38,520 nt of DNA from an uncultured Loktanella sp. (lineage in GTDB: Bacteria; Pseudomonadota; Alphaproteobacteria; Rhodobacterales; Rhodobacteraceae), in NCBI GenBank assembly GCA_937132065.1, contig CAKZNT010000029.1, positions 1 through 38,520 on the forward strand. The letters run 5' to 3'. The notes under the pieces are model-generated. The model was not told the origin of the DNA. It worked only from the letters and a program-made list of their open reading frames with translations, and ran no database searches. The translations under genes were made by a program, and so were the position numbers. Positions 1 through 38,520 of the stretch are shown here, piece by piece (positions within the stretch are counted from its first letter, which is position 1; each line of letters begins with the position of its first letter).

Positions 1-1
1 G

Positions 2-1186
2 ACCCGCCTGGACGAGGTGTTTCACGGCATTGACACGATCAAGCTGAACACGATCGAAGCCCGCGAAGAAACACGAATTTCGCGCGCGTTGGACAGGTTC
101 GTCAGCGCGCAAATCCGATCAGAGGCAGGCCAAGCAGGCATCCCGGCCCTGATGGATATCGTGGCTGGCATCGGCTTTTTCGGGATGCTGACTTATGGCG
201 GATTGCAGATCATCGAGGGGCAAAAAACCGTCGGCGAATTCATGTCATTTTTCACCGCTATGGGGCTTTTGTTTGAACCGATGCGACGTGTCGGCAACGT
301 TTCCGGCGCGTGGCAGGCAGCCCTTGCGTCGCTGGAAAGGCTGCGCGCTGTTTTTGATGCGAGACCAACGATTATTTCACCTAAAGCACCGCAATTATTG
401 AATATTCCTGCCTCTAACGCTGACGTCACATTGGACAATGTGGATTTTTCCTATGGCGATCAGCCCGTGCTGCGCGGGGCAAGTTTTGTCGCCGAAGCGG
501 GCAAGACCACTGCGCTGGTGGGGGCGTCTGGTGCGGGCAAAAGCACTGTATTTCGCGTGCTTACCCGCCTTGTCGATCCGCAATCTGGTCGGGCGCTGAT
601 CGGTAAGAGCAACGTCGCGCAACTGGCATTGGAGGACCTGCGCGCACTGTTCGCAGTGGTGACGCAGGATGCGCAATTGTTCGATGAAACGGTGCGCGAC
701 AATATCGTCTTGAACAGCGACCCGGCAGGCTTGGATTTGGCCCTGAGCACTGCGCATGTCGCTGATTTTCTGCCCAAGTTGGGCGATGGAATCGACAGTA
801 AGGCCGGACCTCGCGGGTCGGCTTTGTCAGGGGGACAACGCCAGCGCGTTGCGATTGCGCGCGCGCTCGCGCTTGAGCCGCAAGTCATCGTGGCGGACGA
901 ACCGACCTCTGCGCTCGACGTGTCCGTGCGCGCGCAAATCCTGAACCTGCTTCAAGACCTGAAAGAGGAATTGAACCTTGGTATGGTGTTCATCTCTCAT
1001 GACATCCAGACCGTGCGCCATATCGCGGATGACATCGTCGTCATGCGCAATGGCAAAATCGTTGAATACGGCACGGGCGCCGAGGTGCTGAGCAACCCGA
1101 AACAGGATTACACCAGATCGCTTTTGGGGGCCGCACCCAGCTTGCTGCACGTCACATCCGCAAACACAACTTCACCCTCAAACTGA
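2..1186 (+). CDS. Chimeric ABC protein: exporter half joined to Opp/Dpp-type ATPase tail (5' partial)
   Basis: The frame is open to the window edge, so the N-terminus is missing. The first part reads as the last membrane helices of an MsbA-like ABC exporter (helix near nt 150-215, then the linker typical of exporters), followed by a nucleotide-binding domain with Walker A GASGAGKST (about nt 521-546) and an exporter-style Q-loop (VTQDAQLFDETV). From the signature motif SGGQRQR (from nt 827) onward the sequence changes family: ADEPTSALDVSVRAQILNLLQDL, then FISHD, and a C-terminal YTRSLLGAAPSL are typical of oligopeptide/dipeptide importer ATPases (OppF/DppF), not exporters, which carry LLDEATSALD. 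The switch lies in the most conserved stretch of the two families, as expected of recombination between paralogues. The tail runs directly into the sialic-acid genes, so it is probably the remnant of a SatD-like importer ATPase. Whether the hybrid works is unknown; an assembly join is possible. Confidence 0.8.
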   Translation, partial: TRLDEVFHGIDTIKLNTIEAREETRISRALDRFVSAQIRSEAGQAGIPALMDIVAGIGFFGMLTYGGLQIIEGQKTVGEFMSFFTAMGLLFEPMRRVGNVSGAWQAALASLERLRAVFDARPTIISPKAPQLLNIPASNADVTLDNVDFSYGDQPVLRGASFVAEAGKTTALVGASGAGKSTVFRVLTRLVDPQSGRALIGKSNVAQLALEDLRALFAVVTQDAQLFDETVRDNIVLNSDPAGLDLALSTAHVADFLPKLGDGIDSKAGPRGSALSGGQRQRVAIARALALEPQVIVADEPTSALDVSVRAQILNLLQDLKEELNLGMVFISHDIQTVRHIADDIVVMRNGKIVEYGTGAEVLSNPKQDYTRSLLGAAPSLLHVTSANTTSPSN

Positions 1187-1198
1187 AACTGGAGCATC

Positions 1199-2122
1199 AT
1201 GACCCATTCTTCATATCACGGTATCATCCCGCCAATTGTCACTCCGCTCAACCCGGATGGGGCAGTAAACCATAACGATCTTGCAAAGCTTGTCGAACAT
1301 CTGATTGATGCTGGCGTCAATGGCTTGTTTCCACTTGGGTCAACCGGACAGGTTGCTTACCTTTCAGATGCGGACCGTCTGGCTGTTATGAAAACTGTTT
1401 GCGACACAACAAGGGGCCGCGTTCCGGTCATGGCTGGCGCGATTGAGCTGACTGCCGCCCGCGTTATCGACAGCGCCAAGGCGTTTCTGGGTGTTGGGGC
1501 CGATGCAATTGTTGCGACCGCACCGATCTATGCGATCAGCGATGATGGTGAAGTTGCCAATCATTTTCGGATGATCCACGCTGCTGTTGACGCGCCATTG
1601 TTTGCTTATGACATTCCGGCACGGGGGTGTCGCAAGTTATCGCCCAAAATGTTGGTCGATCTAGGACAAGATGGCGTCATTGCAGGGGTCAAAGACTCCT
1701 CGGGTGACGATGTCAGCTTCCGCCGTTTGATCGCTATGAACACTGCGGCTGGCCATCCACTTGCGTTGTTCACGGGTCACGAAGTGATGGTTGATGCTAT
1801 GGGATTGTTTGGTGCGGATGGCGCCGTTCCAGGATTGGCCAACGTGGACGCAGCTGGATACGTTCGCCTTTGGAAGGCAGCCAAGGCTGGCGATGTCAAA
1901 GCCGCGATCGCAGAGCAGGAACGTATCAACAGTCTGTTTGAAATTGTGTTCTGCCCCACGGGGCGTTCAGGGGATGCCGCGGGGGTTGGCGCGTTTAAGG
2001 CGGCCATGGCGGTTCAAGGATTGATTTCGTCTGCGACGATGACGGCGCCGCTGAAGGCGCTTGATCAGAAGGTGCTGGATCAAATTCATGCAATCGTAAA
2101 AGACGCGGGATTGCTCGCCTAG
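1199..2122 (+). CDS. nanA: DapA/NanA-family aldolase, probable N-acetylneuraminate lyase
   Basis: This 307-residue protein has the length and motifs of the class I DapA/NAL aldolases. It shows GSTGQ at residues 47-51 (carboxylate binding), the tyrosine of YDIP at Y137, and the Schiff-base lysine K165 in GVKDSSGD. N-acetylneuraminate lyase splits Neu5Ac into ManNAc and pyruvate in the cytoplasm. The family alone does not fix the substrate; the lyase call rests on the next genes, which encode a Neu5Ac mutarotase, NanE and a NanK-like kinase and need ManNAc as input. GSTGQ replaces the more usual GSTGE/GTTGE, and the YDIP aspartate replaces the common Asn. The ATG has a GGAG ribosome-binding site at 1191-1194, 12 bp after the chimeric ABC gene, so it is the first intact gene of the operon. 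Confidence 0.75.
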   Translation: MTHSSYHGIIPPIVTPLNPDGAVNHNDLAKLVEHLIDAGVNGLFPLGSTGQVAYLSDADRLAVMKTVCDTTRGRVPVMAGAIELTAARVIDSAKAFLGVGADAIVATAPIYAISDDGEVANHFRMIHAAVDAPLFAYDIPARGCRKLSPKMLVDLGQDGVIAGVKDSSGDDVSFRRLIAMNTAAGHPLALFTGHEVMVDAMGLFGADGAVPGLANVDAAGYVRLWKAAKAGDVKAAIAEQERINSLFEIVFCPTGRSGDAAGVGAFKAAMAVQGLISSATMTAPLKALDQKVLDQIHAIVKDAGLLA

Positions 2123-2144
2123 CTGTCAAAGAAAGAGTTTGTTC

Positions 2145-3338
2145 GTGAACGTTCCGTCGCACGTAACCGTCTCAGGTTCCAATCGCTCGAATTTGTGGCC
2201 AGTCCTGCCTCTCGGCATCAAGAATGGTGTATCAGGCCAAGTGGGGCATCATTTGTTCGTCGGTCTTGGGACCGCGGGACTTGGGATGTATGCGCTTGAT
2301 CTTGACGCGCCGGAGGTCGGATGGCGCGCAATCGCGCCCTTTCCTGGCCCCGCGCGCGACAGTGCTGCCTGTGCCGTGGCAGGTGGTCGGCTCTATATCG
2401 CGTCAGGCTTGGGAAAAGTGACACCAGATGATCAAGTTGCACGAGTGCTGCAAGATGTCTATCAATATGATCCTCAACGCGATGCGTGGTTCAAACTGGA
2501 CACAGGAACACCGGTCGGATGTCTTGGCGCGTCTGCATTTGCAATTGATGACAATCGGATCGGGTTTGTCGGTGGGGTCAATACCGAAATTTTCGACAGG
2601 TTTATGCGTGCGGCAGCAACGGTTGACCCAGAGCAAGAACCGGAAAGCGGGCAGCGCATTCTGAATGAATTTATGTCCATGCCACCAGAAGATCATAAGT
2701 GGAATGCGAAGCTTTGGGTATATTCTATTGCGGAGAATGCTTGGTCTGAACTCGGCGATAACCCCTATTTGCCCAATACCGGTGCGGCCTGCGTCGCGGT
2801 GGAAAATGGGGTCTTTTTGATCAACGGTGAGATCAAGCCCGGATTGCGAACACCGCAAGTCAAGCGCATCACATTTCAGAACGGCATGGCCGTTTGGTCA
2901 GAGGAGAACCCGATCCCGCCGCTGGTCGGTCATCCCATTCAAGATGGGCTCGCGGGGGCGTACGCAGGTCGCGTGAATGGTGTCTTGCTTGTTGCGGGGG
3001 GCGCGAATTTTCATGGATCGCGCGCGGTTGCCGCCACGGGCGAATGGTATGCCCATCGCGGGCTGCAAAAGGTCTGGAACCGTGAGGTCTATGCAAAACG
3101 GGATGGTGTCTGGCATGTCGCGGGACGCCTGCCAATGGGATTGGCCTATGGTGCATCATTCGAAATTCCTGAGGGTTTGCTGCTGGTCGGCGGTGAAGAT
3201 CAACAGCAGAAGGCCCGCACCGATGTGCATTTGCTGACGTGGGATGATGTGAGCGGCAAAGCGACATGCACACGGCTACGACATTCCGACTTCAGGCAAG
3301 GGCAAAGACTGGGCCAACCTATCTGCAAGGAAATATGA
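2145..3338 (+). CDS. nanM: N-acetylneuraminate epimerase (mutarotase), kelch-repeat, NanM-like
   Basis: About 397 residues made of kelch-type beta-propeller repeats. NanM speeds the alpha/beta anomer change of Neu5Ac. The match I recognise is to E. coli NanM/YjhT: the opening blade GLGTAGLGMYALDLD, the FPGPARDSAA stretch, NGEIKPGLRT (E229 and R235, counterparts of the Glu/Arg implicated in E. coli), GGANFHGSR, YAHRGLQK, and LAYGASF followed by GGE. E. coli NanM is periplasmic with a signal peptide; here I see no hydrophobic leader, so the enzyme should act in the cytoplasm. I chose GTG at 2145 because GAAAGAG at 2131-2137 is well spaced from it; an in-frame TTG at 2139 is too close. It sits 22 bp after the lyase gene and just before nanE. 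Confidence 0.88.
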   Translation: MNVPSHVTVSGSNRSNLWPVLPLGIKNGVSGQVGHHLFVGLGTAGLGMYALDLDAPEVGWRAIAPFPGPARDSAACAVAGGRLYIASGLGKVTPDDQVARVLQDVYQYDPQRDAWFKLDTGTPVGCLGASAFAIDDNRIGFVGGVNTEIFDRFMRAAATVDPEQEPESGQRILNEFMSMPPEDHKWNAKLWVYSIAENAWSELGDNPYLPNTGAACVAVENGVFLINGEIKPGLRTPQVKRITFQNGMAVWSEENPIPPLVGHPIQDGLAGAYAGRVNGVLLVAGGANFHGSRAVAATGEWYAHRGLQKVWNREVYAKRDGVWHVAGRLPMGLAYGASFEIPEGLLLVGGEDQQQKARTDVHLLTWDDVSGKATCTRLRHSDFRQGQRLGQPICKEI

Positions 3339-3339
3339 C

Positions 3340-4020
3340 ATGAGCATTCTTGAAACATTGCGCGGCGGACTTGTTGTGTCGTGCCAGCCGGTTGATGACG
3401 GGCCGATGGATCGCCCCGAAATTGTGGCAGCCATGGCCGCCGCTGCTGTTGAAGGTGGGGCTGCCGGCTTGCGGATCGAAGGGGTTGCGAACCTGAAGGC
3501 CGCGCGCGCAGTCGTGTCCGTGCCAATCATCGCGATTCTCAAGCGTGACCTTGATGATAGCCCTGTCCGCATCACGCCGTATGTTGATGATGTGCAGGCG
3601 CTGGCGGAGGCGGGGGCCGACATTATTGCCTATGACGCAACCGACAGGCCACGCCCCGCAACATGTGAAGCGATCCTTTCCGCGATCCACGACGTTGGTG
3701 CGTTGGCCATGGCGGATTGTTCCAATCTGCAAGATGCACAACGCGCGGTGGCAAATGGGGCTGACATCATTGGCACGACACTGTCAGGATATACCGAAGC
3801 GAGTGCAGGCAAGACCGACGGTGTTGATTTCGATCTGATCCGCGCCTTCAGGGGGGTGGGGGCTTTTGTTATGGCCGAAGGTCGCGTGAATACTCCCGAT
3901 CTGGCTGGCGAAGCGATTGCAGCGGGCGCTGATGCAGTTACGGCTGGCACTGCGCTGACGCGGCTTGAAATCGTGACGGGTTGGTTCGGTGATGCGGTCA
4001 AGTCGGCGGGCCGGTCATGA
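3340..4020 (+). CDS. nanE: N-acetylmannosamine-6-phosphate 2-epimerase
   Basis: A 226-residue TIM-barrel protein of the NanE family, which converts ManNAc-6-phosphate to GlcNAc-6-phosphate. It begins with the family-typical LRGGLVVSCQPV and carries GLRIEGVANLKAAR, the catalytic lysine K68 in ILKRD, the AYDATDRPRP segment that contributes to the phosphosugar site, GTTLSGYT, and AEGRVNTP near the C-terminus. Length is normal for the family. The ATG at 3340 follows the nanM stop by one base and has AAGGAAA at 3327-3333. It feeds its product to NagA encoded three genes downstream. Identification is firm because these motifs are nearly invariant in NanE. Confidence 0.93.
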   Translation: MSILETLRGGLVVSCQPVDDGPMDRPEIVAAMAAAAVEGGAAGLRIEGVANLKAARAVVSVPIIAILKRDLDDSPVRITPYVDDVQALAEAGADIIAYDATDRPRPATCEAILSAIHDVGALAMADCSNLQDAQRAVANGADIIGTTLSGYTEASAGKTDGVDFDLIRAFRGVGAFVMAEGRVNTPDLAGEAIAAGADAVTAGTALTRLEIVTGWFGDAVKSAGRS

Positions 4021-4931
4021 TCATGCAAACTGTTTCACGCGCTGCCTTAACGGGGTTCGCCGCCGATTTGGGTGGCACAAAAACGGCTGCCGTACGCATT
4101 GAAAATGGAAAGGTTGTGGCCCATCGCGTGTTGACGACTGATCCCAACGCTAGTCCCGAGGCGCATATTGCCGCTATTGGTGATGAGCTGGCGCAACTGG
4201 GTTACAACACGAACGCCCCACTTGGCGTCGCAGTTGCCGGACGCGTTGATAGGGCTGGTGCATGGCATGCCGTTAATCGCGGAACCCTATCCACAATCGA
4301 GAATTTCCCATTGGCTCAGGCACTGAATGCGCGTTTTGGTGATGCGACTTGTCTGAACGATGCCGCCGCCGCCGCACTTGCCGAAGGCGTTTTTGGCGCA
4401 GGCAGACACAGTGACAGCTTTGCTTACCTGACAGTGTCCACAGGAATTGGGGGCGGTCTGGTCATTGGTAACCGTCTTCTCTCGAGTGCCAACGGCTTGG
4501 CCGGACACATCGGTTTTGTTTCCTCCCGCTTTGCCAGCGGGCCGTGTGGCTGCGGTCGTATGGCGACAGTTGAAAGTATCGCGGGCGGTCGCGGGATTGC
4601 CGCAGCGGCGGCGGCTGCCGGATTTGAGAACATGGATGCCCGCGCGGTGTTTGCGGCAGCAAAGGGCGGCCAAGACTGGGCCGACCGCATCATCGTGACC
4701 TCTGCCGCAGCGGTGGCTGCGTTGATCGGTGACCTGACGGCCATTCTGGGGCTTGATACGGTAGCTATGGGGGGCAGCATCGGACTTGCGCCTGAATATA
4801 TCGAACGTGTTCAAAACGCGTTGAACGCGGAACCCGAGTTGTTCCGACCCGACCTTGTTCACGTAAAACTTGGCCATGATGGACCGCTGATTGGCGCGTT
4901 GGCCGCTCATCTGAGAAAGGAAACGATGTGA
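4017..4931 (+). CDS. nanK: ROK-family kinase, probable N-acetylmannosamine kinase
   Basis: A 304-residue ROK sugar kinase that would phosphorylate ManNAc with ATP, the step between the lyase and NanE. It has the phosphate-binding DLGGTK (residues 17-22), the catalytic NDAAAAALAE, and STGIGGG. The ROK zinc motif is incomplete: GH followed by CGCGRMATVES has the His and the first two Cys, but the third Cys of the usual CxCGxxGCxE is Thr and the preceding Gly is Ala. The ATG overlaps the nanE stop (ATGA); a second ATG at 4023 is possible. Without context this could be a glucokinase or GlcNAc kinase, but its position between nanE and nagB favours ManNAc. Confidence 0.85.
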   Translation: MIMQTVSRAALTGFAADLGGTKTAAVRIENGKVVAHRVLTTDPNASPEAHIAAIGDELAQLGYNTNAPLGVAVAGRVDRAGAWHAVNRGTLSTIENFPLAQALNARFGDATCLNDAAAAALAEGVFGAGRHSDSFAYLTVSTGIGGGLVIGNRLLSSANGLAGHIGFVSSRFASGPCGCGRMATVESIAGGRGIAAAAAAAGFENMDARAVFAAAKGGQDWADRIIVTSAAAVAALIGDLTAILGLDTVAMGGSIGLAPEYIERVQNALNAEPELFRPDLVHVKLGHDGPLIGALAAHLRKETM

Positions 4932-5710
4932 AGGTTTTGATCTTGCCCGACGCACAGGCTGCGGTTGCGCGGGCTGCGGATATTATTGCAGATATCGTCA
5001 CGAAAAAGCCGGATGCGGTTTTGGGGCTGGCGACCGGTGGCACGATGCTTCCGCTATATGATGTGCTTGCACAGCGTCATCGCGATTCAGGGTTATCGTT
5101 TGCACAAACTGCAAGTTTCAATCTGGATGAATATATCGGATTGGCGCCAGAGCATCCTTGTTCCTACCATTACTACATGGAGGACGTATTTTTCCGTCGC
5201 GTCGACATTGATCCGTCTCGCACTCATTTGCCTAAGGGCAACACCGACGATCCACATGCGGCCTCGGAGGCCTACGAAGCGTTGATTGAGGAAGCGGGTG
5301 GCATCGATCTCCAGCTTCTCGGGATCGGACAGAACGGGCATATCGGGTTTAACGAACCAACGGCCAGTTTGGGGTCGCGCACCCGCGTCAAGACCCTGAC
5401 CGACAGCACGCGCCGCGCAAATCAGACGTATTTTGCATCTTTTGATGAAACGCCCCGTTACGCCATAACAACGGGCGTAGCCACCATCCTGGATTCGCGC
5501 AAATGCCTTTTGCTCGCGACGGGTGCAGCAAAGGCGGAGGCGGTTGCGAAGATGATTGAGGGGCCGTTGAGCGCGGCCTGTCCCGCCTCGGCGCTGCAAC
5601 TGCATGCGCGGGCCACGATCGTTCTTGATAGAGACGCCGCCAATGCGCTTGCGTTGATGGATTACTACGAGACAGTTCATCCAGAGGGGCAACCCAGTGC
5701 CTTTGATTGA
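4928..5710 (+). CDS. nagB: Glucosamine-6-phosphate deaminase
   Basis: A 260-residue NagB that isomerises and deaminates glucosamine-6-phosphate to fructose-6-phosphate and ammonia, the exit of amino-sugar catabolism into glycolysis. The motifs are complete: ATGGTMLPLY (phosphate loop), FNLDEYIGL with the catalytic Asp, the SYHYYM segment, and GIGQNGHIGFNEP with the Asp-His-Glu triad region. Length fits the short bacterial NagB form; the allosteric C-terminal extension of enteric enzymes looks shorter here. Translation starts at GTG 4928, overlapping the nanK stop (GTGA), with AAAGGA upstream, so the genes are translationally coupled. Confidence 0.95.
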   Translation: MKVLILPDAQAAVARAADIIADIVTKKPDAVLGLATGGTMLPLYDVLAQRHRDSGLSFAQTASFNLDEYIGLAPEHPCSYHYYMEDVFFRRVDIDPSRTHLPKGNTDDPHAASEAYEALIEEAGGIDLQLLGIGQNGHIGFNEPTASLGSRTRVKTLTDSTRRANQTYFASFDETPRYAITTGVATILDSRKCLLLATGAAKAEAVAKMIEGPLSAACPASALQLHARATIVLDRDAANALALMDYYETVHPEGQPSAFD

Positions 5711-6869
5711 GACACAGCACCCTAACGCCGTCTTCGCACGGCAGCTTTACGATGGTATCGGGAATGCGCTGCGTTCGGATCAGATGATCGAAATTGAAGC
5801 CGGGCGCATCACCCACATCAGACCTGCGACGGCACAGGACGCGCGCGATCGAAACATCCGTGGCTTTGACCTTGTCGCCCCCGGTTTCATCGACATTCAG
5901 ATCAATGGTGCGGCCGATACGCAATTCAACTTCGAGCCCGATGCGCTGGCCCTTGGCCGTATCGCGAAGGGCGCGCGGCAGGGTGGCACGGCCTACATTA
6001 TGCCGACGTTTATCACTGCCGCAGGGCAAGACTATCAACGGGCAATTTCCGCTGTGCAGGATGCGCGCATGCGGGGCGTTTCCGGTATCCTTGGTGTCCA
6101 TCTTGAGGGGCCATTTCTGTCCCACAACAAGCCTGGTATTCATGACTCGCGTGCAATTCGCGTTTTGGATGACGCTGATCTGAACGCGCTGACATCAACC
6201 GACGCGGGTGCGGTCTTGTTGACTGTTGCACCAGAAAATCTGCCACAAGGTGCGTTGGCGCGCCTGAATGCAGCGGGTGTGCGGGTCTTTGCCGGACATA
6301 CAAACGCCACTGGTGACCAAATTGATTGCGCCGAAAAGCATGGTCTTGTTGGTGTGACCCATCTGTTCAACGCGATGACGCAAATGACCGTGCGCGAGCC
6401 GGGTGTGGTTGGAGCCACGTTTGCATCGCGTGCGTTGTTCGCCGGTATTATCGCGGACGGCCACCATGTCGACTGGCGCAATGTGGCGACAGCGGCGCGG
6501 TTGATGCCGGATCGATTGTGCCTTGTTACGGATGCAATGTTAACGCTTGCAGGAACATTTACACATTTTGAACTGCACGGCGAACATATCACGTTGGCGC
6601 AAGGAAAGCTTACCAACGCCGAGGGCCGTCTGGCAGGCGCACATATCAGCATGATCGAAAGCGTTCGAAACATGATCGCCCATGCCGGGTGCAGCGTTGT
6701 GCAAGCGTTGCAGATGGCGACCGTAAATCCTGCAAAAGCCCTTGGGATGGGCGGGAAGGTCGGCGCGTTGCACGCAGGGGCGGCGGCAACACTGACGTGC
6801 CTTGACCCTAATCTAGAGGTAAGTGCGGTGATGATCGACGGAACATATCCTGATGTGAATGGTGTCTGA
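5697..6869 (+). CDS. nagA: N-acetylglucosamine-6-phosphate deacetylase
   Basis: A 390-residue amidohydrolase-superfamily enzyme that removes acetate from GlcNAc-6-phosphate, supplying NagB. It shows APGFIDIQINGA near the N-terminus, the metal glutamate in GVHLEGPFL, GHTNA, THLFNAM, ADGHHVD and the catalytic aspartate in LVTDAM, all in family order. The GTG start at 5697 lies inside the 3' end of nagB (14-bp overlap). With nagB it is the lower half of the pathway from sialic acid to fructose-6-phosphate. Confidence 0.95.
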   Translation: MPLIETQHPNAVFARQLYDGIGNALRSDQMIEIEAGRITHIRPATAQDARDRNIRGFDLVAPGFIDIQINGAADTQFNFEPDALALGRIAKGARQGGTAYIMPTFITAAGQDYQRAISAVQDARMRGVSGILGVHLEGPFLSHNKPGIHDSRAIRVLDDADLNALTSTDAGAVLLTVAPENLPQGALARLNAAGVRVFAGHTNATGDQIDCAEKHGLVGVTHLFNAMTQMTVREPGVVGATFASRALFAGIIADGHHVDWRNVATAARLMPDRLCLVTDAMLTLAGTFTHFELHGEHITLAQGKLTNAEGRLAGAHISMIESVRNMIAHAGCSVVQALQMATVNPAKALGMGGKVGALHAGAAATLTCLDPNLEVSAVMIDGTYPDVNGV

Positions 6870-6895
6870 TGAAACAATACGAAAGGACGGATGGC

Positions 6896-8020
6896 ATGTC
6901 TGAAATTCGCTACGGAATTGTTGGCACAGGTTACTTTGGCATAGCGTTGGGGCGGGCCATACACGCACTGCCGAATGCGCGGATCGTGTCGGTTTTTGAT
7001 CCAGACCATGCCGCAGCCTTTGCCCAAGAGGTTGGTGCGCGCCCAGAAAAATCCATCGATGACTTATGCGCTCGTGATGATATTGATGCCGTGATTGTTG
7101 CCTCTCCGAACTGGGCGCACGCGCAACCAGTTGTTGCTGCTGCCAAGAATGGCAAGCATGTGTTTTGCGAAAAGCCGATTGCGTTGACATTCGCCGACTG
7201 CGCAAAGATGCTGAACGCCGCCGAAGCCGCTGGACGGATCTTTATGGCGGGTCACGTGATGCATTTCATGAACGGCGTGCGCAAAGCAAAGGCGCTTATC
7301 GCGGATGGAACATTGGGCGATATTTTATACTGTCGCGCTGTGCGAACCGGATGGGAAGAGATTCAGCCGGATGTATCGTGGAAGAAAAAGCGCGAACTGT
7401 CTGGCGGGCATTTGTATCATCACATCCACGAACTTGATGTGGTGCAGTCGATCATGGGGCCCGCAAAAGAGGTCTTTATGGCGGGCGGCAATGTCGCTCA
7501 TACGGGGCCACAATTTGGTGATGAGGATGATCTGCTGCTGATCACGCTTGATTTTGGAAATGATCGTTTTGCAACTTTGGAATATGGATCGGCCTTCCGG
7601 TGGCCAGAGCATTCCGTCCTTATACAGGGAACGAAGGGCGCTATTTTCATAGACCTGCAAAACGCAGGTTTAGAGTTGAAAACACCTGACAGGCAAGAAC
7701 GGTTTCTTTTGCACCGCACGCAACAAGAGGACGACAACCGCACCGAAATCTATGCGGGAAACAAGGGAAGTGGCGCAATCGTTTATGGCAATCCGACAAC
7801 CACGGCGCCGCTTTGGTTGCAGGGCATCATAGAAATGGAAGTTGAGTATTTCCATGGCCTCATGAGCGGGGAGCCAATCACAGAGGAGTTTGCAGCTTTG
7901 ACCAACGGAACAGCCGCGACTGCGGCAATCGCCACCGCAGATGCCCTCAGTCTTTCGCTCAAGGACGGCAGAAAGGTAAGCGTTTCAGAAATCACGGGGA
8001 ATTTGCATCGCGAATTATGA
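6896..8020 (+). CDS. yjhC: Gfo/Idh/MocA oxidoreductase of the YjhC/NanOx type (2,7-anhydro-Neu5Ac metabolism)
   Basis: About 374 residues: an N-terminal Rossmann fold (GIVGTGYFG), CEKPIALTFADC with the conserved Lys, and a C-terminal Gfo/Idh/MocA domain. From memory, several stretches closely match E. coli YjhC, which is of the same length: MAGHVMHFMNGV, WKKKRELSGGHLYHHIHELD, GGNVAHTGPQFGDEDD, SAFRWPEH and IATADALSLS. YjhC and its Ruminococcus gnavus homologue NanOx interconvert 2,7-anhydro-Neu5Ac and Neu5Ac using NAD(H). The place at the end of a nan operon supports that role. An upstream ATG at 6869 overlaps the nagA stop, but only the ATG at 6896 has a ribosome-binding site (AAAGGA at 6882-6888), so I chose 6896. 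Confidence 0.88.
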   Translation: MSEIRYGIVGTGYFGIALGRAIHALPNARIVSVFDPDHAAAFAQEVGARPEKSIDDLCARDDIDAVIVASPNWAHAQPVVAAAKNGKHVFCEKPIALTFADCAKMLNAAEAAGRIFMAGHVMHFMNGVRKAKALIADGTLGDILYCRAVRTGWEEIQPDVSWKKKRELSGGHLYHHIHELDVVQSIMGPAKEVFMAGGNVAHTGPQFGDEDDLLLITLDFGNDRFATLEYGSAFRWPEHSVLIQGTKGAIFIDLQNAGLELKTPDRQERFLLHRTQQEDDNRTEIYAGNKGSGAIVYGNPTTTAPLWLQGIIEMEVEYFHGLMSGEPITEEFAALTNGTAATAAIATADALSLSLKDGRKVSVSEITGNLHREL

Positions 8021-8082
8021 CGGCATTTAACGAGAATGGCGCATTGTATTTTTAGCACTGAGGCGGACAATGTGGGTGCGCC

Positions 8083-9120
8083 TCAAATCGTCGCGCCCTC
8101 GAAGCCTTGCAGCACGTTTACAGTGTTCACGCCGACCTCTTCCACTGCATAGCCACCTTCAAGCAGGAACACCGTCGGCAGGTTCAGTTGTGCAAGGCTG
8201 CTGCCATAGTCGGTGAAATCGTCGCTTTTCAGCTTAAAGAAACTGATCGGGTCGTTTTCATAAGTGTCCAGCCCAAGCGAGACAATCAGCACATCCGCAT
8301 TGAATTCGGTGATCTGTGTGAGAGCATCGTCCAGTCTGGATTTCCAGACCGAATAGGGCGTGTTTGGTGGCAATGGATAATTTGCAGTGAACCCAAGACC
8401 TGCGCCGATCCCACGTTCATCCGCGTGACCCAAGAAATGTGGGAATGCGTCCATCGGGTCGCCGTGAAGTGACAGGAAAAACACGTCATCACGATCATAG
8501 AATATTTGCTGCGTCCCGTTCCCGTGATGGAAATCGACATCCAAGATCGCCACGCGGTTTGCGCCATTGTCGCGCGCGTGTTGCGCTGCGATTGCTGCGT
8601 TGTTCAAAAAGCAATACCCGCCAAACTGGTCGTGCGCCGCGTGATGGCCGGGCGGACGGCACAGGCCAAAGGCCGCCCGATCTCCACCAAGCACCAAATC
8701 TGTTGCCGTCAATGCCACGTCTTTCGCTGCGAGTGCTGCTTCCCATGTGCCTTGCGACACGGTGGTTTCTGCGGCCAATGCGTAGTAACCGATCTTGCCT
8801 TCGATAAATCTCGGGATATGCGGGGAATTCATCGTGCGCGTGGGCCAACAGTTTGCGATTGCCTCACCACCGTAACCTGCCGCGGCCCATTCTGCGGCAC
8901 AGGTTCTTAGAAATTCGACATATCCTGCGTCATGAACAGCCAGCACCGGTGCCATGCCAAAGTCGTTTGGCGCGATCACTTCGCCCAACTGCTGCGATCG
9001 CACGCGGTCAAGAATGATCTCTGCCCGACGCGGGCATTCGAACGGGGCGACGAGTCCGCCTTCGTGGATTTCGATCTTGGCATCGCGAAGCTTGTGCTTT
9101 TCAGAATAGACGGTTCGCAT
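8083..9120 (-). CDS. Acetylpolyamine amidohydrolase / class II histone-deacetylase-like
   Basis: About 345 residues of the arginase/deacetylase fold. The zinc-enzyme motifs are intact: RPPGHHA (the His pair), CFLNNAAIAA, LDVDFHHGNGTQQIF with Asp and His zinc ligands, SLGLDTYENDP with the third (Asp) ligand, and LEGGY with the catalytic-site Tyr. The N-terminal loop PTRTMNSPHIPRFIEGKIGYYALA resembles bacterial acetylpolyamine amidohydrolases, which hydrolyse N-acetylputrescine and related amides. The neighbouring polyamine operon supports that substrate over a protein substrate. I chose ATG 9120, which follows a GGGGGCGAAAG stretch; a longer form from 9150 is possible. It is transcribed away from the aconitase X gene. 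Confidence 0.88.
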   Translation of the reverse strand: MRTVYSEKHKLRDAKIEIHEGGLVAPFECPRRAEIILDRVRSQQLGEVIAPNDFGMAPVLAVHDAGYVEFLRTCAAEWAAAGYGGEAIANCWPTRTMNSPHIPRFIEGKIGYYALAAETTVSQGTWEAALAAKDVALTATDLVLGGDRAAFGLCRPPGHHAAHDQFGGYCFLNNAAIAAQHARDNGANRVAILDVDFHHGNGTQQIFYDRDDVFFLSLHGDPMDAFPHFLGHADERGIGAGLGFTANYPLPPNTPYSVWKSRLDDALTQITEFNADVLIVSLGLDTYENDPISFFKLKSDDFTDYGSSLAQLNLPTVFLLEGGYAVEEVGVNTVNVLQGFEGATI

Positions 9121-9403
9121 TCTTTCGCCCCCTTCAGGTTCGGTCGGCATGAAATGTTATGCATGTGTTTTGTAGCTGGAGTTTTTGACACGAAACAGCC
9201 TCCATATACTGCGTTCGCAAAAACATTCTCGCAATCGCAGTTAGTCACACAGACCTTGCGTCGCCTTCACTTTGCCAACATGGTTGCAGGGGCACATATC
9301 TGGCTGCGAGAGCCGCGATGTTCAAAGACCACCCAGCACGAATGGCGGTGTTGTTGTTCGTGGCGCGCAATACAGATGCTGCACTTAGTCTAATGAAAGA
9401 CCT
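9121..9403. other. Non-coding stretch between divergent genes
   Basis: About 280 bp between the start of the amidohydrolase gene (minus) and the aconitase X gene (plus). I see no credible gene here on either strand. A TTGACA at 9185-9190 and a TATACT at 9205-9210 look like promoter boxes on the plus strand, but their 14-bp spacing is too short to be convincing. Both promoters presumably lie in this stretch. Confidence 0.5.
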
Positions 9404-11104
9404 TTGATTGATGGCTGCGGCGTGAACACCCTTTTTGTGGATAATGTCACCAAAGGTGACGTCCTGCACTGCGAGACAGGGCTAAGTTTTTGGGGCGGTG
9501 TCGACCCTGAAACGGGCGTGATTATTGACGCCCATCATCCTGATCATGGGACATCACTGGCGGGGCGGATCGTTTTGATGCCAACCTCGCGGGGATCGTG
9601 CAGTGGCAGCGGCGTCTTGCTGCAACTTGCGCGGGGTGGCAGAGCGCCTGCCGCGCTCGTTTTCCGCGAGACCGAAGAAATCCTGACCCTTGGTGCAATT
9701 ATTGCGGATCGGCTCTTTGCGCGGCCCGTTGCGGTTTTGCGCCTGACGCCAACGGCTTATGATGCCCTTGCCAAAGCGCCCATGGCAGAAATCAAGGGTG
9801 GGTCCCTCACCTTTTCCGGTCAGTCTCTGCCCTTAATGCGGCCCGATACAGACAGTATTTCTCTGCGTGACGCGGACAAAAACATGCGCGCTGGGCATGA
9901 CGGGCCAGCCCGCCAAATCGCGATGGACGTGCTATGCCTGATGGCGGCGGCGCAGGGGGCAAGTGAACTTATTGATGTGTCGCGGGGGCATATTGATGGC
10001 TGTATTCTGGCCCATGATGCCAATCTCGACTTTGCCGAAAAGATGCAAGAAATGGGCGCGCAAACCCTTATTCCGACGACAATTAATGCCATTTCGGTGG
10101 ACCGCGAGAACTGGACGACCCAAGGCGTTGTTCCCGACTTCGGCATAAAGGCAAGCCGCCTTGCCGATGCTTATGTCAACATGGGTGCGCAGCCAACGTT
10201 CACATGTGCGCCCTATCTACTGGACGATGCGCCCCGACAGGGTGAAGCGATCGGATGGTCGGAATCCAACGCTGTGATCTATGCGAACTCGGTCTTGGGC
10301 GCGCGCACGCAAAAGCATCCTGACTACCTTGATCTGTTCATTGCGATGACGGGCCGTGCCCCCAAGACCGGCGTTTATCTTGCTGAAAAACGCGTGCCAA
10401 TCTGCGAGATCAATGTCGCGGTTCCGGATGAATTTGACGACGCGCTCTGGCCGATGCTGGGGTGGCTGGCTGGTGCGAAATCACCGACGGGCATTCCTGT
10501 TTTGACCGGACTTGAGGCGCTCACGGCGACGCCTGACGACCTCAAGGCGCTTTGCGCCGCCTTTGGCACAACGTCCGCCGCACCTATGCTGCACGTGCGG
10601 GGCCATACGCCAGAAGGCGATCAGTCGTCCGTTGATGGCCTGCCGCGGTTTGAAATAACACGGGCCGATCTTGTCCAGCTATGGCAAGAGTTTAACATTG
10701 CAGATGGACAAATTGATCTCGTCGCAATTGGCAGTCCTCACGCCTCTCTGTCTGAGTGCCGCAGGTTCGCGCAATTGATGGGAGATGCGCAATGTCACGC
10801 GGGAACGCAGGCAATTTTGACTGTTGGTCGCACGGTTCATGCTGACCTGAAGAAAGACGGCACACTGGACAGGCTTAAACATGCGGGTGTCCAAGTGTTT
10901 CCTGATCTTTGCTGGTGTTCGATCACCGAGCCGGTTTTCCCCTCCGCTGCGTCAGTGTTGATGACAAATTCGGGAAAATACGCGCATTACGGTAAAGGCC
11001 TAACTGGTCGAGACGTCAGGTTCGGAAGCCTAAGAAACTGCGTGCGCGCCGCGATAACGGGGCGCGCGGATGCAGGGCTACCTTGGTGGCTTGCCGAACC
11101 TTAG
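9404..11104 (+). CDS. acnX: Fused aconitase X, probable cis-3-hydroxy-L-proline dehydratase
   Basis: A 560-residue protein with the small swivel domain (DUF126) at the N-terminus joined to the large catalytic domain (DUF521). The small domain shows GLSFWGGVDPETG, HHPDHGTSLAGR, PTSRGSCSGSGVL and VFRETEEILTLGAI. The large domain shows the DISRGH-like DVSRGHIDGC, IPTTINAIS, CAPYLL, GWSESNAVIYANSVLGARTQKHPDYLDL, and a late DLCWCSITEPVFP carrying Cys that may ligate iron. Fused AcnX proteins of this size in bacteria have been characterised as cis-3-hydroxy-L-proline dehydratases; the archaeal split form is a mevalonate-5-phosphate dehydratase. No proline-related partner gene is adjacent, so the substrate is inferred. 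The start is unsure: TTG at 9404 with a close GAAAGA, or GTG at 9422. Neighbours on both sides run on the minus strand, so it is a single-gene unit. Confidence 0.85.
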   Translation: MIDGCGVNTLFVDNVTKGDVLHCETGLSFWGGVDPETGVIIDAHHPDHGTSLAGRIVLMPTSRGSCSGSGVLLQLARGGRAPAALVFRETEEILTLGAIIADRLFARPVAVLRLTPTAYDALAKAPMAEIKGGSLTFSGQSLPLMRPDTDSISLRDADKNMRAGHDGPARQIAMDVLCLMAAAQGASELIDVSRGHIDGCILAHDANLDFAEKMQEMGAQTLIPTTINAISVDRENWTTQGVVPDFGIKASRLADAYVNMGAQPTFTCAPYLLDDAPRQGEAIGWSESNAVIYANSVLGARTQKHPDYLDLFIAMTGRAPKTGVYLAEKRVPICEINVAVPDEFDDALWPMLGWLAGAKSPTGIPVLTGLEALTATPDDLKALCAAFGTTSAAPMLHVRGHTPEGDQSSVDGLPRFEITRADLVQLWQEFNIADGQIDLVAIGSPHASLSECRRFAQLMGDAQCHAGTQAILTVGRTVHADLKKDGTLDRLKHAGVQVFPDLCWCSITEPVFPSAASVLMTNSGKYAHYGKGLTGRDVRFGSLRNCVRAAITGRADAGLPWWLAEP

Positions 11105-11181
11105 ACCGTTCGTGCATTCAGCACGCTGTTATGCGGATCACCGAGATGACAAGCAGCCGTAGGTTTGCGAAAGCTTTGACG

Positions 11182-12468
11182 CTACCGCTCGAACCGATCT
11201 CGCAGGGAATAATAGGCCATGCCAACCGCAATCATCAGGCTACCAATGGTGCGACCAACGGGCAGGTTCCAGTGCTTACAGTTTTCAAAGATCGCAAATT
11301 CTGATCCGTCACCGCTGATGCATTCGGCGGTTATCTCAGCGAGAATGTGGCTTAGGGCTATGCCGTGCCCGCTATAGCCTTGCACGTAGAATACGTTCGC
11401 GCCGATACGTCCGACTTGCGGAATGCGGTTCAGAATGATCCCGTCCATCCCCGACCAACTATAGTCGATGTCGATCCCTTTGAGCCGTGGAAAGGTGCGC
11501 TCGAGAGCTGGGCGCAACTCGCGCGCGACGTCTTGGCTATCGCGCCCCGAGTAATTTGTCCCGCCACCGAACATCACCCTTTTGTCAGCGGTAAGCCGAT
11601 AGTAATCCAAGACGAAGCGTCCGTCATAGACCGCAAGATCATGCGGATTGAGCGCGGCTGCGTCAGCGTCTGACAGGGGCGCGGTGGCCATGTTCGCGAG
11701 GGACGCGGGGAACAGTTTGCCGCGTAGCTTTGGTTGTTCAAGCAGGTGGTAGGCGTTGCCTGCAAGCATGATCTTATCCGCTTGCACCGACCCGTTTGCG
11801 GTCCTGATCACGGGTTTGGACCCATGTTCGATTGCGATAACTTTGCTGTTCTCGAAGACCTGCCCGCCGAGAGAGACCACCGCTTGCGCCTGCCCGAGGC
11901 AGAAATTCAGGGAATGCAGATGCATGTTTTTGCGATTGAGCAGGCCGCCGATGTAGAGGTCTGTTTCCAAGTAGTCAGGCATCTCGCCCTTGGACACCAT
12001 GGTCAGGTCGTCGCCCATGCCATTCGCACAGCCGAGTTCAAAGGTGGCCTGCAAATCGTCCAATTGTCCTGCCGTTAGGGCCGTTTGCAGATGTCCGAAC
12101 TTTAGATCGCAGTCGATGTTATACTTGGCCACCCGCTTGCGGATGATGTCGTGCCCGCGCCACCGCAGATCCCAAACGAAGTCCGCCGCCTTGTCACCGA
12201 GCGTGCGCCGGAACTCCCGTTCCATTGCCTTGTCGCCTGACAGGCTTCCTGTGATTTGCCCGCCGTTGCGTCCCGTCGCGCCCCACCCGATCTGGTTCGC
12301 CTCGCAGAGCACAACGCTTAGGCCCCGCTCTGCCAGCTCTAGTGCGGTCGCCACGCCTGTGAACCCGCCGCCGATTATCGCGACGTCAGCCGTTAGATCG
12401 CTCTCCAGCTTTGGAAAGCGCGCATCCGGATTGGCGGTGGCCGCGTAATAGGACGAGGTGTGCTCCAT
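11182..12468 (-). CDS. puuB: FAD-dependent gamma-glutamylputrescine oxidase-like (PuuB paralogue 1)
   Basis: A 428-residue DAO-family flavoprotein. The dinucleotide-binding DVAIIGGGFTGVATALELAERG starts near residue 28, followed by IGWGATGRNGGQI, the hallmark of PuuB/OrdL oxidases. The C-terminal YSWSGMDGIILNRIPQVGR and QGYSGHGIALSH complete the FAD domain. PuuB oxidises gamma-glutamylputrescine to the aminoaldehyde with release of ammonia and hydrogen peroxide. It is the last gene of the minus-strand polyamine operon, and its ATG overlaps the stop of the amidotransferase gene (TAATG). It is one of three such genes in this operon; exact substrates may differ. Confidence 0.87.
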   Translation of the reverse strand: MEHTSSYYAATANPDARFPKLESDLTADVAIIGGGFTGVATALELAERGLSVVLCEANQIGWGATGRNGGQITGSLSGDKAMEREFRRTLGDKAADFVWDLRWRGHDIIRKRVAKYNIDCDLKFGHLQTALTAGQLDDLQATFELGCANGMGDDLTMVSKGEMPDYLETDLYIGGLLNRKNMHLHSLNFCLGQAQAVVSLGGQVFENSKVIAIEHGSKPVIRTANGSVQADKIMLAGNAYHLLEQPKLRGKLFPASLANMATAPLSDADAAALNPHDLAVYDGRFVLDYYRLTADKRVMFGGGTNYSGRDSQDVARELRPALERTFPRLKGIDIDYSWSGMDGIILNRIPQVGRIGANVFYVQGYSGHGIALSHILAEITAECISGDGSEFAIFENCKHWNLPVGRTIGSLMIAVGMAYYSLRDRFER

Positions 12469-13145
12469 TACCGCGGCTTCTTGAAGAAGGCCTCGACCGT
12501 GTCAGCGAAACTGACGCGTGTGAGTGGATCGTCCTTGGCTGCGATTGCCCCGTCCTGAATCGGCTGCGGCAGGTTTTTCCCGCGTGCCTCCAGTAGGTCG
12601 CCCATGAAATCGGCTGTAAATTCGGGGTGCGGTTGGATGGTCAAAGCCTGATCACCATAAACCAGAAAAGCGTTTTCACAGAAGTCGGATGACCCGACCA
12701 CGGTGGCCGTTTCGGGTCGCTGCGTGACCTGATCCTGATGCCATGCGACCATTTTCTGATCACCGAAAAGTTCGCTTTTGTAGGCTGTTGGCCCAACGGA
12801 CCAGCCGCCCGAAAACTTCTCGACCTTGCCGCCAAGAGCCTGCGCGAGGATCTGGTGACCAAAGCACACGCCGAAAATCGGCAATTTTGCCGCGAAGATC
12901 GCCCGCAGAAAATCTTCGAGCGGTGGAATCCAGTCGTGGTCTTCATACGCCCCGAACCGCGAGCCAGTGATCAGCCAACCGTCTGCGTCTTGTGGCGATG
13001 ACGGGAACTTTCCATCGAGGACTTCATAGGTGACGAATTCAAAGCCGCGCCCGTCGAGGTAGCGTTTGAAGAACTCGTCGTAGTCGCCATGCTTGTCGCG
13101 GATGCTATCGGGAGAGCGCCCAGTTTGTAGAATACCAATTTTCAT
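12468..13145 (-). CDS. Class I glutamine amidotransferase-like protein, candidate gamma-glutamyl hydrolase
   Basis: 225 residues of the GATase1 fold related to the GMP-synthase amidotransferase domain. The nucleophile is C94 in GVCFGHQ, and H173 and E175 lie in QPHPEF, giving a complete triad. In the Puu pathway, gamma-glutamyl-GABA must be hydrolysed to glutamate and GABA; E. coli does this with PuuD, also a class I GATase-fold enzyme. No canonical PuuD is in the window and this gene lies inside the puu operon, so I infer that it fills that step. The fold is certain, the role is inferred. Confidence 0.8.
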   Translation of the reverse strand: MKIGILQTGRSPDSIRDKHGDYDEFFKRYLDGRGFEFVTYEVLDGKFPSSPQDADGWLITGSRFGAYEDHDWIPPLEDFLRAIFAAKLPIFGVCFGHQILAQALGGKVEKFSGGWSVGPTAYKSELFGDQKMVAWHQDQVTQRPETATVVGSSDFCENAFLVYGDQALTIQPHPEFTADFMGDLLEARGKNLPQPIQDGAIAAKDDPLTRVSFADTVEAFFKKPR

Positions 13146-13154
13146 TTTCTGTTC

Positions 13155-14123
13155 CTAAGTCCGTCCGACTTTTGCGGTTTTTGCGCCTGCTTTTTCGGCC
13201 AAAACACAAAGCCAGTCATGGGCGACATGTGCGGCTGCAATTGCTGTAATTTCAGACGTGTCGAAGGGCGGCGACACCTCGACGATATCCATTCCAACGA
13301 GGTTGAGATCAACAAGCCCGCGGATCACCTCAAGCCCCTGCCAAGACGCAAGCCCCCCCGGAACGGGTGTGCCCGTGCCCGGAGCGAATGCCGGATCAAG
13401 CCCGTCGATGTCAAAACTGACGTAGACGGGCGCGTTGCCTGCCCGCTCCTTTGCGATGTCGATCGCCGCGTGAATACCGTGACGGTGAATCCACGGGCTG
13501 CTCAGGATTTCAAAGCCGTGATCGCTATCGTTGTAGGTCCGTAGGCCGATCTGCGTCGATTTGCTCGGGTCGATGATCCCGTCAGCGGCCGCGCGCGCAA
13601 ACATCGTGCCATGGTCCATCGCCACGCCATCATCTTCCCATGTGTCGCAATGGGCGTCGAACTGGATAAGCGCTATCGGCCCGTGCTTTTCGGCGTGCGC
13701 CTTGAGCAGTGGGTAGGCGATCGAATGGTCGCCCCCCATTGTCAAAAGCTTCGTGCCAGTCGCGATGATCTCAGCGGCCTGTGCGTGGATTGCGGGGTGC
13801 ACCGTTGCGGGGTGGTGCGGGTCAAGCATGACATCGCCAAAGTCCACCACGTTGAGCGTGTCAAAGGGGTCAAACCCCCATGGAAACGCCTTTAGCTCGG
13901 CCAGTTGCACCGAGGCCTCGCGGATCGCGCGTGGCCCCAAACGCGTGCCCGGACGATACGTTACTGCGCTGTCGTATGGCACGCCCAACACGGCCACATC
14001 GACACCGTTCAGGTCGCGGCTATAGGTGCGGCGCAGAAAGCTCAGTGCGCCGCCATATGTCATCTCGAACCACCGCCCTTTCGGGTCGGTTTTGCGAAAC
14101 GCTTGGTCACCGTTGTCAGGCAT
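13155..14123 (-). CDS. speB: Ureohydrolase, probable agmatinase
   Basis: 322 residues of the arginase/agmatinase family with the full dimanganese site: GGDHS, QFDAHCDTWED and SFDIDGLDPAFAPGTGTP. PGTRLGPRAIREAS near the N-terminus is typical of agmatinase-like enzymes. Agmatinase releases urea from agmatine and yields putrescine, which would feed PuuA encoded in the same operon. Guanidinobutyrase and guanidinopropionase share these motifs, so the substrate is not settled. It lies 7 bp downstream of the puuB paralogue 2 gene and 9 bp upstream of the amidotransferase gene. Confidence 0.85.
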   Translation of the reverse strand: MPDNGDQAFRKTDPKGRWFEMTYGGALSFLRRTYSRDLNGVDVAVLGVPYDSAVTYRPGTRLGPRAIREASVQLAELKAFPWGFDPFDTLNVVDFGDVMLDPHHPATVHPAIHAQAAEIIATGTKLLTMGGDHSIAYPLLKAHAEKHGPIALIQFDAHCDTWEDDGVAMDHGTMFARAAADGIIDPSKSTQIGLRTYNDSDHGFEILSSPWIHRHGIHAAIDIAKERAGNAPVYVSFDIDGLDPAFAPGTGTPVPGGLASWQGLEVIRGLVDLNLVGMDIVEVSPPFDTSEITAIAAAHVAHDWLCVLAEKAGAKTAKVGRT

Positions 14124-14130
14124 TATATTC

Positions 14131-15438
14131 TCACAATCCGAATTTATCTTTAAAGCCGTAATACCAAGACCCGATCATGGAGTAGGGCACGCGGAACATG
14201 CGCCCGCCAGGGAAGGGGATGTAGGGGACTTTTTCGAAGACATCGTAGCGGCTTGCGTCGCCGGAGATTGCTTCGGCGAGGATGCGCCCGAATGTGTGTG
14301 ATCCGGTGACGCCGTGCCCTGAATAGCCATGCGCGAAGTAGGTGTTATCGTTCAGGCGCCCCATCTGCGGCACGCGGCTGAACGACAGCGCGAAGTTTCC
14401 GCTCCATGCATGTTCGATCTTGGTGTTGACCAGTTCGGGGAACACCTTGTTCATGTTCTTACGCAACTTGGCCTCGATGTCGCGCGGGTCGGCCCCGCCG
14501 TAGACTGTGCCGCCCCCAAAGAGCAGGCGATTGTCAGCGGACAGGCGGTAGTAGTCCAAGATGTAGCGAATATCCTCGACGCAGGTATCGGTCGGCAGCA
14601 GCCGTTTGGCCATCTCGTCGGAGAGCTGCTCGGTTGCCATCACTTGCGTCGAAACGGGCATCACGCGTGACGTCAGCTTAGGCACGACTTTGCCAAGGTA
14701 GGCGTTACCGCAGAGAACAACGGTTTTGCAGGTGATTGACCCTGTTTCGGTCTTTACCACGGGGCGCGCGGCCTCGTAGTCGACGTCGATGACGCGCGAC
14801 ATTTCAAAGATCGTGCCGCCGTTCTTTTCAAAGGCATCAGCCTCGCCCAAGGCAAGGTTGAGCGGGTGCATGTGACCGCCTGCGTGGTCGATCATCCCGC
14901 CTGCATACATATCAGACCCGACATAGTCGCCGATCTGGTCTTTGCTCACCATTTCTTGGGTGTTCAGCCCGTAGCCCTGCCACAGCGCCAAACGCTCTTC
15001 GAGTTCGCGCATGTGGGTGTCGGTGCATGCTGTGAACAGGTTCGTCGGCTTGTAGTCGCATTGGATGTCGTAGGTTTTGATCCGCTCGCGGATGATCTCC
15101 CCGCCTTCCATGACGATGCCCGCGACAAAGTTTGCGGTGTCTTGCCCATAGCGGCGTTTGATCGTTTGCAAAGAGGCATTCAGGCCGTTCACGACCTGTC
15201 CGCCGTTGCGCCCAGATGCGCCCCAGCCGATACGCGCCCCTTCTACAATCGCTACGTTATGCCCTTGTTCGGCAAGGTGTAGCGCGGTCGATAGCCCCGA
15301 GTAACCCGCGCCGACAACGCAGACGTCAAAGGTGTGATCGCCCGCAAGTGCGGGGCGCAGGGTGCGTGTATTGGCAGATGCCGCGTAGTAGCTAGTAGTG
15401 TGGTCACCATTGCCCGCATAGGCAGTTGCAGAGGTCAT
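14131..15438 (-). CDS. puuB: FAD-dependent gamma-glutamylputrescine oxidase-like (PuuB paralogue 2)
   Basis: 435 residues with the same architecture as the other two oxidases: DVCVVGAGYSGLSTALHLAEQG, IGWGASGRNGGQVVNG, a C-terminal IEHAWSGNFALSFSRVPQMGR and HGYSGHGVTGSH. It is expected to oxidise a gamma-glutamylated amine made by the glutamine-synthetase-like enzyme encoded immediately before it; the start and stop overlap (TGATG), which pairs the two genes. Of the three paralogues it begins with the PuuB-like SYYAASAN segment, which resembles paralogue 1 more than paralogue 3. Confidence 0.88.
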   Translation of the reverse strand: MTSATAYAGNGDHTTSYYAASANTRTLRPALAGDHTFDVCVVGAGYSGLSTALHLAEQGHNVAIVEGARIGWGASGRNGGQVVNGLNASLQTIKRRYGQDTANFVAGIVMEGGEIIRERIKTYDIQCDYKPTNLFTACTDTHMRELEERLALWQGYGLNTQEMVSKDQIGDYVGSDMYAGGMIDHAGGHMHPLNLALGEADAFEKNGGTIFEMSRVIDVDYEAARPVVKTETGSITCKTVVLCGNAYLGKVVPKLTSRVMPVSTQVMATEQLSDEMAKRLLPTDTCVEDIRYILDYYRLSADNRLLFGGGTVYGGADPRDIEAKLRKNMNKVFPELVNTKIEHAWSGNFALSFSRVPQMGRLNDNTYFAHGYSGHGVTGSHTFGRILAEAISGDASRYDVFEKVPYIPFPGGRMFRVPYSMIGSWYYGFKDKFGL

Positions 15439-16787
15439 CAGACAGTCTCCAAATAAGCGTGATATTCTGCCCCGGACACAATGCCGAGGAAGTGTTGTAA
15501 TTCTTGGTGTTTTGCTTGTGCGTAGAGTCGCACCAAAAGCGGGTCGAAAATCCGCGCTACCATTGGCCCCGATCTAAACGCTTCGATCGCGGTTAGCCAG
15601 TCCATTGGAAGCTGGGGCGTGTCGGCCTCGTAGGCGTTCCCCTTGAGCGGCGGCGGCGGTGCGATTTTGTCTTCCATCCCGATCAGGGCCGCACCCAGAA
15701 TGGCGGAAAGCATCAGGTAGGGGTTTGCATCTGCGCCTGCGACGCGGTGCTCGATCCGGCGCGCGGCATGAGGCCCACCCGGAATGCGGATAGCACAGGT
15801 GCGGTTTTCATAGCCCCACGCGATGCCAGTGGGCGCATGTGCGCCGGGCCGCATCCGCCGATAACTGTTCTGGTGGGGGGCAAAGATCAAGGTGCTTTCT
15901 TCCATCGCGGCAACCAGTCCGCCCACGGCAAACTTCAGCGCTTCGGAGCCTTCCTCTGTGCCATTGTCGAAAATGTTTTGGCCTGTTTCATCCAAGACAG
16001 AGAAGTGCACGTGCAAGCCATTGCCCGCAGAGTCGCCAAAAGGTTTGGCCATAAACGTGGCGTGAAATCCGTGCTGGCGCGCAATGCTTTTGACGATGGT
16101 TTTGAACAAGAGCGCATCATCTGCGGCCTTCATCGGATCGGCGGAGTGAAGCAAGTTGATTTCGAACTGGCCTGCGCCACCCTCTGAAATGGCGGAGTCG
16201 GCGGCGATGTCATGCGCGTGGCAGGCAACGTAAATATCGTCAAAGAAGTCGCTTAAGGAATCCAGTTCGGTGACCGATAGAATGTTGTCCATGCCCAGCG
16301 AGCGATGCGCATCGGGTAGGGTCGGTGTCTGCGGAATACCGTTTGTCACAGAGGTCAGATAGAACTCCATTTCGGTGGCAACAACGGGGGTTAGTCCCTT
16401 GTCTTTGTAACGCTTGGTGATCGCGGCCAAAGCCTGACGGGAATCCGCGCCAACGGGTTTGCCGTTTTCCTTGCCGAGCATCACTTGCAGGAGGCCTGAC
16501 GGCTTTTTGTCCCACGTCCGCGCGATAACGCCGCGCCCTGTTGCGACACAAATCCCGTCAGCATCCCCGGTCTCGAACACCAGTTCGCTGTCTTCGATAT
16601 CACGTCCGAAAATGTCGAGGGTGCAAGCCGATTGTGGCATGCGAACGCCCCCGTTGAGCGCCTTTTCCAACTGATCGACGGGCACGCGCTTACCGCGCAG
16701 CACGCCGTTGATGTCGCAAACAGCAACAGTGATCGAATCGACATCGGGGTTGTCGGACAGCCAGTCTTGTGCGTTTTGAGATGTCAC
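15438..16787 (-). CDS. puuA: Glutamine-synthetase-like gamma-glutamylpolyamine synthetase (PuuA paralogue 1)
   Basis: 449 residues of the glutamine synthetase superfamily. Catalytic-domain motifs are present: VATEMEFYL, SEGGAGQFEINL, GNGLHVHFSV, APHQNSYRRMRPG and the arginine-bearing NRTCAIRIPGGPHAARRIEHR followed by ADANPYLMLSAIL. PuuA ligates glutamate to putrescine or a related amine using ATP, the entry step of the pathway. The N-terminus carries CDINGVLRGKRVP, typical of this non-canonical clade. It follows the cupin gene by 30 bp and overlaps puuB paralogue 2. A second synthetase is encoded two genes upstream, so the pair may divide substrates such as putrescine, spermidine or monoamines. 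Confidence 0.87.
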   Translation of the reverse strand: MTSQNAQDWLSDNPDVDSITVAVCDINGVLRGKRVPVDQLEKALNGGVRMPQSACTLDIFGRDIEDSELVFETGDADGICVATGRGVIARTWDKKPSGLLQVMLGKENGKPVGADSRQALAAITKRYKDKGLTPVVATEMEFYLTSVTNGIPQTPTLPDAHRSLGMDNILSVTELDSLSDFFDDIYVACHAHDIAADSAISEGGAGQFEINLLHSADPMKAADDALLFKTIVKSIARQHGFHATFMAKPFGDSAGNGLHVHFSVLDETGQNIFDNGTEEGSEALKFAVGGLVAAMEESTLIFAPHQNSYRRMRPGAHAPTGIAWGYENRTCAIRIPGGPHAARRIEHRVAGADANPYLMLSAILGAALIGMEDKIAPPPPLKGNAYEADTPQLPMDWLTAIEAFRSGPMVARIFDPLLVRLYAQAKHQELQHFLGIVSGAEYHAYLETV

Positions 16788-16817
16788 GATGATAGCCTTA
16801 CTTTGTTGTGGGGTGCT

Positions 16818-17162
16818 TTATTCGAAAGAAGCGTAAATTTTGGTGACGTTTTCGTTGGACTTCCAAACGCCAGAGAAGCCTGACGGAATGACAAATGCAT
16901 CGCCTTTGGCGTGGGTGGTTTGTGTGCCGTCCGCGCCTGTTAGGGTGACGCTTCCTGCGACGATCACGCAGAGTTCGTCTTCGGTGTAGTTCACCGAAAG
17001 CTCACAGGGGCCGCTGCTCCAATGGCCGACATGGAATTGATCCGTGCCGTTGGAGAAGGCGTGCCACAGCTTTGTCGCGCTTTCGCCTGACAGCAGTTTG
17101 TCTTGCGCGATTTCCCCCGCCTCTGGCGTGCCGTTTGTGTTGATCGAAATTACCTTGGTCAT
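16818..17162 (-). CDS. Small cupin-domain protein of the polyamine operon
   Basis: 114 residues forming a single RmlC-like cupin barrel of the cupin_3 (DUF861) type: GPCELSVNYTEDELCVIVAGSVTLTGADG followed by GDAFVIPSGFSGVWKSNENVTKIYA. Proteins of this kind are common in polyamine catabolic operons. The biochemical role is not known to me; a binding or regulatory role for a polyamine derivative is only a guess. I chose the ATG at 17162, which has GAGG five bases upstream and lies just after the puuB paralogue 3 stop. A longer in-frame reading to 17399 runs inside the puuB gene and is not credible. Confidence 0.8.
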   Translation of the reverse strand: MTKVISINTNGTPEAGEIAQDKLLSGESATKLWHAFSNGTDQFHVGHWSSGPCELSVNYTEDELCVIVAGSVTLTGADGTQTTHAKGDAFVIPSGFSGVWKSNENVTKIYASFE

Positions 17163-17169
17163 GAGAGCC

Positions 17170-18474
17170 TCATAGTTTGTCGCGCATCGAGAACCACAGC
17201 ATCGCAAGGATAAGCAGTGGCTGACGCATAAGGGGGCCGCCTGGAAACTTTGGCGTTGGTATCTGTGCCATGATGTCGAACCGCTCGGCCTGTCCTGCGA
17301 TCGCTTCGGCGGCAATCTGACCTGCGAGGGTTCCAAGTGCCACGCCTTGCCCCGAGAACCCTGACATGCTGAGGATATTGCCAGCACCGTAGCGTGCAAA
17401 ATGCGGCAGCCGGTTCATGGTGATACCAAGCGTGCCGCCCCAAGCGTAGTCGATTTTGGCGTCACGCAGCTGCGGAAAGATATCAAGCATCGGCTTGCGC
17501 ACTTGGCCTGCGATGTCTTTGGGGAATTTGTAGCTATAGCTTTCTGTGCCGCCAAACAGCATCCGGTTATCGTCACTAAAGCGGAAGTAATTGACGACGA
17601 ACTTGGTGTCGGCAACAGCGATATTTTGCGCCAAGACAGATGCACGCGCGGCATCCGACAGTGGCTCTGTTGCGACGACGTAATTGTTGATCGGCATTAC
17701 CCGCCGCGTCACATCGCCATCAAGGTCGCCAATGTAACCGTTACACGCCATGACAACGAATTTCGCTGAAATCCGCGCGCCTTCGGTCTTCACGATAGCG
17801 GTTGTGCCATGTTGAACAGAGGTCACCTGACTGCGTTCGTGCAGGATTGCGCCCGCGTCTTGGGCCATGCGTGCGAGACCGAGAACAAACTGAAGCGGGT
17901 CAATATGGCCAGAGCGTGTATCGAGACTGCCGCCATGATAGGCCTTGGACTGCACCAGCGCCTGCATCTCTTCCTTGTTCAGGAACGAGATGTGGTCATA
18001 GCCGTATTTCGTATGCATCTTTTCCACGTAATCGCGGGAATGTGGCACGTAGCGAGCGCGGTGGTCTGCATGGGCGATGCCTGCGTGAAAATCTGCGTGC
18101 ACAAGGTCGGATTTGGCCAGATCGCGCACGGTTTCCACCGCTTGCCTGCCGATATCCCAAAGGGCACGCGCCCGATCATCGCCCAGCATGCTTTCGAGTT
18201 CATCCTGATCAAGGCGCTGCCCTTGGCCGACCTGACCGCCGTTGCGACCAGATGCGCCGAACCCGATACGCTGCGCCTCTAGCAGGCGCACCTTATAGCC
18301 GCGCTGGGCGAGGTGAAGCGCAGTAGATAGCCCCGTAAAGCCGCCGCCGATCACGCATACGTCGCAATCGACATCGCCCTGAATTGCGGACGTGTCGGGG
18401 ATAGCCGTGACGTTGCTGGCGTAGAAAGACGGTGGATATTCTCCCGCCTTATCGTTGACCGAAAGGAGGTTCAT
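17170..18474 (-). CDS. puuB: FAD-dependent gamma-glutamylputrescine oxidase-like (PuuB paralogue 3)
   Basis: 434 residues. DVCVIGGGFTGLSTALHLAQRG and IGFGASGRNGGQVGQGQR mark the FAD-binding half, with LPHFARYGAGNILSMSGFSGQGVALGTLAG at the C-terminal end. This paralogue looks closest to the classical gamma-glutamylputrescine oxidase: it keeps YPPSFYASN at the start and the KFPGGPLMRQPLL tail. The ATG at 18474 overlaps the puuA paralogue 2 stop (TGATG). The frame is open upstream to 18570, but that extension lies within puuA and lacks support. Confidence 0.88.
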   Translation of the reverse strand: MNLLSVNDKAGEYPPSFYASNVTAIPDTSAIQGDVDCDVCVIGGGFTGLSTALHLAQRGYKVRLLEAQRIGFGASGRNGGQVGQGQRLDQDELESMLGDDRARALWDIGRQAVETVRDLAKSDLVHADFHAGIAHADHRARYVPHSRDYVEKMHTKYGYDHISFLNKEEMQALVQSKAYHGGSLDTRSGHIDPLQFVLGLARMAQDAGAILHERSQVTSVQHGTTAIVKTEGARISAKFVVMACNGYIGDLDGDVTRRVMPINNYVVATEPLSDAARASVLAQNIAVADTKFVVNYFRFSDDNRMLFGGTESYSYKFPKDIAGQVRKPMLDIFPQLRDAKIDYAWGGTLGITMNRLPHFARYGAGNILSMSGFSGQGVALGTLAGQIAAEAIAGQAERFDIMAQIPTPKFPGGPLMRQPLLILAMLWFSMRDKL

Positions 18475-19862
18475 CAGACATTCAACAGCAGGTGCTGTCG
18501 CTCCCACGGTGAAATCTCTCGCTGGTATTCTTCGTTTTCGGCGCGCTTGAGGTCCAGATAGAGCTGGCAAAACTCTCTGCCAAGCACCTCCCAGAGGTCA
18601 TCGGCTTCTTCAAAGAGGCCCAAGGCGGCGTTGAGGCCTTGTGGCAACCGATCCTCGGTTTCCCATACTTCGTTCATGGCTTGTGAGCGCGGCTCGGTTT
18701 TGTTTTTCATCCCGAGATAACCGCAGGCCAGTGACGCAGCGATTGCCAGATAGGGGTTGCAGTCCATGCCGATCACGCGGTTCTCGAGACGGCGCGCCTC
18801 GGGACTAGAGTGCGGCACACGCAGACCCGTTGTGCGATTGTCAGCGGCCCATTCAAGGTTCGCGGGCGCGCTTTGCCCATTCACGGTGATCCGCCGATAA
18901 GAGTTTACGTAGGGCGCGAAAAGCGGCACGGCCTGCATGATGTATTTCTGCGAGCCGCCGATGAAATGCGTAAAGGCTTCGGTGGCATTGCCATCCGCAT
19001 CAGAGAAAATGTTCTTACCCGTTTTCGTATCCAGAACCGACTGGTGGATATGCATCGCACTGCCGGGTTCGTCGCGCATCGGTTTCGCCATGAAGGTCGC
19101 GTAGATCCCGTTTTTGAGCGCCGCTTCGCGGATCGTGCGTTTAAAGAAAAATACCTGATCGGCAAGCGCGAGAGGGTCGCCATGCATGAGGTTGATTTCG
19201 ATCTGCCCTGCGCCGCCCTCTTGGATAACGGTGTCGATCTTGAGGCCTTGCGCCTCTGCGAAGTCGTAGATCGTGTCGATCACCGGCCCGTATTCATCAA
19301 CGGCGGCCATGGAATACACCTGACTGCTTGACCCCTTGCGGCCCGTGCGTCCGATTGGTGCTTCGATCGGTTCATTGGGGTCGATGTTCGGCTTGGTAAG
19401 ATAGAATTCCAGTTCGGGCGCGACAACGGGTGTTAGTCCCTCGGCGGCATAGAGATCGAGAATGCGCCGCAAGACGTTGCGCGGTGCAAATTGCAGGTTC
19501 TCGCCGCCCCGCGATTTCATGTCACAAATGATCTGCACAGAGGGATCGTCGCCCCACGGCAGCGCGGTGGCTGTGGACATGTCGGGGACCAAGGTCACAT
19601 CTTTTTCGAGCCACTGGTTTTCGATGTCCATATCGACGTATTCGCCAGAGATGGTCTGGAAGAACAACGAGATCGGCAAAAAGAATGTTTCGTCAGGCTT
19701 GAACTTATAGGCAGGCATCGCCTTGCCGCGGGACGTGCCCGCGATGTCGGGGATGATAATTTCGACCTCGTCAATGCGCTGGTCGCCAAGGTAGTCCAGA
19801 AAGTGCGCGGGCAGTTGCGAGACCCATGATTGCGTGGTCGAATTGATGTCTTTACGGTTCAT
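18474..19862 (-). CDS. puuA: Glutamine-synthetase-like gamma-glutamylpolyamine synthetase (PuuA paralogue 2)
   Basis: 462 residues, glutamine synthetase superfamily. It has IPDIAGTSRGKAMP near the N-terminus, APELEFYL, QEGGAGQIEINLMHGD, GSAMHIHQSVLD, APYVNSYRR and NRTTGLRVPHSSPEARRLENRVIGMDCNPYLAI. It is the first catabolic gene after the regulator, and its ATG overlaps the regulator stop (ATGA), so enzyme and repressor are translationally coupled. A TTTTGATCAAAA palindrome lies 16-27 bp upstream of the start, inside the regulator's 3' end. Likely substrate is putrescine, by analogy with PuuA and from its pairing with the most PuuB-like oxidase. Confidence 0.9.
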   Translation of the reverse strand: MNRKDINSTTQSWVSQLPAHFLDYLGDQRIDEVEIIIPDIAGTSRGKAMPAYKFKPDETFFLPISLFFQTISGEYVDMDIENQWLEKDVTLVPDMSTATALPWGDDPSVQIICDMKSRGGENLQFAPRNVLRRILDLYAAEGLTPVVAPELEFYLTKPNIDPNEPIEAPIGRTGRKGSSSQVYSMAAVDEYGPVIDTIYDFAEAQGLKIDTVIQEGGAGQIEINLMHGDPLALADQVFFFKRTIREAALKNGIYATFMAKPMRDEPGSAMHIHQSVLDTKTGKNIFSDADGNATEAFTHFIGGSQKYIMQAVPLFAPYVNSYRRITVNGQSAPANLEWAADNRTTGLRVPHSSPEARRLENRVIGMDCNPYLAIAASLACGYLGMKNKTEPRSQAMNEVWETEDRLPQGLNAALGLFEEADDLWEVLGREFCQLYLDLKRAENEEYQREISPWERQHLLLNV

Positions 19863-20536
19863 TGGTCTGTGCCTAACTTTTGATCAAAATTTTGCGCGAA
19901 GGGTTGTGCCATCAGGAAGATGCCTTGTTTAAGGTCTTCTTGCATCGCAGCCGCTGCTGTATCTGGTTGGTTTTCCAAGAGCGCTTTTATGACATCCAGA
20001 TGCATGTCAGGCAGGCTCGCCGTGCCATACCGCCCGCAGACAACCCGCAGGCTTGGCCCGACCTGAAGCCAGAGTGATTCTACGGTGCGCATCAGAATCG
20101 GAGCATCCGCGAGCGCGTAAATCGCAAAATGGAAGTCTTTGTTAAAGCCAAGGTAGCCGCTAATATCGCCCGCAGCGATCGCCTCGTTTACCTTGCGGTC
20201 AATCTCGTAAAGGTCATCTGCAAGTTGCTTTGTGATGTTCTTAGCGGCGCGGCGCACCAGTTCCGGCTCGATAAAAAGCCTAAGATGGTAGATATCGTCA
20301 ATCTGGGTCTGCGTGAGCACGGGCACGATAACACGCCGATTTCCAAGTGTTTCCAACGCGTTTTCAGATGTCAGGCGGCGGATCGCCTCGCGGACGGGTG
20401 TCATTCCCGTGCCAAGCATTTCTGCGAGACCTTGGATCGTCAAAGGCTGCCCCGGCGCAAAATGACCCAACAGAATCCGATCACGCAAGGCCGCATAGAC
20501 GGCTTGGTGCTCTGGCATTTTTCTGTCGATCTGCAT
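19859..20536 (-). CDS. GntR/FCD-family transcriptional regulator of polyamine catabolism
   Basis: 225 residues from the ATG at 20536. The N-terminal winged helix (HQAVYAALRDRILLGHFAPGQPLTIQGLAEMLGTGMTPVREAIRRL) is typical GntR. The C-terminal FCD ligand domain shows DIYHLRLFIEPELVRRAA, NKDFHFAIYALAD and a later DMHLDVIKAL, supplying the usual Asp/His metal ligands. It should repress or activate the two divergent polyamine units around it in response to a pathway metabolite. No strong ribosome-binding site is visible; ATG 20518 is an alternative, and the frame is open to 20632, but that extension would be encoded by the palindromic operator region and is unlikely. Confidence 0.88.
   Translation of the reverse strand: MQIDRKMPEHQAVYAALRDRILLGHFAPGQPLTIQGLAEMLGTGMTPVREAIRRLTSENALETLGNRRVIVPVLTQTQIDDIYHLRLFIEPELVRRAAKNITKQLADDLYEIDRKVNEAIAAGDISGYLGFNKDFHFAIYALADAPILMRTVESLWLQVGPSLRVVCGRYGTASLPDMHLDVIKALLENQPDTAAAAMQEDLKQGIFLMAQPFAQNFDQKLGTDQ
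19878..19889. promoter_or_regulatory. Second copy of the TTTTGATCAAAA palindrome
   Basis: A perfect 12-bp palindrome, the core of the larger one at 20609-20628, lies in the 3' end of the regulator gene, 16-27 bp upstream of the puuA start. The flanks remain AT-rich. Being coding sequence it could be coincidence, but the identical core suggests an internal operator for puuA. Confidence 0.5.
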
Positions 20537-20581
20537 TGTTTTTGACCATTTGGGGATGTCGGGTGTAAGTTTCTTGCAGTC

Positions 20582-20610
20582 AATATTTGCAAAGAACTTG
20601 CTTTTGTCAA
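20582..20610 (-). promoter_or_regulatory. Candidate sigma-70-type promoter of the regulator/puu operon
   Basis: On the minus strand TTGACA (20610-20605) is followed after 17 bp by AATATT (20587-20582), a perfect -35 and a 4-of-6 -10. It would start transcription about 40 bases before the regulator ATG. The -35 overlaps the edge of the palindrome at 20609-20628, which fits autoregulation. Confidence 0.5.
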
Positions 20611-20628
20611 ACTTTTGATCAAAAGTTT
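20609..20628. promoter_or_regulatory. 20-bp perfect palindrome, probable regulator operator
   Basis: The sequence AAACTTTTGATCAAAAGTTT reads identically on both strands. It lies between the divergent regulator/puu operon and potFGHI-gabT, 22 bp before the potF start and next to the regulator's -35 box. GntR/FCD proteins bind palindromes of about this size as dimers, so one bound dimer could control both directions. A half-site-like TTTTGTCAAA precedes it at 20602-20611. Confidence 0.7.
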
Positions 20629-20650
20629 TCAAATCAACAAGGAGAAATGA

Positions 20651-21736
20651 ATGAAACTGCTTACCTCACTGTCTACGATCGCGCTTTGTGCTGCGGTTCA
20701 GTCGGCATCCGCAGAAGAAGTCCGCATCTATAACTGGTCTGACTATATCGACGAAGAACTGCTGGAAAAGTTCCAAGCCGAGACTGGCATCGACCTGATC
20801 TATGATGTGTTCGACAGTAACGAAGTTCTGGAAACCAAGTTGCTTGCGGGCAGCTCTGGCTATGACGTTGTTGTTCCGACAGGCACATTCCTTGAGCGCC
20901 AGATCCAAGCGGGCGTTTTCCAAAAGCTCGACCTGAGCCAGTTGTCAAACCACGGCAACGTCTGGGACCTGATTGCCGCGCGCACAGCGCAATATGACCC
21001 TGAGAACGCCTATTCGGTGAACTACATGTGGGGCACAACCGGCCTTGGTGTTAACCTGAAAAAGGTGGCCGAGGTTCTTGGTGACGATGCGCCAATCAAC
21101 TCTCTTGATCTGGTGTTCAACCCCGCGAACATGGAAAAGCTGGCGGAGTGTGGCGTCTATATGCTTGATGCGCCAACTGAAATGATCCCCGCCGCCCTTG
21201 CATATCTCGGTGAAGATCCGAACTCGCATGATCCGGACGTTCTGGCCAAGGCTGAAGGTGTTCTTGCGCCGATTGCGCCATATGTCGCTAAGTTCAACAG
21301 TTCCGAGTATATCAACGCCCTTGCCAATGGTGATATCTGCGTTGCCTTCGGTTGGTCTGGCGATATCTTGCAAGCCCGTGATCGCGCCGCAGAAGCCGAA
21401 AACGGTGTTGAAATTGCTTATAACGCCCCATCCGAGGGTGCGTTGATGTGGTTTGACCAAATGGCGGTTCCTGCTGACGCGCCAAATCCTGAGGGCGCTC
21501 ACAAGTTCATCAACTTCATCCTTGATGCGCAAAACATGGCCGCTGCATCCAACTATGTTTACTATGCGAACGGCAACCTCGCAGCGCAGGAGTTTCTTGT
21601 TGAGGATGTGATTGGCGATCTGGCGATCTATCCTGATGCCGCTACGCTTGAGAAGCTATACACTGTGACGGCTTACCCGCCACGCGTTCAGCGCACAGTA
21701 ACACGCATGTGGACCAAGATTAAGTCAGGCACTTAA
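20651..21736 (+). CDS. potF: Polyamine ABC transporter periplasmic binding protein, PotF-like
   Basis: 361 residues. A signal peptide is evident (MKLLTSLSTIALCAAVQSASA, cleavage before EEVRIYNWSDYID). The mature start EVRIYNWSDYIDEELLEKFQAETG is the hallmark of PotD/PotF solute-binding proteins; later come GYDVVVPTGTFLERQI, NYMWGTTGLGVN and VAFGWSGDILQARDRA. It captures putrescine or spermidine in the periplasm for PotGHI. AAGGAG at 20639-20644 precedes the ATG. As first gene of the unit it is separated from potG by a hairpin, which probably keeps its transcript more abundant. Confidence 0.93.
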   Translation: MKLLTSLSTIALCAAVQSASAEEVRIYNWSDYIDEELLEKFQAETGIDLIYDVFDSNEVLETKLLAGSSGYDVVVPTGTFLERQIQAGVFQKLDLSQLSNHGNVWDLIAARTAQYDPENAYSVNYMWGTTGLGVNLKKVAEVLGDDAPINSLDLVFNPANMEKLAECGVYMLDAPTEMIPAALAYLGEDPNSHDPDVLAKAEGVLAPIAPYVAKFNSSEYINALANGDICVAFGWSGDILQARDRAAEAENGVEIAYNAPSEGALMWFDQMAVPADAPNPEGAHKFINFILDAQNMAAASNYVYYANGNLAAQEFLVEDVIGDLAIYPDAATLEKLYTVTAYPPRVQRTVTRMWTKIKSGT

Positions 21737-21763
21737 GCTTCGTCGCACGCGTCAAAAACAATC

Positions 21764-21785
21764 GCATGGGGGGAAACCCCCATGC
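21764..21785 (+). promoter_or_regulatory. Intergenic hairpin between potF and potG
   Basis: Nine-base perfect arms GCATGGGGG and CCCCCATGC enclose a GAAA tetraloop (GNRA class). No T-run follows, so it is not a classical terminator. Such hairpins after a binding-protein gene commonly stabilise the upstream mRNA or attenuate read-through, giving more binding protein than membrane subunits. Confidence 0.7.
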
Positions 21786-21806
21786 ACGTTTAACAGGATA
21801 CCCGCA

Positions 21807-22937
21807 ATGAATACTGCCGCCCCCTTCGAGCCTTGGACAGACGAGACGGCAACGCCGCTCATTGAGTTTTCGAATGTGACCAAACGCTATGGCGAGTTTA
21901 CCGCTATCGATCAGGTTGATTTGAAAATCTACCCCAAGGAATTCTTTGCTCTGCTTGGTCCATCTGGGTGCGGCAAGACCACATTGATGCGGATGCTCGG
22001 CGGGTTTGAGACGGTCACCGAAGGGACCATCACGATTGATGGTGTCGACATGAAGGGCATTCCACCCAACAAGCGCGCAGTGAACATGATGTTCCAGTCT
22101 TACGCATTGTTCCCGCACCTGACGGTTGCTGACAACCTCGCCTTTGGCTTGAAGCGTTCGAACATGCCCAAGTCTGAAATTGATGGCCGCGTCGAAGAGA
22201 TGCTGCGCCTCGTTCAGCTCCAGAAATTTGCCCATCGCAAGCCGCACCAGATGTCGGGCGGTCAACGCCAACGTGTTGCGCTTGCCCGTGCCCTCGCCAA
22301 GGCGCCCAAGCTGCTATTGCTGGATGAACCGCTTGGCGCGCTGGATAAAAAGCTTCGCCAAGAGACACAGTTCGAGTTGATGGACATCCAGGAAAAGACG
22401 GGCACGACATTCGTGATTGTGACCCACGACCAAGAAGAAGCGATGACCGTTGCCAGCCGCATTGCGGTGATGGACCACGGGAAGCTCAAGCAGGTCGACA
22501 CGCCAGACCGCGTCTATGAAGTCCCTAATTCCGTTTATGTCGCGGATTTTATCGGTGATGTGAATATCATCGAAGGTCAGGTGACCAAAGTGCAGGGAGA
22601 CACCGCTGAATTGTTATGGGGTGAGGGCAAGCCCTCCATCCGTGGCATGGCGGGTAACAACCTTAGCTCGCAAACATCGGGTGCATTTGCTGTCCGCCCC
22701 GAAAAGGTCGCTATCTTTACCGAGGAGCCCGCAGACCGTCATAACCGCGTCACGGGTATGGTCGAAGACATCGCCTATCTTGGCAATATGTCGACCTACT
22801 ATGTGCGCCTTGAAAACGGTGCATTGATTAAATCGCAGGTCGCAAATGACCGCCGCATCGCGCATCGCTCTATCACATGGAACGATACGGTTTGGCTATC
22901 TTGGACGGATACCGCCGGTATCGTTCTGGCATCTTAG
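21807..22937 (+). CDS. potG: Polyamine ABC transporter ATP-binding protein, PotG-like
   Basis: 376 residues: one ABC domain plus a C-terminal TOBE domain. Walker A GPSGCGKTT, MMFQSYALFPHLTV (Q-loop), signature MSGGQRQRVALARAL, Walker B LLLLDEPLGALD and the switch VTHDQEEAMT are intact. The C-terminal part with DFIGDVNIIEG and FAVRPEKVAIF is typical of PotA/PotG. It energises uptake through PotH and PotI. AGGA upstream of ATG 21807 serves as ribosome-binding site. Confidence 0.93.
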   Translation: MNTAAPFEPWTDETATPLIEFSNVTKRYGEFTAIDQVDLKIYPKEFFALLGPSGCGKTTLMRMLGGFETVTEGTITIDGVDMKGIPPNKRAVNMMFQSYALFPHLTVADNLAFGLKRSNMPKSEIDGRVEEMLRLVQLQKFAHRKPHQMSGGQRQRVALARALAKAPKLLLLDEPLGALDKKLRQETQFELMDIQEKTGTTFVIVTHDQEEAMTVASRIAVMDHGKLKQVDTPDRVYEVPNSVYVADFIGDVNIIEGQVTKVQGDTAELLWGEGKPSIRGMAGNNLSSQTSGAFAVRPEKVAIFTEEPADRHNRVTGMVEDIAYLGNMSTYYVRLENGALIKSQVANDRRIAHRSITWNDTVWLSWTDTAGIVLAS

Positions 22938-22945
22938 GGGGCAAC

Positions 22946-23842
22946 ATGAATTTAGGACGTCGCCTACTCATCTCAGTGCCTTACGGCTGGCTTGTGGTCT
23001 TGTTTTTGATCCCGTTTTTGATCGTCTTCAAGATTTCCCTCTCTGATTATGCAATTTCCATTCCGCCCTATACGCCCACTCTCGATACCTCCGAGGGGTG
23101 GAGCGGGTTTGCGGCGTATTGGTCAAAACTCGACTTTGAAAACTTTGTTTTTCTTGCCGAGGACTCGCTTTATATCAAGGCGTATCTGTCGAGCTTTAAG
23201 ATCGCCACAATCGCGACCTTCCTGACGTTGTTGGTCGGGTTCCCCTTTGCCTATGCAATCGCGAATGCCCCTGAGGAATGGCGCCCGAGCCTGTTGCTGT
23301 TGGTCATTCTGCCGTTTTGGACCAGCTTTTTGATCCGTGTTTATGCCCTGATCGGTATCCTTTCCAATGAGGGATTTTTGAACCAGTTCCTGATGTGGAC
23401 AGGCGTGATTTCCGAACCGCTAGTGATCATGAATACCAATGCGGCGGTCTATATCGGTATCGTTTATACCTATTTGCCGTTCATGGTATTGCCGATCTAT
23501 TCGACCTTGGAAAAGCTGGACGGATCGTTGCTGGAGGCTGCGCAAGATCTTGGCTGCACCCGCATCAGCGCGTTCTGGTCCGTCACGGTTCACCTCGCCA
23601 AACCGGGTGTCATTGCCGGCTGTTTTCTTGTGTTTATTCCTGCGCTGGGCGAATTTGTGATCCCGTCCTTGCTGGGTGGCTCGCGCACCTTGATGATTGG
23701 TAAAGTTCTCTGGGAGGAGTTCTTCTCTAACCGAGACTGGCCTGTGGCATCAGCGGTGGCGATTATCTTGTTGCTCGTGCTGATCATTCCGATCGTGCTG
23801 TTCCAGCGCAACGAGCAGAAGCAACGGGAGCAAAACAAATGA
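22946..23842 (+). CDS. potH: Polyamine ABC transporter permease, PotH-like
   Basis: 298 residues with about six hydrophobic helices, the first in ISVPYGWLVVLFLIPFLIVFKISL. The coupling (EAA) loop is LLEAAQDLGCTRISAFWSVTVHLAKPGVIAG, near the C-terminal third. I chose ATG 22946, preceded by GGGGGC just after the potG stop, over an in-frame start at 22877 inside potG. It forms the transmembrane channel with PotI. Confidence 0.92.
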   Translation: MNLGRRLLISVPYGWLVVLFLIPFLIVFKISLSDYAISIPPYTPTLDTSEGWSGFAAYWSKLDFENFVFLAEDSLYIKAYLSSFKIATIATFLTLLVGFPFAYAIANAPEEWRPSLLLLVILPFWTSFLIRVYALIGILSNEGFLNQFLMWTGVISEPLVIMNTNAAVYIGIVYTYLPFMVLPIYSTLEKLDGSLLEAAQDLGCTRISAFWSVTVHLAKPGVIAGCFLVFIPALGEFVIPSLLGGSRTLMIGKVLWEEFFSNRDWPVASAVAIILLLVLIIPIVLFQRNEQKQREQNK

Positions 23843-24651
23843 GAAAATACTCATGGTTTAATACCGTCTCGCTAACGTTCGGATTTGCGTTCTTGTATAT
23901 CCCGATGATCATCTTGGTGATTTTCAGCTTCAACGAGTCCAAGCTCGTGACCGTTTGGGGCGGGTTCTCGACCAAGTGGTATGGCGAACTGATGCAGAAC
24001 GATGCGTTTCTTGACGCGGCGTGGGTCACGATCAAGGTCGCGGTGATCTCGTCTACGATTGCGACAGTGCTGGGCACAATGGCTGCCTTCGTATTGGTGC
24101 GCGCGGGGCGTTTTCGTGGCCGCACGTTGTTTTCGGGCATGATCTACGCGCCGCTTGTGATGCCGGAGGTGATCACGGGTCTGTCTCTGTTGTTGCTCTT
24201 TATCGCAATCGGTCTGGATCGCGGCGCAACGACGATTGTCTTGGCGCACGCTACCTTCTCGATGTGCTATGTCTCGGTTGTGGTGTCGTCGCGCATGGCG
24301 TCCTTTGACGAAAGTCTTGAAGAGGCGGCCCTTGATCTGGGCTGCACCGCTTGGGATGCCTTCAAGTCCGTGACCTTGCCGATCATCGCGCCTGCTGTCG
24401 CGTCTGGCTGGCTCTTGGCCTTTACGCTGTCGCTTGATGACTTGGTGATTGCCTCGTTCACGGCGGGCCCGTCCTCGACGACACTGCCGATCAAGATCTA
24501 CTCGTCTGTGCGTTTGGGTGTCAGTCCCGAGATCAACGCCTTATCGACCCTGATCATTGGATTGGTGACGATTGGCGTGCTGATTGCCTCGGTCACGTCC
24601 AAACGTTCGATCCAGAAACAAAAACGTGACGAGCTGCTCGCGGACCACTAA
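23839..24651 (+). CDS. potI: Polyamine ABC transporter permease, PotI-like
   Basis: 270 residues with six predicted helices beginning at TVSLTFGFAFLYIPMIILVIFSF, the usual length of PotC/PotI. The coupling loop EEAALDLGCTAWDAFKSVTLPIIAPAVASG and the following SLDDLVIASFTAGPSSTTLPIKIYSSVRLGVSPEINA are family hallmarks. The ATG overlaps the potH stop (ATGA), so the two permeases are translationally coupled. Confidence 0.93.
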   Translation: MRKYSWFNTVSLTFGFAFLYIPMIILVIFSFNESKLVTVWGGFSTKWYGELMQNDAFLDAAWVTIKVAVISSTIATVLGTMAAFVLVRAGRFRGRTLFSGMIYAPLVMPEVITGLSLLLLFIAIGLDRGATTIVLAHATFSMCYVSVVVSSRMASFDESLEEAALDLGCTAWDAFKSVTLPIIAPAVASGWLLAFTLSLDDLVIASFTAGPSSTTLPIKIYSSVRLGVSPEINALSTLIIGLVTIGVLIASVTSKRSIQKQKRDELLADH

Positions 24652-24720
24652 CACCACATGACAACTTCAGCGACAATGATGGCACATCAACGTCGACACA
24701 TCTAAAGAAAGACACTAGGA

Positions 24721-26007
24721 ATGCTGAACTCAGACGTAAACAAGCGCAAAGACACTGCAATCGCGCGCGGCGTAAGCATGATGACCCAGATTTTCGCGGA
24801 TCGCGCCGAGAATTCCGAGATTTGGGACATTGAGGGCAACCGCTATATCGACTTTGCTGCGGGCATTGCTGTGGTAAATACAGGCCACCGCCACCCGAAG
24901 GTGATCGAAGCCGTCAAAGCCCAGCTCGACCGCTTTACGCATACATGCCATCAGGTGATGCCCTACGAGAACTATGTTGGTTTGGCCGAACGCCTGAACG
25001 CAATTGTTCCGGGCGATTTTGAAAAGAAAACCATTTTTGTGACGACGGGCGCGGAAGCGGTCGAAAACGCGGTTAAAATCGCCCGTGCGGCCACGGGTCG
25101 ATCTGGTGTGATCGCTTTTTCGGGTGGCTTTCATGGGCGTACCTTCATGGGTATGGCGCTGACTGGTAAGGTTGTGCCCTACAAGAAGGGCTTTGGCAGC
25201 ATGCCGGGTGATGTGTTTCATGCGCCATTCCCAATTCCGATGCACGGGGTGACGGTCGAGGATTCCATTGCTGCCTTGGACAAGCTGTTTAAGGCTGATG
25301 TCGATCCAGAGCGCGTTGCCGCGATTATTCTGGAGCCTGTGCAGGGTGAAGGCGGGTTCTATGACGCGCCGCGCGAGTTGCTGGTTCACCTGCGCAAAGT
25401 CTGTGACGAACACGGTATTCTGCTTATCGCTGATGAAGTGCAGTCAGGGTTTGCGCGGACGGGCAAAATGTTTGCGATGGAACACTATGGCGTTGCAGCC
25501 GACCTCACGACGATGGCGAAGGGGCTAGGCGGTGGTTTCCCGATTTCTGCCGTGACTGGCCGCGCGGAGATCATGGACGGCGCAAATCCTGGTGGCCTTG
25601 GCGGGACCTATGCAGGCAACCCGATGGGGATCGCTGCCGCGCATGCCGTTCTTGATGTGATCGAAGAAGAGCAGCTTTGTGATCGTGCGAACGCCCTTGG
25701 CTCCCACCTAAAGCAGCGCCTTGAAAGCCTGCGCGCAGACATCCCCGAGATTGTCGATATTCGCGGGCTCGGGTTTATGACCGCGATCGAATTCAACCTG
25801 CCCGACAGCGATGTGCCCAATACAGATTTCACCAATGCGGTGAAAGCGCACGCCTTGGAGCGGAACCTGATATTGTTGTCATGCGGCGTTTACGGGAACG
25901 TCATTCGCTTCCTTGCGCCGATCACTATTCAAGACGAGGTCTTTGCCGAGGCGCTTGATATCATCGAAGCGTCGATCCGCGCAGCGCATGAAGATGCGCG
26001 CAAGTGA
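24721..26007 (+). CDS. gabT: 4-aminobutyrate aminotransferase
   Basis: 428 residues of the class III PLP aminotransferases. The motifs are TTGAEAVENAVKIAR (cofactor phosphate), FSGGFHGRT, EPVQGEGGF, D238 in LIADEVQSGFARTG (pyridine nitrogen) and the Schiff-base lysine K267 in TMAKGLGGGFP. It transfers the amino group of GABA to 2-oxoglutarate, producing succinate semialdehyde, so it handles the end product of the gamma-glutamyl-putrescine route. 69 bp separate it from potI, with no terminator between, so it probably belongs to the same unit. The AGGA directly before the ATG is too close to serve; AAAGAAAG further upstream may do. Confidence 0.93.
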   Translation: MLNSDVNKRKDTAIARGVSMMTQIFADRAENSEIWDIEGNRYIDFAAGIAVVNTGHRHPKVIEAVKAQLDRFTHTCHQVMPYENYVGLAERLNAIVPGDFEKKTIFVTTGAEAVENAVKIARAATGRSGVIAFSGGFHGRTFMGMALTGKVVPYKKGFGSMPGDVFHAPFPIPMHGVTVEDSIAALDKLFKADVDPERVAAIILEPVQGEGGFYDAPRELLVHLRKVCDEHGILLIADEVQSGFARTGKMFAMEHYGVAADLTTMAKGLGGGFPISAVTGRAEIMDGANPGGLGGTYAGNPMGIAAAHAVLDVIEEEQLCDRANALGSHLKQRLESLRADIPEIVDIRGLGFMTAIEFNLPDSDVPNTDFTNAVKAHALERNLILLSCGVYGNVIRFLAPITIQDEVFAEALDIIEASIRAAHEDARK

Positions 26008-26626
26008 TGCGGGTTCAATCCAACCTGTAACCCCCCACAAAAAGTCGCCGCCAGTGCCAAGCGGCGACTTTCGCTTTGTTGCGCTTGATGTGGAAACATC
26101 GGGGGGCGCGAGTGCGAGCATCTGCCAGATCGGTTTGGCCTGTGTTGATCGGCGAAATGCGATCCAGACATGGTCAGCCTATGTTGATCCGCTCCTTCCG
26201 TTTGCGCGGTTCAATACCGAACTGCATGGCATTAGCGCGCAAACGGTGCGCGGTGCGCCAACCTTTGCCCAGATATGGCCGTCACTTTTGCCACTGCTGA
26301 TCAGACAACCGCTTGTGCAGCATAGCCGCTTTGACGAGCACGCCATCAATGCTGCCTGCAAGGCGCATGGTGTGCCCAAGCCACGACTTGTCTGGCACGA
26401 TAGCGTGACGATTGCGCGCCATGCGTGGCCCGAGTTGAAGGGTAACGGCGGTCATGGGCTGGCAAGTTTGAAGCGTCACCTCGATCTGGATTTTCGCCAC
26501 CATGACGCGGGCGAGGATGCCCGCGCCGCCGCGATGGTTGTGCTCCTTGCAGAACAGGTTTCGACAGGGGCAGGGGCCGTTGATGCGTTGCGCGCGCAAC
26601 CTTTTCAACTCTCGTGGCAGTTTTAG
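25994..26626 (+). CDS. DEDDh 3'-5' exonuclease, DnaQ-like
   Basis: About 210 residues. The exonuclease motifs are present: ExoI FVALDVETSGG, ExoII QHSRFDEHAIN, and ExoIII HHDAGEDARAAA with the His and last Asp. Such stand-alone proteins degrade single-stranded or frayed nucleic acid 3' ends; the specific role is unknown. The N-terminus is unclear. ATG 25994 overlaps gabT by 14 bp and has no clear ribosome-binding site, and a perfect 11-bp hairpin (26041-26071) sits between it and the first motif. GTG 26054 lies in the hairpin loop. No start downstream keeps the first catalytic Asp and Glu with a normal N-terminus. Confidence 0.82.
   Translation: MRASDAGSIQPVTPHKKSPPVPSGDFRFVALDVETSGGASASICQIGLACVDRRNAIQTWSAYVDPLLPFARFNTELHGISAQTVRGAPTFAQIWPSLLPLLIRQPLVQHSRFDEHAINAACKAHGVPKPRLVWHDSVTIARHAWPELKGNGGHGLASLKRHLDLDFRHHDAGEDARAAAMVVLLAEQVSTGAGAVDALRAQPFQLSWQF
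26041..26071 (+). terminator. Perfect hairpin after gabT, possible terminator
   Basis: Arms AAAGTCGCCGC (26041-26051) and GCGGCGACTTT (26061-26071) pair over 11 bases with a nine-base loop. It lies 34 bp after the gabT stop and is followed by an interrupted T-rich stretch (TTTCGCTTTGTT). Position and strength suit a terminator for the pot-gab unit, but it also falls inside the exonuclease reading frame. Confidence 0.55.
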
Positions 26627-26880
26627 CACCGCCCATTTTATGCTTGAAAACAGTTCGTTACCTCGGATCACGAGGGTTTCACACAGTTTTCACAGCCGCC
26701 TTGCCTGACGTTAGGTTAAGGTAGCTTAAGCCAAAGCAGTATGGACCCCTCCCGTCCGACACGCTGCTGAGGCCCATCACGCGCCACATTTTAGCGGTGC
26801 TCGATCTCATTTGATTTCACGTGTTTCCCGGCTTTTTGGCTGATGACACCGCTTTTTGAGCGGCCAGTGGAGTTGTCTTT

Positions 26881-26909
26881 TTGCCCGCCCGATTTGGGCA
26901 ATCGTTTTT
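26881..26909 (+). terminator. Probable intrinsic terminator
   Basis: TTGCCC (26881-26886) pairs with GGGCAA (26896-26901) across a nine-base loop, and is followed by TCGTTTTT. It could end the exonuclease transcript, which stops 255 bp earlier, and so insulate the cassette downstream. Confidence 0.45.
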
Positions 26910-26947
26910 AACGGCGTCGCATTTTTACGCTGACTATTTCAAGAAAA

Positions 26948-26977
26948 GTGGCTGCGACATTTACGTGCCGCAGTCAC
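26948..26977. repeat. Inverted repeat upstream of the unknown cassette
   Basis: GTGGCTGCG (26948-26956) and CGCAGTCAC (26969-26977) are inverted copies with one mismatch (a G-U pair as RNA) and a 12-base spacer. It lies 36 bp before the first start codon of the cassette and might be an operator or a leader hairpin. Confidence 0.5.
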
Positions 26978-27013
26978 AATTAAACAATTTAGATTAGAGA
27001 ATTGAGGGCTATT

Positions 27014-28099
27014 ATGTCGCCACGTATTCGCGTCTTTCCAACTGTCGGGTTTCTTGACAGTGACGACATTCAAAAGGCGGCGCGTGCCTCTTTGATGGGC
27101 CCGAAAACCCGCCTTCTCCCGAGTGGTTGGTCGTATTTCGACCGCAAGGCATTGGCCAAACTGCCGATAACGCCTGTTAAGGTTCCAACCCTGAAAGAGG
27201 CAGAAAAGACCGGCCTTGCGTTTTTGGCAAAGGCGCAGAAATCGTGGCAGGCCGCGGGCCAGAAGACCGCCTTGTTTCCGCTTGATACGGCCCTGTTCCG
27301 CATGACCCGTGTCGAAGGGCGGATGATCCGGTCTGGTAAGCGCAGCATCGGTTGGCGCGTGACATGGATCGTGTTTGCGGATGTCGGGTCAACCGCAGAG
27401 CGTGTCGCGGGAACCAAGGACGGGTTCACCCCTGTCGGCGGCGCATCCATCACATTGATTGTCTCGCTGACGGGCCGCGTGGTCGGAGGGTCAGCCACAT
27501 GGCGCCCGACTGCTGCGCCGATGGTTAAGCCCCAAAAGCAGACCCCCAAAGCCCTTATCGCCCATCTTGCCAAGAATATGGTCAAGAGCACGGATGATGA
27601 TCACGGCGCAACGAAGGCCAAGCCGAAAACCCCGCAATTGCCGACTGTCGAAATGCGCTATGTTCTTGGTGCGCGTGCGGAGTTCAACACGTTCCTTGAT
27701 CCCCGCCTGCTCTACATCCGTCCTGACGCCCATCACGCTCCGCCGCTATGTGTGCCGGTGACTGACTATGGTGTGTCCGTCGATATTATCAGCCTTGCGC
27801 TTAATTCTGGTCGCACGGGCGCAGACGGAGAGGTCGAGCTGCACCCTTGGATCGTCACAGCGGACGGGTCGATTTCGACGGCCACCCTCCCAAAAGGTTA
27901 CAAGGCACATTGGACAATAATTGATACGGGCAGCGACACAAATACCGCCCCCTCCAAGGTCGCTGGCGCTGGCATGTTGAAGCTCAAGGGGCTGGGCCGT
28001 GCCGCCCTGACAGTGACCAACCCCAACGGCGCAATTGCGCATGCACACGCTGATGTGTGCTCGTTTGTTGACGTTCCAAAAAGTAAGGCAATGGTATGA
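27014..28099 (+). CDS. Uncharacterised protein, first gene of the three-gene cassette
   Basis: 361 residues; I do not recognise the family. No signal peptide or membrane helix is visible. The N-terminal ~90 residues are basic and polar. Residues 95-170 look beta-rich (GWRVTWIVFADVG, ASITLIVSLTGRVVGGSATWRP). Residues 170-215 are a Lys/Pro-rich linker, and the last ~140 residues look like beta-sandwich sequence (YKAHWTIIDTG, then AGMLKLKGLGRAALTVTNPNGAIAHAHADV), loosely reminiscent of bacterial Ig-like folds. ATG 27014 is preceded by GAGGG; the frame also reads from a TTG at 27002. The stop overlaps the next start (ATGA), so the two proteins are probably made in fixed ratio. Confidence 0.8.
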   Translation: MSPRIRVFPTVGFLDSDDIQKAARASLMGPKTRLLPSGWSYFDRKALAKLPITPVKVPTLKEAEKTGLAFLAKAQKSWQAAGQKTALFPLDTALFRMTRVEGRMIRSGKRSIGWRVTWIVFADVGSTAERVAGTKDGFTPVGGASITLIVSLTGRVVGGSATWRPTAAPMVKPQKQTPKALIAHLAKNMVKSTDDDHGATKAKPKTPQLPTVEMRYVLGARAEFNTFLDPRLLYIRPDAHHAPPLCVPVTDYGVSVDIISLALNSGRTGADGEVELHPWIVTADGSISTATLPKGYKAHWTIIDTGSDTNTAPSKVAGAGMLKLKGLGRAALTVTNPNGAIAHAHADVCSFVDVPKSKAMV

Positions 28100-29451
28100 C
28101 TGATGATCCTAAACCAGTAACCGCCTCTGGCGAAATGACCGATTGGTCCTATGCCACGATTATCGAGCCTGAGGGTCTCTGTGTTTACGGTGTCGAGCAT
28201 GATGGCCATGTCTTTGCCGATCATGTTGGCTTGATCAAAACCTATGCCACCCATGTCGACACAAGCGGGAGCACCTTTGTTCCGATTGATCTGGGCACGG
28301 AGGGAATGAAGGTTGGCAAGCAGCCCTATATCGATAAGGTTCCTGCCCGCTCTCCCGATTTTTACTACCTCGCGAGCCATTCGATCTATGCGCCGTTTCG
28401 GATCAATAATGTTGCAGGGTCCGACCAAAGCCTAGGTGGCGTTCAACGGTTTTCGTTCACAGAAACCTCTGACACTCCCCGCCATGAAACCGCGCAAGTT
28501 GCGGCTGCGGGGCGGTTTTATCCGGACCTTCATTTTGCGGTATCGCCCCAGACCGACGAAGATCAAGGCGCCATCGAGAGCCTGCGGTTTGACTTTCAAA
28601 TCAAGCCTGATGTCGGACCAGGGGGGCGGCGCGAAAGCAGTGCCTTTATTCCTGGAGAACTGACGTTCGACAATATCATCGAGAGCTTGTTTGGCGAGGA
28701 TATAGCCAAGCAAGTGCCCCAACAGGCCGGCATGTTTCGTGATCGGGATCATTCGCTTTTGCATCGCGCATTATTCGCGGGCTGGCGCCCCGGCGAGCAG
28801 GTTTTTGAGGCGGCGGAAAAGCCGTTGCTATGGGAAATCGCGACCAGTGGCATCATCGAGGGTGGCACGCGCGGTTGGGATAATATCCATGTGTGGGGGT
28901 ATCATCCCAGCGGTGTGGTCTCGACACCCGGCATGCCTTACGGGATGCATCTGCATTGGCGCTGGTCGGCGGGCACGACGAACCGCCTGTCGATGCTCAT
29001 GGGCGATTGGACACCTGATTTTGCCCGCGCGCCCGAACTGGCGGGGCGCGATATTAGCGGCAACATGGTCCCGGGTGGGCCGCTGATTGATCCGCGTAAC
29101 CCCTTAACGGATTTGCGTATCGCTGTGGTCAAAAAGGCCACCGCAGATGCCTATACTGCCCTGACCCCTGATGGGCACGATGACTTTGTCGGGATGTTCA
29201 AGAAGATCAAGGCAAAGCCCGCAGACATTGAAGATGGTGATGAAATTGTGATCATCATTTCGATTGTGGTCCATCGTAAAGACCGCACAAAACGGTGGCG
29301 TGGCACGGTGTTCCCCCACGGCCTGTTTTTTCCACATGCGTATGACGTCGGTTATTTGGCCGAAAATGCGCTGACGCAAGCTGGTGCTTACAACCCTCAA
29401 TATTTGGACCGAAAGCCAGCCATCCGTCGTTGGGAACGCGACCCGAATTAA
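28096..29451 (+). CDS. Uncharacterised protein with an HLHWRW motif, second gene of the cassette
   Basis: 451 residues, no signal peptide or membrane helix; family not recognised. The most distinctive part is WDNIHVWGYHPSG (residues 261-273) followed by MPYGMHLHWRWSAG (residues 280-293) and GGPLIDPRNP (328-336). The closely spaced His and Trp could bind metal or a carbohydrate, but that is only a suggestion. The N-terminal 170 residues and residues 365-420 look beta-rich. I have a vague memory of HLHWRWG-type segments in other uncharacterised bacterial proteins and cannot verify it. Translation is coupled to the preceding gene by ATGA; 54 bp separate it from the next gene. Confidence 0.8.
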   Translation: MTDDPKPVTASGEMTDWSYATIIEPEGLCVYGVEHDGHVFADHVGLIKTYATHVDTSGSTFVPIDLGTEGMKVGKQPYIDKVPARSPDFYYLASHSIYAPFRINNVAGSDQSLGGVQRFSFTETSDTPRHETAQVAAAGRFYPDLHFAVSPQTDEDQGAIESLRFDFQIKPDVGPGGRRESSAFIPGELTFDNIIESLFGEDIAKQVPQQAGMFRDRDHSLLHRALFAGWRPGEQVFEAAEKPLLWEIATSGIIEGGTRGWDNIHVWGYHPSGVVSTPGMPYGMHLHWRWSAGTTNRLSMLMGDWTPDFARAPELAGRDISGNMVPGGPLIDPRNPLTDLRIAVVKKATADAYTALTPDGHDDFVGMFKKIKAKPADIEDGDEIVIIISIVVHRKDRTKRWRGTVFPHGLFFPHAYDVGYLAENALTQAGAYNPQYLDRKPAIRRWERDPN

Positions 29452-29505
29452 CACGACCCCGCAGGGGGACCAATTTTTCGAATTTATAACTTAAGGAGAT
29501 TTAAA

Positions 29506-32500
29506 ATGCAGACCAATGCTATGACAGCGATTGCCCGTTTTGTGAATGTGCGCGCCCCTCAAGATGTGAAGGACATGGATTTCCAGCGACTGGATATGTT
29601 TGGTGCGCCATCCAGTTTTGAGTCCAAGCTTGTTGAAGGTGTAGCCGAGGGCAAGATTCAGGATTCCGATCATATGCGCGAAGTTGCCAAGGCGCTGGTT
29701 GAGGAGACATCGGATCAGTTAACCCCATTGGATATTGATGACGCCGTGCGCGCGGCCCTGATGCCTCGCGCCCAAAATGCAAACGCAGCCTCCAACATTA
29801 TCAAAGCCCGCTTGGGAAAACCTCCAAAGCAGCTGCTCGCGAGCCGTCAGTTCCTCAAGGCGTGGCATGACGGTTGGGAGCGGTATTACGGCCTAAGCGT
29901 GCTTGGCAAGGAACGCCGCGAGTTGGCCAACCAGTTGCGTGCCATTGAAGTGCTGAACCGCCTTCAGGGTATGAAGCCTTCCGAGAAAACACCGACATGG
30001 ACTGATGCGTTAACATGGCGCTTGAAGGTTCCCAAGGTTCTGTTCCAGCCGCAGCGCGCCCGTGAACGTGGCAAGGATGAAGCCGCAGAAGAGATGCTGC
30101 GTGACGTCAGGAAGCTCCATGACGAGATGTCCGTGATTGACGCGATCAAGAAAAGAGCCCGCAGCCACGACGCCTATTATTACAAGAAAGGGGACGGTGC
30201 GAAGCTTGAGGTTCAGATCATCAAACAGCCACCCGGCAAGGCCGTTCCGTTGGCCGTTCAGATCGAAGGCGCGGTAATGCAAGACCGGTTGAGCCAGCGC
30301 TCGGAACTTAAGGCGCTGTCTGGTCGGCTTTCACAGCGGATCGGTGAAATCAAAGGTGCGAACCTTGAGGGCGAAGTGGACGTGGAGCCGCAAAACTGGC
30401 TTGTGAAGGAAATTGCGTTGCCCGCCAACAAGTCGATTTTCTCGGCCAAAGAGCATGGCTATTTACAGGAGCAACGTCATGTTGCCCTAAAGAACCCCGA
30501 ACTTGGTGCGCTCGATGAGATCAGCAATGACCTCTACAAGCGGGTCAAGACACTGCTGGTGGACCCTGATCGCGCCGTGCCCGAAATGGTAGCGAAAGCG
30601 CCCGAGACAAAGGCGCTGACCAAGGGAATGAAGCTGCCAAAGTCGAAATATGGCAGCCGTGGTTTTGCGACCGCCGCAGCATCCATGCCCCGCGTGCATG
30701 TCTTGGGTGTTGGTGATCTCGTTGTGATCGAGGAGCAGATCAACCGCTATGAAATGGGCGAGGTAGCTCATATCGAAAATGTCATGGCAACGGAAACCCG
30801 GTCTCGCAAACACGTCCGCACCTCCGAGACAGAGACTACCTCGACGAGCGAAGTCGAGGAAACGGCTGTTGATGAAAAGTCACTGCAAACGACAAACCGT
30901 TTCGAGCTGACCAAGGAAACCGAGAGCCAGATTGAATCGTCGCTCGAGATTACTGCGGGCGCTTCGGTTACCGCTGGTTACGGCCCTGTTTCGGTCACGG
31001 CCAATGCGGGCATCACCAGTTCAACAAGCGCCTCAAGCGGCAAGTCAACCGCATCAACCCTGTCGCGCGAAGCCGTGGAAAAGGCTGTTTCGACGGTGAC
31101 CAAGCGGGTCCGCGAGGAGCAGATCATTCGTGTGCTGAACCGTATCGAGGAGACAAACGAGCACGGGTTTGCCAACACCACCGACTCCCATATTTGCGGC
31201 ATCTATCGGTGGGTCGACAAGTATATCAACGTGCGTGCCGTCAACTATGGCCGTCGTCTGATGCTTGAGATGATTGTGCCTGAGCCTGCCAACGGTCTGC
31301 TTTATGCGCAAGATATGCACTCTGATGAAGTGGTGTTCGCCGAGCCGCCTGTGCTCAATATCGGTCCTGATGATGTGTCTCGTTACAACTATCTTGATCA
31401 TGCCGAGACCTATGGCGCGGTTGATATTCCCAGCCCGCCCAAGCAGGTGATCTACCAAACACTTAACTACGGCAACCAGTCGGGCGGCGATCAAAAGCAG
31501 TTTGCCGATACAGGCAAGAGCATGGTGATCCCGCAGGGCTACGAGACAACCAATGTCTGGCGTGGCGGATATTATATCCACTATGACGACTACAAACGTC
31601 ATCACCTTGCCGGCTCGAAAACGGTTCCCGGGTCTGACTCTGTTCTGACGGGCGTTGTGGGGAGCTTGCAGCTTGGGTCGGTTACCGAATGCGTGGCCTA
31701 CATGGCTGGCTGGAAGGTGCGGTGTGAGTTGCTTGATGAGGCCTATGACGCTTGGCGCGTGACGGCGTGGGCTGCCTTGAAGCAGGCCGCAGAGGCTGCA
31801 CAGGCCGCTTATGAAGAACGCGTGGCGGCTCATGCTATTGGTCAAGGTGTTCACATCGAAGGCCGCAATCCTGACCACAACAAAGAGATCATGCGCAACG
31901 AGTTGAAGCGTGCAGCCGTCAAATACTTGTCCGAAGACATGGGCGAATTGATTGTGGATGGCACGGTGCGCACCAACGAGGTCTTTGATGCAGCGGATGC
32001 AACGGGTGACTTTGATCTGGACGAGGCCCGCATTGAAGGCAAGATCATCCAGTTCTTTGAGCAGGCGTTTGAGTGGCACAATATGACATGGTTACTCTAT
32101 CCCTACATGTGGGCACATTCATCGCGTCAGCACCACAAGTTGCTTGCCGAAGATCCAGATCCAGCGATGCGCGAGTTTCTTGGGTCAGGTGCTGCGCGTG
32201 TCGTGGTTCCCGTTCCGGTTGCCTACGAGGATGCGGTGCTTAACTATTTCGAGACGAATGAAATCTGGAATGGTGGCGACAGTCCGATTGTTGACGACCC
32301 GCAATATGTGTCGATTGCAGAGGAGCTAAAGCAGGGCCGCACCAATTCGTTCAATAGCCCGATCTATTACGAAAGTGCATCTACCCCGCCGCCGTTCATC
32401 ATTGACGAATGGGAGGTCAAGTTGCCGACATCACTGGTCAAGTTACAGGCCGACGATGTGCTGCCAACCTTCCCTGTCGGGCTGGGTGAGACCGACCCGA

Positions 32501-32736
32501 GTGTCCTGCTTGATGCTGCGGTGCAGACCACAGGGAAGGGTGCGGGCTGGCGCAACTCGATCATTGATTTGCTGACGCTATTTGGTGTCGCAAATGGCCA
32601 GAACGAAGCTGTGCGTCGCTCCTTTGCCGAGGACAATGGATATACGGGTGATGCTGATACGGACGTGATCGCGAGCATCGACAACTGGAGTTACTTCTAT
32701 GTGATGAGCAGTATTTCCCTGAACGGCATGCCGTAG
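29506..32736 (+). CDS. Large uncharacterised protein (1076 aa), third gene of the cassette
   Basis: The start is certain: AAGGAG at 29492-29497 is ideally spaced from ATG 29506. There is no signal peptide, membrane helix or nucleotide-binding motif. Residues 1-400 are charged and helix-rich. Residues 430-520 are rich in Thr, Ser and Glu, including a stretch of alternating polar and apolar residues (EITAGASVTAGYGPVSVTAN, 481-500) ending in Ser/Thr repeats. Residues 520-600 (REAVEKAVSTVTKRVREEQ, then YRWVDKYINVRAVNYGRRLMLEMIVPEP) look conserved in style. A short coiled-coil-like helix lies at 755-780, then GRNPDHNKEIMRNELKR and FFEQAFEWHNMTWLLYPYMW (850-869), GAARVVVPVPVAYEDAVLNYFE. I recall similar sequence patterns in other large bacterial proteins without assigned function. 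Function unknown. Confidence 0.85.
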   Translation: MQTNAMTAIARFVNVRAPQDVKDMDFQRLDMFGAPSSFESKLVEGVAEGKIQDSDHMREVAKALVEETSDQLTPLDIDDAVRAALMPRAQNANAASNIIKARLGKPPKQLLASRQFLKAWHDGWERYYGLSVLGKERRELANQLRAIEVLNRLQGMKPSEKTPTWTDALTWRLKVPKVLFQPQRARERGKDEAAEEMLRDVRKLHDEMSVIDAIKKRARSHDAYYYKKGDGAKLEVQIIKQPPGKAVPLAVQIEGAVMQDRLSQRSELKALSGRLSQRIGEIKGANLEGEVDVEPQNWLVKEIALPANKSIFSAKEHGYLQEQRHVALKNPELGALDEISNDLYKRVKTLLVDPDRAVPEMVAKAPETKALTKGMKLPKSKYGSRGFATAAASMPRVHVLGVGDLVVIEEQINRYEMGEVAHIENVMATETRSRKHVRTSETETTSTSEVEETAVDEKSLQTTNRFELTKETESQIESSLEITAGASVTAGYGPVSVTANAGITSSTSASSGKSTASTLSREAVEKAVSTVTKRVREEQIIRVLNRIEETNEHGFANTTDSHICGIYRWVDKYINVRAVNYGRRLMLEMIVPEPANGLLYAQDMHSDEVVFAEPPVLNIGPDDVSRYNYLDHAETYGAVDIPSPPKQVIYQTLNYGNQSGGDQKQFADTGKSMVIPQGYETTNVWRGGYYIHYDDYKRHHLAGSKTVPGSDSVLTGVVGSLQLGSVTECVAYMAGWKVRCELLDEAYDAWRVTAWAALKQAAEAAQAAYEERVAAHAIGQGVHIEGRNPDHNKEIMRNELKRAAVKYLSEDMGELIVDGTVRTNEVFDAADATGDFDLDEARIEGKIIQFFEQAFEWHNMTWLLYPYMWAHSSRQHHKLLAEDPDPAMREFLGSGAARVVVPVPVAYEDAVLNYFETNEIWNGGDSPIVDDPQYVSIAEELKQGRTNSFNSPIYYESASTPPPFIIDEWEVKLPTSLVKLQADDVLPTFPVGLGETDPSVLLDAAVQTTGKGAGWRNSIIDLLTLFGVANGQNEAVRRSFAEDNGYTGDADTDVIASIDNWSYFYVMSSISLNGMP

Positions 32737-32769
32737 GCGCTTGGCTAAACTGCCTTAACGAAAATCTGT

Positions 32770-32802
32770 GCTTGTCCGGTATCCCCGGGCAAGCATGTTT
32801 TT
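32770..32802 (+). terminator. Intrinsic terminator closing the unknown cassette
   Basis: GCTTGTCCGG (32770-32779) pairs with CCGGGCAAGC (32785-32794), ten base pairs with one G-T wobble and a five-base loop, followed by ATGTTTTT. It lies 34 bp after the 1076-residue gene. An A-run on the left side (32761-32764) means it may also work for the converging minus-strand importer operon. Confidence 0.8.
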
Positions 32803-32811
32803 GTCCGGGGC

Positions 32812-34464
32812 TTAGTTCCCTGCACTTTCCATCTTGCGCGATGCAGTGACGGCTTCCAGCCAGCCGAGTTCCATCTCTGGCACGGACGAAAGCAACAGGT
32901 CGGTGTAATCATCGAACGGCGGTGTCAGCACGTGGGTTTTTGTCCCGTAGCGGGCCAGTTTCCCAAGGTGCATCACAGCAATTGAATCTGCGATGGCCTT
33001 TACGGTGGCGAGGTCATGGGTGATGAACATATAGGCCACGTTTTCCCGCTTTTGCAGATCAAGCAGTAGCTTGAGGATACCGTCAGCAACAAGGGGATCA
33101 AGCGCGCTTGTCACCTCGTCGCAGATGATCACTTTTGGCTCTGCGGCCAAGGCGCGCGCGATGCAAACCCGCTGCTTTTGCCCACCCGAGAGTTCGGCAG
33201 GGTAGCGGCTCGCCATGTCTGCCGGCAGTTCGATTTTCTCAAGCAAGGCCGCAATCCGGTTTTGCAGCTCCTGCCCTTTGATCCCAAAGTAGAATTCGAT
33301 TGGACGACCAATAATTGTGCCGATTGTCTGGCGCGGGTTCATTGCGGTGTCAGCCATCTGATAGATCATCTGGATGTCGCGCAAATCATCCAGTGGCCTG
33401 TCTTTCTGCGCGTTCGTCAGGGTGCGCCCGTCAAAGGATATCTGCCCGGAACGTGCAGGCAGTAGCCCAGTGAGCACCCGTGCGAGCGTGGACTTTCCCG
33501 ATCCACTTTCACCAACAACGGCAAGGGTTTGTCCCTGATAGATGTCAACGGTCACATCCGCGATCACGTCTGGCCCGCTCCCGTAACCTGCAACAATATT
33601 TTCCATACGGATCAAGGGTTGCGCGTCTGGCTGTTTTTCTTGGTGCACGATCGAGCGCACCGAGACCAAGGCTTGCGTATAGTCTTCTTGCGGGTCTTCG
33701 ATGATCTGTTTGGTCGATCCATGCTCGATTGTAACGCCATCGCGCAGCACCATGATTTCGTCTGCGACCTGCGCCACGACAGCAAGGTCATGTGTAATGT
33801 AGAGCGCGGCAACCCCTGTCAGGCGGATCGCGTTTTTGATCGCGGCCAGAACGTCGATCTGGGTCGTCACATCAAGTGCGGTTGTCGGCTCGTCAAATAC
33901 GATCAGGTCAGGTTTGGGGCAAAGCGCCATTGCAGTCATGACCCGCTGAAGCTGCCCCCCTGACACCTGATGGGGATACCTGTCACCGATGGTCTCGGGG
34001 TCTGGCAGGCTCAATGCAGCAAACAGTTCTTTTGCGCGCGCCTCGGCGTCCGCCTTGCTCATGAGCCCGTGTTCCAAGGTGGCTTCGATCACTTGGTCGA
34101 TCAACCGATGGGCAGGATTAAAGCCCGCTGCCGCCGATTGCGAAACATATGACACCTCGCGGCCCCGAAAGGCGTTGAGCCCTGAGCGCCCCATTTCCAG
34201 AATGTCGCGCCCGTTGACAAAGACCTCGCCGCCCGTGATCTCGACGCCGCCGCGGCCGTAGGCAAGCGAGGACAGGCCGATGGTGGATTTCCCTGCGCCC
34301 GACTCGCCGATCAGGCCAAGAACCTTGCCTTTGCCCAAAGTTGTCGAAACGCCATGCACGATCGTAATATCGCGCGGTGGTGTTCCCGGTTCACGGACCG
34401 TAACGCCGATTTTAAGATCGCGAATGTCGAGAAAGTGCGCGTCGTTCATGTCATCAGTTGCCAC
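32812..34464 (-). CDS. Dipeptide/oligopeptide-type ABC importer, fused double ATPase
   Basis: 550 residues holding two complete ABC domains in tandem, equivalent to DppD and DppF joined. Domain 1: Walker A GESGAGKST (residues 53-61), signature VSGGQLQR (167-174), Walker B LIVFDEPTTALD, switch THD. Domain 2: GESGSGKST (318-326), LSGGQKQR (425-432), IICDEVTSALD, THD. Both sites appear catalytically intact. Each domain ends with the YTQALVS/YTDLLLSSVP segment typical of this importer class. GTG 34464 has an AGGGGG upstream and overlaps the permease stop; ATG 34449 is an alternative. Last gene of its operon. Substrate unknown; systems of this class carry peptides, opines, nickel or sugars. Confidence 0.9.
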   Translation of the reverse strand: MATDDMNDAHFLDIRDLKIGVTVREPGTPPRDITIVHGVSTTLGKGKVLGLIGESGAGKSTIGLSSLAYGRGGVEITGGEVFVNGRDILEMGRSGLNAFRGREVSYVSQSAAAGFNPAHRLIDQVIEATLEHGLMSKADAEARAKELFAALSLPDPETIGDRYPHQVSGGQLQRVMTAMALCPKPDLIVFDEPTTALDVTTQIDVLAAIKNAIRLTGVAALYITHDLAVVAQVADEIMVLRDGVTIEHGSTKQIIEDPQEDYTQALVSVRSIVHQEKQPDAQPLIRMENIVAGYGSGPDVIADVTVDIYQGQTLAVVGESGSGKSTLARVLTGLLPARSGQISFDGRTLTNAQKDRPLDDLRDIQMIYQMADTAMNPRQTIGTIIGRPIEFYFGIKGQELQNRIAALLEKIELPADMASRYPAELSGGQKQRVCIARALAAEPKVIICDEVTSALDPLVADGILKLLLDLQKRENVAYMFITHDLATVKAIADSIAVMHLGKLARYGTKTHVLTPPFDDYTDLLLSSVPEMELGWLEAVTASRKMESAGN

Positions 34465-35281
34465 CGCGGCCCCCTTTCAAATCAGTCGTCCGGTTAAGAA
34501 TCCAGTCCGCAATCAGGTTTACCGAAATGGCAAGGACAGCGATTGCGCCAGCGGGGATAAGTGCGGCGGGAATCCCAAAGATGATCCCGTCTTTGTTCTC
34601 TTTGACCATACCGCCCCAATCGGCCTCTGGCGGTTGGATGCCAAGCCCGAGGAATGACAGCGCCGACAGGAACAACACCATAAAGATGAACCGCAAGCCA
34701 AGCTCAGCAACAAGTGTCGAGAGCGCGTTGGGTAGGATTTCACGGGTAATGATCCATATGCGTCCTTCGCCGCGCAGCTTGGCCGCCTCGACGAAATCCA
34801 TGACGTTCACATCAACGGCGACAGCGCGAGAAAGTCGAAACACCCGAGTCGCGTCAAGAATGCCCATGACCAAGATCAGCGTCAGGATATTTGCAGGCAT
34901 CACCGAGAGGACAACCAGCGCAAAGATCAGGGTCGGGATCGACATCAGGAGGTCGACGCCACGTGACAGAAGCTGATCTGCCCAACCGCCAATAACCGCC
35001 GCTGCCATCCCGAGGAACGCGCCAAGCGTGAACGAAACAATCGTGGCCAGCGCCGCAATGGTCAGGGTCGTGCGCGCGCCATAGATCATGCGAGACAGCA
35101 GGTCGCGCCCGAGGTTGTCCGTGCCCAGCAGGTGCTCGCGCGACATTGGTTCCCAGACGTCACCGACAACATCACTTAGGCCGTAAGGCGCAATGAGCGG
35201 CGCGAATATCGCAGCAAAGGCGAACAGGCTTGTCGAAAAAATGCCGAGCCATGCACTTAGGGGGATCGTTTTAAGGTCCAT
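34454..35281 (-). CDS. Dipeptide-type ABC importer permease, DppC-like
   Basis: 275 residues with the DppC N-terminal helix (LGIFSTSLFAFAAIFAPLIAPYGL), the HLLGTDNLGRDLLSRMIYGARTTL motif that defines this permease family, and the coupling loop FVEAAKLRGEGRIWIITREILPNALSTLVAE. About six helices. It pairs with the DppB-like permease encoded 9 bp upstream; TAGGAG precedes its ATG. Confidence 0.93.
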   Translation of the reverse strand: MDLKTIPLSAWLGIFSTSLFAFAAIFAPLIAPYGLSDVVGDVWEPMSREHLLGTDNLGRDLLSRMIYGARTTLTIAALATIVSFTLGAFLGMAAAVIGGWADQLLSRGVDLLMSIPTLIFALVVLSVMPANILTLILVMGILDATRVFRLSRAVAVDVNVMDFVEAAKLRGEGRIWIITREILPNALSTLVAELGLRFIFMVLFLSALSFLGLGIQPPEADWGGMVKENKDGIIFGIPAALIPAGAIAVLAISVNLIADWILNRTTDLKGGRGGN

Positions 35282-35290
35282 GTTCCGCTC

Positions 35291-36247
35291 CTATTTAGGA
35301 TGCCGCAAACGCGGATTTGATAAGACCGAAATGATATCGGCGATGAGGTTTAGCCCGATGTAAATCGCAGCAAAGATCAAGCCGCAGGCCTGCACAACAG
35401 GCACGTCCCGTTTGGACACGTGATCGACAAGATACTGGCCCATGCCCGGGTAAACGAAGATCACTTCGACAACGACAACGCCGACAATCAGGTAGGCCAT
35501 ATTAAGCATCACAACGTTAATCACGGGCGAAATGGCGTTGGGCAGCGCATGCTTCCAGATGACCTTGAACGAGCTAAGCCCCTTGAGTTCGGCGGTTTCG
35601 ATATAGGCCGATTGCATAACATTCAAAATCGCGGCCCGTGTCATCCGCATCATATGTGCAAGCACAACGAGGGTAAGAGTGAGAGCGGGCAACATGACGG
35701 CGTTTAGCCGGTCGCCAAAGCCCATGCCATCGTAAACCGTGGCCACCGTCGGGAACCAGCCCAGTTTGACGCCGAACACCAAGATCAACAAATAGCCGAT
35801 GAAAAACTCGGGCAGCGAGATAGAGGCCAAAGTTGACGCAGAGATCAACTTGTCAGGCCACCGGTCCTTGTATCGCACGGCGATCAATCCCAGAAAGATT
35901 GCTGTCGGAACCGAAATAACGGCGGCGACGGCTGCAAGGAACAATGTGTTCCCAAGGCGTGACGCAATGGCCTCGGAGATGTTCGCGCCACTGGTGAGGG
36001 CCGTGCCAAGGTCACCGACCATGATCCCGCCGAGCCAGTTGAAATACCGCGTCAGAGGCGGGTCGTTGAGCCCTAAATCCTTGCGCAGGTTTGCGAGGTT
36101 TTCTGGTGTGGCGGACTGACCCAAAATGGATTGCGCAACGTCACCAGGAAGGATCTGAGTGCCCACAAAAATGAGCACAGAGACCGCGAATAAGAGAAGG
36201 ATGCCCAGCGAAATTCGCTGGGCAATAAGTTTGAAGGCGAGGCCCAT
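35291..36247 (-). CDS. Dipeptide-type ABC importer permease, DppB-like
   Basis: 318 residues: an N-terminal helix (ISLGILLLFAVSVLIFVGTQILPGD), SATPENLANLRKDLGLNDPPLTRYFNWLGGIMVGDLGTAL, and the coupling loop YIETAELKGLSSFKVIWKHALPNAISPVINVV are standard for DppB permeases. The ATG begins one base after the stop of the chimeric binding-protein gene, so translation continues from it. Length is normal. Confidence 0.93.
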   Translation of the reverse strand: MGLAFKLIAQRISLGILLLFAVSVLIFVGTQILPGDVAQSILGQSATPENLANLRKDLGLNDPPLTRYFNWLGGIMVGDLGTALTSGANISEAIASRLGNTLFLAAVAAVISVPTAIFLGLIAVRYKDRWPDKLISASTLASISLPEFFIGYLLILVFGVKLGWFPTVATVYDGMGFGDRLNAVMLPALTLTLVVLAHMMRMTRAAILNVMQSAYIETAELKGLSSFKVIWKHALPNAISPVINVVMLNMAYLIVGVVVVEVIFVYPGMGQYLVDHVSKRDVPVVQACGLIFAAIYIGLNLIADIISVLSNPRLRHPK

Positions 36248-36248
36248 T

Positions 36249-36707
36249 TTAGCCAGTCACCCACATTTTCATCGGCGCGTAGAAGTTCATCAGGCCGAAC
36301 CCTTTGCTTGGCCCCCAACCTGCAACCTTATCGGATGTCGCGTCGATAAAGTTGTTGAACATCGGCGCGATCAGGCCACCCTCGTCACGCACGATTGTGC
36401 CCATGTCGGCATACATGCTTGTGCGCTTGGCCACGTCAAGTTCGCCGCGTGCCGCAACGAGTAACTGGTCGAACTGCTCGTTAAAGAAGCGGGTGTCGTT
36501 CCAGTCCGCGCTTGATGTGTAGGCCGTGGAGAACATCGCATCCTGTGTCGCGCGACCACTCCAGTAGCTGGTGCAGAATGGCTGCTTGTTCCAGACTTCG
36601 GACCAATAGCCGTCGTTTGGTTCACGTTTGATTTCCAGATCAATGCCGTGGATGACCTCAACGTTGCCATAGGATTTCTTGACGTTCTTCAGAATGACTT
36701 CAACCAT
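36249..36707 (-). pseudogene. In-frame chimera: UgpC/MalK-type ATPase start joined to dipeptide-binding-protein end
   Basis: 152 residues. Residues 1-27 (VEVILKNVKKSYGNVEVIHGIDLEI) are the classic opening of a sugar-importer ATPase of the UgpC/MalK type and stop before its Walker A. From about residue 28 (REPNDGYWSEVWNKQPFCTSYWSGR, then DEGGLIAPMFNNFIDATSDKVAGW) the sequence is the C-terminal part of a family 5 dipeptide-binding protein. The junction is near 36625-36645. The product lacks a signal peptide, the ATPase core and most of the binding protein, so it is almost certainly non-functional. The ATG keeps its ribosome-binding site (AAGGGG) from the ATPase gene. Confidence 0.85.
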
Positions 36708-36710
36708 GGG

Positions 36711-37520
36711 TCAGGTCCCCTTCTCTGCGGATTTAAGATGCGACAAGGCCGCAGCGATTGTTTGGTCTTGTGAACCGGACAGGAAACACTCGATGGCGCA
36801 GGCTCCGGTAAACCCATGCTTGTTCAGAACGGCAAAAGGAGCCGCAAAATCGGTGTGCCCGTTGCCGGGTTCCAGCCGATTGCTATCAGCCAGATGTACA
36901 TGCGCGACGTAAGGCATGGCCGCGTCAATCGCGGCGGCGCTATCGGCTTCTTCGATGTTCATGTGAAATAGGTCCGCCATCAGTTTGACCGATCCGTGGT
37001 CGATGTGTTTCAACAGATCGACACCCTGCGCCAATGTGTTGACCATGTGGTCCTCGTAGCGATTCAGTGGCTCTAGCAATACCGTAGTGCCAGCCGCTTT
37101 CGCTTTGTCCCCGAGGTATGAGAGACCTTCAGCCAACACCTCACGGTCACCAGCGTTGTCGCGCTGTGGCGTGAACGGGGGCAAAAAATTGGAATGCATT
37201 CCGAAAGATGCGGGCGTCACAGCGCCATTTGCTCCGATAGCGCCAGAAACGTCGATGATCGCTGTCATCAGATCTGTCGCGGCAGCGCGCCTGCCCGCAT
37301 CCCACGACCCAATGAACAGATCGGAAATTACGCAAAAGCTGGAAAAGACTGCGCCTTGGGCAACGGCTGCCTCAAGCTCCGGCAATCGTGCGCGAACCTC
37401 TCCGGCATCCGTGCCGCGCAATTCGACACCATCAAACCCCATGCGCCGCGCTGCGTCCCACAAATCCATTGCTGTTTTGCCTGTCAGAAGGTTCTCTTGG
37501 ACAGAAAAATGTAATGCCAT
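36711..37520 (-). CDS. Sugar phosphate isomerase/epimerase-like TIM-barrel protein
   Basis: 269 residues of the AP-endonuclease-2/xylose-isomerase-like fold. Candidate metal ligands are in the order expected: LLEPLNRYE, KLMADLFHMNIEE, VAHVHLADSNR and ACAIECF. Relatives include hydroxypyruvate isomerase, tagatose epimerase and IolE/IolI-type enzymes; the sequence does not fix the substrate. ATG 37520 has GGAG seven bases upstream and follows the dehydrogenase stop by four bases. The order dehydrogenase, isomerase, UgpC-type ATPase start suggests these genes once ended a sugar or polyol uptake operon. Confidence 0.8.
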   Translation of the reverse strand: MALHFSVQENLLTGKTAMDLWDAARRMGFDGVELRGTDAGEVRARLPELEAAVAQGAVFSSFCVISDLFIGSWDAGRRAAATDLMTAIIDVSGAIGANGAVTPASFGMHSNFLPPFTPQRDNAGDREVLAEGLSYLGDKAKAAGTTVLLEPLNRYEDHMVNTLAQGVDLLKHIDHGSVKLMADLFHMNIEEADSAAAIDAAMPYVAHVHLADSNRLEPGNGHTDFAAPFAVLNKHGFTGACAIECFLSGSQDQTIAAALSHLKSAEKGT

Positions 37521-37524
37521 CACT

Positions 37525-38520
37525 CTACTCCGTGAAATCCAGAACGACTTGAAGCGCGTCGTTGGGGTTGTTTGTCAGCAGATCAAAAGCGTCTTGCACT
37601 TGGGACACTTTGAATGTGTGCGAAACCAGCTTTCCAAAATCGACACGTCCTTCGGCCTGCAATCGCATGGCGGTAGAATCTAGGCGCATCCGGTCCCAAC
37701 GGTGATCCAGACTGCTGTTCAACCCGCCGATTTGGGAACAGATCAACTGGATACGGTTGTGATGAAATTCCTCGCCAAGGAACAACCCATGGCCGTCGCC
37801 CTGCATAAAGCCCGCGACAACGACGCGGCTATTGAACGCTGTTGAACGGATGGCGTCATGTAGCGCGTGGTAGTTGCCCGTGATCTCAATCGTGACGTCC
37901 GCACCGCGTCCGCCTGTGATGGCTTGCACGGCGGCGGCAGCGTCGACTTCCGCGCTGTTGATCACATGAGCGGCCCCGCTCTCACGGGCTGTATCGAGCC
38001 GTGCGGGAAGCCGGTCAATCGCAATCACTTCCGCGCCGTTCGCGCGGGCGAGTTGTGTAACCATCAACCCTGGTACACCCTGCCCAAACACGGCCACATA
38101 TTCACCAACGTGGATGTTCGCATCAACAACCGCGTTCAGAGCGATCCCGCCCATCTGGCTGAAGATTCCGGTCTTAATATCGTCGACGCGATCGTCCAGT
38201 ATACGCGCAGCAGCCCAAGCTTCGTCGGCGATATGCATGGATTGATGCCCCCAAGCGCCCCAGATTTTCTGGCCCACACGAACTTCGGTTACACCATCGC
38301 CGACCTCGACGATCTGACCGACTTCCTCATATCCGATTGCGGGCATTGGATAGCTCATGCTCGCGCCGTCGCCCGTTTCAAACAACCGTGTCTCAGCGTT
38401 CCAGCGCTTTTTGAGGTAGTCACGATACAGTGTCCGCAGCGCACACACCGCTTGGTTCACCGTGCTGCCAGCAAGTTCACGTTCCTTGAGGAGGTGATTT
38501 AAAAACGCCATCACCTGTGA
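37525..38520 (-). CDS. Chimera: tyrosine-recombinase N-terminal domain joined to zinc-type alcohol dehydrogenase (5' partial)
   Basis: The frame is open through the window edge (…SQVMAFLNHLL), so the upstream end is missing. The first ~35 visible residues (AFLNHLLKERELAGSTVNQAVCALRTLYRDYL) are the SAM-like core-binding domain of a tyrosine recombinase. From about WNAETRLFETGDG the rest is a medium-chain dehydrogenase: IGYEEVGQIVEVGDGVTEVRVGQKIWG, a Rossmann fold around AVFGQGVPGLMVTQLARANGAEVIAIDRLPARL, and a normal C-terminus. The catalytic-domain start with the first zinc ligands (the GHE-containing segment has become IGYEE) is absent or altered, so activity is doubtful. Junction about 38400-38420. 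Recombination by a mobile element or an assembly join are both possible. Confidence 0.78.
   Translation of the reverse strand, partial: SQVMAFLNHLLKERELAGSTVNQAVCALRTLYRDYLKKRWNAETRLFETGDGASMSYPMPAIGYEEVGQIVEVGDGVTEVRVGQKIWGAWGHQSMHIADEAWAAARILDDRVDDIKTGIFSQMGGIALNAVVDANIHVGEYVAVFGQGVPGLMVTQLARANGAEVIAIDRLPARLDTARESGAAHVINSAEVDAAAAVQAITGGRGADVTIEITGNYHALHDAIRSTAFNSRVVVAGFMQGDGHGLFLGEEFHHNRIQLICSQIGGLNSSLDHRWDRMRLDSTAMRLQAEGRVDFGKLVSHTFKVSQVQDAFDLLTNNPNDALQVVLDFTE

Follow-up and report, generated by a model that had tools for sequence, protein, structure and literature searches.

The window analysed here is a 38,520-nucleotide stretch of a contig from an uncultured Loktanella sp. (CAKZNT010000029.1). 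Three genes within it, here called genes 1, 2, and 3, had been described in a sequence-only reading as a self-contained cassette of unknown function. All three are present on the plus strand at the positions listed in Table 1, encoding proteins of 361, 451, and 1076 residues, and the signals named in that reading were each found in place: the ATGA at 28096-28099 in which genes 1 and 2 overlap, the AAGGAG before gene 3, and the terminator at the end. The genes look like a single transcription unit; the terminator sites come from consensus scans, which found 15 sites against 7.3 in shuffled sequences. The view that the proteins lack a membrane helix was likewise upheld, as no hydrophobic 19-residue segment occurs in any of them.

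Table 1. Features of the three-gene unit, in window coordinates
Feature	Position	Strand	Basis
Terminator-like hairpin upstream of the unit	26881..26901	+	Consensus scan only
Gene 1, 361 aa, no known family, partner of gene 2	27014..28099	+	ORF; homologue in L036
Gene 2, 451 aa, putative payload	28096..29451	+	ORF; low-confidence copper-amine-oxidase-like model; TPQ motif absent
H285-x-H287 of gene 2, candidate metal site	28948..28956	+	Invariant in 5/5 aligned sequences; putative metal binding
Shine-Dalgarno AAGGAG of gene 3	29493..29498	+	7 nt upstream of ATG 29506
Gene 3, 1076 aa, core protein common to modular cassettes	29506..32736	+	ORF; homologues
N-terminal helical module of gene 3, residues 1-375	29506..30630	+	AlphaFold2; separate gene elsewhere
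Conserved core of gene 3, residues 397-990	30694..32475	+	Homologue alignment
Long beta strands of gene 3, residues 398-592, stem-like	30697..31281	+	AlphaFold2, pLDDT mostly <50 in 449-539
Amphipathic beta-hairpin of gene 3, residues 479-489 and 494-504, which may insert into membranes	30940..31017	+	Putative function
Jelly-roll beta-sandwich of gene 3, residues 646-743	31441..31734	+	
C-terminal DUF3597-like extension, residues 999-1074, putative peptidoglycan binding	32500..32727	+	Pfam profile, sub-threshold
Intrinsic terminator closing the unit	32767..32797	+	13-pair stem with T-tail

Judged by sequence comparison, these are real genes, beyond chance open reading frames, because homologues of all three stand in identical order in another locus, L036 (33% over 376 aa for gene 1, 47% for gene 2, and 56% for the gene 3 core). 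The surroundings had been taken to be metabolic; the upstream neighbour proved to be a DnaQ-type exonuclease, not a metabolic enzyme. Base composition showed no clear shift between the unit and its flanks. Synteny of the ABC transporter was seen in two genomes of the same genus (L128 and L129). A search for an empty site in this genus gave no clean junction, since the exonuclease did not adjoin the ABC transporter in any of five stretches. A phage origin was also considered and set aside (no match among 50,697 phage records; four IMG/VR contigs), and the cassette's own genome, which is 94% complete, contained neither of the two markers searched, Phage_sheath_1 (PF04984) and Phage_base_V (PF04717).

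Genes 1 and 2 as a partner module

The gene order 1-2 recurs near gene 3 in six loci, one of them incomplete, from Alphaproteobacteria, Gammaproteobacteria, Myxococcota, Chloroflexota, and two Bacteroidota. Co-occurrence across distant taxa had been proposed as support for a system, and genes 1, 2, and 3 do stand together in these six loci from five phyla or classes. Homologues of genes 1 and 2 were not confined to single occurrences, and neither gene fell into a characterised family. As far as the sequences allow, genes 1 and 2 are one partner module of gene 3, gene 1 being a probable dedicated partner of gene 2. Placed on six tips of the tree, the module requires 5 changes, all forced by starred branches, which may be gains or losses. 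Remote homologues of gene 1 were found in four loci (L077, L051, L035, and L050); a patatin label for the 275-aa gene of L050 was rejected, as that gene matches the gene 1 profile and no Pfam family. Gene 2 was not found without gene 3 in samples of 398, 301, and 395 genomes from three phyla, among which only the centre genome matched. Among PDB sequences, gene 2 had no relative at an E value of 5 or below, and nothing significant was found for gene 1.

The predicted fold of gene 2 weakly resembles the super-sandwich of copper amine oxidases (model pLDDT, 50.5; Foldseek TM to query, 0.17 to 0.34). In these enzymes (PF01179), NY[DE] is the motif of the TPQ cofactor. The invariant HxH of gene 2 is a candidate counterpart of the copper-ligand pair of the oxidases, and the gene 2 sequences carry WDN[VI]H ahead of it; in contrast to the oxidases, gene 2 lacks NY[DE] in 5/5 sequences. 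No Pfam family, PF01179 included, matched gene 2 at an E value of 1 or below, and a sequence link was discarded when profile comparison with five genuine oxidases showed no similarity. Because there is no such link, the oxidase reading depends on a model of low confidence and on motifs read by eye. The fold resemblance is what would favour a plain operon for amine oxidation or secondary metabolism, with gene 3 as a bystander, but the missing cofactor motif and the position of genes 1 and 2 beside scattered gene 3 lineages make this a highly improbable account.

Spread and predicted architecture of gene 3

A scan of the genomes of 84,980 species placed the gene 3 family at 366 sites, of which the best 80 were viewed; the hosts belong to many bacterial phyla and to the haloarchaea. 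The distribution is patchy and does not track phyla. This is a large family with no curated core model in the libraries searched: the core, residues 397 to 990, matched no model in Pfam, NCBIfam, PHROG, or PADLOC. We recognised no description of a gene 3 cassette system in the literature searched. The notion of a self-contained three-gene system is well supported in itself; gene 3, however, is not tied to genes 1 and 2 and forms the common core of wider cassettes.

The N-terminal helical module is a separate upstream gene (family F2) in eight loci, three of which are near-identical Legionella. In the predicted structure of gene 3, an amphipathic hairpin lies between long beta strands, an arrangement resembling a membrane-inserting stem. 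The paired alternation of the hairpin was reached in 30/2000 column permutations. Single-strand alternation was discarded as proof of a membrane hairpin, its maximum being ordinary (as high as observed in 722/2000 permutations).

No PDB match of gene 3 reached an E value of 1e-3. Among the Foldseek/VIA matches listed, we recognised no pore-forming toxin save one pesticidal Cry protein at the jelly roll, a result that excludes nothing, because the jelly roll filled the list. Viral capsid and cement proteins are among the structural matches of this domain. Together with the beta-rich core, they speak for a large non-toxic shell or complex in which gene 3 houses the partner enzyme for metabolism. 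Cargo-loading compartments have a known layout with varied enzymes adjacent, and the varied enzymes beside gene 3 follow it; we nevertheless regard such a scaffold as quite unlikely.

The earlier statement that none of the proteins belongs to a nameable family holds for genes 1 and 2 and gives way at the C terminus of gene 3, where residues 999 to 1074 resemble positions 52 to 123 of the DUF3597 profile (PF12200; E value, 2.1e-5; 25.5 bits against a cut-off of 29.8). This likeness concerns only the tail, and in L036 gene 3 bears the same extension with a score above the gathering cut-off. One paper terms DUF3597 putative peptidoglycan-binding (PMC11674121). Tails of peptidoglycan- or carbohydrate-binding type on gene 3 comprise DUF3597 in L036 and weak matches in L097 and L088. 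No other Pfam family matched gene 3 at an E value of 1 or below, and no toxin domain was found in that search.

Exchange of partner genes between gene 3 lineages

A same-strand gene follows gene 3 within 400 bp in 86 of the 98 tabulated loci, which include near-duplicates. For the partner scan, we took the first downstream gene of at least 200 aa; 84 were listed and 83 scanned, L034 being left out for its size. The Pfam families recovered were patatin phospholipase (14), protein-arginine deiminase (PAD; 4), Het-C (4), PhoD (4, two of them a single locus counted twice), peptidase M23 (4, all from near-identical Micromonospora loci), phospholipase D (PLD; 2), and pre-toxin TG (1). Several of these enzymes fit the toxin-like role suggested from the sequence. 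At least 44/83 partners had no Pfam match at an E value of 1e-3, so most payloads would have no known activity. Some partners, such as a polyphosphate kinase and an FAD amine oxidase, may be plain neighbours.

On a tree of 84 gene 3 cores, 70 of them carrying a partner label, the label changes 34 times, compared with a minimum of 14 and a shuffled mean of 50.9; none of 200 shuffles was as low. Partners of gene 3 have been exchanged between lineages. All-against-all hhalign comparison of 36 partner families gave no convincing shared docking domain, the best pair being a short 63% match over 64 columns.

The partners bear on the possibility that the system is self-directed, for anti-phage defence or programmed death, with gene 3 as an internal sensor and membrane-active scaffold that triggers the partner enzyme on its own cell. 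Among the partners, the patatin and PLD enzymes are similar to effectors known from defence; PADLOC phospholipase effector models match 6, 2, and 1 of the 83 partners, and four DrmC models match 1 each. The lack of a membrane segment in genes 1 to 3 and the patchy distribution independent of phyla agree with this. Some loci also contain a small Trypco1-like gene (PF19493 in L045; a family of six), and Trypco1 has been named in conflict systems (PMC7159879). Only one downstream same-strand gene was present in 28/85 loci, the remaining loci having more or none, in a count restricted to called genes of at least 100 aa, with some loci cut off by a contig edge. An immunity gene is not evident in these 28 loci within that limit, which would argue against a classical antibacterial toxin and is compatible with self-direction. 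However, none of genes 1 to 3 matches a PADLOC model at an E value of 1 or below, and the M23 partners and the peptidoglycan- or carbohydrate-type tails indicate an extracytoplasmic site. We consider self-direction unlikely on balance.

Alternatively, the cassette might encode cargo for a contractile injection system whose own genes lie at another site in the genome. Among 41 gene 3 genomes (42 were asked, L067 being left out), 23, including that of L036, encode a Phage_base_V (spike) protein, a raw count without a matched control, but 18 do not, and the Loktanella genome lacks both markers, as described above. No phage-tail or injection gene was found among the partners scanned against Pfam. 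This reading is very unlikely.

A proposed carrier and payload, compared with known systems

We favour, at a probability a little short of even, a modular carrier-payload device in which gene 3 carries exchangeable enzymatic payloads, like a two-component toxin against other cells. The reading starts from homology, co-occurrence, and partner exchange. Gene 3, with its helical N-module, long beta-stem and amphipathic hairpin, jelly roll, and alpha/beta C-terminal part, would be the common carrier, with a peptidoglycan-binding-like tail in this case; it would assemble as an oligomer on the target envelope, and the hairpin would insert into the target membrane, possibly as a pore. The payload would dock on the carrier, be brought to or across the membrane, and be released, with toxicity to the target. 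Here the payload would be genes 1 and 2, gene 2 being a metalloprotein remodelled from a copper-amine-oxidase fold. The predicted stem and the DUF3597-like tail speak for this reading. Against it stand the lack of a membrane-type segment in genes 1 to 3 and of both contractile markers in the genome, which leaves no evident exit route, together with the want of a PDB match for gene 3 and of a convincing docking domain shared between partner families. The broader proposal is more doubtful: that gene 3 typifies a kind of membrane-inserting carrier not yet described, present in both bacteria and archaea, which would deliver interchangeable enzymes from adjacent genes, with a payload here that has lost the quinone cofactor and become a metal-dependent effector.

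In appearance the cassette is a device for delivery or killing, and the databases searched hold no name for it. Its interest lies in a family with 366 matches across phyla, no curated core model, and exchangeable enzymes beside it, many of them acting on lipids, on proteins, or on the cell wall. Were gene 3 a delivery device, it would be a widespread, still unnamed weapon or defence whose natural payload swaps are available for study; if it is a scaffold, a large orphan family would gain a function.

Two-component toxins consist of a carrier plus an enzyme, and aerolysin-like proteins are beta-pore formers. Gene 3 is similarly large and beta-rich, a short candidate hairpin of amphipathic type, rich in Ser, Thr, and Gly, is predicted between long strands, and the enzyme is encoded by the adjoining gene, as in two-component toxins. 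It differs in having no sequence match to such Pfam families and in that a single family of carriers is accompanied by many enzymes unrelated to each other. Polymorphic toxin systems combine one conserved part with exchangeable toxin domains, present as C-terminal fusions, and an adjacent immunity gene. Unlike these, gene 3 has payloads encoded as separate genes, and an immunity gene is not evident in many loci (genes below 100 aa were not called). The two resemble each other in their modularity, gene 3 being constant and its toxin-type partners (PAD, Het-C, pre-toxin TG, and peptidases) exchangeable.

Confirmation of the three-gene unit

The sequence-only reading had proposed a self-contained three-gene cassette, and its elements were confirmed: all three open reading frames (ORFs) lie where claimed on the plus strand, genes 1 and 2 overlap at ATGA, AAGGAG precedes gene 3, and a terminator hairpin follows the unit. 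Genes 1 and 2 have no family in Pfam, NCBIfam, PHROGs, or PADLOC, their sole match being a chance-level PHROG (E 0.35); across the same collections, gene 3 matched only DUF3597, below threshold (residues 999 to 1074).

Inspected by eye, a 152-aa ORF in the window opens with ~20 residues resembling an ABC ATPase N terminus; its remainder resembles a solute-binding protein C terminus. Because its relatives in two same-genus stretches (L128 and L129) align from residue 21 on only, a rearranged junction within this ORF is likely.

Coordinates of features in the window and in other gene-3 loci
Feature	Sequence	Coordinates	Strand	Length (aa)
Gene 1	window	27014-28099	+	361
Gene 2	window	28096-29451	+	451
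Gene 3	window	29506-32736	+	1076
Terminator hairpin	window	32767-32797		
ORF with likely rearranged junction	window	36249-36707	-	152
FGE-sulfatase (formylglycine-generating type) gene	L036	2905-3996		
Small gene (Trypco1)	L045	9777-10109		
Gene 3 with patatin plus gene-1/gene-2 module	L077 (Bacteroidota)	10099-17015		

The gene-3 family and its exchanged partners

The source genome (2.94 Mb in 92 contigs, 94% complete) has one gene-3 copy and, counting itself, is one of 5 among 292 genomes of the order with a relative; the same-genus genomes among those listed all lack one. Locus L002, found in a genome of the same family, is identical to L071, which places Roseobacter in that family and makes the host an alphaproteobacterium. 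A profile made from 14 cores matched at 366 sites when run over the genomes of 84,980 species; the 80 best, kept for analysis, span Pseudomonadota, Bacteroidota, Actinomycetota, Chloroflexota, Verrucomicrobiota, Bacillota, Cyanobacteriota, haloarchaea, and others. With tblastn, gene 3 matched 12 plasmid records, including Ensifer, Streptomyces, Chryseobacterium, and the haloarchaeon Natronorubrum; the Chryseobacterium plasmid L013, typed mobilizable, and four IMG/VR contigs filed as viral (L097 to L100) carry the cassette family.

The common core covers residues 397 to 990, with positions invariant in 73 sequences including Y415, E419, N425, P592, W750, and W857. Eight loci, including three near-identical ones from Legionella, encode the N-terminal half as a separate gene (family F2). 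C-terminal extensions in L060, L074, and L088 are related and by eye resemble peptidoglycan-binding domains; Pfam gave chance-level matches only, in L088 only.

Among 98 loci, near-duplicates counted in and ORFs called mechanically, the next downstream gene lies on the same strand within 400 bp in 86, and in 44 of 77 non-redundant loci its stop-to-stop frame starts within 20 bp of the gene-3 end. Of the 84 listed partners, 83 were run against Pfam, which identified patatin (14, two loci being 94% alike), PAD (4), Het-C (4), PhoD (4, two rows being one locus), M23 (4, all near-identical Micromonospora loci), and PLD (2), with Amidase_3, SPOR, Rv2525c-type, VWA7_N, pre-toxin TG, PPK2, and FAD amine oxidase seen once each; at least 44 of the 83 had no match. 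A patatin-partner model, trained on the adjacent genes themselves (one, in L050, no patatin), served as a rough control: it matched 15 of 86 +1 genes versus 3 of the 805 ORFs lying farther away in those loci, and one of these three, in L010, is really the annotated gene directly behind gene 3. Directly behind short gene-3 versions in six loci (L045, L049, L057, L087, L032, and L038) is a small-gene family, whose L045 member, the only one put through Pfam, is Trypco1 (PF19493); in 5 of the 6, the gene-3 N-module is encoded upstream by its own gene.

In a tree of gene 3 built by a quick method from 84 rows, the labels of the partners required 34 changes, fewer than the 50.9 when shuffled and far over the minimum of 14, and relatives from different phyla interleave. 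Partners are therefore exchanged between gene-3 lineages, and the cassettes seem to have crossed from phylum to phylum.

Genes 1 and 2 as one partner module

Genes 1 and 2 are one such partner module. All three genes occur in L036, a gammaproteobacterial metagenome-assembled genome, in the order of the window; gene-2 relatives adjoin gene 3 in L077, L051, and L035, each with a gene-1 relative immediately 5', and in L050 two gene-1-like genes accompany an ORF that matches the gene-2 profile at positions 310 to 450 only. Relative to gene 3, the module lies 5' in both the window and L036, and 3' in the other loci. Gene 1 is 33% identical to its L036 relative, and its homology across loci is remote: hhalign gave 93%, collinear, against the other four loci pooled and 89% against three of them, versus only 1 to 26% against L035/L051, L077, or L050 separately. 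Sampling of 398, 301, and 395 genomes from three phyla found gene 2 away from gene 3 in none, only each set's centre genome matching, nor was it found in the plasmids and viral contigs searched.

The module sits on six tree tips and requires five changes, all forced by starred branches, a scatter similar to that of shuffled labels. The changes may be gains or losses; the module accompanies different gene-3 lineages. L036 also has an FGE-sulfatase gene upstream of its cassette, and L077 combines patatin and the module.

A proposed carrier with exchangeable payloads

Gene 3, with its stem-like module and wall-binding-like tail, would be the constant part, and the variable part would be enzymes attacking lipid, protein, and wall; this combination suggests a carrier and payload arrangement. 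A sequence scan found no membrane-type segments in genes 1 to 3, and no obvious immunity genes were seen at gene-3 loci among ORFs of at least 100 aa; the system may therefore act on other cells, on eukaryotes, or on its own producer. The last option, a self-directed antiphage or programmed-death defence, is compatible with both observations, and we consider it unlikely. A spike protein (Phage_base_V) is present in 23 of 41 gene-3 genomes, a raw count without matched control; since it was not found in the 94%-complete source genome, it seems dispensable for the gene-3 cassette.
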